Positions 1 to 64,000 of a stretch of DNA of 64,000 nt are shown in pieces. The stretch covers positions 124,001 through 188,000 of the forward strand of contig NZ_JAABNR010000004.1 of assembly GCF_009925085.1 (NCBI RefSeq), in the 5' to 3' direction. The notes below the pieces were generated by a model. The model did no database searches, was not told the origin of the DNA, and saw only the letters and a list, made by a program, of their open reading frames with translations. The translations under genes were made by a program, and so were the position numbers. How positions within the stretch are numbered: the stretch's first letter is position 1; every line of letters begins with the position of its first letter. This DNA comes from Stagnihabitans tardus (GTDB lineage: Bacteria; Pseudomonadota; Alphaproteobacteria; Rhodobacterales; Rhodobacteraceae).

Positions 1-1
1 T

Positions 2-301
2 CTGCCGCTTTACGCGGCCTTCATCTGGCCCGAGGCCAAGCTTCCGCCCTTTGCGCTGATGCTGTGGCTGCTCCTGGTCGGCGGGCTGATGATCAGCCGC
101 ATCCCCACGCCCTCGTTCAAGTCGGTGACGGTCCTGGCCGAGAATGTGCGCTTCGTCGTCATAGGTTTCGTCGCCATGGTGGCCGCGCTCTTGACCTTTC
201 CCTGGCAGACCATGCTCTTGATCGACATTGCCTATATCGTGGTCATCCTCCAGTCGCTGTGGCAATTCCGCAAGAACCGCCGGGGGTTGCGCGGGCTATA
301 G
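2..301 (+). CDS. pssA: CDP-diacylglycerol--serine O-phosphatidyltransferase, C-terminal part (partial at window start)
   Basis: The reading frame is open from the first bases and ends at the TAG at 299-301. The 99 visible residues are very hydrophobic and form about three membrane spans with a short charged loop, 'LMISRIPTPSFKSV', typical of the C-terminal half of phosphatidylserine synthases of the CDP-alcohol phosphotransferase family. The enzyme joins CDP-diacylglycerol and serine in the inner membrane, the first step to phosphatidylethanolamine. The catalytic DG(x)2AR motif lies upstream of the window and cannot be checked, so another CDP-alcohol phosphotransferase remains possible. Confidence 0.75.
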   Translation: MPLYAAFIWPEAKLPPFALMLWLLLVGGLMISRIPTPSFKSVTVLAENVRFVVIGFVAMVAALLTFPWQTMLLIDIAYIVVILQSLWQFRKNRRGLRGL

Positions 302-364
302 GGGGGCTTGGCTTGCTTGGCCCAAGGCTTTCTCCTAGCCTTGCGGCATTTGGGGGAGGTCATG

Positions 365-1357
365 ATGTCAGCGGTCAAATGGGGAATTCTCGGCGCGGCG
401 AAATTTGCGCGCGAACATATGGCACCGGCGATCCATGCCGCCACGGGGGCGGAGCTTTACGCGCTCGCCACCGCCTGGCCCGACAAGGCCGAGGCCTTTC
501 GCGCCTTCGCCCCCGGGCTCAAGGTCCACGACAGCTATGACGCGCTCCTGGCCGATCCAGAGGTCGAGGCGGTCTATATCCCCTTGCCCAATCACCTCCA
601 TGTGCTGTGGACGCTGAAGGCCCTGGCGGCGGGCAAGCATGTGCTGACCGAAAAGCCCATCGCCATGCATGCGCGCGAGGTCGACCAGATCATCAACGCC
701 CGCGATGCGGCCAAGAAGCTCGCGGCCGAGGCCTATATGATCGTCTTCCACCCGCAGTGGCAAAGGGCGAAGGCCCTGGTCGAAGAGGGCGCGATCGGCC
801 GGGTCACCCATGTCGACGCGGCCTTTTCCTACAACAACAAGGACGACACCGACAATATCCGCAACAAGCCCGATACCGGCGGTGGTGGTATCCGGGATAT
901 CGGCGTCTATACCTATGGGTCCGTGCGCTATGTCACCGGGGCCGAGCCGCAGGAGCTGATGTCGAAGATCCGGCGCGAGAATGGCGTCGATGTCTGGGCC
1001 CAGATCTTTTCGGTGATGCAGGGACCCCAGGGCCGTTTCACCTATTCCGCCATGACCTCGATGCGGCTGTCCAACCGGCAAGAGGTGGTCTTCCAGGGCG
1101 AGAAGGGGATGATCCGCGTGGCCAATGCGCCCTTCAACGCAGGCGTCCATGACCAGGCCCAGGTCGAGTTGCACTTGCCGGGCGGCAAGGTCGTGACCGA
1201 ACGCTTCCCGGGCGTCAACCAGTACAAGCTCCAGGTCGAGGCCTTTTGCCATTCGGTCCGCACCGGGGCGGCCTATCCCTGCCCGCTGGAGTTCGTGCGC
1301 GGCACCCAGGCCATGATCGACCGCGTCTTCCAGATGGAAAGCGCCGTCACGCTTTGA
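365..1357 (+). CDS. Gfo/Idh/MocA-family NAD(P)-dependent oxidoreductase
   Basis: The protein is 330 residues with an N-terminal Rossmann fold ('VKWGILGAAKFA' at the start), the family's EKP motif in 'HVLTEKPIAMHA' carrying the catalytic lysine near residue 97, and a C-terminal alpha/beta substrate domain with 'DIGVYTYGSVRYVTG'. Family members oxidise or reduce sugars, inositols or cyclic diols with NAD(P). The frame is open further upstream, but GGGAGGT at 354-360 places the best start at the second of two adjacent ATGs (365). The gene lies 63 bp after pssA and faces the carbonic-anhydrase-like gene across a shared terminator. The substrate cannot be told from the sequence. Confidence 0.85.
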   Translation: MSAVKWGILGAAKFAREHMAPAIHAATGAELYALATAWPDKAEAFRAFAPGLKVHDSYDALLADPEVEAVYIPLPNHLHVLWTLKALAAGKHVLTEKPIAMHAREVDQIINARDAAKKLAAEAYMIVFHPQWQRAKALVEEGAIGRVTHVDAAFSYNNKDDTDNIRNKPDTGGGGIRDIGVYTYGSVRYVTGAEPQELMSKIRRENGVDVWAQIFSVMQGPQGRFTYSAMTSMRLSNRQEVVFQGEKGMIRVANAPFNAGVHDQAQVELHLPGGKVVTERFPGVNQYKLQVEAFCHSVRTGAAYPCPLEFVRGTQAMIDRVFQMESAVTL

Positions 1358-1369
1358 ATGTTCGAAAAG

Positions 1370-1403
1370 GGCAAGTCCCGGAGGTGATCCCCCGGGACTT
1401 GCC
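1370..1403. terminator. Bidirectional intrinsic terminator
   Basis: A perfect 12-bp stem (GGCAAGTCCCGG, 1370-1381, with its complement at 1392-1403) encloses a 10-nt loop. It sits between the convergent ends of the oxidoreductase and the carbonic-anhydrase-like gene, with short T-rich tracts beyond it on the plus strand. Confidence 0.75.
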
Positions 1404-1450
1404 TGATCTTTGTTCGATAAAGCCAATCCTTGGCCTTTCCTCGGCTGAGG

Positions 1451-2077
1451 TCAGTGCGAGATCGGCTCCGCCCCGTGCTCCGCCCCTTGTGCCGCCTCGG
1501 CATCGGCGGCATTGCCTGCCGTGTCATGCGCGGCCGTCTGGCCGGGCCGCAGCCTTTCGACCGTGCCGTCCAGGTTCATCAGGAAACCCTTGACATGCAG
1601 CTGCGGGAAGCGCTGCGCGGCGACGTTCTGAAACTCTGCCAGCACGGCGGTATGGGCGGCCAGTTCCTTCGCGGGGTCGGCCACGACATCCTCGCCCAGC
1701 GCGAGCTTGGCCGCGCCGCAGTCGCGGTGGTTGATCACCATGATCTCGTGCACGTCATGCAGCTTGACCGCCAGGCCCACATGTTCCCAGAAGACCGCGT
1801 GCCAGGGTTCGAACTGCGGATGAACCGCGCCGAGCGCGCCGCCTGCCAGGATCACATGATCATAGGAATTGCGGTATTGCATCTGGTTCATCATGATCGC
1901 CAGGTCATCGACCAGTCGGAAATCCATGCAGGAGAGCAGGATCGCATCCGCATGGCCCCCGGCCCGCAAGGGTGAGGCCATCAGGGCCCCCATGGCGGCC
2001 ATCCCGCCCAGAAACCCGCGCCGTCCCAGGCTCGACCGGTTTGGCCCCTTGTGGGGGCAAGTTGAAAGCTGGCACAT
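1451..2077 (-). CDS. Exported beta-carbonic-anhydrase-like protein (Tat signal)
   Basis: The protein is 208 residues. It begins with a twin-arginine type leader (R19-R20 followed by a hydrophobic Gly/Ala/Met stretch and a cleavable-looking 'SPLRAGG'), so export to the periplasm is likely. The beta-carbonic anhydrase zinc ligands are present in order: C50-x-D52-x-R54 ('CMDFRL') and H117-x2-C120 ('HRDCGA'). The C-terminus is an Ala/His/Glu-rich tail that does not look like part of the fold. Beta-carbonic anhydrases interconvert CO2 and bicarbonate, but the family also has non-CA members, and 'CMDFRL' is unusual against the common 'CSDSRV'. A GAGGTG ribosome site precedes the ATG at 2077. Activity is an inference. 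Confidence 0.7.
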   Translation of the reverse strand: MCQLSTCPHKGPNRSSLGRRGFLGGMAAMGALMASPLRAGGHADAILLSCMDFRLVDDLAIMMNQMQYRNSYDHVILAGGALGAVHPQFEPWHAVFWEHVGLAVKLHDVHEIMVINHRDCGAAKLALGEDVVADPAKELAAHTAVLAEFQNVAAQRFPQLHVKGFLMNLDGTVERLRPGQTAAHDTAGNAADAEAAQGAEHGAEPISH

Positions 2078-2302
2078 CGTTACACCTCACCAGAACACCG
2101 GTTTCGATTCTAGGTGAGACTTCCCAAGAAAGTCTTAAGCGGCGCGGGGATTGCGCATTTCGCCCCCAGAACCCCGGGCCAGGCCGTGTTGCAAGGGCCC
2201 GGCCCTGGGCGGCGTGGGCGCATAACGGCGCAGAGACCGGTATGCCACGCGCGCATAGAATTCTGCGCAACGCGCCCTTGCGCCCCCAGACAACGCCAAA
2301 AA

Positions 2303-2326
2303 CCCGGGGTATACCCCGGGCTACGC
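2303..2326 (+). repeat. Interspersed GTATAC palindrome, copy 1
   Basis: Perfect palindrome CCCGGGGTATACCCCGGG at 2303-2320 followed by the flank CTACGC. It lies downstream of pepF, 59 bp from copy 2, which has the flank on the other side. Confidence 0.85.
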
Positions 2327-2373
2327 GGTTGCCATCCGAGCCCCGATCCGGCTTTGGTCGCTCTGCTTCCACT

Positions 2374-2397
2374 GCGTAGCCCGGGGTATACCCCGGG
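2374..2397 (-). repeat. Interspersed GTATAC palindrome, copy 2
   Basis: The same 18-bp palindrome (2380-2397) preceded by GCGTAG, so it is inverted relative to copy 1. It begins 6 bp beyond the pepF stop codon and could act as its transcription end or mRNA-protecting hairpin. Confidence 0.85.
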
Positions 2398-2403
2398 GCG
2401 CGC

Positions 2404-4224
2404 TTACTCCATCGCCTCCAGCTCGTCGATGAAGCCCGCGATCATCGACAGGCCCCGGTCCCAGAACTTCGGGTCCGACAGGTCCAGGCCAAAGGGCGCC
2501 AGAAGCTCCTTGTGGTGCTTGGATCCCCCCGCCTTCAGCATCTCGAAATACTTGTCCTCGAAGCCCGGCATGCCTTCCGCATAGGTCGCGTAAAGCGCAT
2601 TCACCAGGCCGTCGCCGAAAGCATAGGCATAGACATAGAAGGGCGAGTGGATGAAATGCGGGATATAGCACCAGAAGGTCTCATAGCCCGGCTGGAAGTC
2701 GAAGACCGGCCCCAGGCTTTGCGCCTGCACCGACATCCAGAGCGCGTTGATATCCTCGGGCGTCAGCTCCCCCTCGGCGCGGGCGGCGTGCAGCTTGCAC
2801 TCGAAGTCATAGAAGGCGATCTGGCGCACGACCGTGTTGATCATGTCCTCGACCTTGCCGGCGAGGAGCGTCTTGCGCTCCTCCTTGGTCTTGGCGCCGT
2901 CCAGAAGGCGACGGAAGGTCAGCATCTCGCCGAAGACCGATGCCGTCTCAGCCAGGGTCAAAGGCGTCGAGGAGAGCATCTCCCCCTGGCCCGCCGCCAG
3001 GACCTGGTGGACGCCGTGGCCCAGCTCATGCGCGAGCGTCATCACGTCGCGCGGTTTGCCGAGGTAGTTCAGCATGACATAAGGGTGCACGGTCGTCACG
3101 GTCGGGTGCGCAAAGGCGCCCGGAGCCTTGCCGGGCTTCACGCCTGCATCGATCCAGCCCTTGTCATAGAAGGGCTGGGCGATCTCGGCCATGCGCGGGT
3201 CAAAGGCGCGGTAGGCGCCCTGCACGGTCTCCACCGCCTCGTCCCAGGGCACGAGGCGCGGGTTCTCCTGCGGCAAAGGCGCGTTGCGGTCCCAGGTCTG
3301 GAGCTTTTCCAGGCCCAGCCACTTGGCCTTCAGCTTGTAATAGCGGTGCGAGAGCTTGGGATAGGCCGCGACGACGGCATTGCGGAGCGCCTCGACCACC
3401 TCGGGCTCGACATGGTTGGACAGGTGGCGCCCATGCTGCGGCGAGGGCATCTTGCGCCAGCGGTCGTGGATTTCCTTCTCTTTCGCCAGGGTATTGGTGA
3501 TCCGGGCAAAGAGCTTGATATTGGCCTGGAAGACCTCCGCCAAAGCCGCAGCCCCCGCCGCCCTGCGCCCCCGGTCGGGGTCGGTCAAAAGGTTCAGCGT
3601 CGCCTCCAGCGGCATCGCCTCGCCATCCACGGTGAACATCAGCCCCGCCATGGTCTCGTCGAAAAGCTTGTTCCAGGCGGAGGAGCCCACGACCCCCTGG
3701 TCATGCAGGAACTGCTCCAATTCCGCCGAAAGCTGGTGCGGACGCATCGCGCGCATGCGGTCGAAGACCGGCTTGTAGCGCGCCAGAGCCGGGCTGGAGG
3801 CCAAAAGCCCCTCCAGGTGCGCATCCTCCAGCGTGTTGAACTCAAGCGAGAAAAACACCAGATGGGCGGTGAAATCGGTGATCTGGCCCTCGCAATCGGC
3901 CATGAACTTGGCGCGCTCGCCGTCCAGCGTGTTCTGGTAATAGCGCAGGCCCGCATAGGACATCACCCGCCCCGCCGTGGTCTCGATCCGCTCATAGGCC
4001 TGGACGCAATCGAGCATCTGATCAGCCGAAAGCCCCGCCAGCTTCCCCTGGTAGGCCTCGGCAAAGCCCGCGCAGCTCTGCTTCAGCCAGGAGATATCCC
4101 GCCCCAGTTCAGGCGCATCGGGAGCGGTGTAGAGGTCCGACAGGTTCCAGGAGGGCAGGTCGCCGAAAGCGGCGCTCCCGGCGTTGACGTCGTAAACCGG
4201 GCGGGGCAGGGGGAAAGGCAGCAT
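2404..4224 (-). CDS. pepF: Oligoendopeptidase F (M3 family zinc metallopeptidase)
   Basis: The protein is 606 residues, the usual length for PepF/M3B oligopeptidases. The thermolysin-type zinc motif HELGH lies at about residues 399-403, preceded by the conserved 'YVMLNYLGKPRDVMTLAHE' stretch and followed by an EM-type glutamate region around 'LAETASVFGEML'. The enzyme cleaves short peptides (roughly 6-20 residues) in the cytoplasm. The frame is open to 4251, but a GAGGT site is spaced correctly only for the ATG at 4224. It lies 69 bp after the ligase-like gene on the same strand, where a DEXH helicase gene would stand in a complete ligase cassette. Confidence 0.93.
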   Translation of the reverse strand: MLPFPLPRPVYDVNAGSAAFGDLPSWNLSDLYTAPDAPELGRDISWLKQSCAGFAEAYQGKLAGLSADQMLDCVQAYERIETTAGRVMSYAGLRYYQNTLDGERAKFMADCEGQITDFTAHLVFFSLEFNTLEDAHLEGLLASSPALARYKPVFDRMRAMRPHQLSAELEQFLHDQGVVGSSAWNKLFDETMAGLMFTVDGEAMPLEATLNLLTDPDRGRRAAGAAALAEVFQANIKLFARITNTLAKEKEIHDRWRKMPSPQHGRHLSNHVEPEVVEALRNAVVAAYPKLSHRYYKLKAKWLGLEKLQTWDRNAPLPQENPRLVPWDEAVETVQGAYRAFDPRMAEIAQPFYDKGWIDAGVKPGKAPGAFAHPTVTTVHPYVMLNYLGKPRDVMTLAHELGHGVHQVLAAGQGEMLSSTPLTLAETASVFGEMLTFRRLLDGAKTKEERKTLLAGKVEDMINTVVRQIAFYDFECKLHAARAEGELTPEDINALWMSVQAQSLGPVFDFQPGYETFWCYIPHFIHSPFYVYAYAFGDGLVNALYATYAEGMPGFEDKYFEMLKAGGSKHHKELLAPFGLDLSDPKFWDRGLSMIAGFIDELEAME

Positions 4225-4293
4225 GGGAACCTCGGAGGACTGTTTTCCCATAGATAGGCGGGCGCAGGCGAAAAGGGAACCGCCCCGAGGCGA

Positions 4294-4995
4294 TCACCCT
4301 TCCGCGATCTGGTCGACCGAGGCGCCGCGCTCCCAATCCACGACCCGCGCGCCCACCAGGTCAAAGCCCAGTTTGCGCCGCTTGTTCACCACCTTGGCCT
4401 CCCAAGCGATGCGAAAGACCTGCTCGGCCCGGACCGAGCGCAGGGGGCCAAAGCGCTCCAGCACCGCGCCGCGCGCCCAGGCCAGGACCTCGGCGCCATG
4501 GGGGCCGAGTGGCAGCTTGACCAAAGGCACGAGCCCATTGCCCCGCCGGACCGCAAACTGCCCCTGCGCCCCCTCGACCATGGTCAGGACGGCGAGGCAT
4601 TCCCCCGGGCCCCCCGCCTCCTCCACCACCACCGACCGCCGGGCGCCCGAGATCAGCCGGAAGAACCAGGCTCGCTCCACCGGCTCCATCCGCCGGGCGA
4701 GCGCAAAGACCCCCTCCGAGCGCACGGCCAGCACCTCCTCCAGCCCGACCGGGTCCCCCTCTGCCCGCCCCATCAGCAGCGCCGCAGCCTCCGCCCGGTC
4801 GCCGCAAGCCGCCAGACAAGCCGCCGCCACCCCTTCCGGCAGCCCTTCCGAGGCCCTTGCCCAGATCTCGCCCATCCCCATGACCCTGCGCCCCGCCAAG
4901 ACCGCAGCAGCCTGCTCCGGCATGGCAAAACCATGGGCCGCAAACCGCGCCCCGGTCGCCGCCCCGCCTTCCAGAAACGCCGCCAGCTCCTCCAT
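4294..4995 (-). CDS. ATP-dependent DNA ligase-like protein lacking the adenylation domain
   Basis: The protein is 233 residues. Residues about 103-121 ('MEPVERAWFFRLISGARRS') resemble the end of the N-terminal DNA-binding domain of ligase-associated ATP-dependent ligases. The last ~85 residues ('LVPLVKLPLG', 'VLERFGPLRSV', 'VFRIAWEA') resemble the end of their OB-fold domain. The nucleotidyltransferase domain between them is missing: there is no KxDG adenylation motif, and the two parts are joined near residues 122-140. Family ligases are roughly 500-530 residues. The next gene upstream is the ligase-associated exonuclease, which supports the assignment. The frame is intact and bias looks normal. 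The ATG at 4995 is preferred because the ATG at 5017-5019 lies inside a repeat motif. The similarity was judged by eye and function is unknown. Confidence 0.6.
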   Translation of the reverse strand: MEELAAFLEGGAATGARFAAHGFAMPEQAAAVLAGRRVMGMGEIWARASEGLPEGVAAACLAACGDRAEAAALLMGRAEGDPVGLEEVLAVRSEGVFALARRMEPVERAWFFRLISGARRSVVVEEAGGPGECLAVLTMVEGAQGQFAVRRGNGLVPLVKLPLGPHGAEVLAWARGAVLERFGPLRSVRAEQVFRIAWEAKVVNKRRKLGFDLVGARVVDWERGASVDQIAEG

Positions 4996-5002
4996 CACCC
5001 GT

Positions 5003-5090
5003 CTTTCACATTGATCCAAATATCCCCGGGGAGGTCTGGAGGGGCAGGAAGCCCCTCCAGCCAGGGGGTTCGGGGGGCGGGAGCCCCCCG
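5003..5090 (-). repeat. Hairpin plus ATATTTGG-motif element
   Basis: Read on the minus strand: a GC hairpin (GCCCCTCCAG arms at 5036-5045 and 5051-5060), a second G/C hairpin at 5071-5090 nearest the exonuclease stop codon, then GGATATTTGGATCAATGTGAAAG ending at 5003. It fills the gap between the exonuclease and ligase-like genes, so it may end or protect the exonuclease mRNA. The minus-strand motif is described here only in part; its core is ATATTTGG. Confidence 0.75.
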
Positions 5091-5091
5091 A

Positions 5092-6027
5092 TTACCACGC
5101 CTCGGCCTCATAACCCCGCCCCCGCAGCCACAGGGCAAACGCCTCGCGATAGCCATGCAGGCAAATCACCCGCCCCGCCCCGGTCGCCTCCACGGCGGCG
5201 TTCAGCCCAGGGAAATCCGCGTGATCCGAGAGGACGAAGGCCCGGTCCACCCCCTTCCGCCGCGCCGCCAAAGCCATCCAGCCCGAGGCCGCCGCCACCC
5301 GGTGCAGCCCCAGCGAAAGCGCCCAGTCCGAAGCCATGCCCTGCGGCGTCGCGATGACCAGCGCCCCCGGGGAGACCTCCCCCGTCGCAGGCAGGGCATA
5401 GCCCGCCGCCCGCAGGACCTCCGTCACAGCCTCGACCGTCGGATGACAGGCCAGAGGCCCCGGCAGGTCCAACCCCGCCAGCCCCGCCAGGATCCTTTGC
5501 GCCTTGCCGAAGGAATAGGCCAGGACCACCGAGGTCACGCCCTCGGCCGCATTGCCCGCCCACCAGTCGCGCATCGCGGTCAAGACCTCGGCCTCGGGCG
5601 CCCAGGTGAAGATCGGCAGGCCGAAGGTCGTCTCGGTGAGGAATGTGTCGCAGGGGACGGGCTCGAAAGCCTCGCAGAGCGCGTCGCCTTCGACCTTGTA
5701 GTCGCCGGCCGCGACCCAGACCTCTCCCCCCCGTTCGACCCGGATCTGGGCCGAGCCCGGCACATGGCCGGCCGGATGGAAGCTGACCGTGACCGCGCCG
5801 ATCTGGCGCCGCTCCCCGTAAGCCATGGCTTCGGCCGTGATCTTTCCCAGGCGGTGACGGATTACCGGCAGGGTGCCCGTGGTGCAAAGGTAAGCGCCCA
5901 TCCCCCGCGCCGCATGGTCGGAATGGCCATGGGTGACCAGGGCGCGGGGCACGGCGCGCATCGGGTCAATCCAGAAATCCCCGGCGGGGCAATAAAGCCC
6001 CTCCGGTCGCCGTTCGATCAGGTCCAT
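5092..6027 (-). CDS. Ligase-associated DNA damage response exonuclease (metallo-beta-lactamase/beta-CASP fold)
   Basis: The protein is 311 residues. The metal-binding HxHxDH motif is 'HGHSDHA' at residues 33-39, followed by a second histidine region 'FHPAGHVPGSAQI' and the aspartate in 'AAGDYKVEG'. A beta-CASP half includes 'VVLAYSFGKAQRIL' and the late 'VLSDHADFPGL'. This matches the mRNA 3'-end-processing-like exonucleases encoded beside ATP-dependent DNA ligases in a bacterial repair cassette (exonuclease, ligase, DEXH helicase, phosphoesterase). Here only the exonuclease looks complete: the following ligase is shortened, and helicase and phosphoesterase genes do not follow. Confidence 0.88.
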   Translation of the reverse strand: MDLIERRPEGLYCPAGDFWIDPMRAVPRALVTHGHSDHAARGMGAYLCTTGTLPVIRHRLGKITAEAMAYGERRQIGAVTVSFHPAGHVPGSAQIRVERGGEVWVAAGDYKVEGDALCEAFEPVPCDTFLTETTFGLPIFTWAPEAEVLTAMRDWWAGNAAEGVTSVVLAYSFGKAQRILAGLAGLDLPGPLACHPTVEAVTEVLRAAGYALPATGEVSPGALVIATPQGMASDWALSLGLHRVAAASGWMALAARRKGVDRAFVLSDHADFPGLNAAVEATGAGRVICLHGYREAFALWLRGRGYEAEAW

Positions 6028-6057
6028 GGGCCAAGGATAGGGCGGCGGGGCGGCTTT

Positions 6058-6203
6058 GGGTAGGGTGCGTGCTGGCAGGCAGCACGGGCGAGACCCGGGG
6101 TATACCCCGGGCTACGCAGTTCCACCGGAGCCCCCGGGCTTTGGCGGGCGCTTGGGCGGAAAGCTGCGCCTCCGGCGGGGATATTTGGGTCAATGTGAAA
6201 GGG
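6058..6203 (+). repeat. Composite intergenic repeat, unit 1
   Basis: First unit of the tandem duplication. It carries a degenerate GGTGCGTGC repeat (from 6064), the palindrome at 6094-6111 with CTACGC, and the ATATTTGGGTCAATGTGAAAG motif ending near 6201. Unit 2 follows at a 165-bp offset with the same order and spacing. Confidence 0.8.
6094..6117 (+). repeat. Interspersed GTATAC palindrome, copy 3
   Basis: CCCGGGGTATACCCCGGG at 6094-6111 followed by CTACGC, inside composite unit 1. Confidence 0.85.
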
Positions 6204-6222
6204 GGGCGGCGCGGGCGGGGCT

Positions 6223-6368
6223 GGGGTAGGGTGCGTGCTGGCACGCACCGGGGGGGAGCCCCGGGGTATACCCCGGGCTACGCAGACCCAATGAAGCCCC
6301 CGGACTTTGGCGGGAGCTTGGGCGGAAAGCTGCGCCTCCGGCGGGGATATTTGGGCCAAGTTGAAAGC
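6223..6368 (+). repeat. Composite intergenic repeat, unit 2
   Basis: Second unit. It carries a perfect 9-bp inverted repeat GGTGCGTGC/GCACGCACC (6230-6249), the palindrome at 6260-6277 with CTACGC, and the ATATTTGGGCCAAGTTGAAAG motif at about 6347-6367. Confidence 0.8.
6260..6283 (+). repeat. Interspersed GTATAC palindrome, copy 4
   Basis: CCCGGGGTATACCCCGGG at 6260-6277 followed by CTACGC, inside composite unit 2. Confidence 0.85.
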
Positions 6369-6488
6369 GGAGGCGCGGCTGCGGGTTGCATAAATTTTGC
6401 GCAGTTTGCCCCCTTTGCAGCTTTTTCCCGCTTCCCCCCCTTTCGCCGCGCCCCGCCCCCGGCTTTACTGCCACAAAAGGGAGGCCCC

Positions 6489-7898
6489 ATGCCCCAGTTC
6501 AACGAGATGTATCAGGGCGACCAGACCCGCCCGCCCTATGCCGGGCTCGAGGCCTGGATGAAGGCCATGCCGGCCGATCTGCGCATCCAGAAACAGGCCG
6601 AGGCCGAGGCTTTGTTCCGCCGCATCGGCATCACCTTCGCGGTCTATGGCGAGGGGGGCGATCCGGACCGGCTGATCCCCTTCGACATGTTCCCGCGCGT
6701 CTTCACCCATTCGGAATGGGCCAAGCTCGATCGTGGGATCAAGCAGCGCGCCCGCGCCTTGAACGCCTTCCTGACCGATGTTTACGGGCGCGGAGAGATC
6801 ATCCGGGCGGGCCGGATCCCCGCGAACCTCGTCTATCAAAATGAGGCCTATGAGCGCGCGGTGGCGGGCTTCGTGCCGCCGAAAGGGGTTTATTCCCATA
6901 TCGTTGGCATCGATATCGTCCGCACCGGCCCCACGGATTTCTTCGTGCTGGAGGACAATTGCCGCACGCCTTCCGGCGTGTCCTACATGCTCGAATCCCG
7001 CGAGATGATGATGCGGATGTTCCCCGACCTGTTCCGCGAAAACCGCATCGAACCGGTGGACCGCTATCATGAAGCGCTGCGGCGGACGCTCATGTCGGTG
7101 GCGCCCGCGAAATGCCAGGGCGAGCCCACGGTGGTGATCCTGACGCCGGGGCATTTCAACTCGGCTTACTATGAACACTCTTTCCTCGCTGACCTCATGG
7201 GGGTGGAGCTGGTCGAGGGCGCCGACCTCTTTGTCGATGGCGAATTCGTCTATATGCGCACGACCGAGGGCCCGAAGCGGGTGGATGTGATCTATCGGCG
7301 CATCGACGATGCCTTCCTGGACCCCCTCTGCTTCCGCCCCGATTCCATGCTGGGCGTGCCGGGCTTGATGGATGTCTACCGCTCGGGCGGGGTGTCGATC
7401 TGCTCGGCGCCGGGGGCGGGCGTGGCCGATGACAAGGCGGTCTATACCTATGTCCCCGAGATGATCCGCTTCTACTTGGGCGAAGAGCCCATCCTGCAAA
7501 ATGTCCCCACCTGGAAATGCGCGGGCGAGGAGGATCTGAAATACGTCCTCGACAAGCTGCCGGAGCTGGTGGTGAAAGAGGTCCATGGCTCGGGCGGCTA
7601 TGGGATGCTGGTGGGGCCGAAGTCTTCGAAGGAAGAGATCGAGACCTTCCGCCACAAGATCCTGAAGGACCCGTCGAACTATATCGCCCAGCCGACGCTG
7701 TCGCTGTCCACGACGCCGACCTTTGTCGAGGAAGGCGTCGCGCCCCGCCATGTCGACCTGCGGCCCTATTGCCTGGTGGGCGAGCGGATCGAGCTGGTCC
7801 CCGGGGGGCTGACGCGGGTGGCTTTGCGGGAGGGCTCGCTGGTCGTCAACTCCTCGCAGGGTGGCGGCGTCAAGGACACCTGGGTTTTGGCGGAGTAA
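6489..7898 (+). CDS. Circularly permuted ATP-grasp protein (DUF404/DUF407) of the Anbu operon
   Basis: The protein is 469 residues. It shows the DUF404/407 pattern: an N-terminal region 'FNEMYQGDQTRPPYAGLEAWM', then 'VLEDNCRTPSGVSYMLE', 'VVILTPGHFNSAYYEH', 'DVIYRRIDDAFLDPL' and 'VVKEVHGSGGYGMLVGP', which are ATP- and metal-binding segments in the permuted order. Such proteins are predicted peptide or amide ligases. It is the first gene of a four-gene run (ATP-grasp, alpha-E, transglutaminase, Anbu) that is conserved as a unit in many bacteria. The ATG at 6489 follows GGGAGGCC, and the frame is open upstream only across repeat sequence. The real substrate is not known from sequence. Confidence 0.9.
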   Translation: MPQFNEMYQGDQTRPPYAGLEAWMKAMPADLRIQKQAEAEALFRRIGITFAVYGEGGDPDRLIPFDMFPRVFTHSEWAKLDRGIKQRARALNAFLTDVYGRGEIIRAGRIPANLVYQNEAYERAVAGFVPPKGVYSHIVGIDIVRTGPTDFFVLEDNCRTPSGVSYMLESREMMMRMFPDLFRENRIEPVDRYHEALRRTLMSVAPAKCQGEPTVVILTPGHFNSAYYEHSFLADLMGVELVEGADLFVDGEFVYMRTTEGPKRVDVIYRRIDDAFLDPLCFRPDSMLGVPGLMDVYRSGGVSICSAPGAGVADDKAVYTYVPEMIRFYLGEEPILQNVPTWKCAGEEDLKYVLDKLPELVVKEVHGSGGYGMLVGPKSSKEEIETFRHKILKDPSNYIAQPTLSLSTTPTFVEEGVAPRHVDLRPYCLVGERIELVPGGLTRVALREGSLVVNSSQGGGVKDTWVLAE

Positions 7899-7901
7899 GT
7901 C

Positions 7902-8849
7902 ATGCTTTCAAGAACCGCCGACAACCTTTACTGGATCGCCCGCTATATGGAGCGCGCCGAGACCCTGGCCCGCCTCTTGGAAGTGGGCGCGCGGATGTCT
8001 CTGCTGCCGACCGCGCAAGGCTTCCGCAACGAATGGGAATCGATCCTGAATGCCACGGGGCAAATCGGGGCCTTCCAGAAGAAATACGACAGCTTTGCCC
8101 AGCGGAATATCGAGAGCTTCCTCTTCTTCGACCGCGACAATCCCTCCTCCATCGCCTCCTGCATCACGGCGGCGCGCGAGAATGGGCGCATCGTGCGGAC
8201 AGCGCTGACGGGGCAGGTCTGGGATGCGCTCAACACCGCCTTCCAGGAGCTGCGGCAAATCGAGCGCACCCCGCGCAGCCAGCTGGAGCTTTCCCGGCTC
8301 ACCGATTGGACGACCAAGCATACGGCCATGCTGCGGGGCGCCATCGATGCGACGCTTCTGCGCAACGACGGCTATGACTTCCTGAACCTCGGCTTCGCCT
8401 TGGAGCGGGCCGATGCCACGGCGCGGATCATCGACGTGAAGTATTACGTCCTTCTGCCGCGCGCGGGTGTCATCGGCGCGGGGGCCGAGAATGACCAATG
8501 GTCCATGCTCCTGCGCGCCCTGAACCTCAACCGCGCCTTCCACTGGGCCTATGGCGGCGAGCTCACCGCCCAGAAGATCGCCCATTTCCTGATCCTGAAC
8601 CCGGCTTGCCCGCGTGCCCTGATGACTTGCGGGCAGGAAATCGACACGGCGCTGACCCATCTGGCCAAGCTCTACGGCCGCGAGACCGAGGCCCAGCACC
8701 TGGCCCAGGGTCTCTTGCAGGGGCTCAACGCCTCCAGCCCCGAAGCGATCTTCGACGAGGGGCTGCATGACTTCCTCACCCGCTTCATCCGCGAGATCGC
8801 GGCCCTGGCCGGGGCCGTGCATGACAGCTATCTTTCGGGGGACATGTGA
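7902..8849 (+). CDS. Alpha-E domain protein (DUF403)
   Basis: The protein is 315 residues and almost wholly helical. It opens with the family signature 'MLSRTADNLYWIARYMERAE' and has further conserved pieces 'LGFALERADATARIIDVKYY' and 'NPACPRALMTC'. The gene begins 3 bp after the ATP-grasp gene and ends overlapping the transglutaminase start by 1 bp (TGATG), so the three are probably translated together. Alpha-E proteins are regular partners of DUF404/407 ATP-grasp proteins and transglutaminases; their biochemical role is not established. Confidence 0.9.
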   Translation: MLSRTADNLYWIARYMERAETLARLLEVGARMSLLPTAQGFRNEWESILNATGQIGAFQKKYDSFAQRNIESFLFFDRDNPSSIASCITAARENGRIVRTALTGQVWDALNTAFQELRQIERTPRSQLELSRLTDWTTKHTAMLRGAIDATLLRNDGYDFLNLGFALERADATARIIDVKYYVLLPRAGVIGAGAENDQWSMLLRALNLNRAFHWAYGGELTAQKIAHFLILNPACPRALMTCGQEIDTALTHLAKLYGRETEAQHLAQGLLQGLNASSPEAIFDEGLHDFLTRFIREIAALAGAVHDSYLSGDM

Positions 8850-9658
8850 TGCTTCTCCTCATCGACCACCTGACCCGTTACCGCTATGACGCGCCGGTGC
8901 GCGGCGTGGTGCAAAGCCACCGCCTGACGCCGTCGCTGCACGAGGGGCAGCAGGTCATCGACTGGCAGGTCACCGTGACCGGGGGCATCGCGGGGGGCTC
9001 GTTCCGAGACGGGGCGGGGGATGTGGTGCAGGGCTGGTCGGTCAAGGGGCCGGTCAGCGAGATCGAGGTCCGGGTGCGCGGCAAGGTCGCCACGACCGAC
9101 ACGGCCGGCGTGTTGCGCGGCCACCGCGAAAGCGTGGCGGTCGAGGCCTATCTGCGCGACACGTCCCTGACCGAGGCCAGCGGGGGACTTGGCACCCTGG
9201 CCCGGGTGGTGGAGGGCGAGGAGAACCGCCTCGCCGCCTGTCACGCGCTCTCGCGTGCGGTGTCGGAGGCGGTGACCTATGTGCCGGGGGCGACGGCCTC
9301 TCATACGACCGCCGCCGAGGCCCTTGAGGCGGGCGAGGGCGTGTGCCAGGACCATGCCCATATCCTTTGCGCCGTGGCCCGGGCCAATATGATCCCGGCG
9401 CGCTATGTCTCGGGCTATCTTCTGGCCGATGCCGAGGGCAAAGCCCACCAGGCCGCCCATGCCTGGGCGGAGTTGTTCATCCCGGGCCTGGGCTGGGTGG
9501 GCTTCGATCCGGCCAATGAATGCTGCCCCGATGACCGCTATGTCCGCCTGGGCTCTGGCCTCGATGCGCGCGAGGCCGCGCCGATCCGGGGCTCGGCGCG
9601 CTCGACCGGGGCGGAAACGCTGGATGTGACGGTTGCGGTTCTGGCGACGCAGCAATAG
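8849..9658 (+). CDS. Transglutaminase-like cysteine peptidase family protein
   Basis: The protein is 269 residues. An N-terminal beta-domain (about residues 1-100, 'DHLTRYRYDAPVRGVVQSHRL') precedes a transglutaminase core with C166 ('GEGVCQDHAHIL'), H204 ('AHAWAE') and D220 ('VGFDPANE') as the catalytic triad. No signal peptide is visible, so it should act in the cytoplasm. It is the third gene of the Anbu operon, with its ATG sharing one base with the previous stop. By context it may hydrolyse or form the isopeptide or amide bonds made by the ATP-grasp partner; this is inference. Confidence 0.9.
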   Translation: MLLLIDHLTRYRYDAPVRGVVQSHRLTPSLHEGQQVIDWQVTVTGGIAGGSFRDGAGDVVQGWSVKGPVSEIEVRVRGKVATTDTAGVLRGHRESVAVEAYLRDTSLTEASGGLGTLARVVEGEENRLAACHALSRAVSEAVTYVPGATASHTTAAEALEAGEGVCQDHAHILCAVARANMIPARYVSGYLLADAEGKAHQAAHAWAELFIPGLGWVGFDPANECCPDDRYVRLGSGLDAREAAPIRGSARSTGAETLDVTVAVLATQQ

Positions 9659-9696
9659 GGTCCGCCCGAAATGAGAGTGCGGAATCTGGGGGATCG

Positions 9697-10422
9697 ATGA
9701 CCTATTGCGTGGGGCTGCTGCTGAAAGAGGGGCTGGTGATGCTGTCGGACACCCGCACCAATGCGGGGCTGGACAATATCTCGACCTATCGCAAGATGTT
9801 CTTCTTCGAACGCCCCGGCGAGGTGGTCATCACCATCATGACGGCGGGGTCGCTTTCGGTGACGCAAACCGCCATGGCGCGGCTGCAAGAGGCGATCGAT
9901 GCGCCCGATGCCGATGAGACGACCTCGATCCTGAAGGCACCGACTTTGCTGAAGGCGGCCTCGATCATCGGCAATACTCTGGCCGAGACGCGGCTCGAGA
10001 TCGACGAGAAGCTGAATGCGATGAACCAGGGGGCCACGGCTTCGCTGATCGTGGCGGGGCAGAGGAAGGGCGGCCAGATGCGGCTTTTCCTGATCTATCC
10101 CGAGGGGAATTTCATCCAGGCCACCGAGGACACGCCGTTTTTGCAGATCGGCGAGCACAAATATGGCAAGCCGATCCTCGATCGGGTGGTGAAGCCCGGG
10201 ACCTCGCTGGCCGATGCCAAGAAGGCGGTGCTTTTGTCGATGGATTCGACGCTGCGGTCCAATCTTTCGGTGGGGATGCCCTTGGATATGGCGGTGATCG
10301 AAAGGGATGCGCTGCAGGTGACGCAAAGGCGGCGGATCGAGGCGGGGGATCCGCAGTTCCGCGCCATGTCCGAGGCCTGGAGCAAGGCTTTGCGCGACGG
10401 GTTCACGCAGATCGAGATCTGA
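9697..10422 (+). CDS. Anbu peptidase (ancestral proteasome/HslV-like Ntn-hydrolase)
   Basis: The protein is 241 residues and starts 'MTYCVGLLLKEGLVMLSDTRTNAG'. After removal of Met1, Thr2 would be the N-terminal nucleophile, with Asp and Lys partners in the family pattern (D18-T19-R20 and 'YRKMFFF'). The beta-subunit fold and the partners (ATP-grasp, alpha-E, transglutaminase) identify the proteasome-like group called Anbu, members of which assemble into open helical rings. Substrates are unknown. It follows the transglutaminase gene after 38 bp and is followed by a strong hairpin. Confidence 0.9.
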   Translation: MTYCVGLLLKEGLVMLSDTRTNAGLDNISTYRKMFFFERPGEVVITIMTAGSLSVTQTAMARLQEAIDAPDADETTSILKAPTLLKAASIIGNTLAETRLEIDEKLNAMNQGATASLIVAGQRKGGQMRLFLIYPEGNFIQATEDTPFLQIGEHKYGKPILDRVVKPGTSLADAKKAVLLSMDSTLRSNLSVGMPLDMAVIERDALQVTQRRRIEAGDPQFRAMSEAWSKALRDGFTQIEI

Positions 10423-10470
10423 GGAGGGGGGGCCTCGGCTCTGCCTCGGCCTCCTCGGGAGAGGGGGGAA

Positions 10471-10503
10471 GCTTTGCCAGGGGCATCGAGCCCCTGGCAA
10501 AGC
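10471..10503 (+). terminator. Hairpin ending the Anbu operon
   Basis: A perfect 14-bp stem (GCTTTGCCAGGGGC, 10471-10484, with its complement at 10490-10503) has a 5-nt loop. No T tract follows, so it may be a 3' stabiliser or a Rho-assisted end and not a classic intrinsic terminator. Confidence 0.6.
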
Positions 10504-10560
10504 TGGCTGCCGCAGGCGGGCGGGAGGGCTTGCGCGGTCCTGTCGCCTGGGGCGCGCGTG

Positions 10561-10629
10561 GAAGCGGCCTTTTCCGCAATTCCGATCGATGGGGCTTATG
10601 TGGGGATGTAGCCCGGGGGGCACCCCGGG
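10561..10629 (+). repeat. 69-bp direct repeat A with variant palindrome (copy 5)
   Basis: It begins GAAGCGGCCTT and ends with a variant of the palindrome in which the central TATA is replaced by GGCA (10612-10629), preceded by GTAG. Its partner lies 140 bp downstream without indels; the ends are conserved better than the middle. Confidence 0.75.
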
Positions 10630-10700
10630 GCCCGTGCTGGCTCGGCGCGTGGGATCACGCAGCCGGGGGCGGGGGATACGCACTTGGTGTGATCTGGGCG

Positions 10701-10769
10701 GAAGCGGCCTTCTCCTGACCGCCGACCTGAGGGACTTATGTGGTGCTGTAGCCCGGGGGGCACCCCGGG
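10701..10769 (+). repeat. 69-bp direct repeat B with variant palindrome (copy 6)
   Basis: Partner of repeat A with the same GAAGCGGCCTT start, a shared CTTATGTGG segment and the same GGCA-centred palindrome (10752-10769). It ends 17 bp from the GNAT stop codon. Confidence 0.75.
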
Positions 10770-10786
10770 CGCCGGGGCGGCGGCCT

Positions 10787-11239
10787 CTATTCCACCGGCA
10801 CGGAATAGAGGATGAAGTCGCTCTTCGGCCGGTAGCTGTCATAGAGCCTGCGGCCGGCATAGTTGAACTCTTGCGTCAGCCAGCGGACATTTCCGATCCC
10901 CCTTGCGCGGGCGAAGGCGATCACATGGTCGATCAGCGCCCGGCCGAGGCCCGCGCCCCTGGCCCCAGGATCGACATAGAGATCCGAGAGATAGACCACC
11001 TTCTCCCCCGAGAGCGAGCGGTGCATCAGCTGGTATTGCACCAGGCCCACCGCCTGGCCCTCGTGCTCGACCAGGTCGCACCAGAAGTCCTCCGGCCCGA
11101 AGATCCAGTCCCAGACCGCGTCCCGACCCTCGGGCGTGGTCGTGGTCTTGTAGAAGGCGGCATAGGCGGCGAAGAGCGCCTCCCAGGTCGCGCGGTCGGT
11201 CGGGGTGAGGGGGCGGATCTGGGGGAGGTTGGGTGGCAT
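10787..11239 (-). CDS. GNAT-family N-acetyltransferase
   Basis: The protein is 150 residues. It opens 'IRPLTPTDRATWEALFAAYAAFY'. The acetyl-CoA site is 'DLYVDPGARGAGLGRALIDHV' (Q/R-x-x-G-x-G/A pattern), followed by 'WLTQEFNYAGRRLYDSY', which is typical of the C-terminal beta strand and helix. It should acetylate a small amine or a protein N-terminus with acetyl-CoA; the substrate is not evident. The frame is open far upstream over murD, but the ATG at 11239 gives the normal family length. It is transcribed away from murD. Confidence 0.88.
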   Translation of the reverse strand: MPPNLPQIRPLTPTDRATWEALFAAYAAFYKTTTTPEGRDAVWDWIFGPEDFWCDLVEHEGQAVGLVQYQLMHRSLSGEKVVYLSDLYVDPGARGAGLGRALIDHVIAFARARGIGNVRWLTQEFNYAGRRLYDSYRPKSDFILYSVPVE

Positions 11240-11527
11240 GGGTCTCTCTGGGCGGGGAAGGGGCGGTCTGGAGCGGGGAAGGGCGGACGCCGCAGGGACG
11301 GCCCTGCCAAGGTTCCGGCGCCCTGCGGCCCGGGTCAAGCCCCCTCGGCGCCGGGCCCCGGTCATGGCCGATCGAAAATCCCGCTGTGCAGGGCCTTTCC
11401 AAAAGGTTAACGCCTTTCGGAAAGGAAAGGAATTCCAGTGACTTGCCCGCTCTTGCACGCGTGCAATGCCACCCGGCTTGCGCCCGGGGCCTTTCCCCGC
11501 CATCTTGCCGCGAAAATGGAGGCTCAG

Positions 11528-12934
11528 ATGATCCCGGTCCAAGGCGTCGCAGGTAAGAAAGTGGCCGTGCTCGGCCTGGGCAGGTCGGGGCTGGCCGCGG
11601 CGCGGGCCTTGCAGGCGGGGGGGGCGGAGGTTCTCCTTTGGGACGATGGCGAGGCGGCGCGGGCCAAGGCCGAGGCGGAGGGTTTCACCCTGACCGACCT
11701 GATCCGGCGCGGCGGAGTCGAGAGCTGCGCGATGCTGGTGACCTCGCCCGGCATCCCGCATCTTTACCCCGCGCCCCATCCGGTCATCGCCCGGGCGCTC
11801 GAGCTGGGGATCCCGGTCGACAACGACATCGGGCTCTTTTTCCGGTCCTATGCGACCGAGGATTGGGACGACTTCGGCCAGGCCCCGAAGGTGGTCTGCA
11901 TCACGGGGTCGAACGGGAAATCCACGACGACGGCCCTGATCCATCATATCCTCGAGGTCTCGGGGCGGCCCTGCCAGATGGGGGGCAATATCGGGCGCGG
12001 GGTCCTGGATCTGGACCCGGCGCGGGACAACGAGGTCGTGGTGCTGGAGCTTTCCTCCTACCAGACCGAACTCGCCCGCGCCCTGACCCCCGATGTCGCG
12101 GTCTTCACCAATCTCTCGCCCGACCATATCGACCGCCACAACGGGATGGGCGGCTATTTCGCGGCCAAGCGGAGGCTTTTCGCCGAGGGCGGGCCGGATC
12201 GGGCGGTGGTGGGCGTGGACGAGGCGGAGGGGCGTTACCTCGCCGGGCAATTGGCCGAGGGGCCGGGGGATGACCGGGTGATCCGGATCTCCTCGGGGCA
12301 GAGGCTGGAGGGCTTTGCCTGGACGGTCTTTGCCCGCAAGGGCTTCCTTTCGGAGTGGCGGCATGGGAAACAGGCGGCCTCCGTCGATCTGCGGGGGGTG
12401 GCGGCCTTGCCGGGCGCGCATAACCACCAGAACGCCTGCGCGGCCTGGGCGGTTTGCCGGACCCTTGGCCTGGCGCCCAAGCAGATCGAGGCGGCCTTCC
12501 AGTCCTTTGCCGGCCTGCCGCATCGCAGCCAGGTCGTGGGAGAGCGGGCGGGGGTGCGCTTCGTGAACGACAGCAAGGCGACCAATGTGGATTCGGCCGC
12601 CCAGGCCTTGCGGGCCTATCCGGCGATCCGCTGGATTGCGGGCGGGCAGGGGAAGGAGGGCGGGATCGCTGCCCTGGCGCCGGACATGGGCTCGGTCGTG
12701 AAGGCCTATCTCATCGGCGCCTCGGCTGCGGAGTTTGCGGGCCAGTTGGGCGATGTGCCTTTCGAGATCTGCGGGGATATGGCGACCGCCGTGGCGCGGG
12801 CGGCCGAAGAGGCGCAGGCGGGGGAGGTCGTGCTTTTGTCTCCGGCGGCGGCGAGCTTCGACCAGTATGCGAATTTCGAGAAGCGCGGCGAGGATTTCAC
12901 CGCAAGGGTCAAGGCGCTTCTGGGCCAGGGGTAA
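11528..12934 (+). CDS. murD: UDP-N-acetylmuramoyl-L-alanine--D-glutamate ligase
   Basis: The protein is 468 residues, the normal length. An N-terminal Rossmann-like domain starts '[18 protein letters not shown]', the ATP loop is 'GSNGKSTT' at residues 127-134, a substrate loop '[13 protein letters not shown]' follows, and the C-terminal Mur ligase domain includes '[17 protein letters not shown]'. The enzyme adds D-glutamate to UDP-MurNAc-L-Ala in the cytoplasm. GGAGG at 11518-11522 selects the ATG at 11528 over an in-frame ATG at 11516. It heads the division and wall cluster, with a GFA-family gene between it and ftsW. Confidence 0.96.
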
Positions 12935-12998
12935 AGGGGCGGGGGGCTTGACCGGGGCCTCGCACCCGCGCCAGTCTCGTGGCAAAGCGGAGGGCCTC

Positions 12999-13472
12999 AT
13001 GAACGGACATTGCACCTGCGGCGGAGTGAGCTACCGCCTGACGCGAAGCCCGCTTTTCACCCATGCCTGCCACTGCACCTGGTGCCAGCGCGAGACCGGC
13101 GCGGCCTTTGCGCTGAACGCCATGATCGAGACCGAGGCGCTGGAACTCACCGGCGCGGTCGAGGAGGTGGTGACCCCCTCGGCCTCGGGCAAGGGGCAGG
13201 TGATCGCCCGCTGTCCCACCTGCCGGGTGGCGCTTTACAGCCATTACGCCGGGGCAGGGCGGCTCATGGCCTTCGTGCGGGTGGGGACGCTCGAGCGCCC
13301 GGGGGACTGCCCGCCCGATGTGCATATCTTCACCGAAACCAAGCTGCCCTGGCTGGTGCTGGACCCTGCGATCCCGTCCTTCCCGGAGTTCTACCAGCGC
13401 TCGAAACTCTGGCCCGAGGAGGCCCTGGCGCGGCGGGCCGATCTCCTGGCGCGGCATGGGGTGGCGAGCTGA
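12999..13472 (+). CDS. GFA-family (glutathione-dependent formaldehyde-activating-like) zinc protein
   Basis: The protein is 157 residues. Its cysteines follow the GFA/CENP-V pattern: C5 and C7 ('HCTCGGVSY'), C24, C26, C29 ('ACHCTWCQRETGAAF') and C72/C75 ('CPTC'). These bind one structural and one catalytic zinc. Characterised members bind glutathione adducts, but most have no proven reaction. GGAGGG precedes the ATG. It lies between murD and ftsW on the same strand, which is not part of the usual dcw gene set, and nothing suggests a role in wall synthesis. Confidence 0.88.
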   Translation: MNGHCTCGGVSYRLTRSPLFTHACHCTWCQRETGAAFALNAMIETEALELTGAVEEVVTPSASGKGQVIARCPTCRVALYSHYAGAGRLMAFVRVGTLERPGDCPPDVHIFTETKLPWLVLDPAIPSFPEFYQRSKLWPEEALARRADLLARHGVAS

Positions 13473-13793
13473 GGCGTGCCGGGCGGTCTTTTTCCTGCGC
13501 GGCGGAATTCTTCTCCGAAGAAGCGGGAGGGGCGTTCCGCCCCTCCCGCACCCTCCCCTGACCGGGAGGGCAAGCCCTCCCGGCCCCACCCGGCCCGCCC
13601 GGGTGGCACCGTGGGGCCAAGGCCCGAGCCGGTTGGGGCGCCAGCCCCAGAGGCGAGATGAAAGACTTGCGGCGCCAGCCGCTCCGCTTGAGGCTGGGCA
13701 GGGGAAATCCCGCTAGCCAGCCGGGCGGGATTGCGCTAGGCTGAGCCTCGATCGGGGAGATAACCCCGACGGGCAGCAGAAGCAGGCTTATCC
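13473..13793. other. Intergenic region between the GFA gene and ftsW with stacked hairpins
   Basis: No gene is supported in these 321 bp. Two perfect hairpins lie close together near the GFA end (13523-13549 and 13562-13583). The remainder, GC-rich and without an obvious promoter hexamer pair, should contain the ftsW promoter. Confidence 0.6.
13523..13583 (+). terminator. Double hairpin after the GFA gene
   Basis: First stem: 12 bp GCGGGAGGGGCG with loop TTC (13523-13549). Second stem: 10 bp CCGGGAGGGC with loop AA (13562-13583). Neither has a T tract. Confidence 0.5.
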
Positions 13794-14957
13794 ATGACCG
13801 AAATGGTTTACGGCGCGGTGCCAGCCCAGGCACGCGAACCGGTCCTTCCCCGTTGGTGGCGCACCATCGACAAATGGTCGCTCTCGGCCATCCTGTGCCT
13901 CTTCGGCATCGGCCTGCTCCTGGGCCTCGCGGCCTCGGTCCCGCTGGCCACGCGGAACGGATTGCCCTCCTTCTATTACGTCCAGCGCGAAGCCTTCTTC
14001 GGCACGGTCGCCCTGGCCACGATGTTTGCCTTCTCGCTCCTCTCGCCCAAGGCGATCCGGCGCATGGGGGTCATGGGCTTTGCCGTGACCTTCCTGGCCC
14101 TGGTCCTGCTGCCACTCCTCGGCACCGACTTCGGCAAGGGCGCCGTGCGCTGGTATTCGCTGGGCTTCGTCTCCTTCCAGCCGTCCGAGTTCCTGAAACC
14201 CGGCTTCATCATCGTCGCGGCCTGGCTCATGGCCGCCGCCTCCGAGCTGAACGGCCCGCCGGGGCGGCTCTTCTCCTTCATCCTCCTGGTCGTCATCCTG
14301 CTCTTCCTGGCCACCCAGCCCGACTTCGGCCAATCCATGCTGGTGCTTTTCGGCTGGGGCGTGGTCTATTTCATGTCCGGCGCCAGGATGGCCGTGATCA
14401 TCGCCATCCTGGGCCTGGTCGGGCTGGCGGGGAACTTCGCCTATCAGAATTCGGAACACCTCAAGCGCCGCATCGACGGCTATCTGACCGCCGAGGTCGA
14501 TCCGCGCAGCCAGATCGGCTATGCCACCAACGCCATCCAGGAGGGCGGCTTCTTCGGCGTCGGCGTCGGCAATGGCCAGGTCAAATGGACGCTGCCCGAC
14601 GCCCATACCGACTTCATCATCGCGGTGGCGGCCGAGGAATACGGGCTGATCATGGTGCTTTTGATCATCTGCCTCTATTCGACCGTCGTGGTGCGCAGCC
14701 TCCTCAGGCTCATGCGGGAACGAGACCCCTTCGTGCGATTGGCGGGCGCAGGGCTCGCCTGTATCTTCGGTGTCCAGGCCATGATCAACATCGGCGTGGC
14801 CGTGCGCCTTCTTCCGGCCAAGGGCATGACCCTGCCCTTCGTCAGCTACGGCGGCTCTTCGGTCATCGCGGCCGGGATCACGGTCGGGATGCTTCTGGCC
14901 CTGACCCGCACCAGGCCGCAGGGCGAGATCGCCGATATCTTCAAGCGGAGGCGCTGA
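13794..14957 (+). CDS. ftsW: Peptidoglycan glycosyltransferase FtsW (SEDS family)
   Basis: The protein is 387 residues and strongly hydrophobic, with about ten membrane spans. SEDS landmarks are '[22 protein letters not shown]', '[12 protein letters not shown]', '[33 protein letters not shown]' and the late '[18 protein letters not shown]'. It polymerises lipid II glycan strands at the septum with a class B penicillin-binding protein. The ATG follows GCAGCAGAAGCAGG, a weak ribosome site. Its stop codon overlaps the murG start (TGATG), so the two are translationally coupled. Confidence 0.95.
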
Positions 14958-16045
14958 TGCCCCTTCTCCTCATCGCAGCCGGAGGCACGGGCGGCCATAT
15001 GTTCCCCGCGCAGGCCCTGGCCGAGGCGATGATCGCCAAGGGCTGGCGGGTCAAGCTCTCGACCGATGCCAGGGGCGCGCGCTATGCCGGGGGCTTTCCG
15101 GCAGAGGTCGAGCGGCAGGTCCTCTCTTCGGCCACTTTCGCCCGGGGCGGTCCCCTGGCCAAGCTGGCGGTCCCCTTCCGCATCGCGGGCGGGGTGATCT
15201 CGGCGCTCTGGCAGGCGCGGAAGGACCGGCCCGATGTGGTCGTGGGCTTTGGCGGCTATCCTTCGATCCCCGCGCTGGGGGCGGCTTGGGCTTTGGGCCT
15301 GCCCCGGATGATCCATGAGCAGAACGGCATCCTGGGCCGGGTGAACGAGGTCTTTGCGCGGCGCGTCAACAAGATCGCCTGCGGCACCTGGCCCACCAAG
15401 CTGCCCCAGGGCGTCACCGGAGAGCCCGTGGGCAACCCGGTCCGCCAATCCGTCCTTGACCGCGCGGGTGCGCCCTATATCCCGCCGGGCGATTACCCGA
15501 TGTCGCTGGTGGTCATCGGCGGCTCCCAAGGCGCGCGCGTCCTGTCGGACGTCGTCCCCGCAGCCCTCGCCGCCCTCCCCGAGGCGCTGCGGCCCCTCTT
15601 GCGCATTGCCCACCAGGCAAGGCCCGAGGACCAGGCCCGCGTCACCGCCACCTACCAGGGCGCAGGGATGCAGGCCGAGGTCGAGCCCTTCTTCACCGAT
15701 ATCCCCCGCAGGCTCTCGGAGGCGCAATTGGTGATCTCGCGCTCGGGCGCCTCGTCGATCGCCGATATCTCGGTGATCGGCCGCCCGGCCATCCTGATCC
15801 CCTTCGCCCAGGCGACCGGAGACCATCAGACCGCCAATGCGGCGGGCCTTGTGCAAGCCGGCGCCGCGCTGATGATGCCGGAATCCGGGCTTGACGTTCC
15901 GCGCCTTTCGGCCGAAATCGCCGCCATCCTTCAGGCGCCCGAGAAGGCCGAAGCCATGGCAGCCGCCGCCTTGGCCGAGGGGCGGCCCGATGCCACAATC
16001 CGCCTCGCCGCCATGGTCGAGGCTCTAGCCGGAAGCCCGAGATGA
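14957..16045 (+). CDS. murG: Undecaprenyldiphospho-muramoylpentapeptide beta-N-acetylglucosaminyltransferase
   Basis: The protein is 362 residues. The GGTGGH loop at residues 9-14 binds the lipid phosphate, 'FGGYPSIPA' and '[11 protein letters not shown]' belong to the N-domain, and '[16 protein letters not shown]' and '[26 protein letters not shown]' form the UDP-GlcNAc site of this GT28 enzyme. It converts lipid I to lipid II at the inner face of the membrane. It overlaps ftsW by 1 bp and murC by 4 bp (ATGA). Confidence 0.96.
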
Positions 16046-17445
16046 ACGCGACGAAACTGCCCCTGGAACTTGGCCCCATCCACTTCGTGGGGATCGGCGG
16101 CATCGGCATGTCGGGCATCGCCGAGGTGCTGATCACTTTGGGCTACTCGGTTCAGGGCTCGGATGCGCGGGCGTCGAAGATCACCGACCGGCTGGTGTCC
16201 TTGGGCGCGCGCTTCTTCGAGGGGCAGAAGGCCGAGAACCTGGGCGAGGCCGCCGTGGTGGTGATCTCTTCGGCCATCAAGAAGGGCAACCCCGAGCTGG
16301 AAGAGGCGCGGCGCAGGAAACTCCCCGTCGTGCGCCGGGCCGAGATGCTGGCCGAACTGATGCGGCTGAAGTCGAATGTCGCCGTGGCGGGGACGCATGG
16401 CAAGACGACGACCACGACGATGGTGGCCACTTTGCTGGACCGTGGCGGCTTTGACCCCACCGTGATCAACGGCGGGGTGATCCATGCCTATGGCTCCAAC
16501 GCGCGGGCGGGCGCTGGGGAGTGGATGGTGGTCGAGGCGGACGAGTCGGATGGCTCTTTCAACCGCCTGCCCGCGACGATTGCCATCGTCACCAACATCG
16601 ACCCCGAGCATATGGAGCACTGGCACACCTTCGAGGCGCTGCGGAAGGGCTTCTTCGACTTCGTCTCGAACGTGCCCTTCTATGGCCTGGCGGTCTGCTG
16701 CACCGATCACCCCGAGGTCCAGGCCCTGGTGGGCCGCGTGACCGACCGCCGCATCGTGACCTTTGGCTTCAACGCCCAGGCCGATGTGCGGGCGGTGAAC
16801 CTGCGCTACGAGGCCGCGCGGCCGGTCTATGACGTGGTCCTGCAAAACGAGGGCGGGGCGAAGATCGAGGGCGTGGTTCTGCCGATGCCCGGCGATCACA
16901 ATGTCTCGAACTCCCTGGCCGCGATTGCCGTGGCGCGTCACCTCGGCATGAAGCGCGAAGAGATCAAGGCGGCGCTCGCGGCCTTCGAGGGCGTGAACCG
17001 CCGCTTCACCAAGGTGGGCGAGTGGAATGGTGTCACGATCATCGACGACTACGGCCACCACCCGGTCGAGATCGCAGCGACCCTGAAAGCCGCCCGCCGC
17101 GCCGTGGCCGATACCCCCGGAGCCCGCGTCATCGCTATCCACCAACCGCACCGCTACACGCGGCTTGCGAGCCTCTTTGAGGACTTCTGCAGCTGTTTCA
17201 ACGAGGCCGATGTGGCCGCCATCGCCGAGGTTTATGCGGCGGGCGAAGAGCCCATTGCCGGCGCCTCGCGCGATGACCTGGTGGCCGGGCTGATCGCCCA
17301 TGGTCACCGCCATGCAAGGGCCCTGCTGGACGAGGCTGACTTGGCGCGGCTGGTGCGCGAACAGGCGCGGCCGGGGGATTTGGTCGTGTGCCTTGGGGCC
17401 GGGTCGATTTCGGCCTGGGCCAACGCTTTGCCGGGCAAGTTGTAA
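16042..17445 (+). CDS. murC: UDP-N-acetylmuramate--L-alanine ligase
   Basis: The protein is 467 residues. The Rossmann start is '[17 protein letters not shown]', the ATP loop '[10 protein letters not shown]' is at residues 117-126, '[10 protein letters not shown]' follows, and the C-terminal Mur domain has '[18 protein letters not shown]' and 'HQPHRYTR'. It adds L-alanine to UDP-MurNAc, the first step of the stem peptide. The start codon lies within the end of murG. A hairpin-rich intergenic element follows. Confidence 0.96.
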
Positions 17446-17720
17446 CCTTCTCCGGGCAGGCGGGGGGGCTGCCGCCCCCCCGACCCCCCGCCCAAAGGGG
17501 GAGCACGCTCCCCCTTTGGAAACCCCCGTGGATTTTTTTGAAAAGATGAAATCGGGGGCGGACTTGCGATCTGCGGGTCGCGCTGCAGCTTGGGCTTCGG
17601 GTTTCATCTTTTCACAAATATCCCCGCCGGAGGCTCCGTCCCCTCCGCCTCCCCGAACCCGTCCGGCTTTCGCCCCATTCCTGCCATCGGAGGAGGGCAT
17701 GCAGGGGGCGGAGGTGAGCC
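17446..17720. repeat. Composite hairpin element with an internal 22-bp inverted repeat
   Basis: After murC come a C/G hairpin (17461-17482) and a perfect 12-bp stem (CCAAAGGGGGAG, 17492-17519, loop CACG). A long inverted repeat follows: 17530-17551 pairs with 17602-17623, 20 of 22 positions, including a perfect GAAAAGATGAAA arm. The outer arm carries a degenerate ATATTTGG motif. The first part is nearly identical to the element at 28746-28837. Confidence 0.75.
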
Positions 17721-17981
17721 ATGGCTTTGATCCTGTGCGGTGTGATCTGGGTGATGCTGGCGACGTTGACGGCTTTGCTCCCGATGCGGCGGCAGATGGT
17801 GCCGGGGCTGGTGCTGCTGGCGAGTGCTCCGGTGCTGATCGCCTGGGGGTTTCACGAGGCGGGCGCGGTGATCGGGCTGGCCTTCCTTCTGGCCTTTGGC
17901 TCGATGTTCCGGCGACCGCTGATCTATTTCACCCGCAAGGCACTGGGTCTGCCGGTGGTCGACCCACGGAGGGGCTCATGA
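17721..17981 (+). CDS. DUF2484-family small membrane protein, copy 1
   Basis: The protein is 86 residues with two to three hydrophobic segments ('LILCGVIWVMLATLTALLP', 'VPGLVLLASAPVLIAWG', 'VIGLAFLLAFGSMF') and a basic C-terminal tail. The pattern and the place between murC and murB match DUF2484, a small protein seen at this spot in Rhodobacterales. Its role is unknown. Its stop overlaps the next start by 4 bp (ATGA). It has the same topology as the following gene, so the pair probably arose by duplication. Confidence 0.75.
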   Translation: MALILCGVIWVMLATLTALLPMRRQMVPGLVLLASAPVLIAWGFHEAGAVIGLAFLLAFGSMFRRPLIYFTRKALGLPVVDPRRGS

Positions 17982-18220
17982 GCATCGTGGCGGGCTGTCT
18001 TTGGGTCGTGCTGGCCCAGGTGCTGAGCATGTTCCCCTCGCGCGATTACCATTGGCGGGCGGCTTATGGGTTGATGGCTCTTGCGGTGCCGGTGGTGGCC
18101 TGGCTTTGGGTAAGCCAAGGCTGGGGCGCGGTCGCGGTCTTTGCCCTGGCGGCGGGGAGTATCCTGCGCTGGCCGTTGAGGTGTGGGGTCAGGTGGATGA
18201 CGGGCGGGAGGATCGGGTGA
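17978..18220 (+). CDS. DUF2484-family small membrane protein, copy 2
   Basis: The protein is 80 residues: 'MSIVAGCLWVVLAQVLSMFP', then a hydrophobic 'YGLMALAVPVVAWLWV' and 'AVAVFALAAGSILRWPLR'. It has the same layout as the gene it overlaps (start W-V-x-L-A, then xMFP/LLP, ending F/LRxPL), which supports a paralogous pair. GGAGGGG precedes the ATG. Function is unknown; the context suggests envelope or division. Confidence 0.72.
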   Translation: MSIVAGCLWVVLAQVLSMFPSRDYHWRAAYGLMALAVPVVAWLWVSQGWGAVAVFALAAGSILRWPLRCGVRWMTGGRIG

Positions 18221-18272
18221 GGCGGGCAGGGGACAAGCCGAAAGTGGCGACTTCGCTTGGCGGGCGACTGGA

Positions 18273-18920
18273 ATGAAGCTCCGAAGCGCGACTGTGGCTC
18301 TTCTCTTTGCATTTGTGGCTTTGGCGGGTTGCACGCAGCATTTCGGCTGGCACCAGAAGCTGACAGTGACGGTTCAGACCCCGATGGGCGAGGTTTCCGG
18401 TGCCTCGGTGACGGCGGTCGAGGTGGACGGGTTCGACGGGCTCTTGCCCGATGGCGGCGGGGTCGAGAGTCGGCTGACGGGCGAGGCGGTGGTGGTCGAA
18501 ATCGCCCCGGGGCGGTATCTTTTCGTCTTGCTAACCGGGGCTCTTGGCTGGGCAGACGCGGCCTATGGGCTGGGCGGTCCGGGCACGGTCTTTGAGGAGA
18601 ATATGCGCAGCGTCGAGGCGCAACGCGGCAAGCCGCCGGTCCCCCTTCCGCCCAAGGCCTGGCCGCTGATGGTCACCTTCACCGACATCGCCGACCCAAA
18701 GACCGTGGCCCTTGTGGACCCGGATGACCTTTCCGCTCCCTTCGGGCCAGGGGTGCGGCTGAAGGCGGTGACTCTGGCGGTGACGGAGGAGCCGGTGACC
18801 GAGGGGAAGGTGGAGGCGGTGTTGGGGTGGGTAAATGACCTCAAGAAATATCGAACAGATCCGGACAATCCCTTCACCAATACATTGCCCGCAGAGATCG
18901 GGTATTTAATGAGCCGCTGA
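18273..18920 (+). CDS. Orphan lipoprotein in the division cluster
   Basis: The protein is 215 residues. A signal peptide ends in the lipobox LAGC with C20 as the lipidated residue, followed by Thr and no inner-membrane retention Asp, so outer-membrane sorting is likely. The mature part begins with a beta-rich segment 'KLTVTVQTPMGEVSGASVTAVEVDG', reminiscent of a carboxypeptidase-regulatory or transthyretin-like repeat, but I do not recognise the family. Codon use is less GC-biased at its end (18840-18920) than in its neighbours. It lies between DUF2484 and murB, where related genomes usually have no such gene as far as I know. Confidence 0.75.
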   Translation: MKLRSATVALLFAFVALAGCTQHFGWHQKLTVTVQTPMGEVSGASVTAVEVDGFDGLLPDGGGVESRLTGEAVVVEIAPGRYLFVLLTGALGWADAAYGLGGPGTVFEENMRSVEAQRGKPPVPLPPKAWPLMVTFTDIADPKTVALVDPDDLSAPFGPGVRLKAVTLAVTEEPVTEGKVEAVLGWVNDLKKYRTDPDNPFTNTLPAEIGYLMSR

Positions 18921-19088
18921 TTTGTCTATTCCCAAAAATCCTACCTCGCAATCCTGGCGTTGGATGCCCGCAACCGCCGTCACAGATCTGGCGTCGTTGA
19001 TGATGGCGCAGACGTCCCCTCCCGCCCCTAACCCCCTTCCCGCCCTCTGCAGTTTCCGCCATAAGACCTCCGCAACCCGGAGGCCCCT

Positions 19089-20015
19089 ATGACTGAACTC
19101 CCCGCCACCCGTGGCACTCTCACCGCTGACCGCGCGCTTTCGGAGCTGACCTGGCTGCGGGTTGGGGGGCCTGCTCAGTGGCTTTATCAGCCGGAGGATG
19201 AGGCGGATTTGGCCGCTTTCCTGCGCGACCTTGCGCCGGAGGTTCCGGTCTTTCCGATGGGGGTGGGGTCGAACCTGATCGTGCGGGATGGGGGGCTGAG
19301 GGGCGTCGTCATCAGGCTTGGGCGGGGGTTCAATGGGATTTCCGTTCAGGGCAGCCGGGTGACGGCGGGGGCTGCGGCGCTGGATGCGCATGTGGCGCGG
19401 AGGGCGGCGGAGGCGGGGGTGGACCTCACTTTCCTGCGCACCATTCCGGGCTCTATCGGCGGGGCGGTGCGGATGAATGCGGGCTGCTATGGGTCTTATG
19501 TCAAGGACCACCTGGTCGAGGTGCGCGCCGTGACGCGTCAGGGCGAGGTCGTGACGATCCCGGCTTCCGACCTTGGGCTCGCCTATCGGCAAAGCAGCCT
19601 GCCGGAGGGTTGGGTGATCATCGGGGCGACGTTTGAGGCCCCATCGGGCGATCCGGCGGCCTTGGAGGTGCGGATGGTCGAGCAGATCGCCAAGCGCGAT
19701 GCCTCTCAGCCCACCAAGGAGCGGAGCGCGGGGAGCACGTTCCGCAACCCGGCCGGGTTTTCCTCGACCGGCAAGGCCGATGATACCCATGAGCTGAAGG
19801 CCTGGAAGCTGATCGATGACGCGGGGATGCGCGGCGCCAGGATCGGAGGGGCGCAGATGTCCACCATGCATTCCAACTTCCTGATCAACGCGGGCGGCGC
19901 CACGGCGGATGACCTTGAAAAACTTGGCGAAGAGGTCCGAAAAAGGGTTTTCCAAACCAGCGGGATCACGCTAGAGTGGGAAATCATGCGTGTGGGTAAC
20001 CATACGCCAAAATAA
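19089..20015 (+). CDS. murB: UDP-N-acetylmuramate dehydrogenase (UDP-N-acetylenolpyruvoylglucosamine reductase)
   Basis: The protein is 308 residues. FAD-binding pieces '[12 protein letters not shown]', '[25 protein letters not shown]' and '[24 protein letters not shown]' are followed by '[16 protein letters not shown]', '[11 protein letters not shown]' with the catalytic serine, and the C-terminal '[18 protein letters not shown]' with the proton-relay region. It reduces UDP-GlcNAc-enolpyruvate to UDP-MurNAc with NADPH. Its length and motifs fit a type IIa MurB. A CCGGAGG site precedes the ATG. Confidence 0.96.
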
Positions 20016-20046
20016 GAACCGGCAAAGACCGGGTTGAGGCAGTCGA

Positions 20047-20961
20047 ATGGCGGGACACCTGAAAACAGGGCCCGTGGCGGTATTGATGGGCGGGCTCTCG
20101 GCGGAACGAGAGGTCTCTTTGTCATCGGGCGCGCAATGTGCCCAGGCGCTGCGGGATGCGGGATATGACGTGGTCACCCTGGATGCGGGCCGCGATCTGG
20201 CGGCGCGTTTGGCCGACCTGAAGCCTGCCGTCGTTTTCAATGCTTTGCATGGCCGCTGGGGTGAGGATGGCTGCGTCCAGGGGCTTTTGGAGTGGATGGC
20301 CATTCCCTATACCCATTCGGGCGTCCGGGCCTCGGCGCTGGCCATGGACAAGACCTCGGCCAAGGCGGCCTTTGTCGCGGCGGGTCTGCCGGTTGTCACC
20401 TCGGTCATCGCCAAGCGGGAAGAGGTGGCGGAGCGCCATATCCTGCCGGTGCCCTACGTCGTGAAGCCCAACAACGAGGGCTCTTCGGTCGGCATCTATA
20501 TCGTCCGCGAGGGCGCCAACGCGCCGCGTCTGGCCGAGACCATGCCCGAGGAGGTCATGGTCGAGACCTATGCGCCGGGGCGGGAGCTGACCGTGGCGGT
20601 CCTGGGCGACCGGGCGCTGACGGTGACGGATATCATCACCTCGGGCTGGTATGATTACGACGCGAAATATGCGCCGGGGGGCTCGCGCCATGTGGTGCCG
20701 GCCGAAATCCCGGAGGAGATCGCGGCGGCTTGTCTCGACTACGCCTTGCGGGCCCATCGCGCCCTGGGCTGCCGGGGTCTGTCACGCACCGACATGCGCT
20801 GGGACGAAAGCAGGGGCCTCGATGGCCTGATCCTCTTGGAGACCAACACCCAGCCCGGCATGACGCCCACATCGCTTGCCCCTGAACAGGCCGCGCATTG
20901 CGGCATCTCCTTCCCCGCGCTTTGCGCCTGGCTGGTGGAGGATGCTTCGTGCAATCGCTAG
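20047..20961 (+). CDS. ddl: D-alanine--D-alanine ligase
   Basis: The protein is 304 residues. The N-terminal '[16 protein letters not shown]' loop, '[17 protein letters not shown]', '[16 protein letters not shown]' and the ATP-grasp segments '[18 protein letters not shown]' and '[20 protein letters not shown]' identify a DdlB-type enzyme that makes the D-Ala-D-Ala terminus. It lies 31 bp after murB, and its last 13 bases overlap the start of ftsQ. Confidence 0.96.
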
Positions 20962-21827
20962 GCCGCGCCCTGCCTCTGCGTCGCGATCCGGCCCCGTCCC
21001 GTTGGGCCTACCGGATGCAGCGGCTTTGGCTGACGCCCATGTTCCGGGCGGGGATGCGCATTGGCCTGCCGGTCTTCGTCGTCGTGCTGGTGGGCGGGAT
21101 TTACCTGTCCGATGCGGCGCGGCGGGCCGGGGCGGCGGAGATGTTCGGCGCCCTGCGGGGATCAGTGGCCGAGAGCCCGATCTTCATGGTCGAGCTTCTG
21201 TCGATCACCGGCGCCTCGCCCGAACTGGCCGATGCGGTGCGGGCGCGGCTGGATGTGAAGCTGCCGCAAAGCTCGCTGGACCTGGACCTTGATGCGATCC
21301 GCGAACAGGCCGAGCGGCTGGATGCGGTGCAATCGGCCGTCGTGCGGCTGGGCGCGGGCAATGTGCTGGAATTGCAGATCACCGAGCGGACGCCAGCCTG
21401 GGTCTGGCGGTCCGAGGCGGGGCTGATGATGCTGGACGCCACGGGCCACCGCATCGCGGGACTTGCCGAGCGCGCGGACCGCGCCGACCTGCCCCTGGTG
21501 GCTGGTCAGGGCGCCGACAAGGCCATCCCCGAGGCCCAGGCGATCCTGGCGGCCAGCCCTTGGGCCAAGCGCATCCGGGGCCTCGTGCGCCTGTCGGAAC
21601 GGCGCTGGGACATCGTCCTGGACCGCGACCAGCGCATCCTTTTGCCCGCCCATGATCCGGTGGCCGCCGTTCAGGCCTTGGCCAGCCTCGATCATGCCGA
21701 AGACATTCTCTCGCGCGACCTGATTGCGGTCGACATGCGCAACCCGGACCGCCCGGTCCTTCGCCTTACCCCCTATGCCCTTGACGTCCTGCGCACGCAG
21801 GCCACTGCCCCGGAGCCCCAGCAATGA
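20949..21827 (+). CDS. ftsQ: Cell division protein FtsQ
   Basis: The protein is 292 residues with a short basic cytoplasmic N-terminus, one membrane span ('[16 protein letters not shown]'), a POTRA-like segment from about residue 65 ('[23 protein letters not shown]') and a beta domain ending near '[15 protein letters not shown]'. It links early and late divisome proteins. The frame is open further upstream, but GGAGG at 20936-20941 and position inside the end of ddl favour the GTG at 20949. It overlaps ftsA by 4 bp (ATGA). Confidence 0.92.
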
Positions 21828-23158
21828 CCGATCTTTACCAGATGCAACGTGCCATGCGGAACATGCGCCGCGCCGCCCTGCAACGCGGTGTCGTGGCCAT
21901 CCTGGACGTGGGGACCTCGAAGATCGCCTGCCTGATCCTGCGCTTCGACGGGCTGGAGGAACAGGCCGAGGGCGATGGCGTGGGCTCCATGGCGGGGCAG
22001 TCGAATTTCCGGGTCATCGGGGCGGCGACGACGAAGTCGCGCGGGGTGCGGTTTGGGGAAATCAGCGCGATGAACGAGACGGAGCGGGCGATCCGCACCG
22101 CCGTTCAGGCCGCGCAGAAGATGGCCAATGTGCGGGTGGACCATTGCATCGCCTGCTTCTCGGGCGGGGAGCCGCGCAGCTATGGCCTGGCCGGGGAAAT
22201 CGCGCTGGAGGACGGCGTGGTCAAGGACAGCGACGTGGGCCGGGTGCTTGCGGCCTGCGACCTGCCCGATATCGGCGAGGGCCGCGAGGTCGTTCATGCC
22301 CAGCCGGTGAACTTTGCGCTGGATCACCGCTCGGGGCTTGGCGATCCGCGCGACCAGATCGGCAACCGCCTGGCCTGTGACATGCATTTGCTGTCTGTCG
22401 ATGCCGCCGTGGTGCAGAACCTGATGCACTGCATCAAGCGCTGTGACCTGGAACTCGCCGGGATCGCCTCCTCGGCCTATGTCTCGGGGATTTCGGCCCT
22501 GGTCGAGGATGAGCGGGAGCTGGGTTCGGCCTGTGTCGACATGGGCGGCGGATCGACGGGGCTGAGCTTCTTCTGGAAGAAGCACATGATCTTCGCGGAT
22601 TCCGTGCGTCTGGGGGGCGACCATGTGACCTCTGACATCGCGCAGGGGCTGCAAGTGCCCTTCGCCGTGGCCGAGCGGATCAAGACCAAGCATGGCGGGG
22701 TTCATGCGACCTCGATGGACGACCGCGAGATGATCGAGATCGGCGGGGATAGCGGCGACTGGGAGAAGGACCGCCGCCAGATCAGCCGGACGGAGCTCAT
22801 CGGCATCATCCGGCCGCGCGTCGAAGAGATCCTCGAACAGGTGGCCGAGCGTCTGGTCGCGGCGGGGTTCGAAAGCCTGCCCTCGCAGCAGATCGTCCTG
22901 ACGGGCGGCGCAAGCCAGATCCCGGGGCTGGACGGGCTGGCCTCGCGCATTCTGGGGCAGAGGGTCCGCATGGGGCGGCCCCTGCGCGTCCAGGGCCTGC
23001 CGCAGGCCGCCACGGGGGCCTCTTTCGCCTCCACCGTGGGGCTTTGCCTTTTCGCCGCCCATCCGCAAGACGAGTGGTGGGACTTCTCCATTCCGTCGGA
23101 ACGCTACCCGGCGCGGTCGCTGAAAAGGGCGCTGAAATGGTTCAAGGACAACTGGTAA
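21824..23158 (+). CDS. ftsA: Cell division protein FtsA (actin-like)
   Basis: The protein is 444 residues. Actin-type phosphate 1 loop 'AILDVGTSKIACLIL' (about residues 25-39), 'VSGISALVEDERELGSACVDMGGGSTGLSFF' as phosphate 2, and 'VLTGGASQIPGLDGLASRILG' as the adenosine motif are in order. A C-terminal amphipathic tail 'LKRALKWFKDNW' should tether it to the membrane. It anchors FtsZ at midcell. An approximately 210-bp gap separates it from ftsZ, so ftsZ may have its own promoter. Confidence 0.96.
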   Translation: MTDLYQMQRAMRNMRRAALQRGVVAILDVGTSKIACLILRFDGLEEQAEGDGVGSMAGQSNFRVIGAATTKSRGVRFGEISAMNETERAIRTAVQAAQKMANVRVDHCIACFSGGEPRSYGLAGEIALEDGVVKDSDVGRVLAACDLPDIGEGREVVHAQPVNFALDHRSGLGDPRDQIGNRLACDMHLLSVDAAVVQNLMHCIKRCDLELAGIASSAYVSGISALVEDERELGSACVDMGGGSTGLSFFWKKHMIFADSVRLGGDHVTSDIAQGLQVPFAVAERIKTKHGGVHATSMDDREMIEIGGDSGDWEKDRRQISRTELIGIIRPRVEEILEQVAERLVAAGFESLPSQQIVLTGGASQIPGLDGLASRILGQRVRMGRPLRVQGLPQAATGASFASTVGLCLFAAHPQDEWWDFSIPSERYPARSLKRALKWFKDNW

Positions 23159-23370
23159 CCGCTAAGGGCTGTGGTCCATCCGAGATCGCGGGGGCCTTTC
23201 GGCGCCATTCCCCATATTTTGTGGGGTTAGCGATGTTTTTTCGTGACCTTGGGCGGCGCTTTCGGTAGAATCACGGATAATGAAGCGTTTGCCATGTTCA
23301 GGCGGGCGCCAGGTAACCAGGTGAAGCCGCGATACAGCGGTGGTGGCAAAGAAACGGCGGGACACGGACC
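23159..23370 (+). promoter_or_regulatory. ftsZ leader region with a GANTC site
   Basis: This 212-bp gap is AT-richer than its surroundings around 23210-23280. It contains a small inverted repeat CCCCATATTTTGTGGGG (23210-23226) and a GAATC (GANTC, the CcrM methylation sequence) at 23268-23272. ftsZ of Caulobacter is controlled through such sites. No CtrA-type TTAA-N7-TTAA box is visible. A promoter here is inferred, not demonstrated. Confidence 0.4.
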
Positions 23371-24927
23371 ATGGCTTTGAATTTGACAGTCGATGCAGTG
23401 CATGAAGACCTGAAGCCGCGCATCACGGTCTTTGGGGTCGGCGGTGCCGGGGGCAATGCGGTCAATAACATGATCGAAAAGAACCTCGAAGGCGTCGAAT
23501 TCGTCGTGGCCAATACCGATGCCCAGGCGCTGCAGCAAAGCCGCTCGGGTCACAAGATCCAGATCGGGCTGAAAGTCACCGAGGGTCTGGGCGCGGGCGC
23601 CCGCCCCTCGGTCGGCGCAGCGGCGGCAGAGGAGTCGATCGAGCAGATCGTTGACCACCTGGCCGGCGCGCATATGTGCTTCATCACCGCTGGCATGGGC
23701 GGCGGCACCGGGACCGGGGCGGCGCCGATCATCGCGCAGGCGGCGCGTGAGCTGGGCGTGCTGACCGTCGGCGTCGTGACCAAGCCCTTCCAGTTCGAGG
23801 GCAACAAGCGGATGCGCCAGGCCGAAGAGGGCATCGAGGCCCTGCAAAAGGTCGTCGATACGCTGATCGTGATCCCGAACCAGAACCTCTTCCGTCTGGC
23901 CAATGAGCGCACCACCTTCACCGAAGCCTTCGCCATGGCTGATGACGTTCTGTATCAAGGCGTAAAGGGCGTGACCGATCTGATGGTCCGCCCCGGCCTG
24001 ATCAACCTCGACTTCGCGGACGTGCGCGCCGTGATGGACGAGATGGGCAAGGCGATGATGGGCACCGGTGAGGCTTCGGGCCAGGACCGCGCGGTTCAGG
24101 CGGCCGAGAAGGCGATTGCCAACCCGCTCCTCGATGAAATCTCGCTGAACGGCGCCAAGGGTGTGCTGATCAACATCACCGGCGGCTATGACCTGACGCT
24201 GTTCGAACTGGACGAAGCGGCCAATATCATCCGCGAAAAGGTCGATCCCGACGCCAATATCATTGTGGGCTCCACCTTGGACCCGACGATGGAAGGCACG
24301 CTGCGCGTCTCGGTCGTCGCCACCGGCATCGACCTCAAGACCGCCAAGGCCGAGACCCCGGTCGCCCGCCGTCCGATGGGCGAGACGCTGAAGCCCGCCG
24401 CCGCCCGTCCCGCGCCCGAGCCGATGACACTGACCCAACCGGTGGCGCAACCCGCCCCGGCGCCCGCCCCGGCCTTCGAGCCCGAGCAGGCCAGCTTCCG
24501 CGCGCCCGAGCCGGTCGAGGAACTGGACGAGATGCCCGCGCCCGCCTATCGCCCCGCCCCCGAGCAGCGCCCCGTCGCCGCCCGCGAGCCCGATGCCTCC
24601 AGCTACATCGCCCCGCGTCCGCGCGCCATGGGCACGCCCTCGCCCGAGGCCATGGCGCGTCTGCAGGCCGCCGTCTCCAAGACCCCGGCGGCGCCTGCTG
24701 CGGCTGCCCGTCCCGCGGCGCCCGCGCCGAAACCCGCCGCCAAGCCCGTGGCCGAGCGCCCGCGCTTCGGCATCGGCGGCTTGATCAACCGGATGGCAGG
24801 CTCTCATGCCGAGGCGGCGCCTGCGCGTCAGCAGCCGCAAGTCTCGGCCTATGACGAGGAAAACGAGCCCGCAACCGACCAGGACCGGATGGAAATTCCG
24901 GCCTTCCTCCGCCGTCAGGCGAACTGA
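23371..24927 (+). CDS. ftsZ: Cell division protein FtsZ (tubulin-like GTPase)
   Basis: The protein is 518 residues, longer than in E. coli. The GTPase domain has '[13 protein letters not shown]' and the tubulin signature '[10 protein letters not shown]' near residues 110-119, then the synergy loop '[22 protein letters not shown]'. From about 325 to 500 there is a long Pro/Ala/Glu-rich linker, and the end '[14 protein letters not shown]' is the conserved tail that binds FtsA and other partners. It forms the Z ring. A strong terminator follows. Confidence 0.97.
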
Positions 24928-24950
24928 AACACTCCTCACGGATTGTTACA

Positions 24951-24980
24951 CCGGGGCGCCCAGGCGCCCCGGTTTTGTTT
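24951..24980 (+). terminator. Intrinsic terminator after ftsZ
   Basis: A perfect 10-bp stem (CCGGGGCGCC with its complement, loop CA) spans 24951-24972 and is followed directly by TTTTGTTT. This is the clearest Rho-independent terminator in the window and ends the division operon. Confidence 0.93.
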
Positions 24981-25131
24981 CAATTCTGACCATGTCTGGC
25001 AAAAATCAGGCGCTGTTACATGCCGTCATAATTGGTGAGTTGTCTCTGCTGCGTCTGCATCCTAAACAAATTCCAAGCCATGGAGGACGAATCCGCCTTG
25101 GCCACAAGATTTGGTTAACGGCAGGCGCAAC

Positions 25132-26052
25132 GTGCAGAATACGGTGAAATCATCGGTGAGTTTCGACGGTGTCGGCCTGCATTCGGGCCAACCCGTCCGC
25201 ATGGTCCTGCACCCCGCCGCCCCCGACAGCGGCGTCCGCTTTCGTCGGACCGATGTTGCCGATCTGGACCCGGTGGTTCCGGCCCGTTGGGATGCGGTCG
25301 TGCCCTCGTCGCTTTGCACCCTGATCGCGAATGAGGACGGGGTCTCGGTCTCGACCATCGAGCATATCATGGCGGCGCTGGCGGGCCTTGCGATCTGGAA
25401 TGTCGAGATCGAGATCGACGGTCCCGAGGTTCCGATCATGGACGGCTCTGCCGCGCCCTTCGTTGCGGGCATCCTGGAAAAGGGCCTGACCGCCCATCCC
25501 GCTCCCTCGCGCACCTTGCGGGTGCTGCGTCCGGTCGAGGTCCGCGACGGTGCGGCCTGGGCCCGGCTGGAACCGGCCTCCATGCTGGAGATCGACTTCC
25601 GCATCGACTTTGCCGACGAAGCGATCGGCACGCAGACCCGGGCGCTGAACATGGCCAATGGCGCCTTCGTGCGCGAGCTTTGCGACAGCCGCACCTTCTG
25701 CCGCCAGTCCGATGTCCAGGCGATGCGCGAGCGTGGCCTGGCCCTGGGCGGCACCCTGGACAATGCGGTGGTCTTCGACGGGGCAGAGATCCTGTCTCCG
25801 GGTGGCCTGCGCCATGCCGATGAACCCGTCCGCCACAAGATGCTGGACGCGCTTGGCGACCTGGCGCTGGCGGGCGCCCCGCTTCTGGCGCGCTATACCG
25901 GCAACCGCGCGGGCCATGCGATGACCAACCGCCTGCTTCGCGCGCTCTTTGCCGCCGAGGGCGCGGTCGAGCGGGATGATTGCGATGCCTTCGTCCGGGG
26001 CAAGCTTCCCGGGGTTGGCGTGCATCGCGGCGACTTGCACTGGCTTGCCTGA
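25132..26052 (+). CDS. lpxC: UDP-3-O-acyl-N-acetylglucosamine deacetylase
   Basis: The protein is 306 residues. It starts 'VQNTVKSSVSFDGVGLHSGQPV', and the zinc-site parts 'STIEHIMAALAGL' and 'HKMLDALGDLALAG' with the catalytic 'GNRAGHAMTNRLLRAL' are present. It commits UDP-acyl-GlcNAc to lipid A synthesis. The likely start is the GTG at 25132; no ATG is placed correctly and the ribosome site is weak. It stands alone after the ftsZ terminator, with about 150 bp of AT-richer leader (24981-25131) that probably carries its promoter. Confidence 0.93.
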   Translation: MQNTVKSSVSFDGVGLHSGQPVRMVLHPAAPDSGVRFRRTDVADLDPVVPARWDAVVPSSLCTLIANEDGVSVSTIEHIMAALAGLAIWNVEIEIDGPEVPIMDGSAAPFVAGILEKGLTAHPAPSRTLRVLRPVEVRDGAAWARLEPASMLEIDFRIDFADEAIGTQTRALNMANGAFVRELCDSRTFCRQSDVQAMRERGLALGGTLDNAVVFDGAEILSPGGLRHADEPVRHKMLDALGDLALAGAPLLARYTGNRAGHAMTNRLLRALFAAEGAVERDDCDAFVRGKLPGVGVHRGDLHWLA

Positions 26053-26148
26053 AGCGCGAAAGCCATTTTGCGCCCGCCATTTTTCTATGCTAGGACGGGG
26101 CAAAGCAGGGGGACAAAGGTCCCCGGGGTTTCGGGATTTGGCACGGTG

Positions 26149-26994
26149 ATGGCAGGGTTTGGGGCAGGGGCGGCAAAGGGTCTGGGAATGGCCTTGGGTC
26201 TGGCGCTTCTGGTCGCCTGCGCCCCCAAGACCCCGCAACAGCAGGATTTGTCGGCATTTACCGCGGAAGAGATCTTCCAGCGCGGCGAATACGAGCTTTC
26301 CGCCAAGACCAGCCCCAAGACCGCGATCCCCTATTTCCAGGAGGTCGAGCGGCTTTACCCCTATTCCGAATATGCCAAGCGCGCGCTGATCATGCAGGCC
26401 TATACGCTGCACCAGACCCGCGAATACGAAGAGGCAAGGGCCGCGGCGCAGCGCTATGTCGATTTCTATCCGGCCGGCGAGGATATCGCCTATGCGCATT
26501 ACCTCCTGGCCCTGTCCTATTACGATCAGATCGACGAGGTGGGCCGCGACCAGGGCCTGACCTTCCAGGCCCTGATGGCGCTGCGCGTCGTGATCGAGGA
26601 CTATCCCGACAGCGAATATGCCAAGTCGGCCATGCTGAAATTCGACCTGGCCTTCGACCACCTGGCGGCCAAGGAAATGGAAATCGGCCGCTATTACCTC
26701 AAGGGGCGGCATTATGCGGCGGCCTTGAACCGCTTCCGCACCGTGGTGCAGGATTACCAGACCACGACCCATACGGCCGAGGCGCTGATGCGGATCGTGG
26801 AATGCTATATCGGCCTTGGCCTGCCCGACGAGGCGCAGACGGCCGGGGCGATCCTGGGCTACAACTACCAGGCCTCTCCCTTCTACCAGGATGCCTTCAA
26901 CCTCTTGAAGAAGAACGGTCTTGCGCCCGAGGCCAAGGGGACCTCCTGGCTCTCGACGATCTATCGCCAGATGGTCAAGGGCGAATGGTTGTAA
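26149..26994 (+). CDS. bamD: Outer membrane protein assembly factor BamD
   Basis: The protein is 281 residues. The lipobox LVAC with C24 follows a hydrophobic leader, and the mature part is a chain of TPR-like helical repeats ('EEIFQRGEYELSAK', 'PYFQEVERLYPYSEYAKRALIMQAYTLHQ', 'ALRVVIEDYPDSEYAKSAMLKFDLAFDHLA'). BamD is the essential lipoprotein of the BAM complex that inserts outer-membrane beta-barrels. A GTG directly precedes the chosen ATG. It follows lpxC after 96 bp and precedes recN. Confidence 0.94.
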   Translation: MAGFGAGAAKGLGMALGLALLVACAPKTPQQQDLSAFTAEEIFQRGEYELSAKTSPKTAIPYFQEVERLYPYSEYAKRALIMQAYTLHQTREYEEARAAAQRYVDFYPAGEDIAYAHYLLALSYYDQIDEVGRDQGLTFQALMALRVVIEDYPDSEYAKSAMLKFDLAFDHLAAKEMEIGRYYLKGRHYAAALNRFRTVVQDYQTTTHTAEALMRIVECYIGLGLPDEAQTAGAILGYNYQASPFYQDAFNLLKKNGLAPEAKGTSWLSTIYRQMVKGEWL

Positions 26995-26995
26995 A

Positions 26996-27015
26996 GGTGC
27001 GTGAGATCACGCACC
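26996..27015. repeat. GGTGCGTGA inverted repeat
   Basis: A perfect 9-bp inverted repeat GGTGCGTGA/TCACGCACC with centre GA lies between bamD and recN. It belongs to the same family as 6230-6249 and 51694-51711. It leaves only 15 bp before the recN start, so it could affect recN translation. Confidence 0.7.
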
Positions 27016-27030
27016 CTACCGCAGGTCGAC

Positions 27031-28671
27031 ATGCTCAACTCGCTTGAAATCCGTGATGTGCTGATCATCGATCGGCTGGACCTGGCCTTTCAGCCCGGGC
27101 TGAATGTCTTGACCGGCGAGACCGGGGCAGGGAAGTCGATCCTCTTGGACGCTTTGGGCTTCGTCCTGGGCTGGCGGGGCAGGGCGGATATCGTCCGCCA
27201 GGGCGCGGCGCAGGGCGAGGTGACGGCGGTCTTCGACCTTTCCCCCGGTCATGCGGCGCGGGCGGTGCTGGAAGCGGCGGGGATCGAGGCCGAGGACGAG
27301 CTGATCCTGCGCCGGGTCAACACCGCCGATGGCCGCAAGACGGCCTGGGTGAACGACCGCCGCGTCTCGGGCGAGGTCTTGCGCGACCTGTCCGACGTGC
27401 TGGTCGAGCTGCATGGCCAGCATGACGACCGGGGGCTCCTGAACCCGCGCGGGCATCGGGCGCTTCTGGACCAGTTCGGGGGGCTGGAGCTTGGCGGCTT
27501 GCGGGCGGCCTGGACCGCGCGGCGGGTGGCCGAGGCGGCCCTGGCCGAGGCGGAGGCGCGCATCGCCGCGATCCGGTCCGAGGAGGAATGGCTGCGCCAC
27601 GCGGTGGGCGAGTTGGACAAGCTGAACCCCGAGGCGGGCGAGGAGGCGCGGCTTGATGCCGAACGCCGCCTGATGCAGGGCGCGGCGCGGATCCGAGAAG
27701 ACATCGCCCGGGCCCATGCCGTGCTCTCGCAAGGCGCCGAGCCCTCGATCCAGGACGCGACGCGCTGGCTGGGTGCGGTGTCGGACAAGGCGGAGGGGCG
27801 GCTGGATGCGCCGCTGGCCGCCTTGGAGCGGGCCATGGTCGAGCTGCAAGAGGCGCAATCGGGTGTCGAGGCCTGTTTGCAGGCGCTGGACTTCAACCCC
27901 TCCGCTCTTGAGGCCTGCGAAGAGCGGCTCTTCGCGATCCGGGCCCTGGCGCGGAAACATGGGGTTCTGCCCGACGACCTGGGCCCCCATGCCGACCGTT
28001 TGCGGGCGCGGCTGGAGACCTTGGACATGGGCGAGCGCGGCTTGATCAAGCTGCGCCAGGCGGTGAAGGATGCGGCGGCCGATTACGCGGCGCGGGCCGG
28101 GGCGATGACGGCCGCGCGCCTGGCGGCTGCTGCGCGGCTCGATGCCGCCATGGCGGCCGAGCTTGCGCCCCTGAAGATGGAACGCGCGGTGTTCCGGTCC
28201 GTGGTGACCGAGGCGGCTCCGGGGCCCGAGGGGGTGGACGAGGTCACCTTCACCGTCGCGACCAACCCGGGGGCTCCGGCTGGGCCCTTGAACAAGATCG
28301 CCTCGGGCGGGGAATTGTCGCGCTTCCTTCTGGCGCTGAAGGTCTGCCTGACCGGCGGGACGCCGGGGCTGACGATGATCTTCGACGAGATCGACCGCGG
28401 GGTTGGCGGCGCCACCGCCGATGCCGTGGGGCGGCGCCTGGCCGCCCTGGCCTCGGGCGCGCAGGTCCTGGTCGTCACCCACTCGCCCCAGGTTGCGGCT
28501 TTGGGCGGGCATCACTGGCGGGTCGAGAAGCGTGTCACCGATGGGCTGACGTTGTCGACCGTCGTGGGGCTCTCGCCCGAGGAGCGGGTCGAAGAGATTG
28601 CCCGGATGCTGGCGGGGGATGTGATCTCGGACGCGGCGCGGGCGGCGGCACGGGCGCTTTTGGGTCCGTGA
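27031..28671 (+). CDS. recN: DNA repair protein RecN (SMC-like ATPase)
   Basis: The protein is 546 residues. Walker A 'GETGAGKS' lies at residues 29-36, followed by 'VELHGQHDDRGLLN', a long coiled-coil middle rich in Ala/Glu/Arg, then the ABC signature 'LNKIASGGELSRFLLALK' and Walker B 'LTMIFDEIDRGVGGATADAVG'. It helps bring broken DNA ends and sister chromosomes together during recombination. The ATG at 27031 is used although no good ribosome site is seen; an in-frame GTG at 27001 overlaps the inverted repeat. Confidence 0.95.
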   Translation: MLNSLEIRDVLIIDRLDLAFQPGLNVLTGETGAGKSILLDALGFVLGWRGRADIVRQGAAQGEVTAVFDLSPGHAARAVLEAAGIEAEDELILRRVNTADGRKTAWVNDRRVSGEVLRDLSDVLVELHGQHDDRGLLNPRGHRALLDQFGGLELGGLRAAWTARRVAEAALAEAEARIAAIRSEEEWLRHAVGELDKLNPEAGEEARLDAERRLMQGAARIREDIARAHAVLSQGAEPSIQDATRWLGAVSDKAEGRLDAPLAALERAMVELQEAQSGVEACLQALDFNPSALEACEERLFAIRALARKHGVLPDDLGPHADRLRARLETLDMGERGLIKLRQAVKDAAADYAARAGAMTAARLAAAARLDAAMAAELAPLKMERAVFRSVVTEAAPGPEGVDEVTFTVATNPGAPAGPLNKIASGGELSRFLLALKVCLTGGTPGLTMIFDEIDRGVGGATADAVGRRLAALASGAQVLVVTHSPQVAALGGHHWRVEKRVTDGLTLSTVVGLSPEERVEEIARMLAGDVISDAARAAARALLGP

Positions 28672-28706
28672 GACGGGCCAAGGCCTTCCAGGCCATGGCC
28701 GTCTCA

Positions 28707-28745
28707 CGGGGGGTGCGGGGGGCTTGCAGCCCCCCGCACCCCCCG
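28707..28745 (+). terminator. Long perfect hairpin after recN
   Basis: An 18-bp perfect stem with a 3-nt loop begins 36 bp after the recN stop and also lies in the outflow of the minus-strand gene at 28990. No T tract follows. It probably marks the 3' ends of convergent transcripts. Confidence 0.6.
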
Positions 28746-28837
28746 CAATCGGGGGGCTGCCGCCCCCCGAGCCCCCCGCCCAAAGGGGAGCACGCTCCCC
28801 TTTGGAAACCCCGTGGATATTTGGGCCAATGTGAAAG
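28746..28837 (+). repeat. Hairpin plus ATATTTGG-motif element
   Basis: Two hairpins (28750-28769 and 28780-28805) are followed by AAACCCCGTGGATATTTGG and on to GTGAAAG. This matches the element after murC nearly base for base in the hairpin part. Confidence 0.8.
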
Positions 28838-28989
28838 GGCCGGGGTGTCGGGGGCCTGATGGCGGGTTTCTTCTGGCTGGATGTTTGCGCCAAGTTGAAA
28901 GACGGGCGATGGGGCCTCTTCCGTGGCTCCTCGATCCTTGCGCGGTCTCTTTCGTCTGTTGCCAGATCTCCCCGGCGGAGACGCCGCCT

Positions 28990-29367
28990 TCAGACCGCGA
29001 CCAGCGCCCAGTTGACCACGCGCCAGCCCTCGCGGGTGGCGACCAGCATGGCGGTCAGCTGGCAGCCGATGCGGGGGAGCTCGGCGCCCGTCTCATCGCG
29101 GGCCCCGGCCACGACATAGCGCTGGGTCAGGATCGTGGCACCGGGGCCGAGCGGGCGAAGCCGCCCCTTGCCGCTGACCAGCTTGGCCCCGGCGAAGATC
29201 CCCGCGAATTCGGAGCGCATCAGGCTGCGGGCCTCTTCGGCGCCCTCCGCCAGGCCGCCTGTCAGCGTCACCACATCGGCATCGGGCGCGAGCCAGGTCC
29301 CGACCGTCTCGGCATCGCCCTTGCCGAAGGCGGAGGCGTAGAGCTTGGGCAGGTCCTCGGGCGTCAC
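28990..29367 (-). CDS. NTF2-like (SgcJ/EcaC/SnoaL-type) protein
   Basis: The protein is 125 residues. 'DLPKLYASAFGKGDAETVGTWLAPDADVVTLTGG' and the late 'LTAMLVATREGWRVVNWALV' fit the small cone-shaped NTF2/SnoaL fold, used for diverse ligand binding or isomerase roles. It starts with GTG inside the end of the DUF1638 gene (GTGA overlap), so the two are coupled. Its role in the corrinoid neighbourhood is unknown. Confidence 0.75.
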   Translation of the reverse strand: MTPEDLPKLYASAFGKGDAETVGTWLAPDADVVTLTGGLAEGAEEARSLMRSEFAGIFAGAKLVSGKGRLRPLGPGATILTQRYVVAGARDETGAELPRIGCQLTAMLVATREGWRVVNWALVAV

Positions 29368-29993
29368 TTTGCGGCGCTTTCCAGGAAGGGGACCAGGTCG
29401 CCATAGCCGGTGAAGCGGCGCTCATAGGCCAGGCCCAGGCGGCGGGCGCAATCTTCGGCCTTGGCGTCCAGCGCGGGGTCATTGGTCTGGGCCTGGTAGA
29501 CCAGTTTCGTGTAATGGCCGAAATACATGTCGCGAAGCTCCGGGTGGCGATCGAGCCCCATGGGCCGCCAGACGAAGGCATCGAACTGCCGGACCAGGAA
29601 ATCGGTCAGGTAAAAGGCGGTGAACTCGGTCTCGGAGAGCTTGGCAAAGGTCGCGTTGCCTTCAAAAAACGAATAACAATGCGGTCCCGCGATCATCTCG
29701 ACGCCCAATTCCTTGCACTTTTCCTGCAATTGGCCCCCGGTGCCGCAATCAGCATACAGAACGAAGACCCGCTCGTGGCTGGCGGCCTTGACGGCCCTCT
29801 CGACCTCGGAGGTGATCTTGTCGGGGTAAAGATGCAGCTTGGCGGGCAGGCATTGCAGATCGAGATGGTCCCAGCCATTGGCCCGTTTCACCGCAAGGAC
29901 CTCATGGGCCAGGGCTCCGCAGGCCAGCACCAGAACGCGCCCGCCCCTGGGGGCGAGGCCGGTTTCCGTCAGGGTCTGGTCATCTGGGTCCAT
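29364..29993 (-). CDS. DUF1638-family protein
   Basis: The protein is 209 residues. It has family landmarks 'VLACGALAHEVLAV', 'LQCLPAKLHLYPDKI', 'VFVLYADCGTGGQLQEKC' and 'GPHCYSFFEGN', with several conserved cysteines and histidines that suggest metal or thiol chemistry. DUF1638 genes often lie beside corrinoid proteins and cobalamin-dependent methyltransferases, as here (the corrinoid gene is the next upstream on the strand). The frame is open to 30089, but that part crosses a GC repeat; the ATG at 29993 with GTGAGG upstream is preferred. Function is not established. Confidence 0.8.
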   Translation of the reverse strand: MDPDDQTLTETGLAPRGGRVLVLACGALAHEVLAVKRANGWDHLDLQCLPAKLHLYPDKITSEVERAVKAASHERVFVLYADCGTGGQLQEKCKELGVEMIAGPHCYSFFEGNATFAKLSETEFTAFYLTDFLVRQFDAFVWRPMGLDRHPELRDMYFGHYTKLVYQAQTNDPALDAKAEDCARRLGLAYERRFTGYGDLVPFLESAAK

Positions 29994-30079
29994 CGCCTCA
30001 CCATGCCCGCGCCGGGCGCAAAAGAAAACCCCGGGCGCGCGAGGGGCCCGGGGATTGGTGCTCTGCATCCGCTGCGTCG

Positions 30080-30097
30080 CCCGGGGCATACCCCGGG
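30080..30097 (-). repeat. Interspersed palindrome, copy 7 (CATA centre)
   Basis: The same palindrome with TATA changed to CATA, preceded by GCGTCG in place of GCGTAG. It begins 6 bp beyond the stop codon of the corrinoid gene, the same position as copy 2 relative to pepF. Confidence 0.75.
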
Positions 30098-30103
30098 GGA
30101 GCT

Positions 30104-30802
30104 TCAGACGTTGGGCTGGTTGTGCTTGCGGGCGACGAAGGCCTTTGCGGTTTCCACGGCCACGGCGGCGTCACGGCAATAGGCATCCGCGCCGATGGCC
30201 TTGCCGAACTCTTCGTTCAGCGGAGCCCCGCCGACCAGCACGATATAGTCGTCGCGCAGGCCCTTTTCCTTCATCGTGTCGATCACGACCTTCATATAGG
30301 GCATCGTCGTGGTCAGAAGCGCCGACATGCCGAGGATATCGGGCTGCTCGCTTTCCAGCGCGGCCAGGTAGCTTTCGACCGAGTTGTTGATGCCGAGATC
30401 CTTCACCTCGAAGCCCGCGCCTTCCATCATCATGCCGACAAGGTTCTTGCCGATGTCATGGATGTCGCCCTTCACGGTGCCGATCACCATCTTGCCCATG
30501 CGGGGCGCGCCGGTCTCGACCAAAAGCGGCTTGAGGATCTGCATCCCGCCCTTCATCGCATTGGCGGCCAAGAGCACTTCGGGAACGAAGAGGATGCCGT
30601 CGCGGAAGTCGGCGCCGACGATGGTCATGCCGGCGACCAGAGCCTTGGTCAGGACGTCATAGGGCGTCCAGCCGCGCGCGATCAGGATGTTCACGCCCTC
30701 TTCGATCTCTTCCTTCAGACCGTCGTAGAGGTCGTCATGCATCTGCAGGACCAGCTCGTCGTCGGAGAGTTCAGAGAGGATGATTTCGTCGTCGTCGGCC
30801 AT
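30104..30802 (-). CDS. Corrinoid (cobalamin-binding) protein, MetH B12-module type
   Basis: The protein is 232 residues. An N-terminal helical cap ('LYDGLKEEIEEGVNILIARGWTPYDVLTKALVAGM') is followed by a Rossmann B12 domain with the lower-axial motif D113-x-H115-x-x-G118 ('GDIHDIGKNLV') and 'VLVGGAPLNEEFGKAIGADAY'. It carries methylcobalamin between partner methyltransferases. In Rhodobacterales MetH is known to be split into separate proteins, and the homocysteine methyltransferase lies 2.2 kb upstream on the same strand. The ATG at 30802 follows AGGAG. Methylation of another acceptor cannot be excluded. Confidence 0.9.
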   Translation of the reverse strand: MADDDEIILSELSDDELVLQMHDDLYDGLKEEIEEGVNILIARGWTPYDVLTKALVAGMTIVGADFRDGILFVPEVLLAANAMKGGMQILKPLLVETGAPRMGKMVIGTVKGDIHDIGKNLVGMMMEGAGFEVKDLGINNSVESYLAALESEQPDILGMSALLTTTMPYMKVVIDTMKEKGLRDDYIVLVGGAPLNEEFGKAIGADAYCRDAAVAVETAKAFVARKHNQPNV

Positions 30803-30927
30803 GGGTCTGCTCCTGAAAGCGTTTGGCAAGTGATGGGGCCAACGCGGGCCGCGCACTATTCCCTTACCGACATGCCCCGGATGAAAGCCGACAGCAAGGG
30901 GGTTTCACCCTGCCATAGCGCGGGATT

Positions 30928-30944
30928 CTTGACAGAAGGTCAAG
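30928..30944. promoter_or_regulatory. CTTGAC palindrome in a divergent promoter region
   Basis: CTTGAC-AGAAG-GTCAAG is a perfect 6-bp inverted repeat in the gap between the corrinoid gene and the secreted protein gene. Each arm doubles as a -35-like TTGAC: on the plus strand TTGACA, on the minus strand TTGACC followed after 17 nt by CGCTAT. It could be overlapping promoters or an operator. Confidence 0.4.
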
Positions 30945-30977
30945 GCGCTGGCGGTATGGTCTCAGGGGGAAGGCGGC

Positions 30978-31484
30978 ATGCGGGTGATTTCGGCCTTGGT
31001 GGTGGCGCTTGGCCTCGGGGTCTCGCAGGCCAGGGCGGGCCTGGTCTGGCAGGGCACGCAGCTGTGGTTCCTGGTGGCCGGGGCCTATTGCGTCAAAGAG
31101 CCTGACAGCTATGCGCCGGCGCCCTCGGTCAAGAGCGGTTGGGTCGGGGTCGACGACCAGCCCTATGACTTTTTCACCTATGGCGCGGTTTCGGCTGCGA
31201 CCGATGTCGGGATCGGGGTCCAGGCCCGGCTTACGGACGCCCGCCCGGGCGAGGGGATGACCTTCGAAATTACCGGCCCGAAGGACGGGGTGCCCGACAG
31301 CTGGTCCAGGCCTTTGTCGGCGGATGGCAACTTCTGGTTTGGTCGAAAGCCCGAGAAGGGAGAGGCGCTTGACCCGGGGCCTTACCGGTTCAAGGTCTTT
31401 CGGTCGGGGCGACTGGTGCTGGACTACGAGGTCATGGTCTTGGCCAAGCGGGGCCCGAACCCCTGCGAGAAGCCGGTCTCCTGA
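30978..31484 (+). CDS. Exported protein of unknown function
   Basis: The protein is 168 residues. A typical Sec signal peptide ends near 'SQARA|GLVWQ', giving a periplasmic protein of about 150 residues. The mature part has two cysteines far apart (in 'YCVKEP' and 'NPCEKP'), which may pair, and a beta-sandwich-like C-terminal half ('GMTFEITGPK', 'DPGPYRFKVFRSGRLVLDYEVMVL') that loosely resembles DUF3859 proteins; this similarity is weak. It is divergent from the corrinoid gene and shares its promoter region. Confidence 0.7.
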   Translation: MRVISALVVALGLGVSQARAGLVWQGTQLWFLVAGAYCVKEPDSYAPAPSVKSGWVGVDDQPYDFFTYGAVSAATDVGIGVQARLTDARPGEGMTFEITGPKDGVPDSWSRPLSADGNFWFGRKPEKGEALDPGPYRFKVFRSGRLVLDYEVMVLAKRGPNPCEKPVS

Positions 31485-31528
31485 CGCTTCCCCTTGGCTG
31501 CGTTCCTGAAACGTTCTATCCTGGCCCC

Positions 31529-32614
31529 ATGTCCAAGGATACGATCCTCCCCGGCCAAGCCTTCCGCGCCCGTGGTGCCGCCAGCAACGCGGCGGGCCGC
31601 TATGAGGCCACCACGCGGGAGGCCCATGACGACGGCTGGGACATCCCCCATGACGAGCGCCTCGTCCGCACCGAGGTCCGGCTGGAGGCGCCGCGTTCGG
31701 CCATCACCTATAACCAATCCCCCGACCTCCCCTTCGACCGTTCGATCAACCCCTACCGGGGCTGCGAACATGGCTGCATCTATTGCTTCGCCCGGCCCAC
31801 GCATGCTTACCTGAACCTCTCGCCGGGTCTGGATTTCGAGACCAAACTGATCGCCCGCCCCGGCATCGGCGCCGTCCTTGACCGCGAGCTGCGGGCGCGC
31901 AGCTACAAGCCCGCTGTGATCGCCCTTGGCACCAACACCGACCCCTACCAGCCGATCGAGGCCGAGCATCGCGTCATGCGCGAGGTGCTGGAGGTCCTCT
32001 CTGCCCATCGCCATCCCCTGGCCATCACCACCAAGGGCACCCTGATCGAGCGCGACCTGGACATCCTCGCCCCCATGGCTGCCGATGGCCTGCTGCGCGT
32101 CGGCATCACGGTGACGACGCTGGACGACACCCTCTCCCGCCGGATGGAGCCCCGCGTGCCCCGCCCCGCGCGCCGCCTGCAAACGATCCGCCGCCTGACC
32201 GAGGCGGGCGTGCCGGTGCGCGTCATGGTCTCGCCGCTGATCCCTGGCCTCTCGGATCACGAGCTGGAGCCCATCCTCCAGGCCGCCAAGGAGGCCGGGG
32301 CCCTGGCCGCCAGCTGGATCCACCTGCGCCTGCCGCTGGAGGTCGCAGAGCTTTTCAAGGCTTGGCTGGCCGAGCATTACCCCGACCGCGCCGCCAAGGT
32401 CATGGGCCGGGTGCGTGAACTGCATGGCGGCAAGGATTACGACGCGGCCTTCGGCCAAAGGTTCAAGGGTCAGGGGATCTGGGCCGACCTGATGCGCAAG
32501 AGGTTCGAGGTCGCCATCAAGCGCCTTGGCCTGACGCCCGAGCTGCCGCCGCTGCGCACCGACCTCTTCCGCCCGCCCCTGGCCCAGGGCGCGCAGATGG
32601 GCTTTGACCTGTAG
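31529..32614 (+). CDS. PA0069-family radical SAM protein
   Basis: The protein is 361 residues. The 4Fe-4S motif is C79-x3-C83-x2-C86 in 'GCEHGCIYCFARP'. Other conserved parts are 'SINPYRGCEHGC', 'ALGTNTDPYQPIE' and 'ITTKGTLIERDLDIL'. It generates a 5'-deoxyadenosyl radical; the substrate of this SplB-like family is unknown. It follows the exported protein after 44 bp on the same strand. Confidence 0.9.
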   Translation: MSKDTILPGQAFRARGAASNAAGRYEATTREAHDDGWDIPHDERLVRTEVRLEAPRSAITYNQSPDLPFDRSINPYRGCEHGCIYCFARPTHAYLNLSPGLDFETKLIARPGIGAVLDRELRARSYKPAVIALGTNTDPYQPIEAEHRVMREVLEVLSAHRHPLAITTKGTLIERDLDILAPMAADGLLRVGITVTTLDDTLSRRMEPRVPRPARRLQTIRRLTEAGVPVRVMVSPLIPGLSDHELEPILQAAKEAGALAASWIHLRLPLEVAELFKAWLAEHYPDRAAKVMGRVRELHGGKDYDAAFGQRFKGQGIWADLMRKRFEVAIKRLGLTPELPPLRTDLFRPPLAQGAQMGFDL

Positions 32615-32833
32615 CGCAGGCGGCGGGGCAGGTGCCTGCCTGGGCCGCGAAAGCAGTCCGACCTCTTTGCCAGGCGCCCCTCTTCACTTGGGACCCACTT
32701 GCCCCTTTCCCGCCACTTCACCCTGCACCTCTCTTCACCCGGGCGCGGCTTCCCCCGCCCCACCCGGCTCCGCCCCCGCTCTGAGCCTTCCCCCCCGCAG
32801 CTTTCCCCCTGATCGGGCCAGCGTGCCGCCCCC

Positions 32834-32891
32834 CTTTCACTCTTGCCCAAATATCCGGGGAGAGGTCTGGAGAGGGCAGCGCCCTCTCCAG
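32834..32891 (-). repeat. Hairpin plus ATATTTGG-motif element
   Basis: On the minus strand a perfect 11-bp hairpin (CTGGAGAGGGC arms at 32867-32877 and 32881-32891, loop 3 nt) is followed by GGATATTTGGGCAAGAGTGA and AAG. Confidence 0.75.
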
Positions 32892-32984
32892 CCGGGGCCG
32901 CCGCGCGGGCCGAGCTTGAAAAGCGAGGCCCCCTTGGCCCGGGCCAGGCTGTTTGCTTGCACGCAACGGGAGGGAAAAGAAAAA

Positions 32985-33008
32985 CCCGGGGTATACCCCG
33001 GGCTACGC
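32985..33008 (+). repeat. Interspersed GTATAC palindrome, copy 8
   Basis: CCCGGGGTATACCCCGGG at 32985-33002 followed by CTACGC. It lies 38 bp beyond the stop of the homocysteine methyltransferase gene. Confidence 0.85.
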
Positions 33009-33045
33009 AAGCTGACGCAGAGCCCTGCGCCGTCACGCCAAGGCA

Positions 33046-34050
33046 TTACCCCCGGCGGCGACGTTCGCGCTTTTCCGGCCCATTGCCATCCGTGCCATCG
33101 CTGGCCGAGGAGAAAGCCCCAAGCTTCGCCTGAATCTCCTCCGCCGTGGGCAGGGAACCCTTCGGCCTGGTCTCCAAAGCATGCCGCATCGAGGCCAGGT
33201 GCTCGGGCATGGTGCCACAGCAACCGCCGATGATCTTCACCCCGGCGTCGCGGGCCAGGACCGCATATTCCCCCATCAGCTCCGGCGTGCCGTCGTAATG
33301 GATATGGCCCTCGTGATATTTCGGGATCCCGGCATTGCCCTTGGCGATCAGGGGCCGCGTGGTCCCCGTCGCCGCAAAGCCCAGGACCGTCCGCATCAGG
33401 TCCGAGGCGCCCACGCCGCAATTGGCCCCAAAGGCCAGGGGCGGCGTCACCATCGCCTCGACGCGCTTGGCCAGATCAGCCGAGGTGATCCCCATCATGG
33501 TTCGCCCGGCCGTGTCAAAGCTCATCGTGCCCGCCCAGGGCAGACTGACTGCCGAGGCCGCTTCGGCGGCGGCGGCATATTCCTCGAAGGCCGACATGGT
33601 CTCGATCCAGGCCACATCCGCGCCGCCCGCCTTCAGGCCTTCCATCTGCTCGGTGAAAATCTCCACCGCCAGTTCATGGGTCATGGTCCCCATGGGCTCG
33701 AAAATCTCGCCCGTGGGCCCGACCGAGCCCGCGACGACCACCGGCCGCCCCGCCTTGTCGGCCACCTCGCGGCCCAGCTCCGCCGCCACCTTGTTCAGCT
33801 CATGCACCCGACCTTGCGCCTGGTGCAGCTTCAGCCGCGCCGCATTGCCGCCGAAGGAATTGGTCAGGAAGAGATCCGATCCCGCATCCACCGCCGCCTT
33901 GTAAAGCTTCAGGATATTCTCGGGCTTTTCCGTGTTCCAGAACTCCGGCGGTTCGCCCGACGAGAGCCCCATGTTGAAGAGATTGGTCCCCGTGGCGCCA
34001 TCGGCCAAAAGCCAGTCACGTTCGGAAAGGAGTTTCGACAGAAGGTCCAT
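33046..34050 (-). CDS. Homocysteine S-methyltransferase module (betaine--homocysteine methyltransferase/split MetH type)
   Basis: The protein is 334 residues. The TIM-barrel homocysteine methyltransferase begins 'DWLLADGATGTNLFNMGL'. The zinc ligands are C211 ('GANCGVG') and C277-C278 ('GGCCGT'). The C-terminal ~35 residues are Arg/Gly/Ser-rich and probably disordered. It moves a methyl group to homocysteine, giving methionine. With the separate corrinoid protein nearby it probably forms part of a split methionine synthase as known in Rhodobacterales, although databases often name such proteins betaine--homocysteine methyltransferase. The folate-binding and reactivation parts are not in the window. 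The ATG at 34050 follows GGAGA. Confidence 0.88.
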   Translation of the reverse strand: MDLLSKLLSERDWLLADGATGTNLFNMGLSSGEPPEFWNTEKPENILKLYKAAVDAGSDLFLTNSFGGNAARLKLHQAQGRVHELNKVAAELGREVADKAGRPVVVAGSVGPTGEIFEPMGTMTHELAVEIFTEQMEGLKAGGADVAWIETMSAFEEYAAAAEAASAVSLPWAGTMSFDTAGRTMMGITSADLAKRVEAMVTPPLAFGANCGVGASDLMRTVLGFAATGTTRPLIAKGNAGIPKYHEGHIHYDGTPELMGEYAVLARDAGVKIIGGCCGTMPEHLASMRHALETRPKGSLPTAEEIQAKLGAFSSASDGTDGNGPEKRERRRRG

Positions 34051-34146
34051 GGCAGGTCTCCGGGGGAGGGGGGAGGCTCCGGGTCGGGGCCCGGAGCGGC
34101 TTTGGATCAGGGCCACCGGTCGCGCCAGGGGCCACAGGGGCAGGGC

Positions 34147-34169
34147 GGCTCCGGGCCTGACCCGGAGCC
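34147..34169 (-). terminator. Hairpin after the ATPase zeta gene
   Basis: A perfect 9-bp stem GGCTCCGGG/CCCGGAGCC with a 5-nt loop lies 10 bp past the stop codon. A second related hairpin (GCTCCGGG arms) lies at 34076-34097 in front of the methyltransferase gene. Confidence 0.55.
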
Positions 34170-34178
34170 TCGACGCTG

Positions 34179-34493
34179 TCAGACTTCGCTCATCAGCTGG
34201 GCCTTGGCGACCGGCAGCAGCTCGGTCATCTTGGCGCGGACCTGGTCGGCCGTGGCCTTGCCCGCGAGGTCACCCGCGACCTTGCGCACCACATCCTCGA
34301 TCCCCGCCTCTTCGAAATCGGCGCTGACGACTTCGACGGCATAGGCGGCCGCATCATCGCCCGACTTGCCCAGAAGCTCGGCCGCCCAAAGCCCCACGAG
34401 CTTGTTGCGCCGCGCCTCGGCCCGGAACTGCATCTCGGCATCATGGGCGAACTTGGATTCGAAAGCGTTTTCGCGGTCGTCGAAGGTGGTCAT
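34179..34493 (-). CDS. F1Fo-ATPase zeta subunit homologue (DUF1476)
   Basis: The protein is 104 residues: 'TTFDDRENAFESKFAHDAEMQFRAEARRNKLVGLWAAELLGKSG', then a helical remainder ending 'LPVAKAQLMSEV'. This is the alphaproteobacterial zeta subunit, which blocks ATP hydrolysis by inserting its N-terminus into F1. The inhibitory N-terminal segment (residues 1-17) is present. Two ATGs stand in tandem; the second is chosen because of spacing from AAGGGG. It is divergent from purC and not near the atp operon. Confidence 0.9.
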   Translation of the reverse strand: MTTFDDRENAFESKFAHDAEMQFRAEARRNKLVGLWAAELLGKSGDDAAAYAVEVVSADFEEAGIEDVVRKVAGDLAGKATADQVRAKMTELLPVAKAQLMSEV

Positions 34494-34662
34494 CATCAGG
34501 CCCCTTGGTTGGAGTGTTTACCCTCATATGCCCGCGCGCGGGCTTTCCTGCAAGGGGCAGGGGCGCAAGTCGCCTTTGCCTTGCCGCCCGCCCCCCCATC
34601 GCGTATAGCCCAAGCCGAACGGGTCCCGCAGGTCGGGGCCCCATTGGTGTTTCGGGATACAG

Positions 34663-35415
34663 ATGGCACGGCGCAAGAAGGTCTATGAAGGCAAGGCGAA
34701 GATCCTTTACGAAGGTCCCGAGCCCGGCACCCTGATCCAGTATTTCAAGGACGAAGGCGCCCCGGGCCCCTCGTCCGAGGAATCGGCTGCGGCCGAGGGC
34801 AAGGGCGTGTTGAACAACCGCCTGTCGGAATTCTTCATGGCCGGGCTGAATGCCATCGGCGTCCCCACCCATTTCATCCGCCGCATCAACATGCGCGAGC
34901 AATTGGTGCGCGAGGCCGAGATCATCCCCCTGCAGGTCGTGGTGCGCAACTTCGCCGCCGGAGACCTTTCGAACCGCTTGGGCATCCCCGAGGGCACGCC
35001 CCTGCCGCGCCCCATCGTGGAATATTACTACAAGGACCCGCGGCTGAACCTGCCCCTGGTCTCGGAAGAGCACATCATCGCCTTTGGCTGGGCCAGCCAG
35101 CAGGACCTTGACGATATCATCGCGCTGGCCCTGCGGGTGAACGACTTCCTCTCGGGCGTCATGCTGGGCGTGGGCACGCGGCTGGCCGATTTCCGGTTGG
35201 AGATCGGGCGGATCTGGGATGGCGACTTCATGCGGCTGATCGTGGCCGACGAGATCAGCGCCGACTCGTGCCGCCTCTGGGACCTGCGCCGCCCCGAGGG
35301 CGCACCGGCCTCCGAGCCCGGGCCCATGGCCGATGTCTATTCCGAGCTGGCGCGGCGCCTGGGGGTCCTGCCCTCCAACGTCACCCATGCGACCAAACCC
35401 ACCCTGATCAACTGA
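34663..35415 (+). CDS. purC: Phosphoribosylaminoimidazole-succinocarboxamide synthase (SAICAR synthetase)
   Basis: The protein is 250 residues. 'KKVYEGKAKILYEG' at the start, 'VLNNRLSEFFMAGLNAIGVPTHFI', 'PLQVVVRNFAAGDLSNRLG' and 'DFRLEIGRIWDGDFMRLIVADEISADSCRLWD' are the family's ATP and CAIR sites. It condenses CAIR with aspartate in purine synthesis. It is followed by purS after 26 bp. Confidence 0.96.
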   Translation: MARRKKVYEGKAKILYEGPEPGTLIQYFKDEGAPGPSSEESAAAEGKGVLNNRLSEFFMAGLNAIGVPTHFIRRINMREQLVREAEIIPLQVVVRNFAAGDLSNRLGIPEGTPLPRPIVEYYYKDPRLNLPLVSEEHIIAFGWASQQDLDDIIALALRVNDFLSGVMLGVGTRLADFRLEIGRIWDGDFMRLIVADEISADSCRLWDLRRPEGAPASEPGPMADVYSELARRLGVLPSNVTHATKPTLIN

Positions 35416-35441
35416 CCCCCCTACTTGAAAGGCCCGTCCCG

Positions 35442-35675
35442 ATGAAAGCCCGTGTCACCGTCATGTTGAAAGCCGGCGTCCTGGATGTGCAGGGCGAGGC
35501 CGTGCGCCACGCCCTTGGGACCCTGGGCTTCGAGGGCGTCCATGGTGTCCGCCAGGGCAAGGTGATTGAACTGGACCTGGCCGAGACCGAGAACGCCGAA
35601 GAGACCGTCAAGGCGATGTGCGAGAAGCTCCTCGCCAATACGGTCATCGAAAGCTACCGCGTCGAGATCCTCTGA
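35442..35675 (+). CDS. purS: Phosphoribosylformylglycinamidine synthase subunit PurS
   Basis: The protein is 77 residues: 'MKARVTVMLKAGVLDVQGEAVRHALGTLGFEGVHGVRQGKVIELDL'. This is the small helper subunit that joins PurL and PurQ to pass ammonia. The genes for purQ and purL do not follow; a terminator and then an unrelated dehydrogenase do. The length is normal. Confidence 0.95.
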   Translation: MKARVTVMLKAGVLDVQGEAVRHALGTLGFEGVHGVRQGKVIELDLAETENAEETVKAMCEKLLANTVIESYRVEIL

Positions 35676-35707
35676 AGCAGGAAGCGCCGCGACCTCTTGC
35701 GAGGACG

Positions 35708-35737
35708 GAAAGCCCCCCGCGCGGGGGCTTTCTGTTG
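35708..35737 (+). terminator. Intrinsic terminator after purS
   Basis: A 10-bp stem GAAAGCCCCC/GGGGGCTTTC (35708-35732, loop 5 nt) lies 32 bp beyond the purS stop, followed by TGTTG. It ends the purC-purS unit before a downstream purQ could be included. Confidence 0.75.
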
Positions 35738-35893
35738 TCCCGGCGCCAGGCCCGCCCGGGGATTGCCCCGTCGGACGGTCCGGCCCGCGCTTGCCCGGTT
35801 CGCGGGCCCAGTTCCTTGGCCCAGCTCTCCGGTCGAAACCGGATTTCCCTTTTCGCGGCTCCGCTTTAGGCTTGGGGCCAAAAGGAGTGTCCG

Positions 35894-36931
35894 ATGCGAG
35901 CCGCCGTCCTGCGCGAATACCGCGCCGATCTGAGCCTTGAAACCGTCCCCGACCCGGTCTGCGAGGCCGATGGCGTGGTCCTCAAGGTCCTGTCCTGTGG
36001 CATCTGTCGCAGCGACTGGCATGGCTGGGTGGGGGAGCATGCCCGCGTGAAGCCCGGCGCCATCCCCGGCCATGAATATTGCGGCGAGGTGGTCGAGGCC
36101 GGGCCCCTGGCCAAGTTCCGCGTCGGCGAGCGGGTCATCGCGCCCTTCATCCTGGCCTGCGGCGATTGCCCCGAGTGCCGGTCGGGCCAATCGACGACCT
36201 GCGGCAATCAGCGCGTGCCGGGCTTTGGCGAGCCGGGGGCCTATGCGGAATACATCTCCGTCCCGAGGTCTCACAACCTGACGCTTTTGCCCGAGAGCCT
36301 CTCTCCGGCCCTGGCGGCGGGCCTGGGCTGCCGGGTGACGACGGCCTATCACGCGCTGACCGGGCGCGCGGCCTTGCAGGCGGGGGAGTGGCTGGCGATC
36401 CATGGCACCGGGGGCGTCGGGCTCTCGGCGCTTCTGATCGCGCGGGCCCTGGGCGCGAGGATCATCGCGGTCGACGTGGTGCCCGAGCGGCTGGACCATG
36501 CCCGCAGCCTTGGGGCGGAGCTGGCGCTCGATGCCCGTGACAGCGATGTGGCGGCCGCGATCCGAGAGGCCACGAAAGGCGGTGCCCATGTCTCGCTGGA
36601 GGCCCTGGGGATACCCCAGACGCTGAATGCCTCGATCGAATGCCTGAGGCCCTTGGGCCGCCATATCCAGATCGGCATGCCGACCGGGCACCTGGCGAAG
36701 GTCGAGGTCAATATGCTGGCAGTCTATATGAAGCAGCTCTCGCTGTTTGCGAGCCGGGGGATGCCGGCCTGGCGCTATCCCTCGCTCTTGTCGCTGATCG
36801 AGACGGGCAAGGTCGATGTCCGCCCCATCGTGGCGCGTGAGGTGGCCTTGAGCGCGGCCAGCGCCGAACTGCGCGCCTTCGACGGGCCGATGCCGCCCGG
36901 CGTGGCGGTGATCACCGATTTCGCAGGGTAG
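35894..36931 (+). CDS. Zinc-dependent alcohol dehydrogenase (MDR family)
   Basis: The protein is 345 residues. The catalytic zinc region is 'SCGICRSDWHGWVG' with C35 and the 'PGHEYCGEV' His-Glu pair. The structural zinc cysteines C89, C92, C95 and C103 are all present ('CGDCPECRSGQSTTC'). The Rossmann loop is 'IHGTGGVGLSALLIARALGA', with 'VDVVPERLDHA' after it suggesting NAD preference (acidic residue at the end of strand 2). The substrate is unknown. AAAAGGAGTG precedes the ATG. Confidence 0.9.
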   Translation: MRAAVLREYRADLSLETVPDPVCEADGVVLKVLSCGICRSDWHGWVGEHARVKPGAIPGHEYCGEVVEAGPLAKFRVGERVIAPFILACGDCPECRSGQSTTCGNQRVPGFGEPGAYAEYISVPRSHNLTLLPESLSPALAAGLGCRVTTAYHALTGRAALQAGEWLAIHGTGGVGLSALLIARALGARIIAVDVVPERLDHARSLGAELALDARDSDVAAAIREATKGGAHVSLEALGIPQTLNASIECLRPLGRHIQIGMPTGHLAKVEVNMLAVYMKQLSLFASRGMPAWRYPSLLSLIETGKVDVRPIVAREVALSAASAELRAFDGPMPPGVAVITDFAG

Positions 36932-37298
36932 CGCTTCGGGGCGGGGGGGCCTCGGGCAAGCCCTCGGCCCGCGCGGCGGCCCCGGCCGGAGGGAGCGAGC
37001 CCCCTCCGGACCTCCCCCGGCGCCCGGTTGGCGGCGGAGGCCTGTTTGACGACGGGTGCTGGGGGGGTGCCGCTCTGGTGTCTTGTGGTCCGGGCGCTGA
37101 GCTGCGGCGCGTGATGACCTGACCTCCAAATGTCTTCAGCGCCGGAGCCCGCCCCATGGCGCCGCCCCTGCCCTTTCTCACTGGCCCAAATATCCCCGCC
37201 GGAGGCATGCCCCAAAGCCATGGGCTTTGGGGCCGGAACCGGAGGGCGAAGGCCCGGAGGCGACAGGAAAGGCTTGCGGCGTCAGCCGCTCCATCGGG
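36932..37298. other. Intergenic region between convergent genes with repeat element
   Basis: No gene is supported. A stem CCGGAGGG/CCCTCCGG (36986-37009) follows the dehydrogenase. The ATATTTGG motif in minus orientation lies at 37173-37205, preceded on that strand by CCTCCGGCGGGG. Confidence 0.6.
37173..37205 (-). repeat. ATATTTGG-motif element
   Basis: Minus strand: CCTCCGGCGGGGATATTTGG, then GCCAGTGAGAAAG. It lies about 95 bp beyond the CRTAC1 gene stop. Confidence 0.78.
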
Positions 37299-38861
37299 TC
37301 AGCGCTTGACGGCAGCACCGCCCTTGGGGAGGTGATAGAAGCTGTCGGCCGCCAGGTTCTCCCAGGGGCCTTCGCTGCCATCGGGCCAGATCACCCGGAC
37401 CTCGGCCGCAGCCTCGGCGCCGATCCCGAAGTGACGCCAGCCGATCTGGCCGCCGCCTTGCCCGCCGCCCACCGTCAGCTCGCGCCTTTGCACGCGGTCC
37501 CCGACCCTGACCTCGATCCAGCCGCCCACCGCATCGCGATTGGCGCCCTCTTGCACCGGCGCCAGCATCAGCCAATGCCCCAGTGCCTCGCCCCCGATCC
37601 CAAGGCCCTTGTTCCGCCAGAGCTCCGCCCCCGAATGGCGGTTCGCCACCACCAGGTCCAGTCGCCCATCGCCGTCGAGGTCCACGACCGAAGCCCCCCG
37701 CGCCATGGCCATCGAGGCCACGCCCGCCCGGTCCCCCGCCTCGGTGAAGCCCTTCTCGCCGCCCAGAAGCAGGTTGTTCGGGTCGTTCTGCGCGAAATCC
37801 GGCATCTTCTCGACATTGCCCTTGGCCACGAAGAGATCGACGAAGCCGTCGTCATTCACGTCCTGGAACTCGGCATGCCAGCCGGTCGAGGGCCGCTCGT
37901 CCCCGCCGGTATAGGGCCGGTGCGCCGTGGCCTTCATCGCGAATGCCACATCCTTGAAGACCGGCTTGCCCGGGCCCTCGGCCAGGGTTTGCAGCTTCTG
38001 ATCGGCCATCGAGGTCAGGTAGTAATCGGGGAAAAGGTCGCCGTTCACATCGGCGCTGGCAATGCCCATGCCCCATATCTTGAGGGGCTTCCAGCCCTCC
38101 TCCTTGCCGTAAAGCTTCGGCGCCTCACCGGGCGGCACATGCCACATCTGCTCGGTCCCGCCCTTGTAATACTCCCGGTCATTGGACACCCGCAAAGAGG
38201 GGGTCCCCGAGAGGTTCCAATCGGTGAAGAGCATCGAGAGGGCACAGAAGCTGGGCTGCAGCTCCAAGGGCTCGGCAAAGCCCTGACCCTTTGGCCGGTA
38301 AAGCAGGTTTTCAGTGCAAGAGCCCCAGGGGAAGGCCTCTTCCTTGCGGTCGATATAGGTCCCCACGGCGAGCGTCGGCCAATCCGCGCCCTTCTCCCAG
38401 GTCGCGGCAAAGGCGCTGGACCAGAGGTCGCGACCCTCGAAACCCCAGGCCTCGTTCATGCGTTCAAAGCGGCACTGGCCCAGGCCGCGCATCACCAGGT
38501 CCTCGCCCGAGCGCAGCACCACGAGGTCCATCACCCCGTCGGAGTCGATGTCCAGGGGCCAGGCGCCGGTCACGCGGGTCTCTTCCAGCCCCGCGACCTG
38601 GGCGCGGAAGCTCAGCGCCCCCGGCTTGCTTTCGTTCAGGTAAAGCGCGGCCGGCGCCGTGCCGCCCGCGAAGAACAGCTCCGGCAAGCTGTCGCCCGAA
38701 CAGTCAAAGGCCGCAACTCCGCCGCCCACCATGAACTGCCAGTCGCCCTCATAGCTGTGGACGACGCCCGAGGTCGCCGTCTGGTCCTGGAACTGCGGCA
38801 CGACGGGTTCGGCCAGGGCAGGCATGGCCAGAACCAGGGTGAGGGCCAGGGACTTGCGCAT
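37299..38861 (-). CDS. CRTAC1-family FG-GAP/ASPIC-UnbV repeat protein, exported
   Basis: The protein is 520 residues. A Sec signal peptide ends near 'PALA|EPVV'. Repeated Asp-rich blades 'DIDSDGVMDLVVLRSG', 'DVNGDLFPDYYLTS', 'DVNDDGFVDLFVAKG' and 'DLDGDGRLDLVVANRH' are FG-GAP/VCBS calcium-binding repeats of a beta-propeller. The end 'VGGGQGGGQIGWRHFGIGAEAAAEVRVIWPDGS' is the ASPIC/UnbV domain. Such proteins bind extracellular or periplasmic partners; a reaction is not known. Its start is 3 bp after the haloperoxidase stop, so the two are almost certainly co-translated. Confidence 0.88.
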   Translation of the reverse strand: MRKSLALTLVLAMPALAEPVVPQFQDQTATSGVVHSYEGDWQFMVGGGVAAFDCSGDSLPELFFAGGTAPAALYLNESKPGALSFRAQVAGLEETRVTGAWPLDIDSDGVMDLVVLRSGEDLVMRGLGQCRFERMNEAWGFEGRDLWSSAFAATWEKGADWPTLAVGTYIDRKEEAFPWGSCTENLLYRPKGQGFAEPLELQPSFCALSMLFTDWNLSGTPSLRVSNDREYYKGGTEQMWHVPPGEAPKLYGKEEGWKPLKIWGMGIASADVNGDLFPDYYLTSMADQKLQTLAEGPGKPVFKDVAFAMKATAHRPYTGGDERPSTGWHAEFQDVNDDGFVDLFVAKGNVEKMPDFAQNDPNNLLLGGEKGFTEAGDRAGVASMAMARGASVVDLDGDGRLDLVVANRHSGAELWRNKGLGIGGEALGHWLMLAPVQEGANRDAVGGWIEVRVGDRVQRRELTVGGGQGGGQIGWRHFGIGAEAAAEVRVIWPDGSEGPWENLAADSFYHLPKGGAAVKR

Positions 38862-38864
38862 CTC

Positions 38865-40181
38865 TCAGGCCCTGGTCTTCAGGTCGACGGCAAACTGGCC
38901 GACGCAGCGCCCGAGCTTCTGCCCCTCGGTGATGGCGGGCATGAAATGGATGCCGCCGTAAAGCCGCGATATCCCGGCCTCGTCCGCCGCCGCCCAGAAA
39001 CTGGCGAAGCTGCGTTCCGGCACGCCATCGGGCGTGGGGGAGTGGTCGTCGAAGGCATAGTCCTCGCCGAAAAGCGCGGTCAGGACCGTGGCTCCGGCTG
39101 CCGATTGCACCGAGTGGCCGGAAGGGTATTCCGGGAAAGGCGGGGTGTTCAGGATCGGAACCCAGGCCTTGTCGATCACCTTCTGGATATAGGTCACCGG
39201 CCGGATCGTGTCGAAGCGGTACTTGGCCGCCCAGCAGGCGATGAAGGCATCGGCCTGGCCGATGCCCATGCGGGCCAGGGCCTCGACCGTGGCCGACAGG
39301 TCAAGCCCGCGTTCCTCGGCCACCTGCATCAGGATCGCGACCCAATGCCCCGGCGGGGTCCAGGTCAGCATGGCGTCATCGGCCCAGAAGCGGGCGATAT
39401 GGGTCTGCTCCTCGGTCAGGGTCTTGGAGGTCTCATAGACCTGCAGCGCCTCGGTGTGGAATTGCGAGCCCGGTTCCTCGGAATAGGGCGTGGGGTCCGC
39501 GATGCCGCAGGGGAGCGAGGCGGGCATGGCAAAGGGCCGGTTGTTGCCCCAATTGGGCAGAAGCGGCGCCTGTTGCAGGCTGATCTTCGAGGTGGGCAGC
39601 CATTCGCCGGGCGTGCCCTTGGGCTTCCATTCCTTCGGGAAGCCCTGGTTCTCGATCACCGCGCCGCCATCCGTGGCGGCCCAGTCGAGGATCGCCCGGC
39701 CCAGCCCGACCCCGGCGGAACGGCTGGCGGCCACGACATCGGCCGCGACCCCCTCGGCCGCCTGTTCCGCCATCTTGGCGGTCATCACCTGGGTCGCATG
39801 CTGGCCCGTGGGCCCGGTGTTCTGGAACAGCGCCTGGACCAGCGTCTCCAGCACGCCATTCATCACGACGGCCGTGTCATAGCCCTGGCCCGGAGCCCGG
39901 TCGGGCAGGGTCTGAAGCCCGTTCAGCTGGCCTGCCAGCGAGACGAGGCCCCGCCCCTCGGGCACCAGGGCCTCATAGGCGCCGATCCCCATCAGCGCCA
40001 GCGCGCGCGAGGCGACCGGGGGCGTCATGGTGGCCGTGTGCCTGACCAGCTCCAAGCCCAGCTTGTACCAGTTGTTCAGCACCCGCTTGGCGGCTTCGTC
40101 GCGCGTATCGGCCCAGGCGGTAGAGGTCAGGGACAGGACCGCAAGGGCCACGCCCCCGGTCAAAAAGCTGCGCCGTTGCAT
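38865..40181 (-). CDS. Vanadium-dependent haloperoxidase/PAP2-type enzyme, Tat-exported
   Basis: The protein is 438 residues. The N-terminus 'MQRRSFLTGGVALAVLSL' is a short Tat-like leader. The vanadate/phosphate-binding motifs are complete: KX6RP at 320-328 ('KYRFDTIRP'), PSGH at 353-356 and RX5H at 406-412 ('RLYGGIH'). These residues are shared by vanadium haloperoxidases and acid phosphatases of the PAP2 superfamily, and the length favours the haloperoxidase group. It would oxidise halide with H2O2 in the periplasm. GGAGG precedes the ATG at 40181. Halide specificity, or a phosphatase role, cannot be read from this sequence. Confidence 0.85.
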   Translation of the reverse strand: MQRRSFLTGGVALAVLSLTSTAWADTRDEAAKRVLNNWYKLGLELVRHTATMTPPVASRALALMGIGAYEALVPEGRGLVSLAGQLNGLQTLPDRAPGQGYDTAVVMNGVLETLVQALFQNTGPTGQHATQVMTAKMAEQAAEGVAADVVAASRSAGVGLGRAILDWAATDGGAVIENQGFPKEWKPKGTPGEWLPTSKISLQQAPLLPNWGNNRPFAMPASLPCGIADPTPYSEEPGSQFHTEALQVYETSKTLTEEQTHIARFWADDAMLTWTPPGHWVAILMQVAEERGLDLSATVEALARMGIGQADAFIACWAAKYRFDTIRPVTYIQKVIDKAWVPILNTPPFPEYPSGHSVQSAAGATVLTALFGEDYAFDDHSPTPDGVPERSFASFWAAADEAGISRLYGGIHFMPAITEGQKLGRCVGQFAVDLKTRA

Positions 40182-40379
40182 GCCACCCCTCCCAAGGTCC
40201 GCGCCCTTTGCGGGCTGTTCAGCACGGTTGCGGGGGAAATCCCCCTTTGTCGATAGAAACGTCAAACGAATGAATTTGCAAACATATCCGGGGTTTCCAA
40301 AGGGGCCCGGGGGCCCCTTTGGGCAGGGGGTGCGGGGGGCGCGCCAGCCGCGCAAGGCGTTGCGCGGCGTTCTTCGCTG

Positions 40380-40402
40380 AAAACCTTCCACTGGAAGGTT
40401 TT
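40380..40402. repeat. Perfect 11-bp inverted repeat
   Basis: AAAACCTTCCA, one C, then TGGAAGGTTTT. It lies between xylA and the haloperoxidase gene, about 200 bp from the haloperoxidase start. It may be an operator or an intrinsic terminator for xylA on the minus strand (its right arm would give a T-rich end). Confidence 0.6.
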
Positions 40403-40427
40403 CCGGGCGCTCATCACCCCCGCTTCC

Positions 40428-40472
40428 TCCGGGAGACATCGCAGGCATTTCATGCCAGCAATGTCTCCCGGA
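40428..40472 (-). terminator. 21-bp hairpin after xylA
   Basis: Arms 40428-40448 and 40452-40472 pair at 19 of 21 positions, with a 3-nt loop, 7 bp beyond the xylA stop codon. It probably ends or protects the xyl mRNA. Confidence 0.65.
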
Positions 40473-40479
40473 CCCCGCT

Positions 40480-41781
40480 TCAGACGTAACGGTTCCAGAG
40501 ATTCTCCAGACGCTCTTGCCGACCGGATTTCGGCTGCGGCTCCAGGCCCTCGGCGGTCACCCGCGCGGCGGCCTCTTCCAGCGAGCCCTTCAGCATGGCC
40601 TGAGCCTTCTCCGACTTCCACCCGGCATAGCGCGCCTCCCGGGCCGCTTCCAGCTCGCCCGATTCCAGCAAAGCCGCCGCTGCCTTCAAAGCCTTGGCGC
40701 AGGTGTCCATGCCGCCGACATGACCCAGGACCAGGTCCTCGGCGTCCAGGGACTGACGGCGGATCTTGCTGTCGAAGTTGGTGCCACCAGCCCCCAGGCC
40801 ACCGGCCTTGAGGATCTCGTAATAGGCCACGGCGGTCTCGGGCACGTTGTTCGGGAACTGGTCGGTGTCCCAGCCCGATTGCAGGTCGTTGCGGTTCATG
40901 TCGATCGAGCCCAGGATCCCCAGGGCCGCCGCCGTCGCGAGCTCATGCTCGAAGGAGTGACCCGCGAGGAAAGCATGGCCGGTCTCGATGTTGCACTTCA
41001 CCTCACCCTCCAGACCGAAGTCCTTCAGGAAGCCGTAAACCGTGGCGACATCATAGTCATACTGGTGCTTGGAGGGCTCTTGCGGCTTGGGCTCGATCAG
41101 GATCTGGCCCTTGAAGCCGATCTTGTGCTTGTATTCGACCACCTGCTGCAGGAAGCGGCCGGCATGGGCGCGCTCGGCCTTCATGTCGGTGTTGAGCAGC
41201 GTCTCATAGCCCTCGCGCCCGCCCCAGAGGACATAGTTCGCGCCGTTCAGCTTGTGGGTGGCATCGAGGTTCGCCTTCACGCTTGCCGCCGCATAGGCAT
41301 AGACATCCGGGTCCGGGTTGGTCGCGGCACCGGCCATCCAGCGGCGGTTCGAGAACATATTGGCCGTGCCCCAGAGGAGCTGGGTCTTGTGGGTGGCCTG
41401 CTTCTGGGCGAGGTAATCGACGATCTCATCCAGGTTGCGCTTGGATTCCGCGAAAGTCGCGCCCTCGGGGCGGACATCGGCGTCGTGGAAGCAATAGAAG
41501 GGCGCCTGCAGGATGTCGAAGAGCTCGAAGGCCACGTCGGCCTTCATCTTCGCGGCCTCCATGCCGCCGTCGAACCAGGGGCGGTTCAGCGTGCGCCCGC
41601 CGAAGGGGTCGTGGCCCTCATAGGCCAGCGAGTGCCAATAGGCCACGGCAAAGCGCAGGTGGTCTTCCATGCGCTTGCCCAGGACGATCTCGTCGGGGTT
41701 GTAGTGGCGGAAGGCGAATTCGTTGGTCGAATCCGGGCCTTCGTACTTGATCTGCGGGATGCCTTTGAAGAAGTCGGTCAT
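40480..41781 (-). CDS. xylA: Xylose isomerase
   Basis: The protein is 433 residues (class II length). '[22 protein letters not shown]', 'FCFHDADV'-like '[12 protein letters not shown]' with the catalytic His, '[17 protein letters not shown]', '[17 protein letters not shown]' with metal-binding Glu, and '[19 protein letters not shown]' are all present. It converts D-xylose to D-xylulose in the cytoplasm with Mg or Mn. AAGGA precedes the ATG at 41781. It lies 23 bp after xylB and is the last gene of the operon xylF-H-G-B-A. Confidence 0.97.
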
Positions 41782-41804
41782 GGTCAGTCCTTGAGGGGGC
41801 AAAG

Positions 41805-43241
41805 TTAGTGGGAAAGCGCCTGGATCGCCTTTTGCGCGGCGCGGAAACGGGCGTGTCCGGCATCGAAAGCGGCGGTCAGGGAGGTGTCGGGCTCGATCAC
41901 CCGGGCGATGGGGGGCATGGTCGCCACCTCGGCGCCCGCGCCGGTCGCGGCCATCAGGCCAAGCCGGGCCGCACCCAGCGCGCCGCCGAAGTCGCCGGCC
42001 ACCGGGACCTGCACCGGCACATCCAGCGCCGTGGCGATCAGCTTCAGCCAGTAGTCCGACCGCGAGCCACCGCCGACGGCCAGGACATTCTCGAGCTTGG
42101 TGCCGGTGGCAGCCAGGGCGTCGCGGCTGTCGCGGAAGGCATAGGTCACGCCCTCCAGCACGGCGCGGGTGCCTGCCGCACGGTCGGTCTGATGCTCCAG
42201 CCCCAGAAGCGCGCCGCGGATGGCGGCATCGTTCAAGGGCGTGCGCTCGCCGCCCAGGTAGGGCAGGAAGAGCCCCTTGCCCGGGCCTTGCAGCGGCCCA
42301 AGCTCGCCGGTCAGCGTGGCCGCGGTCTGGCCCACCAGGCCCGCATACCAGTTCAGCGCATCGGTGGCGGCGAGGATCACACCCATCTGGTGCCAGGTGC
42401 CGGGCAGGGCGTGGCAGAAGGTGTGAACGGCGGTGGCCGGATCGGGCTGATAGCCGTCATTGGCGGCAAAAAGCACGCCCGAGGTGCCAAGCGAGACAAA
42501 AGCCTGCCCCGCCTTCACGACACCCACGCCGACGCCCGAGGCGGCGTTATCGCCTCCGCCCCCGGCCACGACGACCTGGCCCATGCCCCAACGTGAGGCC
42601 AATTCCCCGCGCAGGTGCCCCGAAACCTCCGAGCCCTCGACCAGGCGCGGCATCTGGGCGCGCGTCAGACCGGCGGCGGACAAAAGGTCATCCGACCAGT
42701 CCCGCGCCCCGGTGTCGAACCAGGCGGTGCCCGCGGCATCGGACATCTCGCCCACATGTTCGCCCGTCAGCCAGAGCCGCAGGAAATCCTTGGGCAGAAG
42801 CACCATGGCCACCTGGTCCCACAACGCGGGCTCATGCCTGCGCATCCAGGCCAGTTTCGGCGCGGTGAAGCCCGGGAAGACGATGTTGCCCGTCACCCGG
42901 CGGAAGATCGGGTCGCCGTCCATCTCGGCGGCTTCCTCGTGGCTGCGGGTATCGTTCCACAAAATACAAGGCCGCAGCACCTGGTCAGACTTGTCCAGGA
43001 CGGTGGCCCCATGCATGTGGCCCGAAAGCCCGATGCCCTTGACCGCGCCCAGGCCATGGGCCGAGAGCTTGTCCAGGACGGTCTCGGCCGCCGCGATCCA
43101 GGAGGAGGGCTCTTGCTCCGACCAGCCCTCATGCGGGCGCTGGACGGTCAGGGGGGCGGTGGCTTCCGCCACCACCTTCTGGTTGTCGTCGATCAGGATG
43201 CCCTTCAAACCCGAAGTGCCAAGGTCCAGACCAATATACAT
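41805..43241 (-). CDS. xylB: Xylulokinase
   Basis: The protein is 478 residues of the FGGY kinase family: '[17 protein letters not shown]' at the N-terminus, '[13 protein letters not shown]', '[13 protein letters not shown]', then in the second half '[10 protein letters not shown]', '[11 protein letters not shown]' and '[21 protein letters not shown]'. It phosphorylates D-xylulose. The ATG at 43241 shares one base with the stop of xylG (TGATG); a GTG one codon earlier is possible. Confidence 0.96.
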
Positions 43242-44005
43242 CACGCAGCCTTTGCCGGTTTCTTGCCGAGGATGATCATGCCCAGGATGTCTTCGTCGGT
43301 GACCTCGTCGACCTTGACGGTGCCGACCAACTGGCCGTTCTTCATCACGGCGGCGCGGTCGCAGAGCTTCATGACCGAGTGGATGTCGTGCTCGATCAGG
43401 AAAATCCCAAGGCCCTGGGCCTTCAGCTCCTGGATGAGCTCGGCCACCATCTGGGTCTCATGCGGGCCCAAAGCGGCGGTCGGCTCGTCCATGATCAGGA
43501 TCTTGGCGTTGAAATAGACCGCCCGCGCGATGGCGACCGATTGGCGCTGACCGCCCGACAAAGCCGAGACCGGCACGTTGAACTTGCGGAAGTTCGGGTT
43601 CAACCGGCCCATGATCTTGCGGGTCTCGGCCTCCATCTTGGTCTCGTCCACGAAACCCATGGAGTTCACGAGTTCCCGCCCGAGGAAGAGGTTCGAGGCG
43701 GCGTCCAGGTTATCGGCCAGGGCCAGGGTCTGGTAAATCGTCTCGATGTTCTGGGCCCGGGCGTCGCGGGGGTTCTTGATCTCGACCTTCTCGCCGTTGA
43801 TCAGAATCTCGCCGCTGTCAGCCTGATAGGCGCCGGACAGACACTTGATCAGCGTCGACTTGCCCGCGCCGTTGTGACCCAGAAGGCCCACGACCTCGCC
43901 GGGGTAGAGGTCGATGGAGACATGGTCCACCGCCTTGATCCCGCCAAAGGCGATCGAGATGTCGCGCAGTTCGACCAGGGGGGTGCCGCGATTGGAAGTG
44001 CTCAT
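43241..44005 (-). CDS. xylG: Sugar ABC transporter ATP-binding protein (xylose)
   Basis: The protein is 254 residues with a single ABC domain. Walker A is '[15 protein letters not shown]', the signature '[18 protein letters not shown]', Walker B '[15 protein letters not shown]' and the switch His is in 'GIFLIEHD'. E. coli XylG has two ABC domains in about 510 residues, so this is the single-domain type common in alphaproteobacterial pentose transporters and would work as a homodimer. It lies 12 bp after xylH. Confidence 0.92.
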
Positions 44006-44017
44006 GATGTCGTCCCC

Positions 44018-45334
44018 TTACTTGATGCGTTTGCGGTAGAGGATGTCGAGATAGACGGCCAGAACCAGGGCCGCGCCGATCACGATCTTGCGGTAGGACC
44101 CGTCGCCGAAGCCGATCAGGACCATGCCGGTCTGCAAGGACACCAGGACCAGGGCCCCGATGATCGCGCCATAGATGGTGCCGACGCCGCCCGCCAAGGA
44201 GGTGCCGCCGACCACAGCCGAGGCGATGACGTAAAGTTCGTCGAGGTCACCGAGCGCATTGGTGGCCGAGTTCAGGCGGGCCGAGGCGATGACGCCCGCA
44301 AGGCCAGCCAGCGCACCCATCAGGGTGAAGATCTTGACCGTCATGGCGCGGGTGTTGATGCCCGAGAGCGCAGCCGCCTCGGGGTTGCCGCCGATGGCGA
44401 AGACATAGCGTCCGAACCGGGTGCGGGTCATCAGGATGGTCATGCCGATGGCGACAACCAGCAGGATCAGCACCGGATAGGCATAGCCATGAGAGATGAA
44501 GGCATTCTCGGGCACTTCCTGCCCCAGGCCCTCGTAATACTGCTTCAGGATGCCCTTGGGCCAGGGATAGGCATTCACGACCAGGGTCGCGCCGCCGATC
44601 ACGCCAAGACCCAGGGCGGCCATGAAGACCTCGGCCCACATCGGGCGCAGCGGGAAGCCGTGTAGCTTGCGGTTGGCCCGGCCGTTGACGATCATCCAGA
44701 TGACACCCGCCGCAGCGATGGCCGCCACGATCCAGGAGCCCGTGCCGCCGATGGCGCCGAAGGGGCCTCCGCCGATCAGGTTGAAGGTCGCATCGACCGG
44801 CGAGATCGTCCGGCCATCGGCCGCAAGGAAGGCCACGCCGCGCCAGACGAGCAGGCCGCCCAGCGTCACGATGAAGGAGGGGATCGAGAGATAGGCGATC
44901 AGCGAGCCCTGGAAGGCGCCGATCAGAGCGCCCACGGCCAGGCCGAAGATCACCGTGATGACCCAGATCATCGGATGACCGAGGCCCAGCCATTGCGGCA
45001 GCCATTCGACCTGCAAGAGGCCCATGTACATTCCGGTCACGCCGACGATGGAGCCCACCGACAGGTCGATGTTGCGGGTGATGATGACCAGGACCATGCC
45101 GGTCGCCATGATGCCGATCGAGGCGGTCTGAACCGAAAGGTTCCACAGGTTGCGCGGGGTCAGGAAGGACCCGTCGCCCAGAACGAACTCGCCGTAGACG
45201 TGAAAGCCCACCCAGATCATGAACAGCGCGCCGACCATGCCGATCAGGCGGGGGTCAAGCTCGGTGGCACGCAGGAAGGCGGCGATGGGGCCGTCCTTCT
45301 CCTGGGTCTGGGGGCGATGGGATGTATCGGTCAT
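44018..45334 (-). CDS. xylH: Sugar ABC transporter permease (xylose)
   Basis: The protein is 438 residues with about ten or more membrane spans in the BPD_transp_2/RbsC pattern: 'NIDLSVGSIVGVTGMYMG', 'GALIGAFQGSLIAYLSIPSFIVTLGGLLVWRG' and 'YVFAIGGNPEAAALSGINTR'. The ATG at 45334 is chosen because the open frame above it lies in non-conserved Arg/Pro-rich sequence that overlaps the hairpin after xylF. It forms the membrane channel of the xylose importer. Confidence 0.93.
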   Translation of the reverse strand: MTDTSHRPQTQEKDGPIAAFLRATELDPRLIGMVGALFMIWVGFHVYGEFVLGDGSFLTPRNLWNLSVQTASIGIMATGMVLVIITRNIDLSVGSIVGVTGMYMGLLQVEWLPQWLGLGHPMIWVITVIFGLAVGALIGAFQGSLIAYLSIPSFIVTLGGLLVWRGVAFLAADGRTISPVDATFNLIGGGPFGAIGGTGSWIVAAIAAAGVIWMIVNGRANRKLHGFPLRPMWAEVFMAALGLGVIGGATLVVNAYPWPKGILKQYYEGLGQEVPENAFISHGYAYPVLILLVVAIGMTILMTRTRFGRYVFAIGGNPEAAALSGINTRAMTVKIFTLMGALAGLAGVIASARLNSATNALGDLDELYVIASAVVGGTSLAGGVGTIYGAIIGALVLVSLQTGMVLIGFGDGSYRKIVIGAALVLAVYLDILYRKRIK

Positions 45335-45482
45335 GTTGTGTCCATGAACTGGGGCCGCGCGGCTGCGCAGACGGGAAACGCGGGGCCTGGCACCCCTTTG
45401 GGGTGGGCCACTCGGGCGATTCCGATGCGAGGGTTGGGGCCGGAAGGAGAACTGCGTGCCCCGACCGTGGAGCAAAGGAAAA

Positions 45483-45508
45483 CGCCGGCCCCCCGAAGGG
45501 GACCGGCG
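45483..45508 (-). terminator. Intercistronic hairpin between xylF and xylH
   Basis: On the minus strand the stem CGCCGGTCCCC pairs with GGGGGCCGGCG around TTCG, a very stable tetraloop, 14 bp after xylF. In binding-protein transporter operons such hairpins commonly raise the level of the first message relative to the permease part; that role is inferred here. Confidence 0.7.
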
Positions 45509-45521
45509 CGAAGTCAAAGGC

Positions 45522-46547
45522 TTATTCGCAGCCCTTCACACCGGCCATGGCGCCTTCGCAGGCCTGTTCCTTGGTGATGTGGCCGGCGTCGATCGCCAGG
45601 TTGACCGTGTCCTTGGTGATCGCGGTCGGCGACAGGAGGATGGCATTCATCTCCACGCCCTTCTCACCGCCCGAGAACTTGGTCGCACCGGCGATGGCGT
45701 CCAGCGCCACGCCCTCGGCCAGCTGGGCCGCGATCTCGCCGGCAGCCTTGCCGAGCTGACGCGAGTCCTTCCAGACCGAGACGGTCTGGGTGCCGCGGGC
45801 CACGCGGTTGATGGCGGCGAGGTCGCCGTCCTGGCCACCCAGCGGAACGTTCAGGCCCTGGGCCGCCAAGGCGGCAGCAGCGCCACCGGCCATGCCGTCG
45901 TTCTGCGACAGAACGGCGTCAACGGCGTTGTTGTTGGCGGTCAGGATCTGTTCCATGTTCTTCTGGGCGTTCTCGGGCTTCCAGCCGTCCGAGTTCGCTT
46001 CGCCGACGATCTTGATGTCGCCCGCAGCCACGGCAGCGCCGATGACTTCTTCCATGCCTTGACGCAGGAAGCCGACGTTCGGGTCACCGGGGTCGCCCTT
46101 GATGATGGCATAGTTGCCCTTCGGAGCCGCCGCGAAGACGTTCTCGGCAATGATGCGGCCGACGCCGACATTGTCGAAGGTCAGGTAGAAGGTGCGGGCG
46201 TCTTCGATCAGGCGGTCGTAACCGACGACCGGGATGCCTTCGGCAGCGGCCTTTTCGATGGCCGGCCCGATGGCGTCCTTGTCCCAGGCGTTGATGATCA
46301 GGGCGTCAACGCCCTGGGCGATCAGCGCATCGATGTCCGACAGCTGCTTTTCGGCCGAGGACTGCGCGTCGGCCGAGATATACTCGTCGCCGGCGGCTTC
46401 GATGGCGGCCTTCATGGCAGCTTCGTCGATCTTCCAGCGCTCTTCCTGGAATTGCGCCCACGAAACGCCGATCTTCTTGCCTTCGGCGAAGGCGGCGGTC
46501 GACAGGCTGGTCGCCGCGAGCAGCGCGGCGAGAACTACTTTACGCAT
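45522..46547 (-). CDS. xylF: D-xylose ABC transporter substrate-binding protein
   Basis: The protein is 341 residues. The signal peptide ends at 'STAAFA|EGKK'. The periplasmic-binding fold of the ribose/xylose group shows 'IGVSWAQFQEERWKIDEAAMKAAIEAAG', 'QLSDIDALIAQGVDALIINAWD', 'VVGYDRLIEDA' and 'VDAVLSQNDGMAGGAAAALAAQG'. It binds xylose in the periplasm and delivers it to XylGH. It is the first gene of the operon and is divergent from the regulator gene. Confidence 0.94.
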   Translation of the reverse strand: MRKVVLAALLAATSLSTAAFAEGKKIGVSWAQFQEERWKIDEAAMKAAIEAAGDEYISADAQSSAEKQLSDIDALIAQGVDALIINAWDKDAIGPAIEKAAAEGIPVVGYDRLIEDARTFYLTFDNVGVGRIIAENVFAAAPKGNYAIIKGDPGDPNVGFLRQGMEEVIGAAVAAGDIKIVGEANSDGWKPENAQKNMEQILTANNNAVDAVLSQNDGMAGGAAAALAAQGLNVPLGGQDGDLAAINRVARGTQTVSVWKDSRQLGKAAGEIAAQLAEGVALDAIAGATKFSGGEKGVEMNAILLSPTAITKDTVNLAIDAGHITKEQACEGAMAGVKGCE

Positions 46548-46759
46548 TCTTATCCTCCCATGGATGTGGCCAGCGTATGGCCGCCCCGCAGATTCGTCGG
46601 GGCAGGCGTGACCCTGCCGCGAATAATTTCAGTTGTCAAAATATAAATCGCATCGCATTCTGAGTTTGGCGAAAATAGGGACGGTTTTTGCGCTGCATTG
46701 CAGAAAAAGCGGCAGGACATTTGACCAATCTACGGGTTTTTCGTTCAAGGGGTGAAGAA
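46548..46759. promoter_or_regulatory. xylF/xylR divergent control region
   Basis: This 212-bp, relatively AT-rich gap must carry both promoters. A small palindrome CTGCA-T-TGCAG flanked by T5 and A5 lies at 46693-46703. TTTGAC occurs once on each strand: ATTTTGACAACT on the minus strand (46630-46642) and CATTTGACCAAT on the plus strand (about 46718-46729). These are candidate sites for the ROK regulator; none matches a motif I know with certainty. Confidence 0.45.
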
Positions 46760-48016
46760 ATGCGCAGAGAGGGACAAGGGGAGCATTCGGGCTGTGGTCC
46801 GCTGATCACGCCTTGGTCCGAACAGATGCGGCCCCTGCGCCAGCAGGTCTTCGAACGGATTCGCGCCCAGGGCCTGGTGCCGCGCGTGCAGCTGGCCAAG
46901 GATTTGGGCGTCTCTCCGGCCTCGGTCACCACGATCACGCAAGAGCTGATCGAGGTCGGCCTGATCGAAGAGACCGCGACCCCCGCCGCTGCCGGGAGGG
47001 GCCGTCCGGCTGTGGCCTTGGGCGTGCGGGCCGGGGCCCATGTCGTTGCGGGGCTCAAGCTTTCCGACCGCGAGCACACCGCCGTCATCGTGGATTTCGC
47101 GGGCAACATGCTGGCCGATGATGCGGTCGCGCGTGAGCCGGGGCCTGCGACGCTGGACGAGCTGCTCGACGCGGTCGAGGTGCTCTTGGACAAGGTCTGC
47201 GCCAAGGCGGGCGTGGCGCGCTCGGCGCTCTCGGGGGTGGGGATCGGCGTGCCGGGCTTCGTCGATCATGCCGAGGGGATGGTGCATTGGTCCTCGACGC
47301 TGGTCGAGCGCGAGGTGCCGCTGGCGCGGGCGGCCAGCCTGCGGGTGGGTTGCCCGGTGTCCATCGACAATGATGCGAACCTGGTGGCCCTGGCCGAACT
47401 TTGGTTCGGCGCGGGCCGGGCGCTGGCCGATTTCGCCGTGGTCACCATCGAGCACGGCGTGGGCATGGGTTTCGTGATGAACCACCGCATCTATCGCGGG
47501 GCGCAGCGCCTGGGGATGGAGCTTGGCCATACCAAGGTGCAGCTCGACGGCGCGCTCTGTCGCTGCGGCCAGCGCGGTTGCCTGGAGGCCTATGTCGCCG
47601 ACTATGCCCTGGCGCGGGAGGCGGTGACGGCGCTGAACCTTTCTCACCGCCAAAGCCCCTCGATGAACGTGCTGCTTGAAAGCCTTTACCAGCATGCCAA
47701 GGCGGGCAATGCGACGGCCCGCTCGATCTTCCGCCGGGCGGGGCGCTACCTGGCGCTGGGGCTTGCCAATGTGGTGAACCTCTTTGATCCGGCGCTGATC
47801 ATCCTCTCGGGCGAGCGGATGAAATACGACTATCTCTACGCCGCCGAAACGCTGGCCGAGATGCAGGACCTGGTGATCAACTCCGGTCGCCCGCGCCCGC
47901 CCATCGAGATCCATGCCTGGGGTGACCTCCTCTGGGCCCATGGCGCGGCGGCGCTGGCGCTCAGCGAGGTCAGCGAACGCGCCCTTGGCGGCACGCGCGA
48001 GATGGCCGCGCAGTAG
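46760..48016 (+). CDS. xylR: ROK-family transcriptional regulator of the xylose operon
   Basis: The protein is 418 residues. An N-terminal winged helix ('QQVFERIRAQGLVPRVQLAKDLGVSPASVTTITQELIEVGLI') is followed by a ROK sugar-kinase-like domain with the zinc motif 'CRCGQRGCLEAY' and 'SIDNDANLVALAELWFG'. ROK repressors such as XylR of Bacillus release DNA when they bind xylose. It is divergent from xylF, which supports local control. The ATG at 46760 follows AAGGGGTGAAGAA; an upstream in-frame ATG at 46688 lies within the putative operator. Confidence 0.88.
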   Translation: MRREGQGEHSGCGPLITPWSEQMRPLRQQVFERIRAQGLVPRVQLAKDLGVSPASVTTITQELIEVGLIEETATPAAAGRGRPAVALGVRAGAHVVAGLKLSDREHTAVIVDFAGNMLADDAVAREPGPATLDELLDAVEVLLDKVCAKAGVARSALSGVGIGVPGFVDHAEGMVHWSSTLVEREVPLARAASLRVGCPVSIDNDANLVALAELWFGAGRALADFAVVTIEHGVGMGFVMNHRIYRGAQRLGMELGHTKVQLDGALCRCGQRGCLEAYVADYALAREAVTALNLSHRQSPSMNVLLESLYQHAKAGNATARSIFRRAGRYLALGLANVVNLFDPALIILSGERMKYDYLYAAETLAEMQDLVINSGRPRPPIEIHAWGDLLWAHGAAALALSEVSERALGGTREMAAQ

Positions 48017-48042
48017 GAGCCCCGGGGCATACCGCGGGGCTC
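48017..48042. repeat. Interspersed palindrome, copy 9 (degenerate)
   Basis: GGAGCCCCGGGGCATACCGC and on to GGGGCTCC: the palindrome with CATA centre and one mismatch in the right arm. It fills the 42-bp gap between the convergent regulator and iolE genes and may end both transcripts. Confidence 0.7.
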
Positions 48043-48058
48043 CTTGCGTGCCAGCCGA

Positions 48059-48958
48059 TCAGACGACCGTATAGCCCGCAGCCTGCATGACGCGGTGCAG
48101 TTCCTTGTTGCCCTTGGTCGACCATTCCAGCGGAGGAGCCTTCTTCGGGTCCTGCTCGGCCTCGACGACGAACCAGCCCTCATAGCCGTAAGAGGCCAGG
48201 CGTTTCACAATGGCCTCGAAGTCCAGCGAGCCGTCGCCCGGCACGGTGAAGGCGCCCTTCATGACGGCGTCGAGGAAGCTTTCCTTCGTGCGGTCGAGGC
48301 TGTCGACCACGGCGCGGCGGATGTCCTTGGTATGGACATGGGTGATGCGCTTGTGGTGGTTGTCGATGGCCCTCAGGCAGTCGCCGCCGGCAAAAGCCAG
48401 GTGGCCCGCGTCAAAGAGCAGGGGGATGCCTGCGCCGGAGTGTTTCATGAAGAGGTCGAGTTCCGCTTCGGTTTCAACGACCGCCGCCATGTGGTGGTGA
48501 TAGGACAAGGGCATCCCCTGCTCGGCGCACCATTCGCCAAAGGTGGTCATGTTGCGCGCATAGATGCGCATCTGGTCTTCGTCCAGCCTGGGCTTGGTTG
48601 CCAGGGGCTTGGAGCGGTCGCCCTGGATCGAGCGCGCGACCTCGCCATAGACGATGCAGGGCGCGCCTGCCGCCTTGAAGAGCGCCATCTGCGCCTGGAT
48701 CCGGGCCTTGTTCTCTTCGATGTCGCCCTCGAGGATGGTCCCCGAGAACCAGCCGCCGCAGACCGACATGTTGTGCGCCTTCAGGATCGGGCCCAGTTCC
48801 GCCCAGTCCATCGGAAAGCGGCGGCCCGTCTCCATGCCGGTATAGCCCGCGACCGAGGCCTGGCGGAGACATTCCTCCAGGGACACATCATCGGACAGTT
48901 CCACGAGGTCGTCGTTCCACCAGCAGATGGGCGAGATGCCCAGTTTGGCCTTCAGCAT
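48059..48958 (-). CDS. iolE: Myo-inosose-2 dehydratase
   Basis: The protein is 299 residues with a xylose-isomerase-like TIM barrel. It starts 'KAKLGISPICWWNDDLVEL' and has 'AGYTGMETGRRFPMDW', 'YHHHMAAVVETEAELDLFM', 'LLFDAGHLAFAGGD', 'THVHTKDIR' and 'YEGWFVVEAEQDP', the His/Glu/Asp metal ligands of IolE. It dehydrates scyllo-inosose in inositol breakdown. AAGGTG precedes the ATG. No other inositol gene is in the window. A GGAA-N6-TTCC site lies 64 bp upstream. Confidence 0.85.
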   Translation of the reverse strand: MLKAKLGISPICWWNDDLVELSDDVSLEECLRQASVAGYTGMETGRRFPMDWAELGPILKAHNMSVCGGWFSGTILEGDIEENKARIQAQMALFKAAGAPCIVYGEVARSIQGDRSKPLATKPRLDEDQMRIYARNMTTFGEWCAEQGMPLSYHHHMAAVVETEAELDLFMKHSGAGIPLLFDAGHLAFAGGDCLRAIDNHHKRITHVHTKDIRRAVVDSLDRTKESFLDAVMKGAFTVPGDGSLDFEAIVKRLASYGYEGWFVVEAEQDPKKAPPLEWSTKGNKELHRVMQAAGYTVV

Positions 48959-49022
48959 GGGATCACCTTTCGGTTTGGGTTTGGAGGGTGGCCTAGCGCG
49001 GACGCCGAGTCGGGGCAAGTGG

Positions 49023-49042
49023 TTTGGAATGAATATTCCAAA
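49023..49042. promoter_or_regulatory. Candidate IolR-type operator upstream of iolE
   Basis: TTTGGAATGAATATTCCAAA is a perfect 8-bp inverted repeat with a 4-nt centre. Its core GGAA-N6-TTCC (49026-49039) matches the motif reported for RpiR-family IolR repressors of inositol genes in Sinorhizobium. It lies 64 bp from the iolE start codon, a suitable place for an operator. Confidence 0.55.
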
Positions 49043-49071
49043 AATGGGTGGGTTTGGTGCGGGTGGTTGGT

Positions 49072-49121
49072 CCGGGGGCGCTGCCCCCGGACCCCCGGGA
49101 TATTTTTCGACCAATGAAAGG
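49072..49121 (+). repeat. Hairpin plus ATATTTGG-type motif
   Basis: A CCGGGGGC/GCCCCCGG hairpin (49072-49090, loop 3 nt) is followed by GGGATATTTTTCGACCAATG and AAAGG, a diverged copy of the motif, between the divergent iolE and tex genes. Confidence 0.65.
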
Positions 49122-49204
49122 GGAGGGCGTGCGGCGGTGGGGGGCTTGCGCCCGGGGCGGGCTGCGGCGATGTTCGGCGCCCGTTTCGCATCAGGAGTCG
49201 CGCC

Positions 49205-51496
49205 ATGGCCATTCGTCCCATTCCCCAGATCATTGCCACCGAGATCGGCGCCTCGGTGGGGCAGGTGGCCGCGGCGGTGGAGCTTCTGGATGGCGGGGCG
49301 ACGGTGCCCTTCATCGCGCGCTATCGCAAGGAGGTGACGGGGGGGCTGGATGACACGCAGCTGCGGACGCTGGCCGAGCGGCTGGTGTATTTGCGCGAGT
49401 TGCAGGCACGGCGCGAGGCGATCGTGTCCTCGATCACCGAGCAGGGCAAGATGACCGATGAGCTGGCCCGGGCGATTGCCGGGGTGGTGACCAAGGCGGA
49501 GCTCGAGGACCTCTACCTGCCCTACAAGCCCAAGCGGCGCACCAAGGCGATGATCGCGCGGGAACTGGGGTTGCAGGGGCTTTACGATGCCGTGCTGGCG
49601 GATCGCTCGGCGGATCCGATGGTCTTGGCGGGTGGCTATGTGCGGGAGGGCGTGGCGGATGCCAAGGCGGCGCTGGAAGGTGCCCGCGATATCCTGGCCG
49701 AGGGGCTTTCGGAGGATGCCGGGCTTTTGGGGCGCCTGCGCGAGCATATGAAGAAGGTGGGGGTTCTTTCGGCCAAGGTCGTGGCGGGGAAAGAGGCCGA
49801 GGGCGAGAAGTTCCGCGATTACTTTGCGCATCAGGAACCCTGGGGGCTTGCGCCCTCGCACCGGGTTCTGGCCATGCTGCGCGGGCAGAACGAGGGGATG
49901 CTGTCGGTGGACCTCGAGGTCGATGCCGAGGCGCCCAAGGGCGAGAGCCCCTGTGAGCGGGCCTGCGGGGCGGTGTTGCGTGCCGAAGGACGGGGCCCGG
50001 GGGACAAGTGGCTGCGCGAGGCTGCGGCCTGGGCCTTCCGGATCAAGATCCGGACCTCGCTGGTCCTGGACCTGATGGGAGAGCTGCGCGAGAAGGCCGA
50101 GGCCGAGGCGATCCGGGTCTTTGCGCGGAACCTGAAGGATTTGCTCCTGGCGGCTCCGGCGGGGGCCAAGGCGACCCTGGGGGTCGATCCGGGCATCCGC
50201 ACGGGCTGCAAGCTCGCGGTGGTCGATGCCACGGGCAAGGTTCTGGCGACTGACACGATCTATCCTTTCCAGCCCAAGAACGATGTGCGCGGCGCGACGG
50301 CCACCTTGGCGCGGCTGGTCGTGGCGCATGGGGTCAAGCTGATCGCCATCGGCAACGGGACGGCCTCGCGCGAGACCGAGAAGCTCGTGGCCGATATGCT
50401 GGCTTTGCTGCCCGGCGAGAAGCCTGCCAAGGTCGTGGTGAGTGAGGCGGGGGCTTCGGTCTATTCGGCCAGCGAATTGGCGGCGCAGGAGTTCCCGGAG
50501 CTGGATGTCTCGCTTCGTGGCGCCGTGTCGATTGCGCGGCGTTTGCAGGACCCGCTGGCGGAGCTTGTGAAGATCGAGCCCAAGGCGATCGGGGTTGGCC
50601 AGTATCAGCATGACGTGGACCAGGGGCGGCTGGGGAAGTCCTTGGGCGAAGTGGTCGAGGATGCCGTGAACGCCGTGGGCGTGGAGTTGAACACGGCCTC
50701 GGCGCCCTTGCTCTCGCGGGTGTCGGGGCTGAGCGAGGGGCTTGCGCGGGCCATCGTGGCGCATCGGGATGCGAATGGGCCGTTCCGGTCGCGCAAAGAG
50801 CTGTTGAAGGTCGCGCGGCTCGGTCCCAAGGCTTTTGAACAGGCGGCGGGCTTCCTGCGCATCCGGGATGGGGCGGAGCCTTTGGACGCAAGCTCGGTCC
50901 ACCCGGAGGCCTATGATGTGGCGAGGAAGATCGTGGCCTCATGCGGGCGGGATATCCGCAGCCTGATGGGGGATGCTGGCGCCTTGAAGGCCCTCAACCC
51001 GCGCGCCTTTGTCGATGAGAAGTTCGGCCTGCCGACGGTGCAGGATATCCTCTCGGAGCTTGAGAAGCCCGGGCGCGACCCGCGGCCGGAGTTCAAGACG
51101 GCGACCTTCACGGAAGGCGTCGAGGAGATCAAGGATCTGAAGGTGGGGATGCTGTTGGAGGGCACGGTGACCAATGTCGCGGCCTTTGGCGCCTTTGTTG
51201 ATGTGGGGGTGCACCAGGATGGGCTGGTGCATGTCAGCCAATTGGCCGACCGTTTCGTGAAGGACCCGCATGAGGTGGTGAAGGCGGGGGATGTGGTCAA
51301 GGTGCGGGTCGTCGAGGTCGATGTGGCGAGGAAACGCATTGCCTTGACGATGAAGAAGGACGGCGGGGCCTCGGCAGTGCCGTCGAGCGAGCGGGGGGCG
51401 CCCAAGGACAGGCATGTGCGGGGGGCGATGTCGGCGGCGCCGAAATCGGTCGGTGGGGGCGCCTTCGACGCGCTGCGCGACAAGTTCAAACGGTAG
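49205..51496 (+). CDS. tex: Tex-family S1 RNA-binding transcription accessory protein
   Basis: The protein is 763 residues, normal for Tex. '[25 protein letters not shown]' at the N-terminus, a YqgF-like RNase H fold ('[22 protein letters not shown]'), helix-hairpin-helix repeats ('[15 protein letters not shown]' and '[26 protein letters not shown]') and a C-terminal S1 domain from about residue 640 ('[28 protein letters not shown]') are in order. It is a nucleic-acid-binding factor linked to transcription and RNA turnover. It ends in a basic tail. Confidence 0.95.
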
Positions 51497-51693
51497 CTTT
51501 CCCCGCGCGGTCGGAGGATTTCTGCGAAATCCGCCGCCCACCCGGGGAGGGGGCGCGGCCTGCTGCGCAGGCCGCGCTTGGGCGTTGCGCTGGGCGCGTT
51601 GGGGCTGCCGGTTTGGCCGGGACGGATGACCTTGCCCGGCATGACCCGCTCTCTGGCCGGTCCTGGAGCCGTTCCGGCATCAAGGCAGCGTAG

Positions 51694-51711
51694 GGTGCGC
51701 TTCAGCGCACC
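51694..51711. repeat. GGTGCGCT inverted repeat
   Basis: An 8-bp inverted repeat GGTGCGCT/AGCGCACC with centre TC, preceded by GTAG. It belongs to the GGTGCG family and lies between the convergent tex and hisE ends, 5 bp from the hisE stop. Confidence 0.65.
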
Positions 51712-51716
51712 GCCCC

Positions 51717-52022
51717 CTAGCGCGCGGCTTTTTCCGCTATGCCCGAGGTCCCCTCGCGGCGGGTCAGTTCGGCCTCGACATCGGAAAGCGTGATATCCCG
51801 GGCGGCGAGCATCACCAGGAGGTGGTAGAGCACATCCGCCGCCTCGGCGATGAGCTTGTCGCGGTCGCCCTTGACGGCCTCGATGATCGCCTCGATGGCC
51901 TCTTCGCCGAACTTCTCGGCGCATTTCTCGGGGCCCTTGGCGAGGAGCTTGGCCGTCCAGGAACTGTCGGGGGAGGCGGATTTGCGGGCCTGGATGGTGG
52001 CGGCGAGATGGGCGAGCGTCAT
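51717..52022 (-). CDS. hisE: Phosphoribosyl-ATP pyrophosphatase
   Basis: The protein is 101 residues. 'SWTAKLLAKGPEKCAEKFGEEAIEAIIEAVKGDRDKLIAEAADVLYHLLVML' is the HisE/MazG-type helix set with the metal-binding Glu and Asp residues. It removes pyrophosphate from PR-ATP, step 2 of histidine synthesis. Its ATG shares one base with the stop of the preceding membrane protein gene (TGATG). Confidence 0.95.
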   Translation of the reverse strand: MTLAHLAATIQARKSASPDSSWTAKLLAKGPEKCAEKFGEEAIEAIIEAVKGDRDKLIAEAADVLYHLLVMLAARDITLSDVEAELTRREGTSGIAEKAAR

Positions 52023-52546
52023 CAGAAGGGCTCTTTCACGACGGGGATGCGGGCGCGGATGGCGGCGGTGAAGGCCTCCATCTCGGCGGGGGAAGCGAAG
52101 GCGGAGCTGGGGATCGGGAAGAAACTGACCCCGGGAGTGATGAGCAGGAGGCCGTCTGGGCCCGGAACGATGTCGCTGATGGCCGCCCAGGTCAGCTCGT
52201 GGCGGGCGAGGTCGCTTTGCAGGATCACGCCGCCATCCGACAGGCGGACCTGAAGCCGCCCGGTCAGGATGGGCGCTTGGGCAACGACCCCGGTCACGCT
52301 CCGGCTGCGGAACCGCAAGACACCAACCCACAAGAGAGCCAGGGCGACCAGGGGGAGCCACGCGGCCATCCTGGGGTCGATCAGCCCGAACTTGTGCAGA
52401 AGTGTCGGCAGTGTCAGGAGCAGCAAGGCCCCAAGGACCAGGAACAGGGGCGCCCAGCGGACCCCGCGCGGCATGCCACGTCGCCGCGCAAGCTTCATGG
52501 CCTTGGCCAGCGGATAGCCTTCCAGTGTGAAGGCCTTGGTCTCCAT
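52022..52546 (-). CDS. YcxB-like membrane protein between hisF and hisE
   Basis: The protein is 174 residues with two membrane spans ('WAPLFLVLGALLLLTLPTLL' and 'AAWLPLVALALLWVGVL') followed by a soluble domain 'LSDGGVILQSDLARHELTWAAISDIVPGPDGLLL' and '...FPIPSSAFASPAEMEAFTAAI', the YcxB-like C-terminal pattern. Function is unknown. It overlaps hisF and hisE by one base each (TGATG twice), so it is translated within the histidine series though it has no evident histidine role. Confidence 0.8.
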   Translation of the reverse strand: METKAFTLEGYPLAKAMKLARRRGMPRGVRWAPLFLVLGALLLLTLPTLLHKFGLIDPRMAAWLPLVALALLWVGVLRFRSRSVTGVVAQAPILTGRLQVRLSDGGVILQSDLARHELTWAAISDIVPGPDGLLLITPGVSFFPIPSSAFASPAEMEAFTAAIRARIPVVKEPF

Positions 52547-53304
52547 CACAGCCTCATCGCGATGCCGGCCTCGGCCATATGGGCTTTGGCCTGGGCAATC
52601 GTATAGGTGCCGAAGTGGAAGATGCTGGCGGCCAGGACGGCAGAGGCGCCGCCTTGGGTCACGCCCTCGACCAGGTGGTCGAGCGTGCCCACGCCGCCTG
52701 AGGCGATGACGGGGACGGGAACGGCGTCCGAGATGGCCCGGGTCAGGGGCAGGTTGTAGCCGCCCTTGGTGCCGTCGCGGTCCATGCTTGTCAGGAGGAT
52801 CTCTCCGGCGCCCTTCTCGGCCATCATCACGGCGAATTCCACCGCGTCGATGCCGGTCTCCTTGCGGCCGCCATGGGTGAAGATCTCCCACCGTCCCGGC
52901 GCCACGGTCTTGGCGTCGATGGCCACAACGATGCATTGGCTGCCGAAGCGGTCGGCGGCCTCGGCCACCACATCGGGGTTGGCGACGGCGGCGGAGTTGA
53001 AAGAGACCTTGTCGGCCCCGGCCAGAAGCAAGGCCCGCACGTCGTGGTGGGTGCGGACGCCCCCGCCCACGGTCAAGGGCATGAAGCACTGTTCCGCCGT
53101 CCGGGTCACCAGGTCGAACATCGTGCCGCGGTTCTCATGGGTGGCATGGATGTCGAGGAAACAGAGCTCGTCCGCCCCCGCCGCATCATAGGCGCGCGCG
53201 GCCTCCACGGGGTCGCCCGCATCGATCAGGTTGACGAAATTCACGCCCTTGACCACGCGGCCATCGGCGACATCGAGACAGGGGATGAGACGGGTTTTCA
53301 GCAT
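52546..53304 (-). CDS. hisF: Imidazole glycerol phosphate synthase, cyclase subunit
   Basis: The protein is 252 residues. The TIM barrel starts '[24 protein letters not shown]' with catalytic D11; the second catalytic Asp is in 'VAIDAKTV' and the phosphate loops are 'GGGVRTH' and '[10 protein letters not shown]'. It forms the cyclase half of IGP synthase with HisH. The ATG at 53304 gives the normal length. Confidence 0.97.
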
Positions 53305-53420
53305 GGGCAGGGGTATAGCCGGGGCAGCCCGGGCGGGGAAGGCGGAAAGATGCCGCCACGGTGCCAAAGGTCAGGCGCGCGGCCGATTTCATGGCAGACT
53401 GCGCGAAAACGGAGGATGCG

Positions 53421-54296
53421 ATGCGGTTTCTTCTGGCCTCGGCCTGCCTTGGGATCATCGCCTTCTGGGCCTCGGAGGTCTTCTTCTGGTCGATCCCGCA
53501 TCCGGATTTCGCCTTGGCCGATCAGGCGGTGACATGCCTCGCCTATATGTTCTGCGCCTCGGTGGCGCTTTATGTCGTGACGCGGGCGGGGGTGCAGGGG
53601 GTGAAGGCGGCTTTCCTCGGCGGCGCGGTGCTGGGCTATCTGGTCGAGGGCGCGGTGGTGGGGACCATGTATGACGCCTTCCCCTTCCAGCTGGTCTGGA
53701 CGCCCTTGGCCTGGCATGCGCTGATCTCGGGCGGGGTGGTGCTGGGGCTGGGGCGGGCGGGAGGCGCCTTGCAACGGTTGGGCCTGTGGCTGGGTCTGGG
53801 GGTCTTTGGCGCGGTTCTGGCGAGCTATTGGCCCAAGGAACACCCGATCCCGGGGCAGGAGGCGGTTCTGGCCTATCTGATGGGTTTTGGCGCGCTGGTG
53901 GTGGCGGCGCAATTGGCCTTGGATCGCATCGGGCCGCTGACGGCGCCGCCGCTTTGGGTCATGGCCTTGCCGGGGGGGCTGCTGGGGGCCTCCTGGGCGA
54001 TGCAGGGGGTGGCGACGCTGAGCCCCCTTCGGCTTTTGCTGCCCGTGATCCTGGCCGTGCTGGTTTGGCTGGCCTTCCGGGTCGGAGACCGCCAGCCGCT
54101 GCGCCTTGGCCCCTCGGGGGGCTGGCGGCATGGGCTTTTCCTGGTCACGCCGCTGGTGACGGCCATGCTGGGACGGCTGGCCTGGGATGCCTTCCCCGAA
54201 GGACTGGAGATCTGGCCCCTGGCCGTGGTGACCTGCCTCGTCGCGCTGATCTGGCTGGGGAGCCTGCTCAGGCCAGGGCTTTCAGCGCCTCGGTAA
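53421..54296 (+). CDS. Multi-spanning membrane protein of unknown function
   Basis: The protein is 291 residues with about eight hydrophobic spans ('[22 protein letters not shown]', '[10 protein letters not shown]...', '[12 protein letters not shown]', '[16 protein letters not shown]', '[15 protein letters not shown]', '[15 protein letters not shown]'). I do not recognise the family. GGAGGA precedes the ATG at 53421. It lies on the opposite strand to the his genes, and its last 29 bp overlap the end of hisA tail to tail. Confidence 0.75.
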
Positions 54297-54984
54297 GGTC
54301 GATGGCCCCGTCGTAAAGCGCGCGGCCCGAGATGGCGCCGGCGATGACGCCCGTGGCTTTCAGGGCGTGCAGGTCCGCCATCCGGGAGACGCCTCCGCTG
54401 GCGATGACGGGGATGGACACCGCGCGGGCGAGCGCCTCGGTCGCCTCGATGTTGGGGCCGCCCATGGCGCCGTCGCGGTCGATGTCGGTGTAGATGATGG
54501 CCGCGACGCCCGCATCTTCGAAGCTCCGGGCGAGGTCGGTGGCCTGGACATTGGTCTCCTCGGCCCAGCCCTTGGTGGCGACAAAGCCCTTGCGGGCGTC
54601 GATGCCCACGGCGACCTGTCCGGGGAAGGCCCGCGCCGCCTCGCGCACCAGGGCGGGGTTTTCGACCGCCACGGTGCCGAGGATCACGCGGGAGAGGCCC
54701 TTTTCCAGCCACATGGCGATGGTCGCCATATCCCGGATGCCGCCGCCAAGCTGCGTGGGCACCTTGATGGCCTTCAGGATCGCCTCGACCGCGGCGCCAT
54801 TCACCGGGGCGCCCGCGAAGGCGCCGTTGAGGTCGACAAGGTGCAGCCACTGGCAGCCCGCGTCCTGAAACTTCAGCGCCTGGGCGGCGGGGTCGTCGCC
54901 AAAGACGGTGGCCGCCGACATCTCGCCGCGCAAGAGCCGCACGCATTGGCCGTCCTTCAGGTCGATGGCGGGATAAAGGATCAT
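54268..54984 (-). CDS. hisA: Phosphoribosylformimino-5-aminoimidazole carboxamide ribotide isomerase
   Basis: The protein is 238 residues. '[20 protein letters not shown]' carries the catalytic D8; '[28 protein letters not shown]' and '[15 protein letters not shown]'-type phosphate loops are present. It isomerises ProFAR to PRFAR. GGAGG precedes the ATG. Its 3' end overlaps the plus-strand membrane protein gene by 29 bp. Confidence 0.96.
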
Positions 54985-55090
54985 GGCAGCCTCCATTTTG
55001 CGGCTGTTTAGGGGCCATGGCGGCGGGACGCAAGGTCACGCTTTACAGCCGGGCCCTGGCTGGTTCTCCTGTGGGCAAAGGGAGGATCAC

Positions 55091-55480
55091 ATGAAGACAC
55101 TGATACTGGTGCTGGCCCTGATGGGCGCGGGGGCGGCCATGGCCGATCCGGTCGAGGGGCTGTGGAAGACCAAGCCCGATGACAACGGCCACTTTGGCCA
55201 TGTGAAGATCGCGCCTTGCGGGACGGCGCTTTGCGGCACGCTGGTCAAGGCCTTTGACGAGACGGGCACGGCGCGCGAGAGCGAGCATATCGGCCGCCAG
55301 ATCGTCTGGGACATGGTGGCCGAGGGGGATGGCCTTTACGACGGCGGCCAGGTCTGGGCGCCGGACCGCGACAAGACCTATGTCGCCAAGATGAGCCTTG
55401 CGGGCGATGTGCTCTCGGTCTCGGGCTGCGTCATGGGCGGGCTGATCTGTCGGGCGCAGGACTGGACCCGGGTGAAATAG
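55091..55480 (+). CDS. DUF2147-family exported protein
   Basis: The protein is 129 residues. The signal peptide ends near 'GAAMA|DPVEG'. 'DPVEGLWKTKPDDNGHFGHVKIAPCGTALCGTLVKAF' and 'YDGGQVWAPDRDKTYVAKMSLAGDVLSVSGCVMGGLICRAQDWTRV' match DUF2147, a small periplasmic beta-barrel-like domain with paired cysteines; its role is unknown. GGAGG lies 6 bp upstream of the ATG. Confidence 0.88.
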   Translation: MKTLILVLALMGAGAAMADPVEGLWKTKPDDNGHFGHVKIAPCGTALCGTLVKAFDETGTARESEHIGRQIVWDMVAEGDGLYDGGQVWAPDRDKTYVAKMSLAGDVLSVSGCVMGGLICRAQDWTRVK

Positions 55481-55547
55481 GGCAGAGGTCGGTCCCGGGC
55501 TGGCTCTTGCGCGGGAAAGGGTTAGAACGGGGGCAAGGAGACTTGCC

Positions 55548-56942
55548 ATGACCGATGCCATTTCCGACGAGGCCCCCAGCCGCTGGGCCGATCTTGTGAC
55601 GCCCCGGCACCTGGCGGCCACGGTGACCGTGGCGCTTGGCGTGGTGCTTTTCGCCTTCAACGCCTTTGTCGTGGCGACGGCCCTGCCTGCGGCCGTCTCT
55701 GATTTCGGCGGGCGGGAGTGGCTGGCCTGGGCCACATCGCTTTACATCATCGCAAGCATGCTCTCGGGGCCCTCGGCGGCGGCGGGGATGCACCGGCTGG
55801 GGGCGCGGCGGCTGTTCATGCTGGCGGGGGTCGTGTTCCTGGGCGGCACGCTGATGGCGGCCTTTGCGCCGGGGATGGGCTGGCTTCTGGCCGGGCGGAC
55901 CTTGCAGGGCTTTGGAGCGGGCTTCATCGAATCGGGCTGTTACGTCCTGATCCCGCAGCTTTTTCCGCCGCGCCTGATCCCGCGGGTCTTCGGGGTCGAG
56001 GCCGTGGCCTGGGCCGTGGCGGCCTTTGGCGCGCCGGCCCTGGCGGGGTGGCTGGCCGAGGTCGCCTCCTGGCGCTGGGCGCTTCTTACGGCGGTGCCCA
56101 TGGCGCTGGTCTTCCTGGCGCTGGTGCCCAGGGTGGTGAGCAATGCCAAGGGTGCGGACCAGGCGCCGGGGCTGCCCCTGGTGCCGCTTTTGGGCTGTGC
56201 GGCGGGGATGGGGCTGGTTCTGGTCTCGGATGGTGCGGGCTGGATGGCGGCGCCGCTTTTGGCCTTGGGGCTTGCGCTCTTCGTCCTGGTGATCCGGGCG
56301 GATGGGCGGGCCGAGGTCCGGCTTTTCCCGCGCGGGGCCTTTGGCCTGGGCGCCCTGGGCCTTGGGCTTTGGCTCGCGCTCTTGATGCCCTTGTCGCAAT
56401 CGGCGGGCTCGGTCTTCTTGTCATACGGCTTGCAGATGCTCTGGGGCTGGACGCCGATCCTCGCGGGGCTCGAGGCCACGGTCCTTGCCATCAGCTGGTC
56501 GGGGATGCAGACCCTTGCGGCAAGCATCGGCGGAGACCGCAGGCGCCTGGTGATCTGGGGGGCGGGGCTTCTGGTCCTGGGGCAGGGGGCGATGCTGGCG
56601 GCCTTTTGGGCCACCTCGGCGCCCCTGATGCTGGCGGGGCAGCTGGTGACCGGAGCGGCCTTTGGTCTGTCCTGGGGCGCGCTGAGCCAGATGGTCATGG
56701 AAGAGGCGGGGGCGGAGCGCGACGTGGCCTCGGGGCTTTTGCCGGTGGTCATGTCGGCCGGTTACGGCATCGGCGCCGCGCTTTACGGGCTGGCGGCCAA
56801 TCTCGCGGGCTTTGGCCTGGCCGAGGGGGAGGCCTTGCGCCTGGTGCTTCTGGTCGTCTTCGGCCTGAGCTTCGTCCTGGCCCTGGCGAGCCTGGCCCCA
56901 GCCTGGGGCCTCAGGGCTTCCAGGCGAGGAAATTCGCGATAA
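55548..56942 (+). CDS. MFS transporter
   Basis: The protein is 464 residues with 12 to 14 membrane spans. 'VATALPAAVSDFGGREWLAWATSLYIIASMLSGPSAAAGMHRLGARRLFMLAGVVFLGGTLMAAFAP' is the DHA-type N-terminal half with the motif A-like loop, and 'RTLQGFGAGFIESGCYVLIPQLFPPRLIPRVFG' is motif B-like. It is probably a proton-driven exporter; the substrate is unknown. Its 3' end overlaps the end of hisH tail to tail by 32 bp. Confidence 0.88.
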   Translation: MTDAISDEAPSRWADLVTPRHLAATVTVALGVVLFAFNAFVVATALPAAVSDFGGREWLAWATSLYIIASMLSGPSAAAGMHRLGARRLFMLAGVVFLGGTLMAAFAPGMGWLLAGRTLQGFGAGFIESGCYVLIPQLFPPRLIPRVFGVEAVAWAVAAFGAPALAGWLAEVASWRWALLTAVPMALVFLALVPRVVSNAKGADQAPGLPLVPLLGCAAGMGLVLVSDGAGWMAAPLLALGLALFVLVIRADGRAEVRLFPRGAFGLGALGLGLWLALLMPLSQSAGSVFLSYGLQMLWGWTPILAGLEATVLAISWSGMQTLAASIGGDRRRLVIWGAGLLVLGQGAMLAAFWATSAPLMLAGQLVTGAAFGLSWGALSQMVMEEAGAERDVASGLLPVVMSAGYGIGAALYGLAANLAGFGLAEGEALRLVLLVVFGLSFVLALASLAPAWGLRASRRGNSR

Positions 56943-57546
56943 GCCGCAAGCCCGCAGCTTGCGATTTCTCGGGGTGGAACTGGGTGCCGAAGAGATTGTC
57001 GCGGCCGACGATGGCCGTGACCTCGCCCGCATAGTCGACATGGGCGAGGCGGTGGGCGGGGTTGGCCACCTTGAAGTGATAGGAATGGACGAAATAGGCG
57101 TGATCGCCGGTCGAGAGCCCCGCAAGGCAGGGGTGCGGGTGGTCGAGGATCAGGTCGTTCCAGCCCATATGCGGGACCTTGAGGCCCGGGTCGGAGGGGG
57201 TGATCTTCGTGACCTCTCCGCCGATCCAGTCGAAGCCCGGGGTGGGTTCATATTCCAGTCCGCGCGTCGCCAGCATCTGCATGCCGATGCAGATGCCCAT
57301 GAAGGGGCGGGCCTTTCGCGTCACGGCCTCGTCGATCGCCTCGAACAGCCCGCCGTGCTCGCCCAAGGCCTTGCGGCAGGCGGGGAAGGCGCCGTCGCCC
57401 GGCAGGACGATGCGGTCGGCCCGCGCCACGTCCTCAGGCCGCGAGGAGACGAGGATTTCGCCTGACGTCTCTGCCGCCATGCGCTCGAAGGCCTTTTGGG
57501 CGGAGTGCAGGTTGCCGGAATCGTAGTCTACGAGGACGGTGAGCAT
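56911..57546 (-). CDS. hisH: Imidazole glycerol phosphate synthase, glutaminase subunit
   Basis: The protein is 211 residues. The class I glutamine amidotransferase triad is C86 ('MGICIGMQML'), H191 and E193 ('GTQFHPEKSQ'). It supplies ammonia to HisF. It lies 66 bp after hisB, separated from it by a repeat motif, and overlaps the plus-strand MFS gene end by 32 bp. Confidence 0.96.
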   Translation of the reverse strand: MLTVLVDYDSGNLHSAQKAFERMAAETSGEILVSSRPEDVARADRIVLPGDGAFPACRKALGEHGGLFEAIDEAVTRKARPFMGICIGMQMLATRGLEYEPTPGFDWIGGEVTKITPSDPGLKVPHMGWNDLILDHPHPCLAGLSTGDHAYFVHSYHFKVANPAHRLAHVDYAGEVTAIVGRDNLFGTQFHPEKSQAAGLRLIANFLAWKP

Positions 57547-57574
57547 TCGGATGCCTTATCGCGGGCGGATGCCG

Positions 57575-57612
57575 GGGCCTCCGGCGGGAGATATTTGGGC
57601 CAAATTGAAAGA
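57575..57612 (+). repeat. ATATTTGG-motif element between hisB and hisH
   Basis: GGCCTCCGGCGGGAGATATT, then TGGGCCAAATTGAAAG. The motif is read on the plus strand although both flanking genes are on the minus strand, so here it is antisense to the his message. Confidence 0.78.
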
Positions 57613-58197
57613 CTAGAGCGCGCCCTTGGTGGAGGGGAGGGCGTCGTTCCTGGGGTCTTTCTCGACGGCCATGCGCAGGCTCTTCGCCACGGATTTGAAG
57701 GCGGCCTCGGCGATGTGGTGGGAGTTGATCCCGTGGCGGCGGTCGATATGCAGCGTGATGCCGCCATGGGTGGCAATGGCCTGGAAGAACTCGCGCACCA
57801 GTTCGGTGTCGAAAGTGCCGATCTTTTGGGTCGGGAAGCCCAAGTCGCAGATCAGGTAGGGCCGCGCCGAGAGATCCAGCGCGCAAGTCACCTGGGCGTC
57901 ATCCATGGCCAGCGCGAAATGGCCATAGCGGCGGATGCCCTTCTTGTCGCCCAGAGCCTTGACCAGGGCTTGGCCGATGGCGATGCCGGTATCCTCGACC
58001 GTGTGGTGGTCGTCGATATGCAGGTCGCCCTTGGCGCGGATCACCATGTCGATGAGGCTGTGCTTGGCCAATTGATCCAGCATGTGGTCGAAGAAGCCGA
58101 CCCCGGTCTGGATATCCGACTTGCCGGTGCCATCCAGGTCGAGCGTCACCTCGATGGAGGTCTCATGGGTCTTGCGGGTGATCGTGGCCTGGCGCAT
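57613..58197 (-). CDS. hisB: Imidazoleglycerol-phosphate dehydratase
   Basis: The protein is 194 residues, the monofunctional bacterial form without a phosphatase domain. '[21 protein letters not shown]', '[21 protein letters not shown]', '[16 protein letters not shown]' and '[19 protein letters not shown]' carry the manganese-binding His/Glu clusters. It makes imidazole acetol phosphate. AAGGAG precedes the ATG. It is the first gene of the minus-strand his series. Confidence 0.97.
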
Positions 58198-58296
58198 GGG
58201 GCTCTCCTTTGGGGCTGCTTATAGGGCGCAGAGGGGGCGCTGAAAAGGCTGGAAAGACGGGTGATTCTGGGGTCAAGTGAGGGTGGAGGATCCCAG

Positions 58297-59238
58297 ATGC
58301 CCTTTCCCGACCTTTCCCCTGACGTGGTGGCCGAATATCGCAGCGATGCGCGGGCGCCCGAGGATTTCGATGCCTTTTGGAGCGGGACATTGGCCGGGGC
58401 GCGCGGCGACCTGGGGTTGACGGTCACGCCGGTCGAGGATGGCCCGGTGTTTCAGGTCAGCGATGTCAGTTATCGCGGCTTTGGCGGGCATGAGGTCAAG
58501 GGCTGGCTGATTGCCCCGCCCGGGGCCTCTTCGGTCGTTGTGAAGTTTATCGGCTATAACGGCGGGCGGTCTTTTGCGCATGAGCATCTCTTCTGGCCCT
58601 CCACGGGGCGGGCGGTGCTGGTGATGGACACGCGGGGCCAGGGGAGCGGCTGGGCGCCGGGGGCGACGCCGGACCCGGTGGGGTCGGACCCCGCCCACGC
58701 GGGCTTCATGACCAGGGGCATCCTGCGGCGCGAGGATTACTTCTACCGCAGGGTCTTTACCGATGCGGTGCGGGCGGTCGAGGCGGCCTTTACGCTTTAC
58801 CCAAGGGTTGCGGTGGCGGGGGGGAGCCAGGGCGGGGGGATCAGCCTGGCCGTGGCGGGACTGGTGCCGGGGCTGTCGGCGGTCATGCCCGATGTGCCCT
58901 ATCTCTGCGACTTCTGGCGCGGGGTGACGGTGGCGACGCGCGATCCCTACCTTGAAATCGCGCGCTATCTCGCTGTCCATCGCGGGGCGGAGGAGGCGGT
59001 CTTCCGCACGCTCTCCTACTTCGACGGCGTGCATTTCGCGGCCCGTGCCACGGCGCCCGCGCTCTTTTCGGTGGGGATCATGGACACGATCTGCCCGCCC
59101 TCGACCGTCTACGGCGCCTATAACGCCTATGCCGCGCCCAAGCAGATGGCGCGCTACACGTTCAACGACCACGAGGGCGGCGGGCCGTTCCAGGAAATGC
59201 GGCAGAAGGATTGGCTGGCGGGGGTGATGCCCGCCTGA
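58297..59238 (+). CDS. Acetyl xylan esterase (AXE1 family) alpha/beta hydrolase
   Basis: The protein is 313 residues. It opens 'FPDLSPDVVAEYRSDARAPEDFDAFWSGTLAGAR', as in AXE1/cephalosporin-C deacetylases (CE7). The nucleophile elbow is GGSQGG at 175-180 with S177, then D263 ('GIMDTICPP') and H292 ('NDHEGGG'). The oxyanion-side 'RGQGSG' motif (family RGQ) is present. It removes acetyl groups from xylo-oligosaccharides or similar sugars; with no signal peptide it acts inside the cell on imported sugars. It heads a four-gene run and GGAGGA precedes the ATG. Confidence 0.88.
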   Translation: MPFPDLSPDVVAEYRSDARAPEDFDAFWSGTLAGARGDLGLTVTPVEDGPVFQVSDVSYRGFGGHEVKGWLIAPPGASSVVVKFIGYNGGRSFAHEHLFWPSTGRAVLVMDTRGQGSGWAPGATPDPVGSDPAHAGFMTRGILRREDYFYRRVFTDAVRAVEAAFTLYPRVAVAGGSQGGGISLAVAGLVPGLSAVMPDVPYLCDFWRGVTVATRDPYLEIARYLAVHRGAEEAVFRTLSYFDGVHFAARATAPALFSVGIMDTICPPSTVYGAYNAYAAPKQMARYTFNDHEGGGPFQEMRQKDWLAGVMPA

Positions 59239-59271
59239 TTTTCGCTGCCTGAGGGGAGTTTCGGGGGGAGA

Positions 59272-60303
59272 ATGAGCACGATCATGACGGAAAGCCGCGC
59301 CTTCTGGGAGGAGGTGGTGCGGCCCGCCCTGGCAGGGTTCCCGCTGGACCAGATGGCGGCGGGCTTTTTCGGCTATGGGTCCGATGTGCTGGGGCTGGAT
59401 GACCAGTATTCCATCGATCACCACTGGGGCCTGCGGGTCAATATCCTTCTGCCCCAGGCGCTTATGGATCAGGTCCCGGCGTTGGAGGCGGCTTTGGAGG
59501 CGCTTCCGACCCATTGGCGCGGCCGCGAGCTGGGGGTGATGTATTCGAAGACGCGGGGCGTGACGGTGGCTTCCCTGGAACACCACCTTCTCTCCACCAT
59601 CGGGCTGGACCACCCGCCCGCGACCCTGGCCGAGTGGCTCTCGATCCCCGAAGAGGACGTCACCCATGTCGTGGCCGGAGAGGTCTGGCATGACCCCTCG
59701 GGCCGCTTCTCGGCGGTGCGGGCCGCCTTGGAGGCCTATTACCCCGAACCTGTCCGCCTGCGCCGCCTCGCCCATTGGAGCCGCTATTTCTCCGGCATGG
59801 GCGTCTATGCCCTGAAGCGCGCCATCCTGCGGGAGAACTGGCTTTACGCCTCCACCACCTTTGCCCGCTCCTTGCGTTGGGGCGTGCAGATGGCCTTCCT
59901 TCTGGACCGCCAATACTACCCCTACGACAAATGGCTGACCGTCGCCTTCCACCGCTTGCCGCGCATGGGGCCGCGCCTTGCCGCCATCGTCGAGGAAGCG
60001 CCAAGGCTGGAGACGCCTTGGGCGCGGAAACTGGAGCTCTTGCACCAGATGTCGGATATCCTCGACCAAGCCATGGTCGAGGATGGGCTGATCGCGCCCC
60101 ATCCGAAATACAAGGTCTCTGACACCTCGGGCTATCGCCTCCTCGAGGCGGCCTATGCCGAGCTGATCCAGAAATGCCCCGCCGAAATTCAGGGCCTGAT
60201 CCCGCAATGGGAGCAGGTCCATTGGGAAAGCTTCCATTCGGGCTTTGTGGCCCAGGTGGATTTGGCCGACTGGCGCCATATGCTGGTCTTGGAGGAAGAA
60301 TGA
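59272..60303 (+). CDS. DUF4037-family nucleotidyltransferase-like protein
   Basis: The protein is 343 residues. The N-terminal segment 'AAGFFGYGSDVLGLDDQYSIDHHWGLRV' has the nucleotidyltransferase-type Gly-Ser (36-37) and a D-H-x-W-G box (49-53), which is the DUF4037 signature, though the usual D-H-D-W-G reads D-H-H-W-G. The C-terminal part is helical. Function is unknown. It overlaps the following UroD-like gene by 4 bp (ATGA), so the two are probably co-translated. Confidence 0.78.
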   Translation: MSTIMTESRAFWEEVVRPALAGFPLDQMAAGFFGYGSDVLGLDDQYSIDHHWGLRVNILLPQALMDQVPALEAALEALPTHWRGRELGVMYSKTRGVTVASLEHHLLSTIGLDHPPATLAEWLSIPEEDVTHVVAGEVWHDPSGRFSAVRAALEAYYPEPVRLRRLAHWSRYFSGMGVYALKRAILRENWLYASTTFARSLRWGVQMAFLLDRQYYPYDKWLTVAFHRLPRMGPRLAAIVEEAPRLETPWARKLELLHQMSDILDQAMVEDGLIAPHPKYKVSDTSGYRLLEAAYAELIQKCPAEIQGLIPQWEQVHWESFHSGFVAQVDLADWRHMLVLEEE

Positions 60304-61298
60304 CGCTTTCGATGAATGGCCGGGATCGGGTGCTGGCCACCCTTGCAAGAAAGCCCGTCGACCGCACGCCGATCGACTGCTGGCTCTATCAGAAGCAATT
60401 CGTGGAACGGCTGGCCGCGGATTACGGCCCGCGCGAGAAGTTCATCGAGGAATTCGGCGTCGATGTCTTTGTGGGCCTCATGCCCTATCCCAACCAATAC
60501 GGGAAGCGCTTCGATATCTCCGAACTGGCCTCGGTCCCCCTGGAGGATCCGCGCGATCCGAAATGGCTGGGGTTCAGCGACTGGAACTATGACTTCGGCG
60601 GGGTGAATATCCGCACGGCGCTCGCCGATCACCATGGGAAAAGGGCGGTGCTGGCCCATGTCTGGGGGATGGTCGAGGGGACCTCCTCCTTCCTCGGGAT
60701 CGAGAATTGCTGGATGCATCTCGGCGGCCAGCCCGACAAGATGGCCGCCCATTTCGACCGCTATGCCGATTGGCTTTGCGTCCAGGTCGAGGAACTGGTC
60801 GCGGCGGGGGTCGACATGATGACGCTCTCGGACGACTGGGGCTCGAATGGCACGATGCTCTTCAACCCCAAGGCCTGGAGGAAGCTGATCAAGCCCTATG
60901 CCGGGCGCGTCGTGGCCCATGCGAAAAGCCTCGGCTTGCCGGTCAACCTGCATTCCGACGGCTATATCCTGCAGATCGTCGATGACGTGATCGAGATGGG
61001 GTTTTCCTCCTGGCATCCGGTGCAGGAGAGCGCAGGCATCGACCCCGCCGAGGTCAAGGCCAAGTGGGGCGACAAGATCACCATTTACGGCAGCCTCGAC
61101 GTGGTCGATGGGCTCTTGAAATACGACGGGGATGAGCTGGACGAATATATCACCCAGCGCTTCCACATCTATGCGCCTGGCGGCGGCTTCATCTTCAACG
61201 GCGGGCATTTCATCCAGCCCGATATCCCGCCCATGCGCCTCGTGCGGGCCTACCGCCTGGTCAATGAGCTGGCCGCGAAATACCGGACCTTGCAGTGA
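60300..61298 (+). CDS. Uroporphyrinogen decarboxylase superfamily protein (not HemE)
   Basis: The protein is 332 residues with the UroD TIM-barrel: 'SMNGRDRVLATLARKPVDRTPIDCWLY', 'VDMMTLSDDWGSNGTMLFNPKAWRKLIKPY', 'GGGFIFNGGHFIQPDIP'. Zinc methyltransferases of this superfamily (MtaA-type) carry H-x-C-G; here the place reads H218-S-D-G ('NLHSDGYILQIV'), so the zinc cysteine is absent. It also lacks the N-terminal arginines of true HemE. The reaction is unknown. Flanking genes act on sugars. It overlaps both neighbours by 4 bp. Confidence 0.82.
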   Translation: MTLSMNGRDRVLATLARKPVDRTPIDCWLYQKQFVERLAADYGPREKFIEEFGVDVFVGLMPYPNQYGKRFDISELASVPLEDPRDPKWLGFSDWNYDFGGVNIRTALADHHGKRAVLAHVWGMVEGTSSFLGIENCWMHLGGQPDKMAAHFDRYADWLCVQVEELVAAGVDMMTLSDDWGSNGTMLFNPKAWRKLIKPYAGRVVAHAKSLGLPVNLHSDGYILQIVDDVIEMGFSSWHPVQESAGIDPAEVKAKWGDKITIYGSLDVVDGLLKYDGDELDEYITQRFHIYAPGGGFIFNGGHFIQPDIPPMRLVRAYRLVNELAAKYRTLQ

Positions 61299-63193
61299 CT
61301 TTCCGCGCGGTTGGCCCCTTTGCCCCCGGAGGCGCCCTGGAGGGCGCCTTCTGGATCGGCTCGGACCATCCGTTTGACCTGGCCGAGTGCTACCTGACCT
61401 TCCGCCGGGATATCGAGCTTGCCGAACCCAAGGGGCGGTTCGCCATCGCCTGCGACCACCGCTACCGTCTTTGGGTCAATGGCGTGCATATCGCCCGCGG
61501 GGGCTGCCGCTCCTGGCCCTGGGCCATGGCTTATGACGACCATGACATCTCCCACGCCCTGCGGGTCGGTCTGAACCGGATCGAGGTGCAGACCTATTCC
61601 CCCGGCTATTCGCATTTCGCCCATGTCTCCCGCCCGGCTTGCGGTTGGATCGGCGGGATGGAGGGCGCGCCCTCGGATCCGCGCTGGCGCGTTTCCCGCG
61701 ACCGGAGCTATGCCGCCGAGGTCCCCCGCGTCTCGATCTATGGCACCGGGGTCGAGGACCGCGCCTTGCCCCGGGACCAAGGCTATGCCGCCCCCCGCAT
61801 CCTGCAACCGCCCGAGGGGCCCTTGTGGCAGGGCCTGCACCCCCGCCCATTGCCGCTCTTGCGCGAGGAGGTCAGGGGGCTCACGCCTTGGAAGGTCCTC
61901 CCCGCGCCCCTGCCAGAGGGTCACGGGCCCGCTTCGGCGCTTCACGGCCAAATCACCCGCGCCCTGTCCGAGCCCGGCGCTGGGCGGCTGACGATCTATG
62001 ACCTTGGGGTCTCCCAGACTGTCTCCCCCGAAGTCACCATCGAGGGCCCCGGAACCCTGCTCATCTCCTATGCCGAGAAGCTGGCCGGCGACCTTCCCCT
62101 GATTTCTGACCCTCAGACCTATTGCCGGATGCGTGTCACCGACCGTTACGCGCTGTCCCCCGGCCGGAACGAGGTCCAGCCCTTCACCCCCCGCGGCGCC
62201 CGCTATCTGCTTTTGCTCTCGAAAGCCCCGCCACAGGTGCAGGTCCGCACCGCGCATTACCCCTTCGACCCAATCTCCTATCCCGACCAGGGCGCGCTGA
62301 ACCCCATCGCGCAGACCTGCCGCCGCACCATCCTGACCTGTCTTCAGGACGGTTTCGTCGACAGCATCTGGCGGGAAAGCTCGCAATGGCTGGGCGATGT
62401 GGTCCCCGAGGCCCTGGCCTTCTCCGCGATCAGCGACGACCCGCGCCCGATGAAATTCGCCTTGGACATGGCGGCGGCGGGGGCGGCAGAGGACGGCATC
62501 CTGCCCTCGATCCTGCCCGGCGACGTTCCAGCCTATGTCGTCACCGATTACAATTTCTCATGGGTCGAGCTTCTGGACCTCTACCTCAGCCATCCCAAGG
62601 CCGAGCCCGATACGCTCACCCGCCTGGCCCCGGTGCTGCACAAGATGCTGGGTCGCTTCCAACAAGACCTGAAAGATGGCCTGATCCATTCCCAACCCGG
62701 GCGGAGGCTTTTCCTCGACTGGTCGTCCATGAGCCGGGCCGAGCCCAACCTGACCTACAACCTGCGCTACCTTTACGCGCTGCAAATCGCCCATCGCCTG
62801 ACCGGGGCCTGGGGGGCGGAGGCCGAGGCCCTGCAACAAGCGATCCGCACCCTTGGCCCAGACTGGCGCGAAAGCCCCGGCGGAGCCCCCGCCAGCCAGC
62901 TCGCCCTCGCCTTCCTGTCGCTGACCGACACGCACCACGACCCCGGTGCGATCATCGCGGCGAGCCTCGGGGAAGCCGCCACCCGCGCCTCGCCCTTCAT
63001 GCACCACTATGTCTTTGCCGCCCTGCAAAAGGCCGGGCGCAATGACGCCATCCGCCAGATCATCGCCAAGCTCTGGGCGCCCTGGGGAGGCCTGCCCACG
63101 ACCCAGGAGAATTGGGACATCTCCTTCCCCGACGGCTCCGCCTGCCACGGGTTCTCTGCCCATCCGCTTTACTGGCTGAAGGCGGCCAGCTGA
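61295..63193 (+). CDS. GH78-like (alpha-L-rhamnosidase-related) protein
   Basis: The protein is 632 residues. A beta-sandwich N-terminal part ('FWIGSDHPFDLAECYLTFRRDIEL...RYRLWVNGVHIARG') is followed by an alpha/alpha-toroid with 'CLQDGFVDSIWRESSQWLGDVVPEALAFS', which corresponds to the catalytic-acid region of GH78 enzymes, and 'FLDWSSMSRAEPNLTYNLRYLYAL'. There is no signal peptide, so it would act in the cytoplasm. The start is a GTG overlapping the UroD-like stop (GTGA). Rhamnosidase activity is inferred; related GH families share this fold. Confidence 0.78.
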   Translation: MTFRAVGPFAPGGALEGAFWIGSDHPFDLAECYLTFRRDIELAEPKGRFAIACDHRYRLWVNGVHIARGGCRSWPWAMAYDDHDISHALRVGLNRIEVQTYSPGYSHFAHVSRPACGWIGGMEGAPSDPRWRVSRDRSYAAEVPRVSIYGTGVEDRALPRDQGYAAPRILQPPEGPLWQGLHPRPLPLLREEVRGLTPWKVLPAPLPEGHGPASALHGQITRALSEPGAGRLTIYDLGVSQTVSPEVTIEGPGTLLISYAEKLAGDLPLISDPQTYCRMRVTDRYALSPGRNEVQPFTPRGARYLLLLSKAPPQVQVRTAHYPFDPISYPDQGALNPIAQTCRRTILTCLQDGFVDSIWRESSQWLGDVVPEALAFSAISDDPRPMKFALDMAAAGAAEDGILPSILPGDVPAYVVTDYNFSWVELLDLYLSHPKAEPDTLTRLAPVLHKMLGRFQQDLKDGLIHSQPGRRLFLDWSSMSRAEPNLTYNLRYLYALQIAHRLTGAWGAEAEALQQAIRTLGPDWRESPGGAPASQLALAFLSLTDTHHDPGAIIAASLGEAATRASPFMHHYVFAALQKAGRNDAIRQIIAKLWAPWGGLPTTQENWDISFPDGSACHGFSAHPLYWLKAAS

Positions 63194-63282
63194 AGCAAAG
63201 CGCTGATATCGCAGAACAAAACGAGCGGAGGCCGCGCCCCCGCCCGTAAACTCCGCCCGGACGATCTCCTCAGACGATGCCC

Positions 63283-64000
63283 TCAGACGATGCCCGAGGA
63301 GGCGCCCTTCACCATAGGCCGCTCCTCGGCCTTTTCGGCCCGGTATCCGCTGGCGCGATAGGTCGCAATCGGGTCATGCGCGCCGCCCTGCCGCACCCGC
63401 GCCTCGGCCAGGATCGGCGAGACATCGGTGAGGTAAGCCGCCTTCAGGATCCGATGCGCGCCCAGGACGTCATTGGCCGCTTGCGCCTCGGCCAGGGCCT
63501 TGCGATCCACGAGCGAGGCCTGGACATAGGCCCGCGCGATCTCGATGGCGCTGCCCATCAGGCTCTCGATCGGGTCGGTCACATTGTGGCTCTGGTCGAT
63601 CATATAGGCCGGATCGAAGCCCTTCGCCCCCTCGGCCTCGACCAGTTCATTGAAGACCAGGAAGAGCCGGAAAGGATCGACCGAGCCCGCATCGAGGTCA
63701 TCATCGCCGTATTTCGAATCGTTGAAATGGAAGCCCGCGAGGCGGCCGACATGGATCAACCGCGCCACGATCTGCTCGATATTGGTGTTGGGCGCGTGGT
63801 GGCCGAGGTCGACCAGGCACTTGGCCTGCGGCCCCAAGGCCTGCGCCGCCATGAGGCTGGAGCCCCAATCGCTGATCACCGTCGAGTAGAAAGCCGGCTC
63901 ATACATCTTGTGTTCGATGAACATCGACATCTGCGGGGGCAGGGCGGCATAGATCTCGCCCATGGCCTCGAGGTAATTGCGGAACATCCCGCCCAGCGAC
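63283..64000 (-). CDS. L-rhamnose isomerase-type sugar isomerase, C-terminal part (partial at window end)
   Basis: The frame runs off the window end and stops at 63283-63285. The 239 visible residues include 'MSMFIEHKMYEPAFYSTVISDWGSS', 'CLVDLGHHAPNTNIEQIVARL', 'LAGFHFNDSKYGDDDLDAGSVDPFRLFLV' and 'DQSHNVTDPIESLMGSA', with the metal-binding His/Asp/Glu set of the rhamnose isomerase (RhaI/Pseudomonas L-RhI) group. It would convert L-rhamnose to L-rhamnulose. It converges on the GH78-like gene, which fits a rhamnose locus continuing past the window. Confidence 0.85.
   Translation of the reverse strand, partial: SLGGMFRNYLEAMGEIYAALPPQMSMFIEHKMYEPAFYSTVISDWGSSLMAAQALGPQAKCLVDLGHHAPNTNIEQIVARLIHVGRLAGFHFNDSKYGDDDLDAGSVDPFRLFLVFNELVEAEGAKGFDPAYMIDQSHNVTDPIESLMGSAIEIARAYVQASLVDRKALAEAQAANDVLGAHRILKAAYLTDVSPILAEARVRQGGAHDPIATYRASGYRAEKAEERPMVKGASSGIV

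Follow-up and report, generated by a model that had tools for sequence, protein, structure and literature searches.

A ligase homolog without its catalytic domain

Within the 64,000-nucleotide stretch of Stagnihabitans tardus DNA that we analyzed (the window), a short gene encodes a protein that sequence comparison confirms to be a LigB/TIGR04120-type ATP-dependent DNA ligase homolog without the nucleotidyltransferase (NTase) domain. The gene (4294..4995, minus strand) runs from an ATG at 4995 to a stop at 4294, which gives the intact frame of 233 residues that had been described in the original prediction; starting at the TTG at 5019 instead would lengthen the protein by 8 residues. All on the minus strand, an N-terminal ligase DNA-binding domain (DBD; residues 1–122, 4630..4995) is followed by a junction (residues 123–128, 4612..4629) and a C-terminal OB-fold (residues 129–233, 4297..4611). 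At the junction, ∼253 residues (150–402 of the aligned ligase) are missing, among them KWDGIR (227–232) and WWKWK (396–400).

This architecture emerges most clearly from the family to which the protein belongs. When 13 short proteins were compared with 12 active ligases by profile–profile alignment (hhalign), the match was 99.9% overall, and the two halves alone aligned to ligase residues 20–149 (99.3%) and 403–522 (99.6%), as opposed to 0.2% for a column-shuffled control. The direct joining of the DBD to the OB-fold that had been predicted was thus confirmed; the alignment of the DBD to active ligases starts at approximately residue 15 of the short protein. The short family has 28 invariant positions; the 12 active ligases show no variation either at 23 of these and carry the identical residue at 20 (P = 6e-5). 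TIGR04120 is matched by all 13 aligned short members, and in 10 of the 16 genomes of the genus that were examined both ends of this model (∼21–148 and ∼403–525) match in one open frame, so the architecture is seen directly. The window protein taken by itself is recognized by NCBIfam models at the ligase C terminus only (NF006701, E = 5e-8, residues 155–221; TIGR04120, E = 1e-5, residues 149–220). Its N-terminal half alone gives a weak 8.9 bits to the DBD model, and its putative DBD is assigned through its orthologs. Pfam, which had been suggested for identifying both halves, failed to do so: there was no match for the window protein and one weak ligase match among the 13 orthologs (DNA_ligase_A_C, E = 0.21, 1/13). 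Searching the PDB with the short-family profile returned ATP ligases (9df9, 3rr5, 2cfm, and others) with E values of 0.0002–0.7, and the three alignments examined matched both end domains and nothing between, each domain alone being weak (i-E 0.6–14). The single window sequence gave only a chance esterase match in the PDB, and the AlphaFold model made from the window protein and its ortholog from Rhodobacter sp. KR11 was unusable (pLDDT 39.5, pTM 0.28).

The predicted absence of the KxDG lysine and of the NTase motifs extends to the 13 full-length short members, none of which shows a positive NTase score or a KxDG pattern. Relocation of the NTase elsewhere in the genome is ruled out by a search of the window genome (4.59 Mb, 99.76% complete) for PF01068, which gave 0 matches at E ≤ 0.001, the control being positive in 6 of 14 genomes. 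Residue comparison of the OB-fold shows that RxKxG is kept and that the RFPR motif, presumably ligase motif VI, is not conserved. We predict that the short protein does not seal nicks. Ligase activity might instead be rebuilt in trans, the short protein borrowing the NTase of an ATP ligase from another protein, and keeping the OB-fold and DBD together would suit such a scheme; with no PF01068 domain to borrow in the window genome and no conserved RFPR motif, we regard it as very improbable.

The short form is found throughout the genus

The short protein is present in 16/16 genus genomes examined, with no internal stops; in 13 of these the reading frame is complete and has the same architecture, among them the genus member recorded as Rhodobacter sp. 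KR11 (G006). In G009, G011, and G013, the short protein ends at contig ends; these pieces span the junction and were left out of the alignment. Identity to the window protein ranges over 35–80% (own genome excluded) and is 35–44% in most species, with the frame kept. None of the 16 genomes has a ligase above the TIGR04120 cut-off. Recurrence in 13 genomes has already refuted an assembly or annotation artifact, the chance of which we consider negligible, and presence in all 16 genomes rules out a recent deletion in one strain, the outcome against which the original prediction had set itself. Outside the genus, no single-piece short form was found among the matches listed for 295 family genomes (294 genera), where only G000 and G002 carry it, and G000 is the only one to carry it among 337 class genomes, at thresholds (E 1e-10 for the family and 1e-15 for the class) that diverged short forms could escape. 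An open-access literature search found no paper on a DBD–OB ligase without NTase.

The short gene is under purifying selection

The comparison of same-length orthologs that had been proposed could be made within the genus. For the short gene, dN/dS (Nei–Gojobori) was 0.20–0.40 in all 21 pairs examined, which are those with identity of at least 58% among 78 possible pairs. Selection is looser than on the neighboring exonuclease gene, for which dN/dS was 0.08–0.21 in the same 21 pairs. Between the window and KR11 short genes there are 147 changes, distributed as 29, 32, and 86 over the three codon positions, and 46 amino acid differences, compared to a mean of 92 for random placement (minimum 76, 2,000 draws). 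By domain, dN/dS for this pair is 0.31 in the DBD (residues 1–122) and 0.15 in the OB-fold (residues 129–233). The two other sense frames give 2.46 and 1.70, and the antisense frames 1.95, 0.32, and 2.27, the frame at 0.32 having two stops in KR11. These findings support the conclusion that the short gene is under purifying selection and has been retained.

Could this nevertheless be slow decay, with a dead ligase shrinking via in-frame deletion on its way out? Selection looser than on the exonuclease would fit, as would the very long window/KR11 branch (2.94 changes per column in the tree), the stepwise motif loss and weaker DBD and OB-fold scores in other lineages that are described below, and the fact that a stop-free window/KR11 pair is weak evidence alone, 251 of 2,000 random draws being stop-free as well. 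However, 16 genomes show no internal stop (G009, G011, and G013 being partial, with the junction spanned), all 21 pairs have a dN/dS well under 1, the other frames of the window/KR11 pair stand at 1.7–2.5 in four cases out of five (the fifth, antisense, at 0.32), and the frame is still open at 35–44% identity to the window protein in most species. We consider decay improbable.

The short gene occupies the ligase slot beside a β-CASP exonuclease

The ATG of the short gene lies 96 bp downstream of a gene (5092..6027, minus strand) for a 311-residue ligase-associated β-CASP exonuclease (TIGR04122, 377 bits, cut-off 325), which is the neighbor that had been anticipated. The genes on either side are those found in relatives: 2404..4251 (minus strand), whose product we take to be an M3-type peptidase, lies beside the ligase slot, and 6489..7898 (plus strand), presumably encoding an ATP-grasp-type protein, lies beside the exonuclease. 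The exonuclease adjoins the short gene in 15/15 genus genomes where it was found. Five short loci could be viewed with wide flanks; all have the peptidase, the short gene, and the exonuclease in this order, followed in four by the ATP-grasp gene (G012, G005, G006, and G002; not found for G003). The full order of peptidase, ligase, exonuclease, and ATP-grasp gene is seen at one locus of a relative with a longer ligase frame (G287). Loci with active ligases have the exonuclease on the same strand within the flank in 13/13 cases and the peptidase in three (G082, G260, and G299), with flanks mostly of 0.3–1.5 kb. That the short protein is the positional ortholog of the LigB-type ATP-dependent DNA ligase is the best explanation.

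Of the 295 genomes of the family sample, 157 have both the exonuclease and a ligase-like protein, 1 has the ligase-like protein alone, and 4 have the exonuclease alone; the helicase TIGR04121 is present in 161 of those 162 genomes and in 77 without either. This near inseparability, together with the constant adjacency within the genus, speaks against a DNA-binding protein that was kept for a new task apart from the exonuclease, for example in nick shielding or regulation. Such a task would be compatible with the conserved DBD and OB-fold positions and with the missing exonuclease tail in the same genus (see below), and we rate it as unlikely, if worth keeping in mind.

The window genome encodes the helicase and phosphoesterase families away from the short-gene locus, and 15 of the 16 genomes of the genus have a phosphoesterase above its cut-off. 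On contig C5, just upstream of the phosphoesterase, lies a frame of 805 residues in which a helicase-like P-loop was identified by eye.

Some longer ligases of other genera have lost the catalytic lysine

A ligase-like protein was found in 156 family-sample genomes outside the genus, and in 151 of them one copy carries the catalytic lysine (that of G260 with two internal stops). A stop splits the ligase frame of G234 and leaves the motif in the second part, and in G055, G225, G248, and G283 the only ligase frame is intact but has A, Q, R, and R in place of the lysine (Q, A, R, and R in the order of the loci L107, L108, L110, and L112). In G287, a genome listed as 5% contaminated, a lysine-bearing ligase lies on one contig and an open frame with a degenerate NTase on another, in the syntenic place (L221:1828–3267, same gene in L065; ∼479 residues from ATG, 534 stop to stop). 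In all five lysine-less frames (the second copy of G287, G248, G055, G283, and G225), the arginine of motif Ib is gone as well, and motifs III and V are damaged. Compared to ligases classed as active from their motifs, as the dead ones were, they score 21–231 bits for the NTase (active median 392, minimum 257), 70–188 bits for the DBD (active median 232; below the active minimum of 153 in 3/5), and 66–159 bits for the OB-fold (active median 225), the last being below the 5th percentile (191) of 149 active ligases.

A DBD–OB tree with 58 rows groups the 13 short proteins in a single clade (100/99) and has the degenerate ligase of G287 as its sister (98/88); individual placements are uncertain, since several rows have long branches and an odd composition. 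The G287 protein is likely an intermediate toward the short form, and no further species of its genus was found among 61 genomes searched. A single clade for all 18 short and lysine-less proteins was rejected (p-AU 0.0024), and catalysis has therefore probably been lost more than once among these ligases. In the exonuclease tree, a shared origin of G248, G287, and the short clade gave a p-AU of 0.124. As for the neighborhoods of the lysine-less frames, no ATP-grasp match was seen at the G055 locus and no peptidase match at the G248 locus, and no exonuclease match beside the ligase of G283 (18 kb searched) or G225 (∼1.5 kb on each side), two genomes that do encode the exonuclease.

The partner exonuclease has lost its C-terminal tail

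The exonuclease motifs HxHxDH, GH, GDY, and SDHAD are kept in 12 aligned genus members; the relative G260 has SNHAD in place of SDHAD. We observed a loss at the C terminus of the protein, which had not been predicted and accompanies the loss of the NTase in the genus. In relatives, 70/70 exonucleases examined continue past the last conserved segment into a C-terminal tail; they come from a subset of 161 genomes with the exonuclease that includes two with stop-interrupted ligase frames (G234 and G260) and leaves out G055 (where the frame runs on out of register), G283, and G225. The tail is absent in 12/12 genus members examined, in which the protein ends 1–2 residues past the last conserved segment (window 5092–5100); these are 12 of the 15 genus genomes with the exonuclease, the others being G004, G011, and G013. 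Among the first 69 relatives, 46 tails are of the T-x-[FYW] type, usually TE[FY]xGE, and 23 are of other types, mostly GYE[DE]. The end of the exonuclease is net acidic in 68 of these 69, and the one exception, G191, is truncated at the edge of the sequence examined. G248 has a tail of 8 residues that is not acidic, and the syntenic exonuclease copy of G287 has an 11-residue tail without the motif. These patterns suggest that the tail may serve the domain now missing from the ligase, the two losses being apparently correlated, which is not proof, with the short clade counting as one event. Because the tail is lost in the genus, docking via the exonuclease tail is not supported there.

A proposed DNA-binding platform for the exonuclease

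On balance, we think that the short protein probably is a retained, noncatalytic DNA-binding platform for the exonuclease, and we hold this with moderate confidence, both DNA binding and partner contact being inferred. In the ancestor of the genus, the adenylating domain would have been excised from a LigB-type ligase, probably after prior inactivation. The DBD and OB-fold would have been kept to hold on to duplex DNA at nicks, gaps, or ends and so to place the β-CASP exonuclease there, while another ligase, presumably the NAD-dependent one, would do the sealing. Under this proposal, the two domains persist because the lineage still needs noncatalytic gripping and placement of the exonuclease. 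Genus-wide intact frames, purifying selection, synteny, the retained exonuclease, and a sister with a degenerate NTase all support a platform. Selection looser than on the exonuclease, the long window/KR11 branch, the drift of the DBD and OB-fold in the five lysine-less longer frames, the loss of one plausible contact with the exonuclease tail, and the lack of an exonuclease in the examined flanks of the G283 and G225 ligases count against it. Of the two outcomes originally envisaged, decay or a kept noncatalytic adaptor, the evidence of genus-wide intact frames, selection, and adjacency favors retention; the adaptor role stays a proposal, and docking through the tail did not hold up.

One close comparison is with LigB itself, with which the short protein shares the DBD, the OB-fold, the gene position, and the TIGR04122 partner, with the helicase and phosphoesterase families of the LigB set elsewhere in the window genome. 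It differs in having no NTase, in falling below the family cut-off, and in its nonconserved RFPR motif. One account (PMC10140301) places the LigB-type ligase typically in an operon with an Lhr helicase, a phosphoesterase, and an MBL-fold nuclease, mentions exonuclease–LigB fusions, and gives the role and target damage of the bacterial set (LigB, exonuclease, Lhr, and phosphoesterase) as not known. The longer lysine-less LigB homologs are similar to the short protein in that DBD and OB-fold are recognizable and the KxDG lysine is lost, but they retain a degenerate NTase, of which the short protein has nothing.

Another parallel, by analogy, is vertebrate end joining, where, according to two papers, the LigIV DBD binds the β-CASP nuclease Artemis (PMC4037875; PMC9956705) and, in the second, the LigIV DBD and C-terminal region play a large part in V(D)J recombination; two others indicate that Lig4 still has a structural role when it is catalytically inactive (PMC9638927; PMC10858965). 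In both systems a β-CASP nuclease is paired with a ligase or its homolog, and the genus exonuclease has its MBL/β-CASP active-site motifs intact. Unlike the short protein, LigIV keeps its NTase, and the contact of Artemis is in the nuclease C-terminal region, whereas the genus exonuclease has lost its tail (1–2 residues left). None of the precedents found (LigIV–Artemis, inactive Lig4, and LigB fusions) concerns a ligase with a deleted NTase.

A bolder version of the platform, which we offer tentatively and would sooner doubt than believe, is that exonuclease and ligase form one complex in which the conserved, mostly acidic exonuclease tail docks on the NTase while the DBD and OB-fold grip DNA. 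The genus would have shed NTase and tail together, leaving a minimal machine of exonuclease and DNA clamp, a natural separation-of-function mutant. 

For the repair set as a whole, a lineage that gave up only the ligation domain and retained the rest suggests that sealing can be dispensed with, unlike the gripping of DNA next to the exonuclease. One would then expect a LigB without catalytic activity to restore some of the function lost in a ligB deletion. The short protein is also a small target for structural studies together with its exonuclease, and the tail offers a candidate docking motif.

Other features of the window

The gene row at 6489–10422 of the window resembles what we take to be ATP-grasp, alpha-E, transglutaminase-like, and proteasome-type (Anbu-like) proteins. 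Two repeats are present, for each of which 0 matches are expected by chance. The palindromic intergenic repeat CGGGGTATACCCCGGGCTACGC has 8 matches with ≤3 mismatches in 6 places (2305–2326, 2374–2403, 6088–6117, 6262–6283, 30074–30095, and 32987–33008). The repeat GGGGATATTTGGNNCAANNTGAAAG has 6 matches with ≤2 mismatches (5003–5027, 6177–6201, 6343–6367, 28813–28837, 37173–37197, and 57587–57611), one of which ends 7 bp upstream of the ATG of the short gene.
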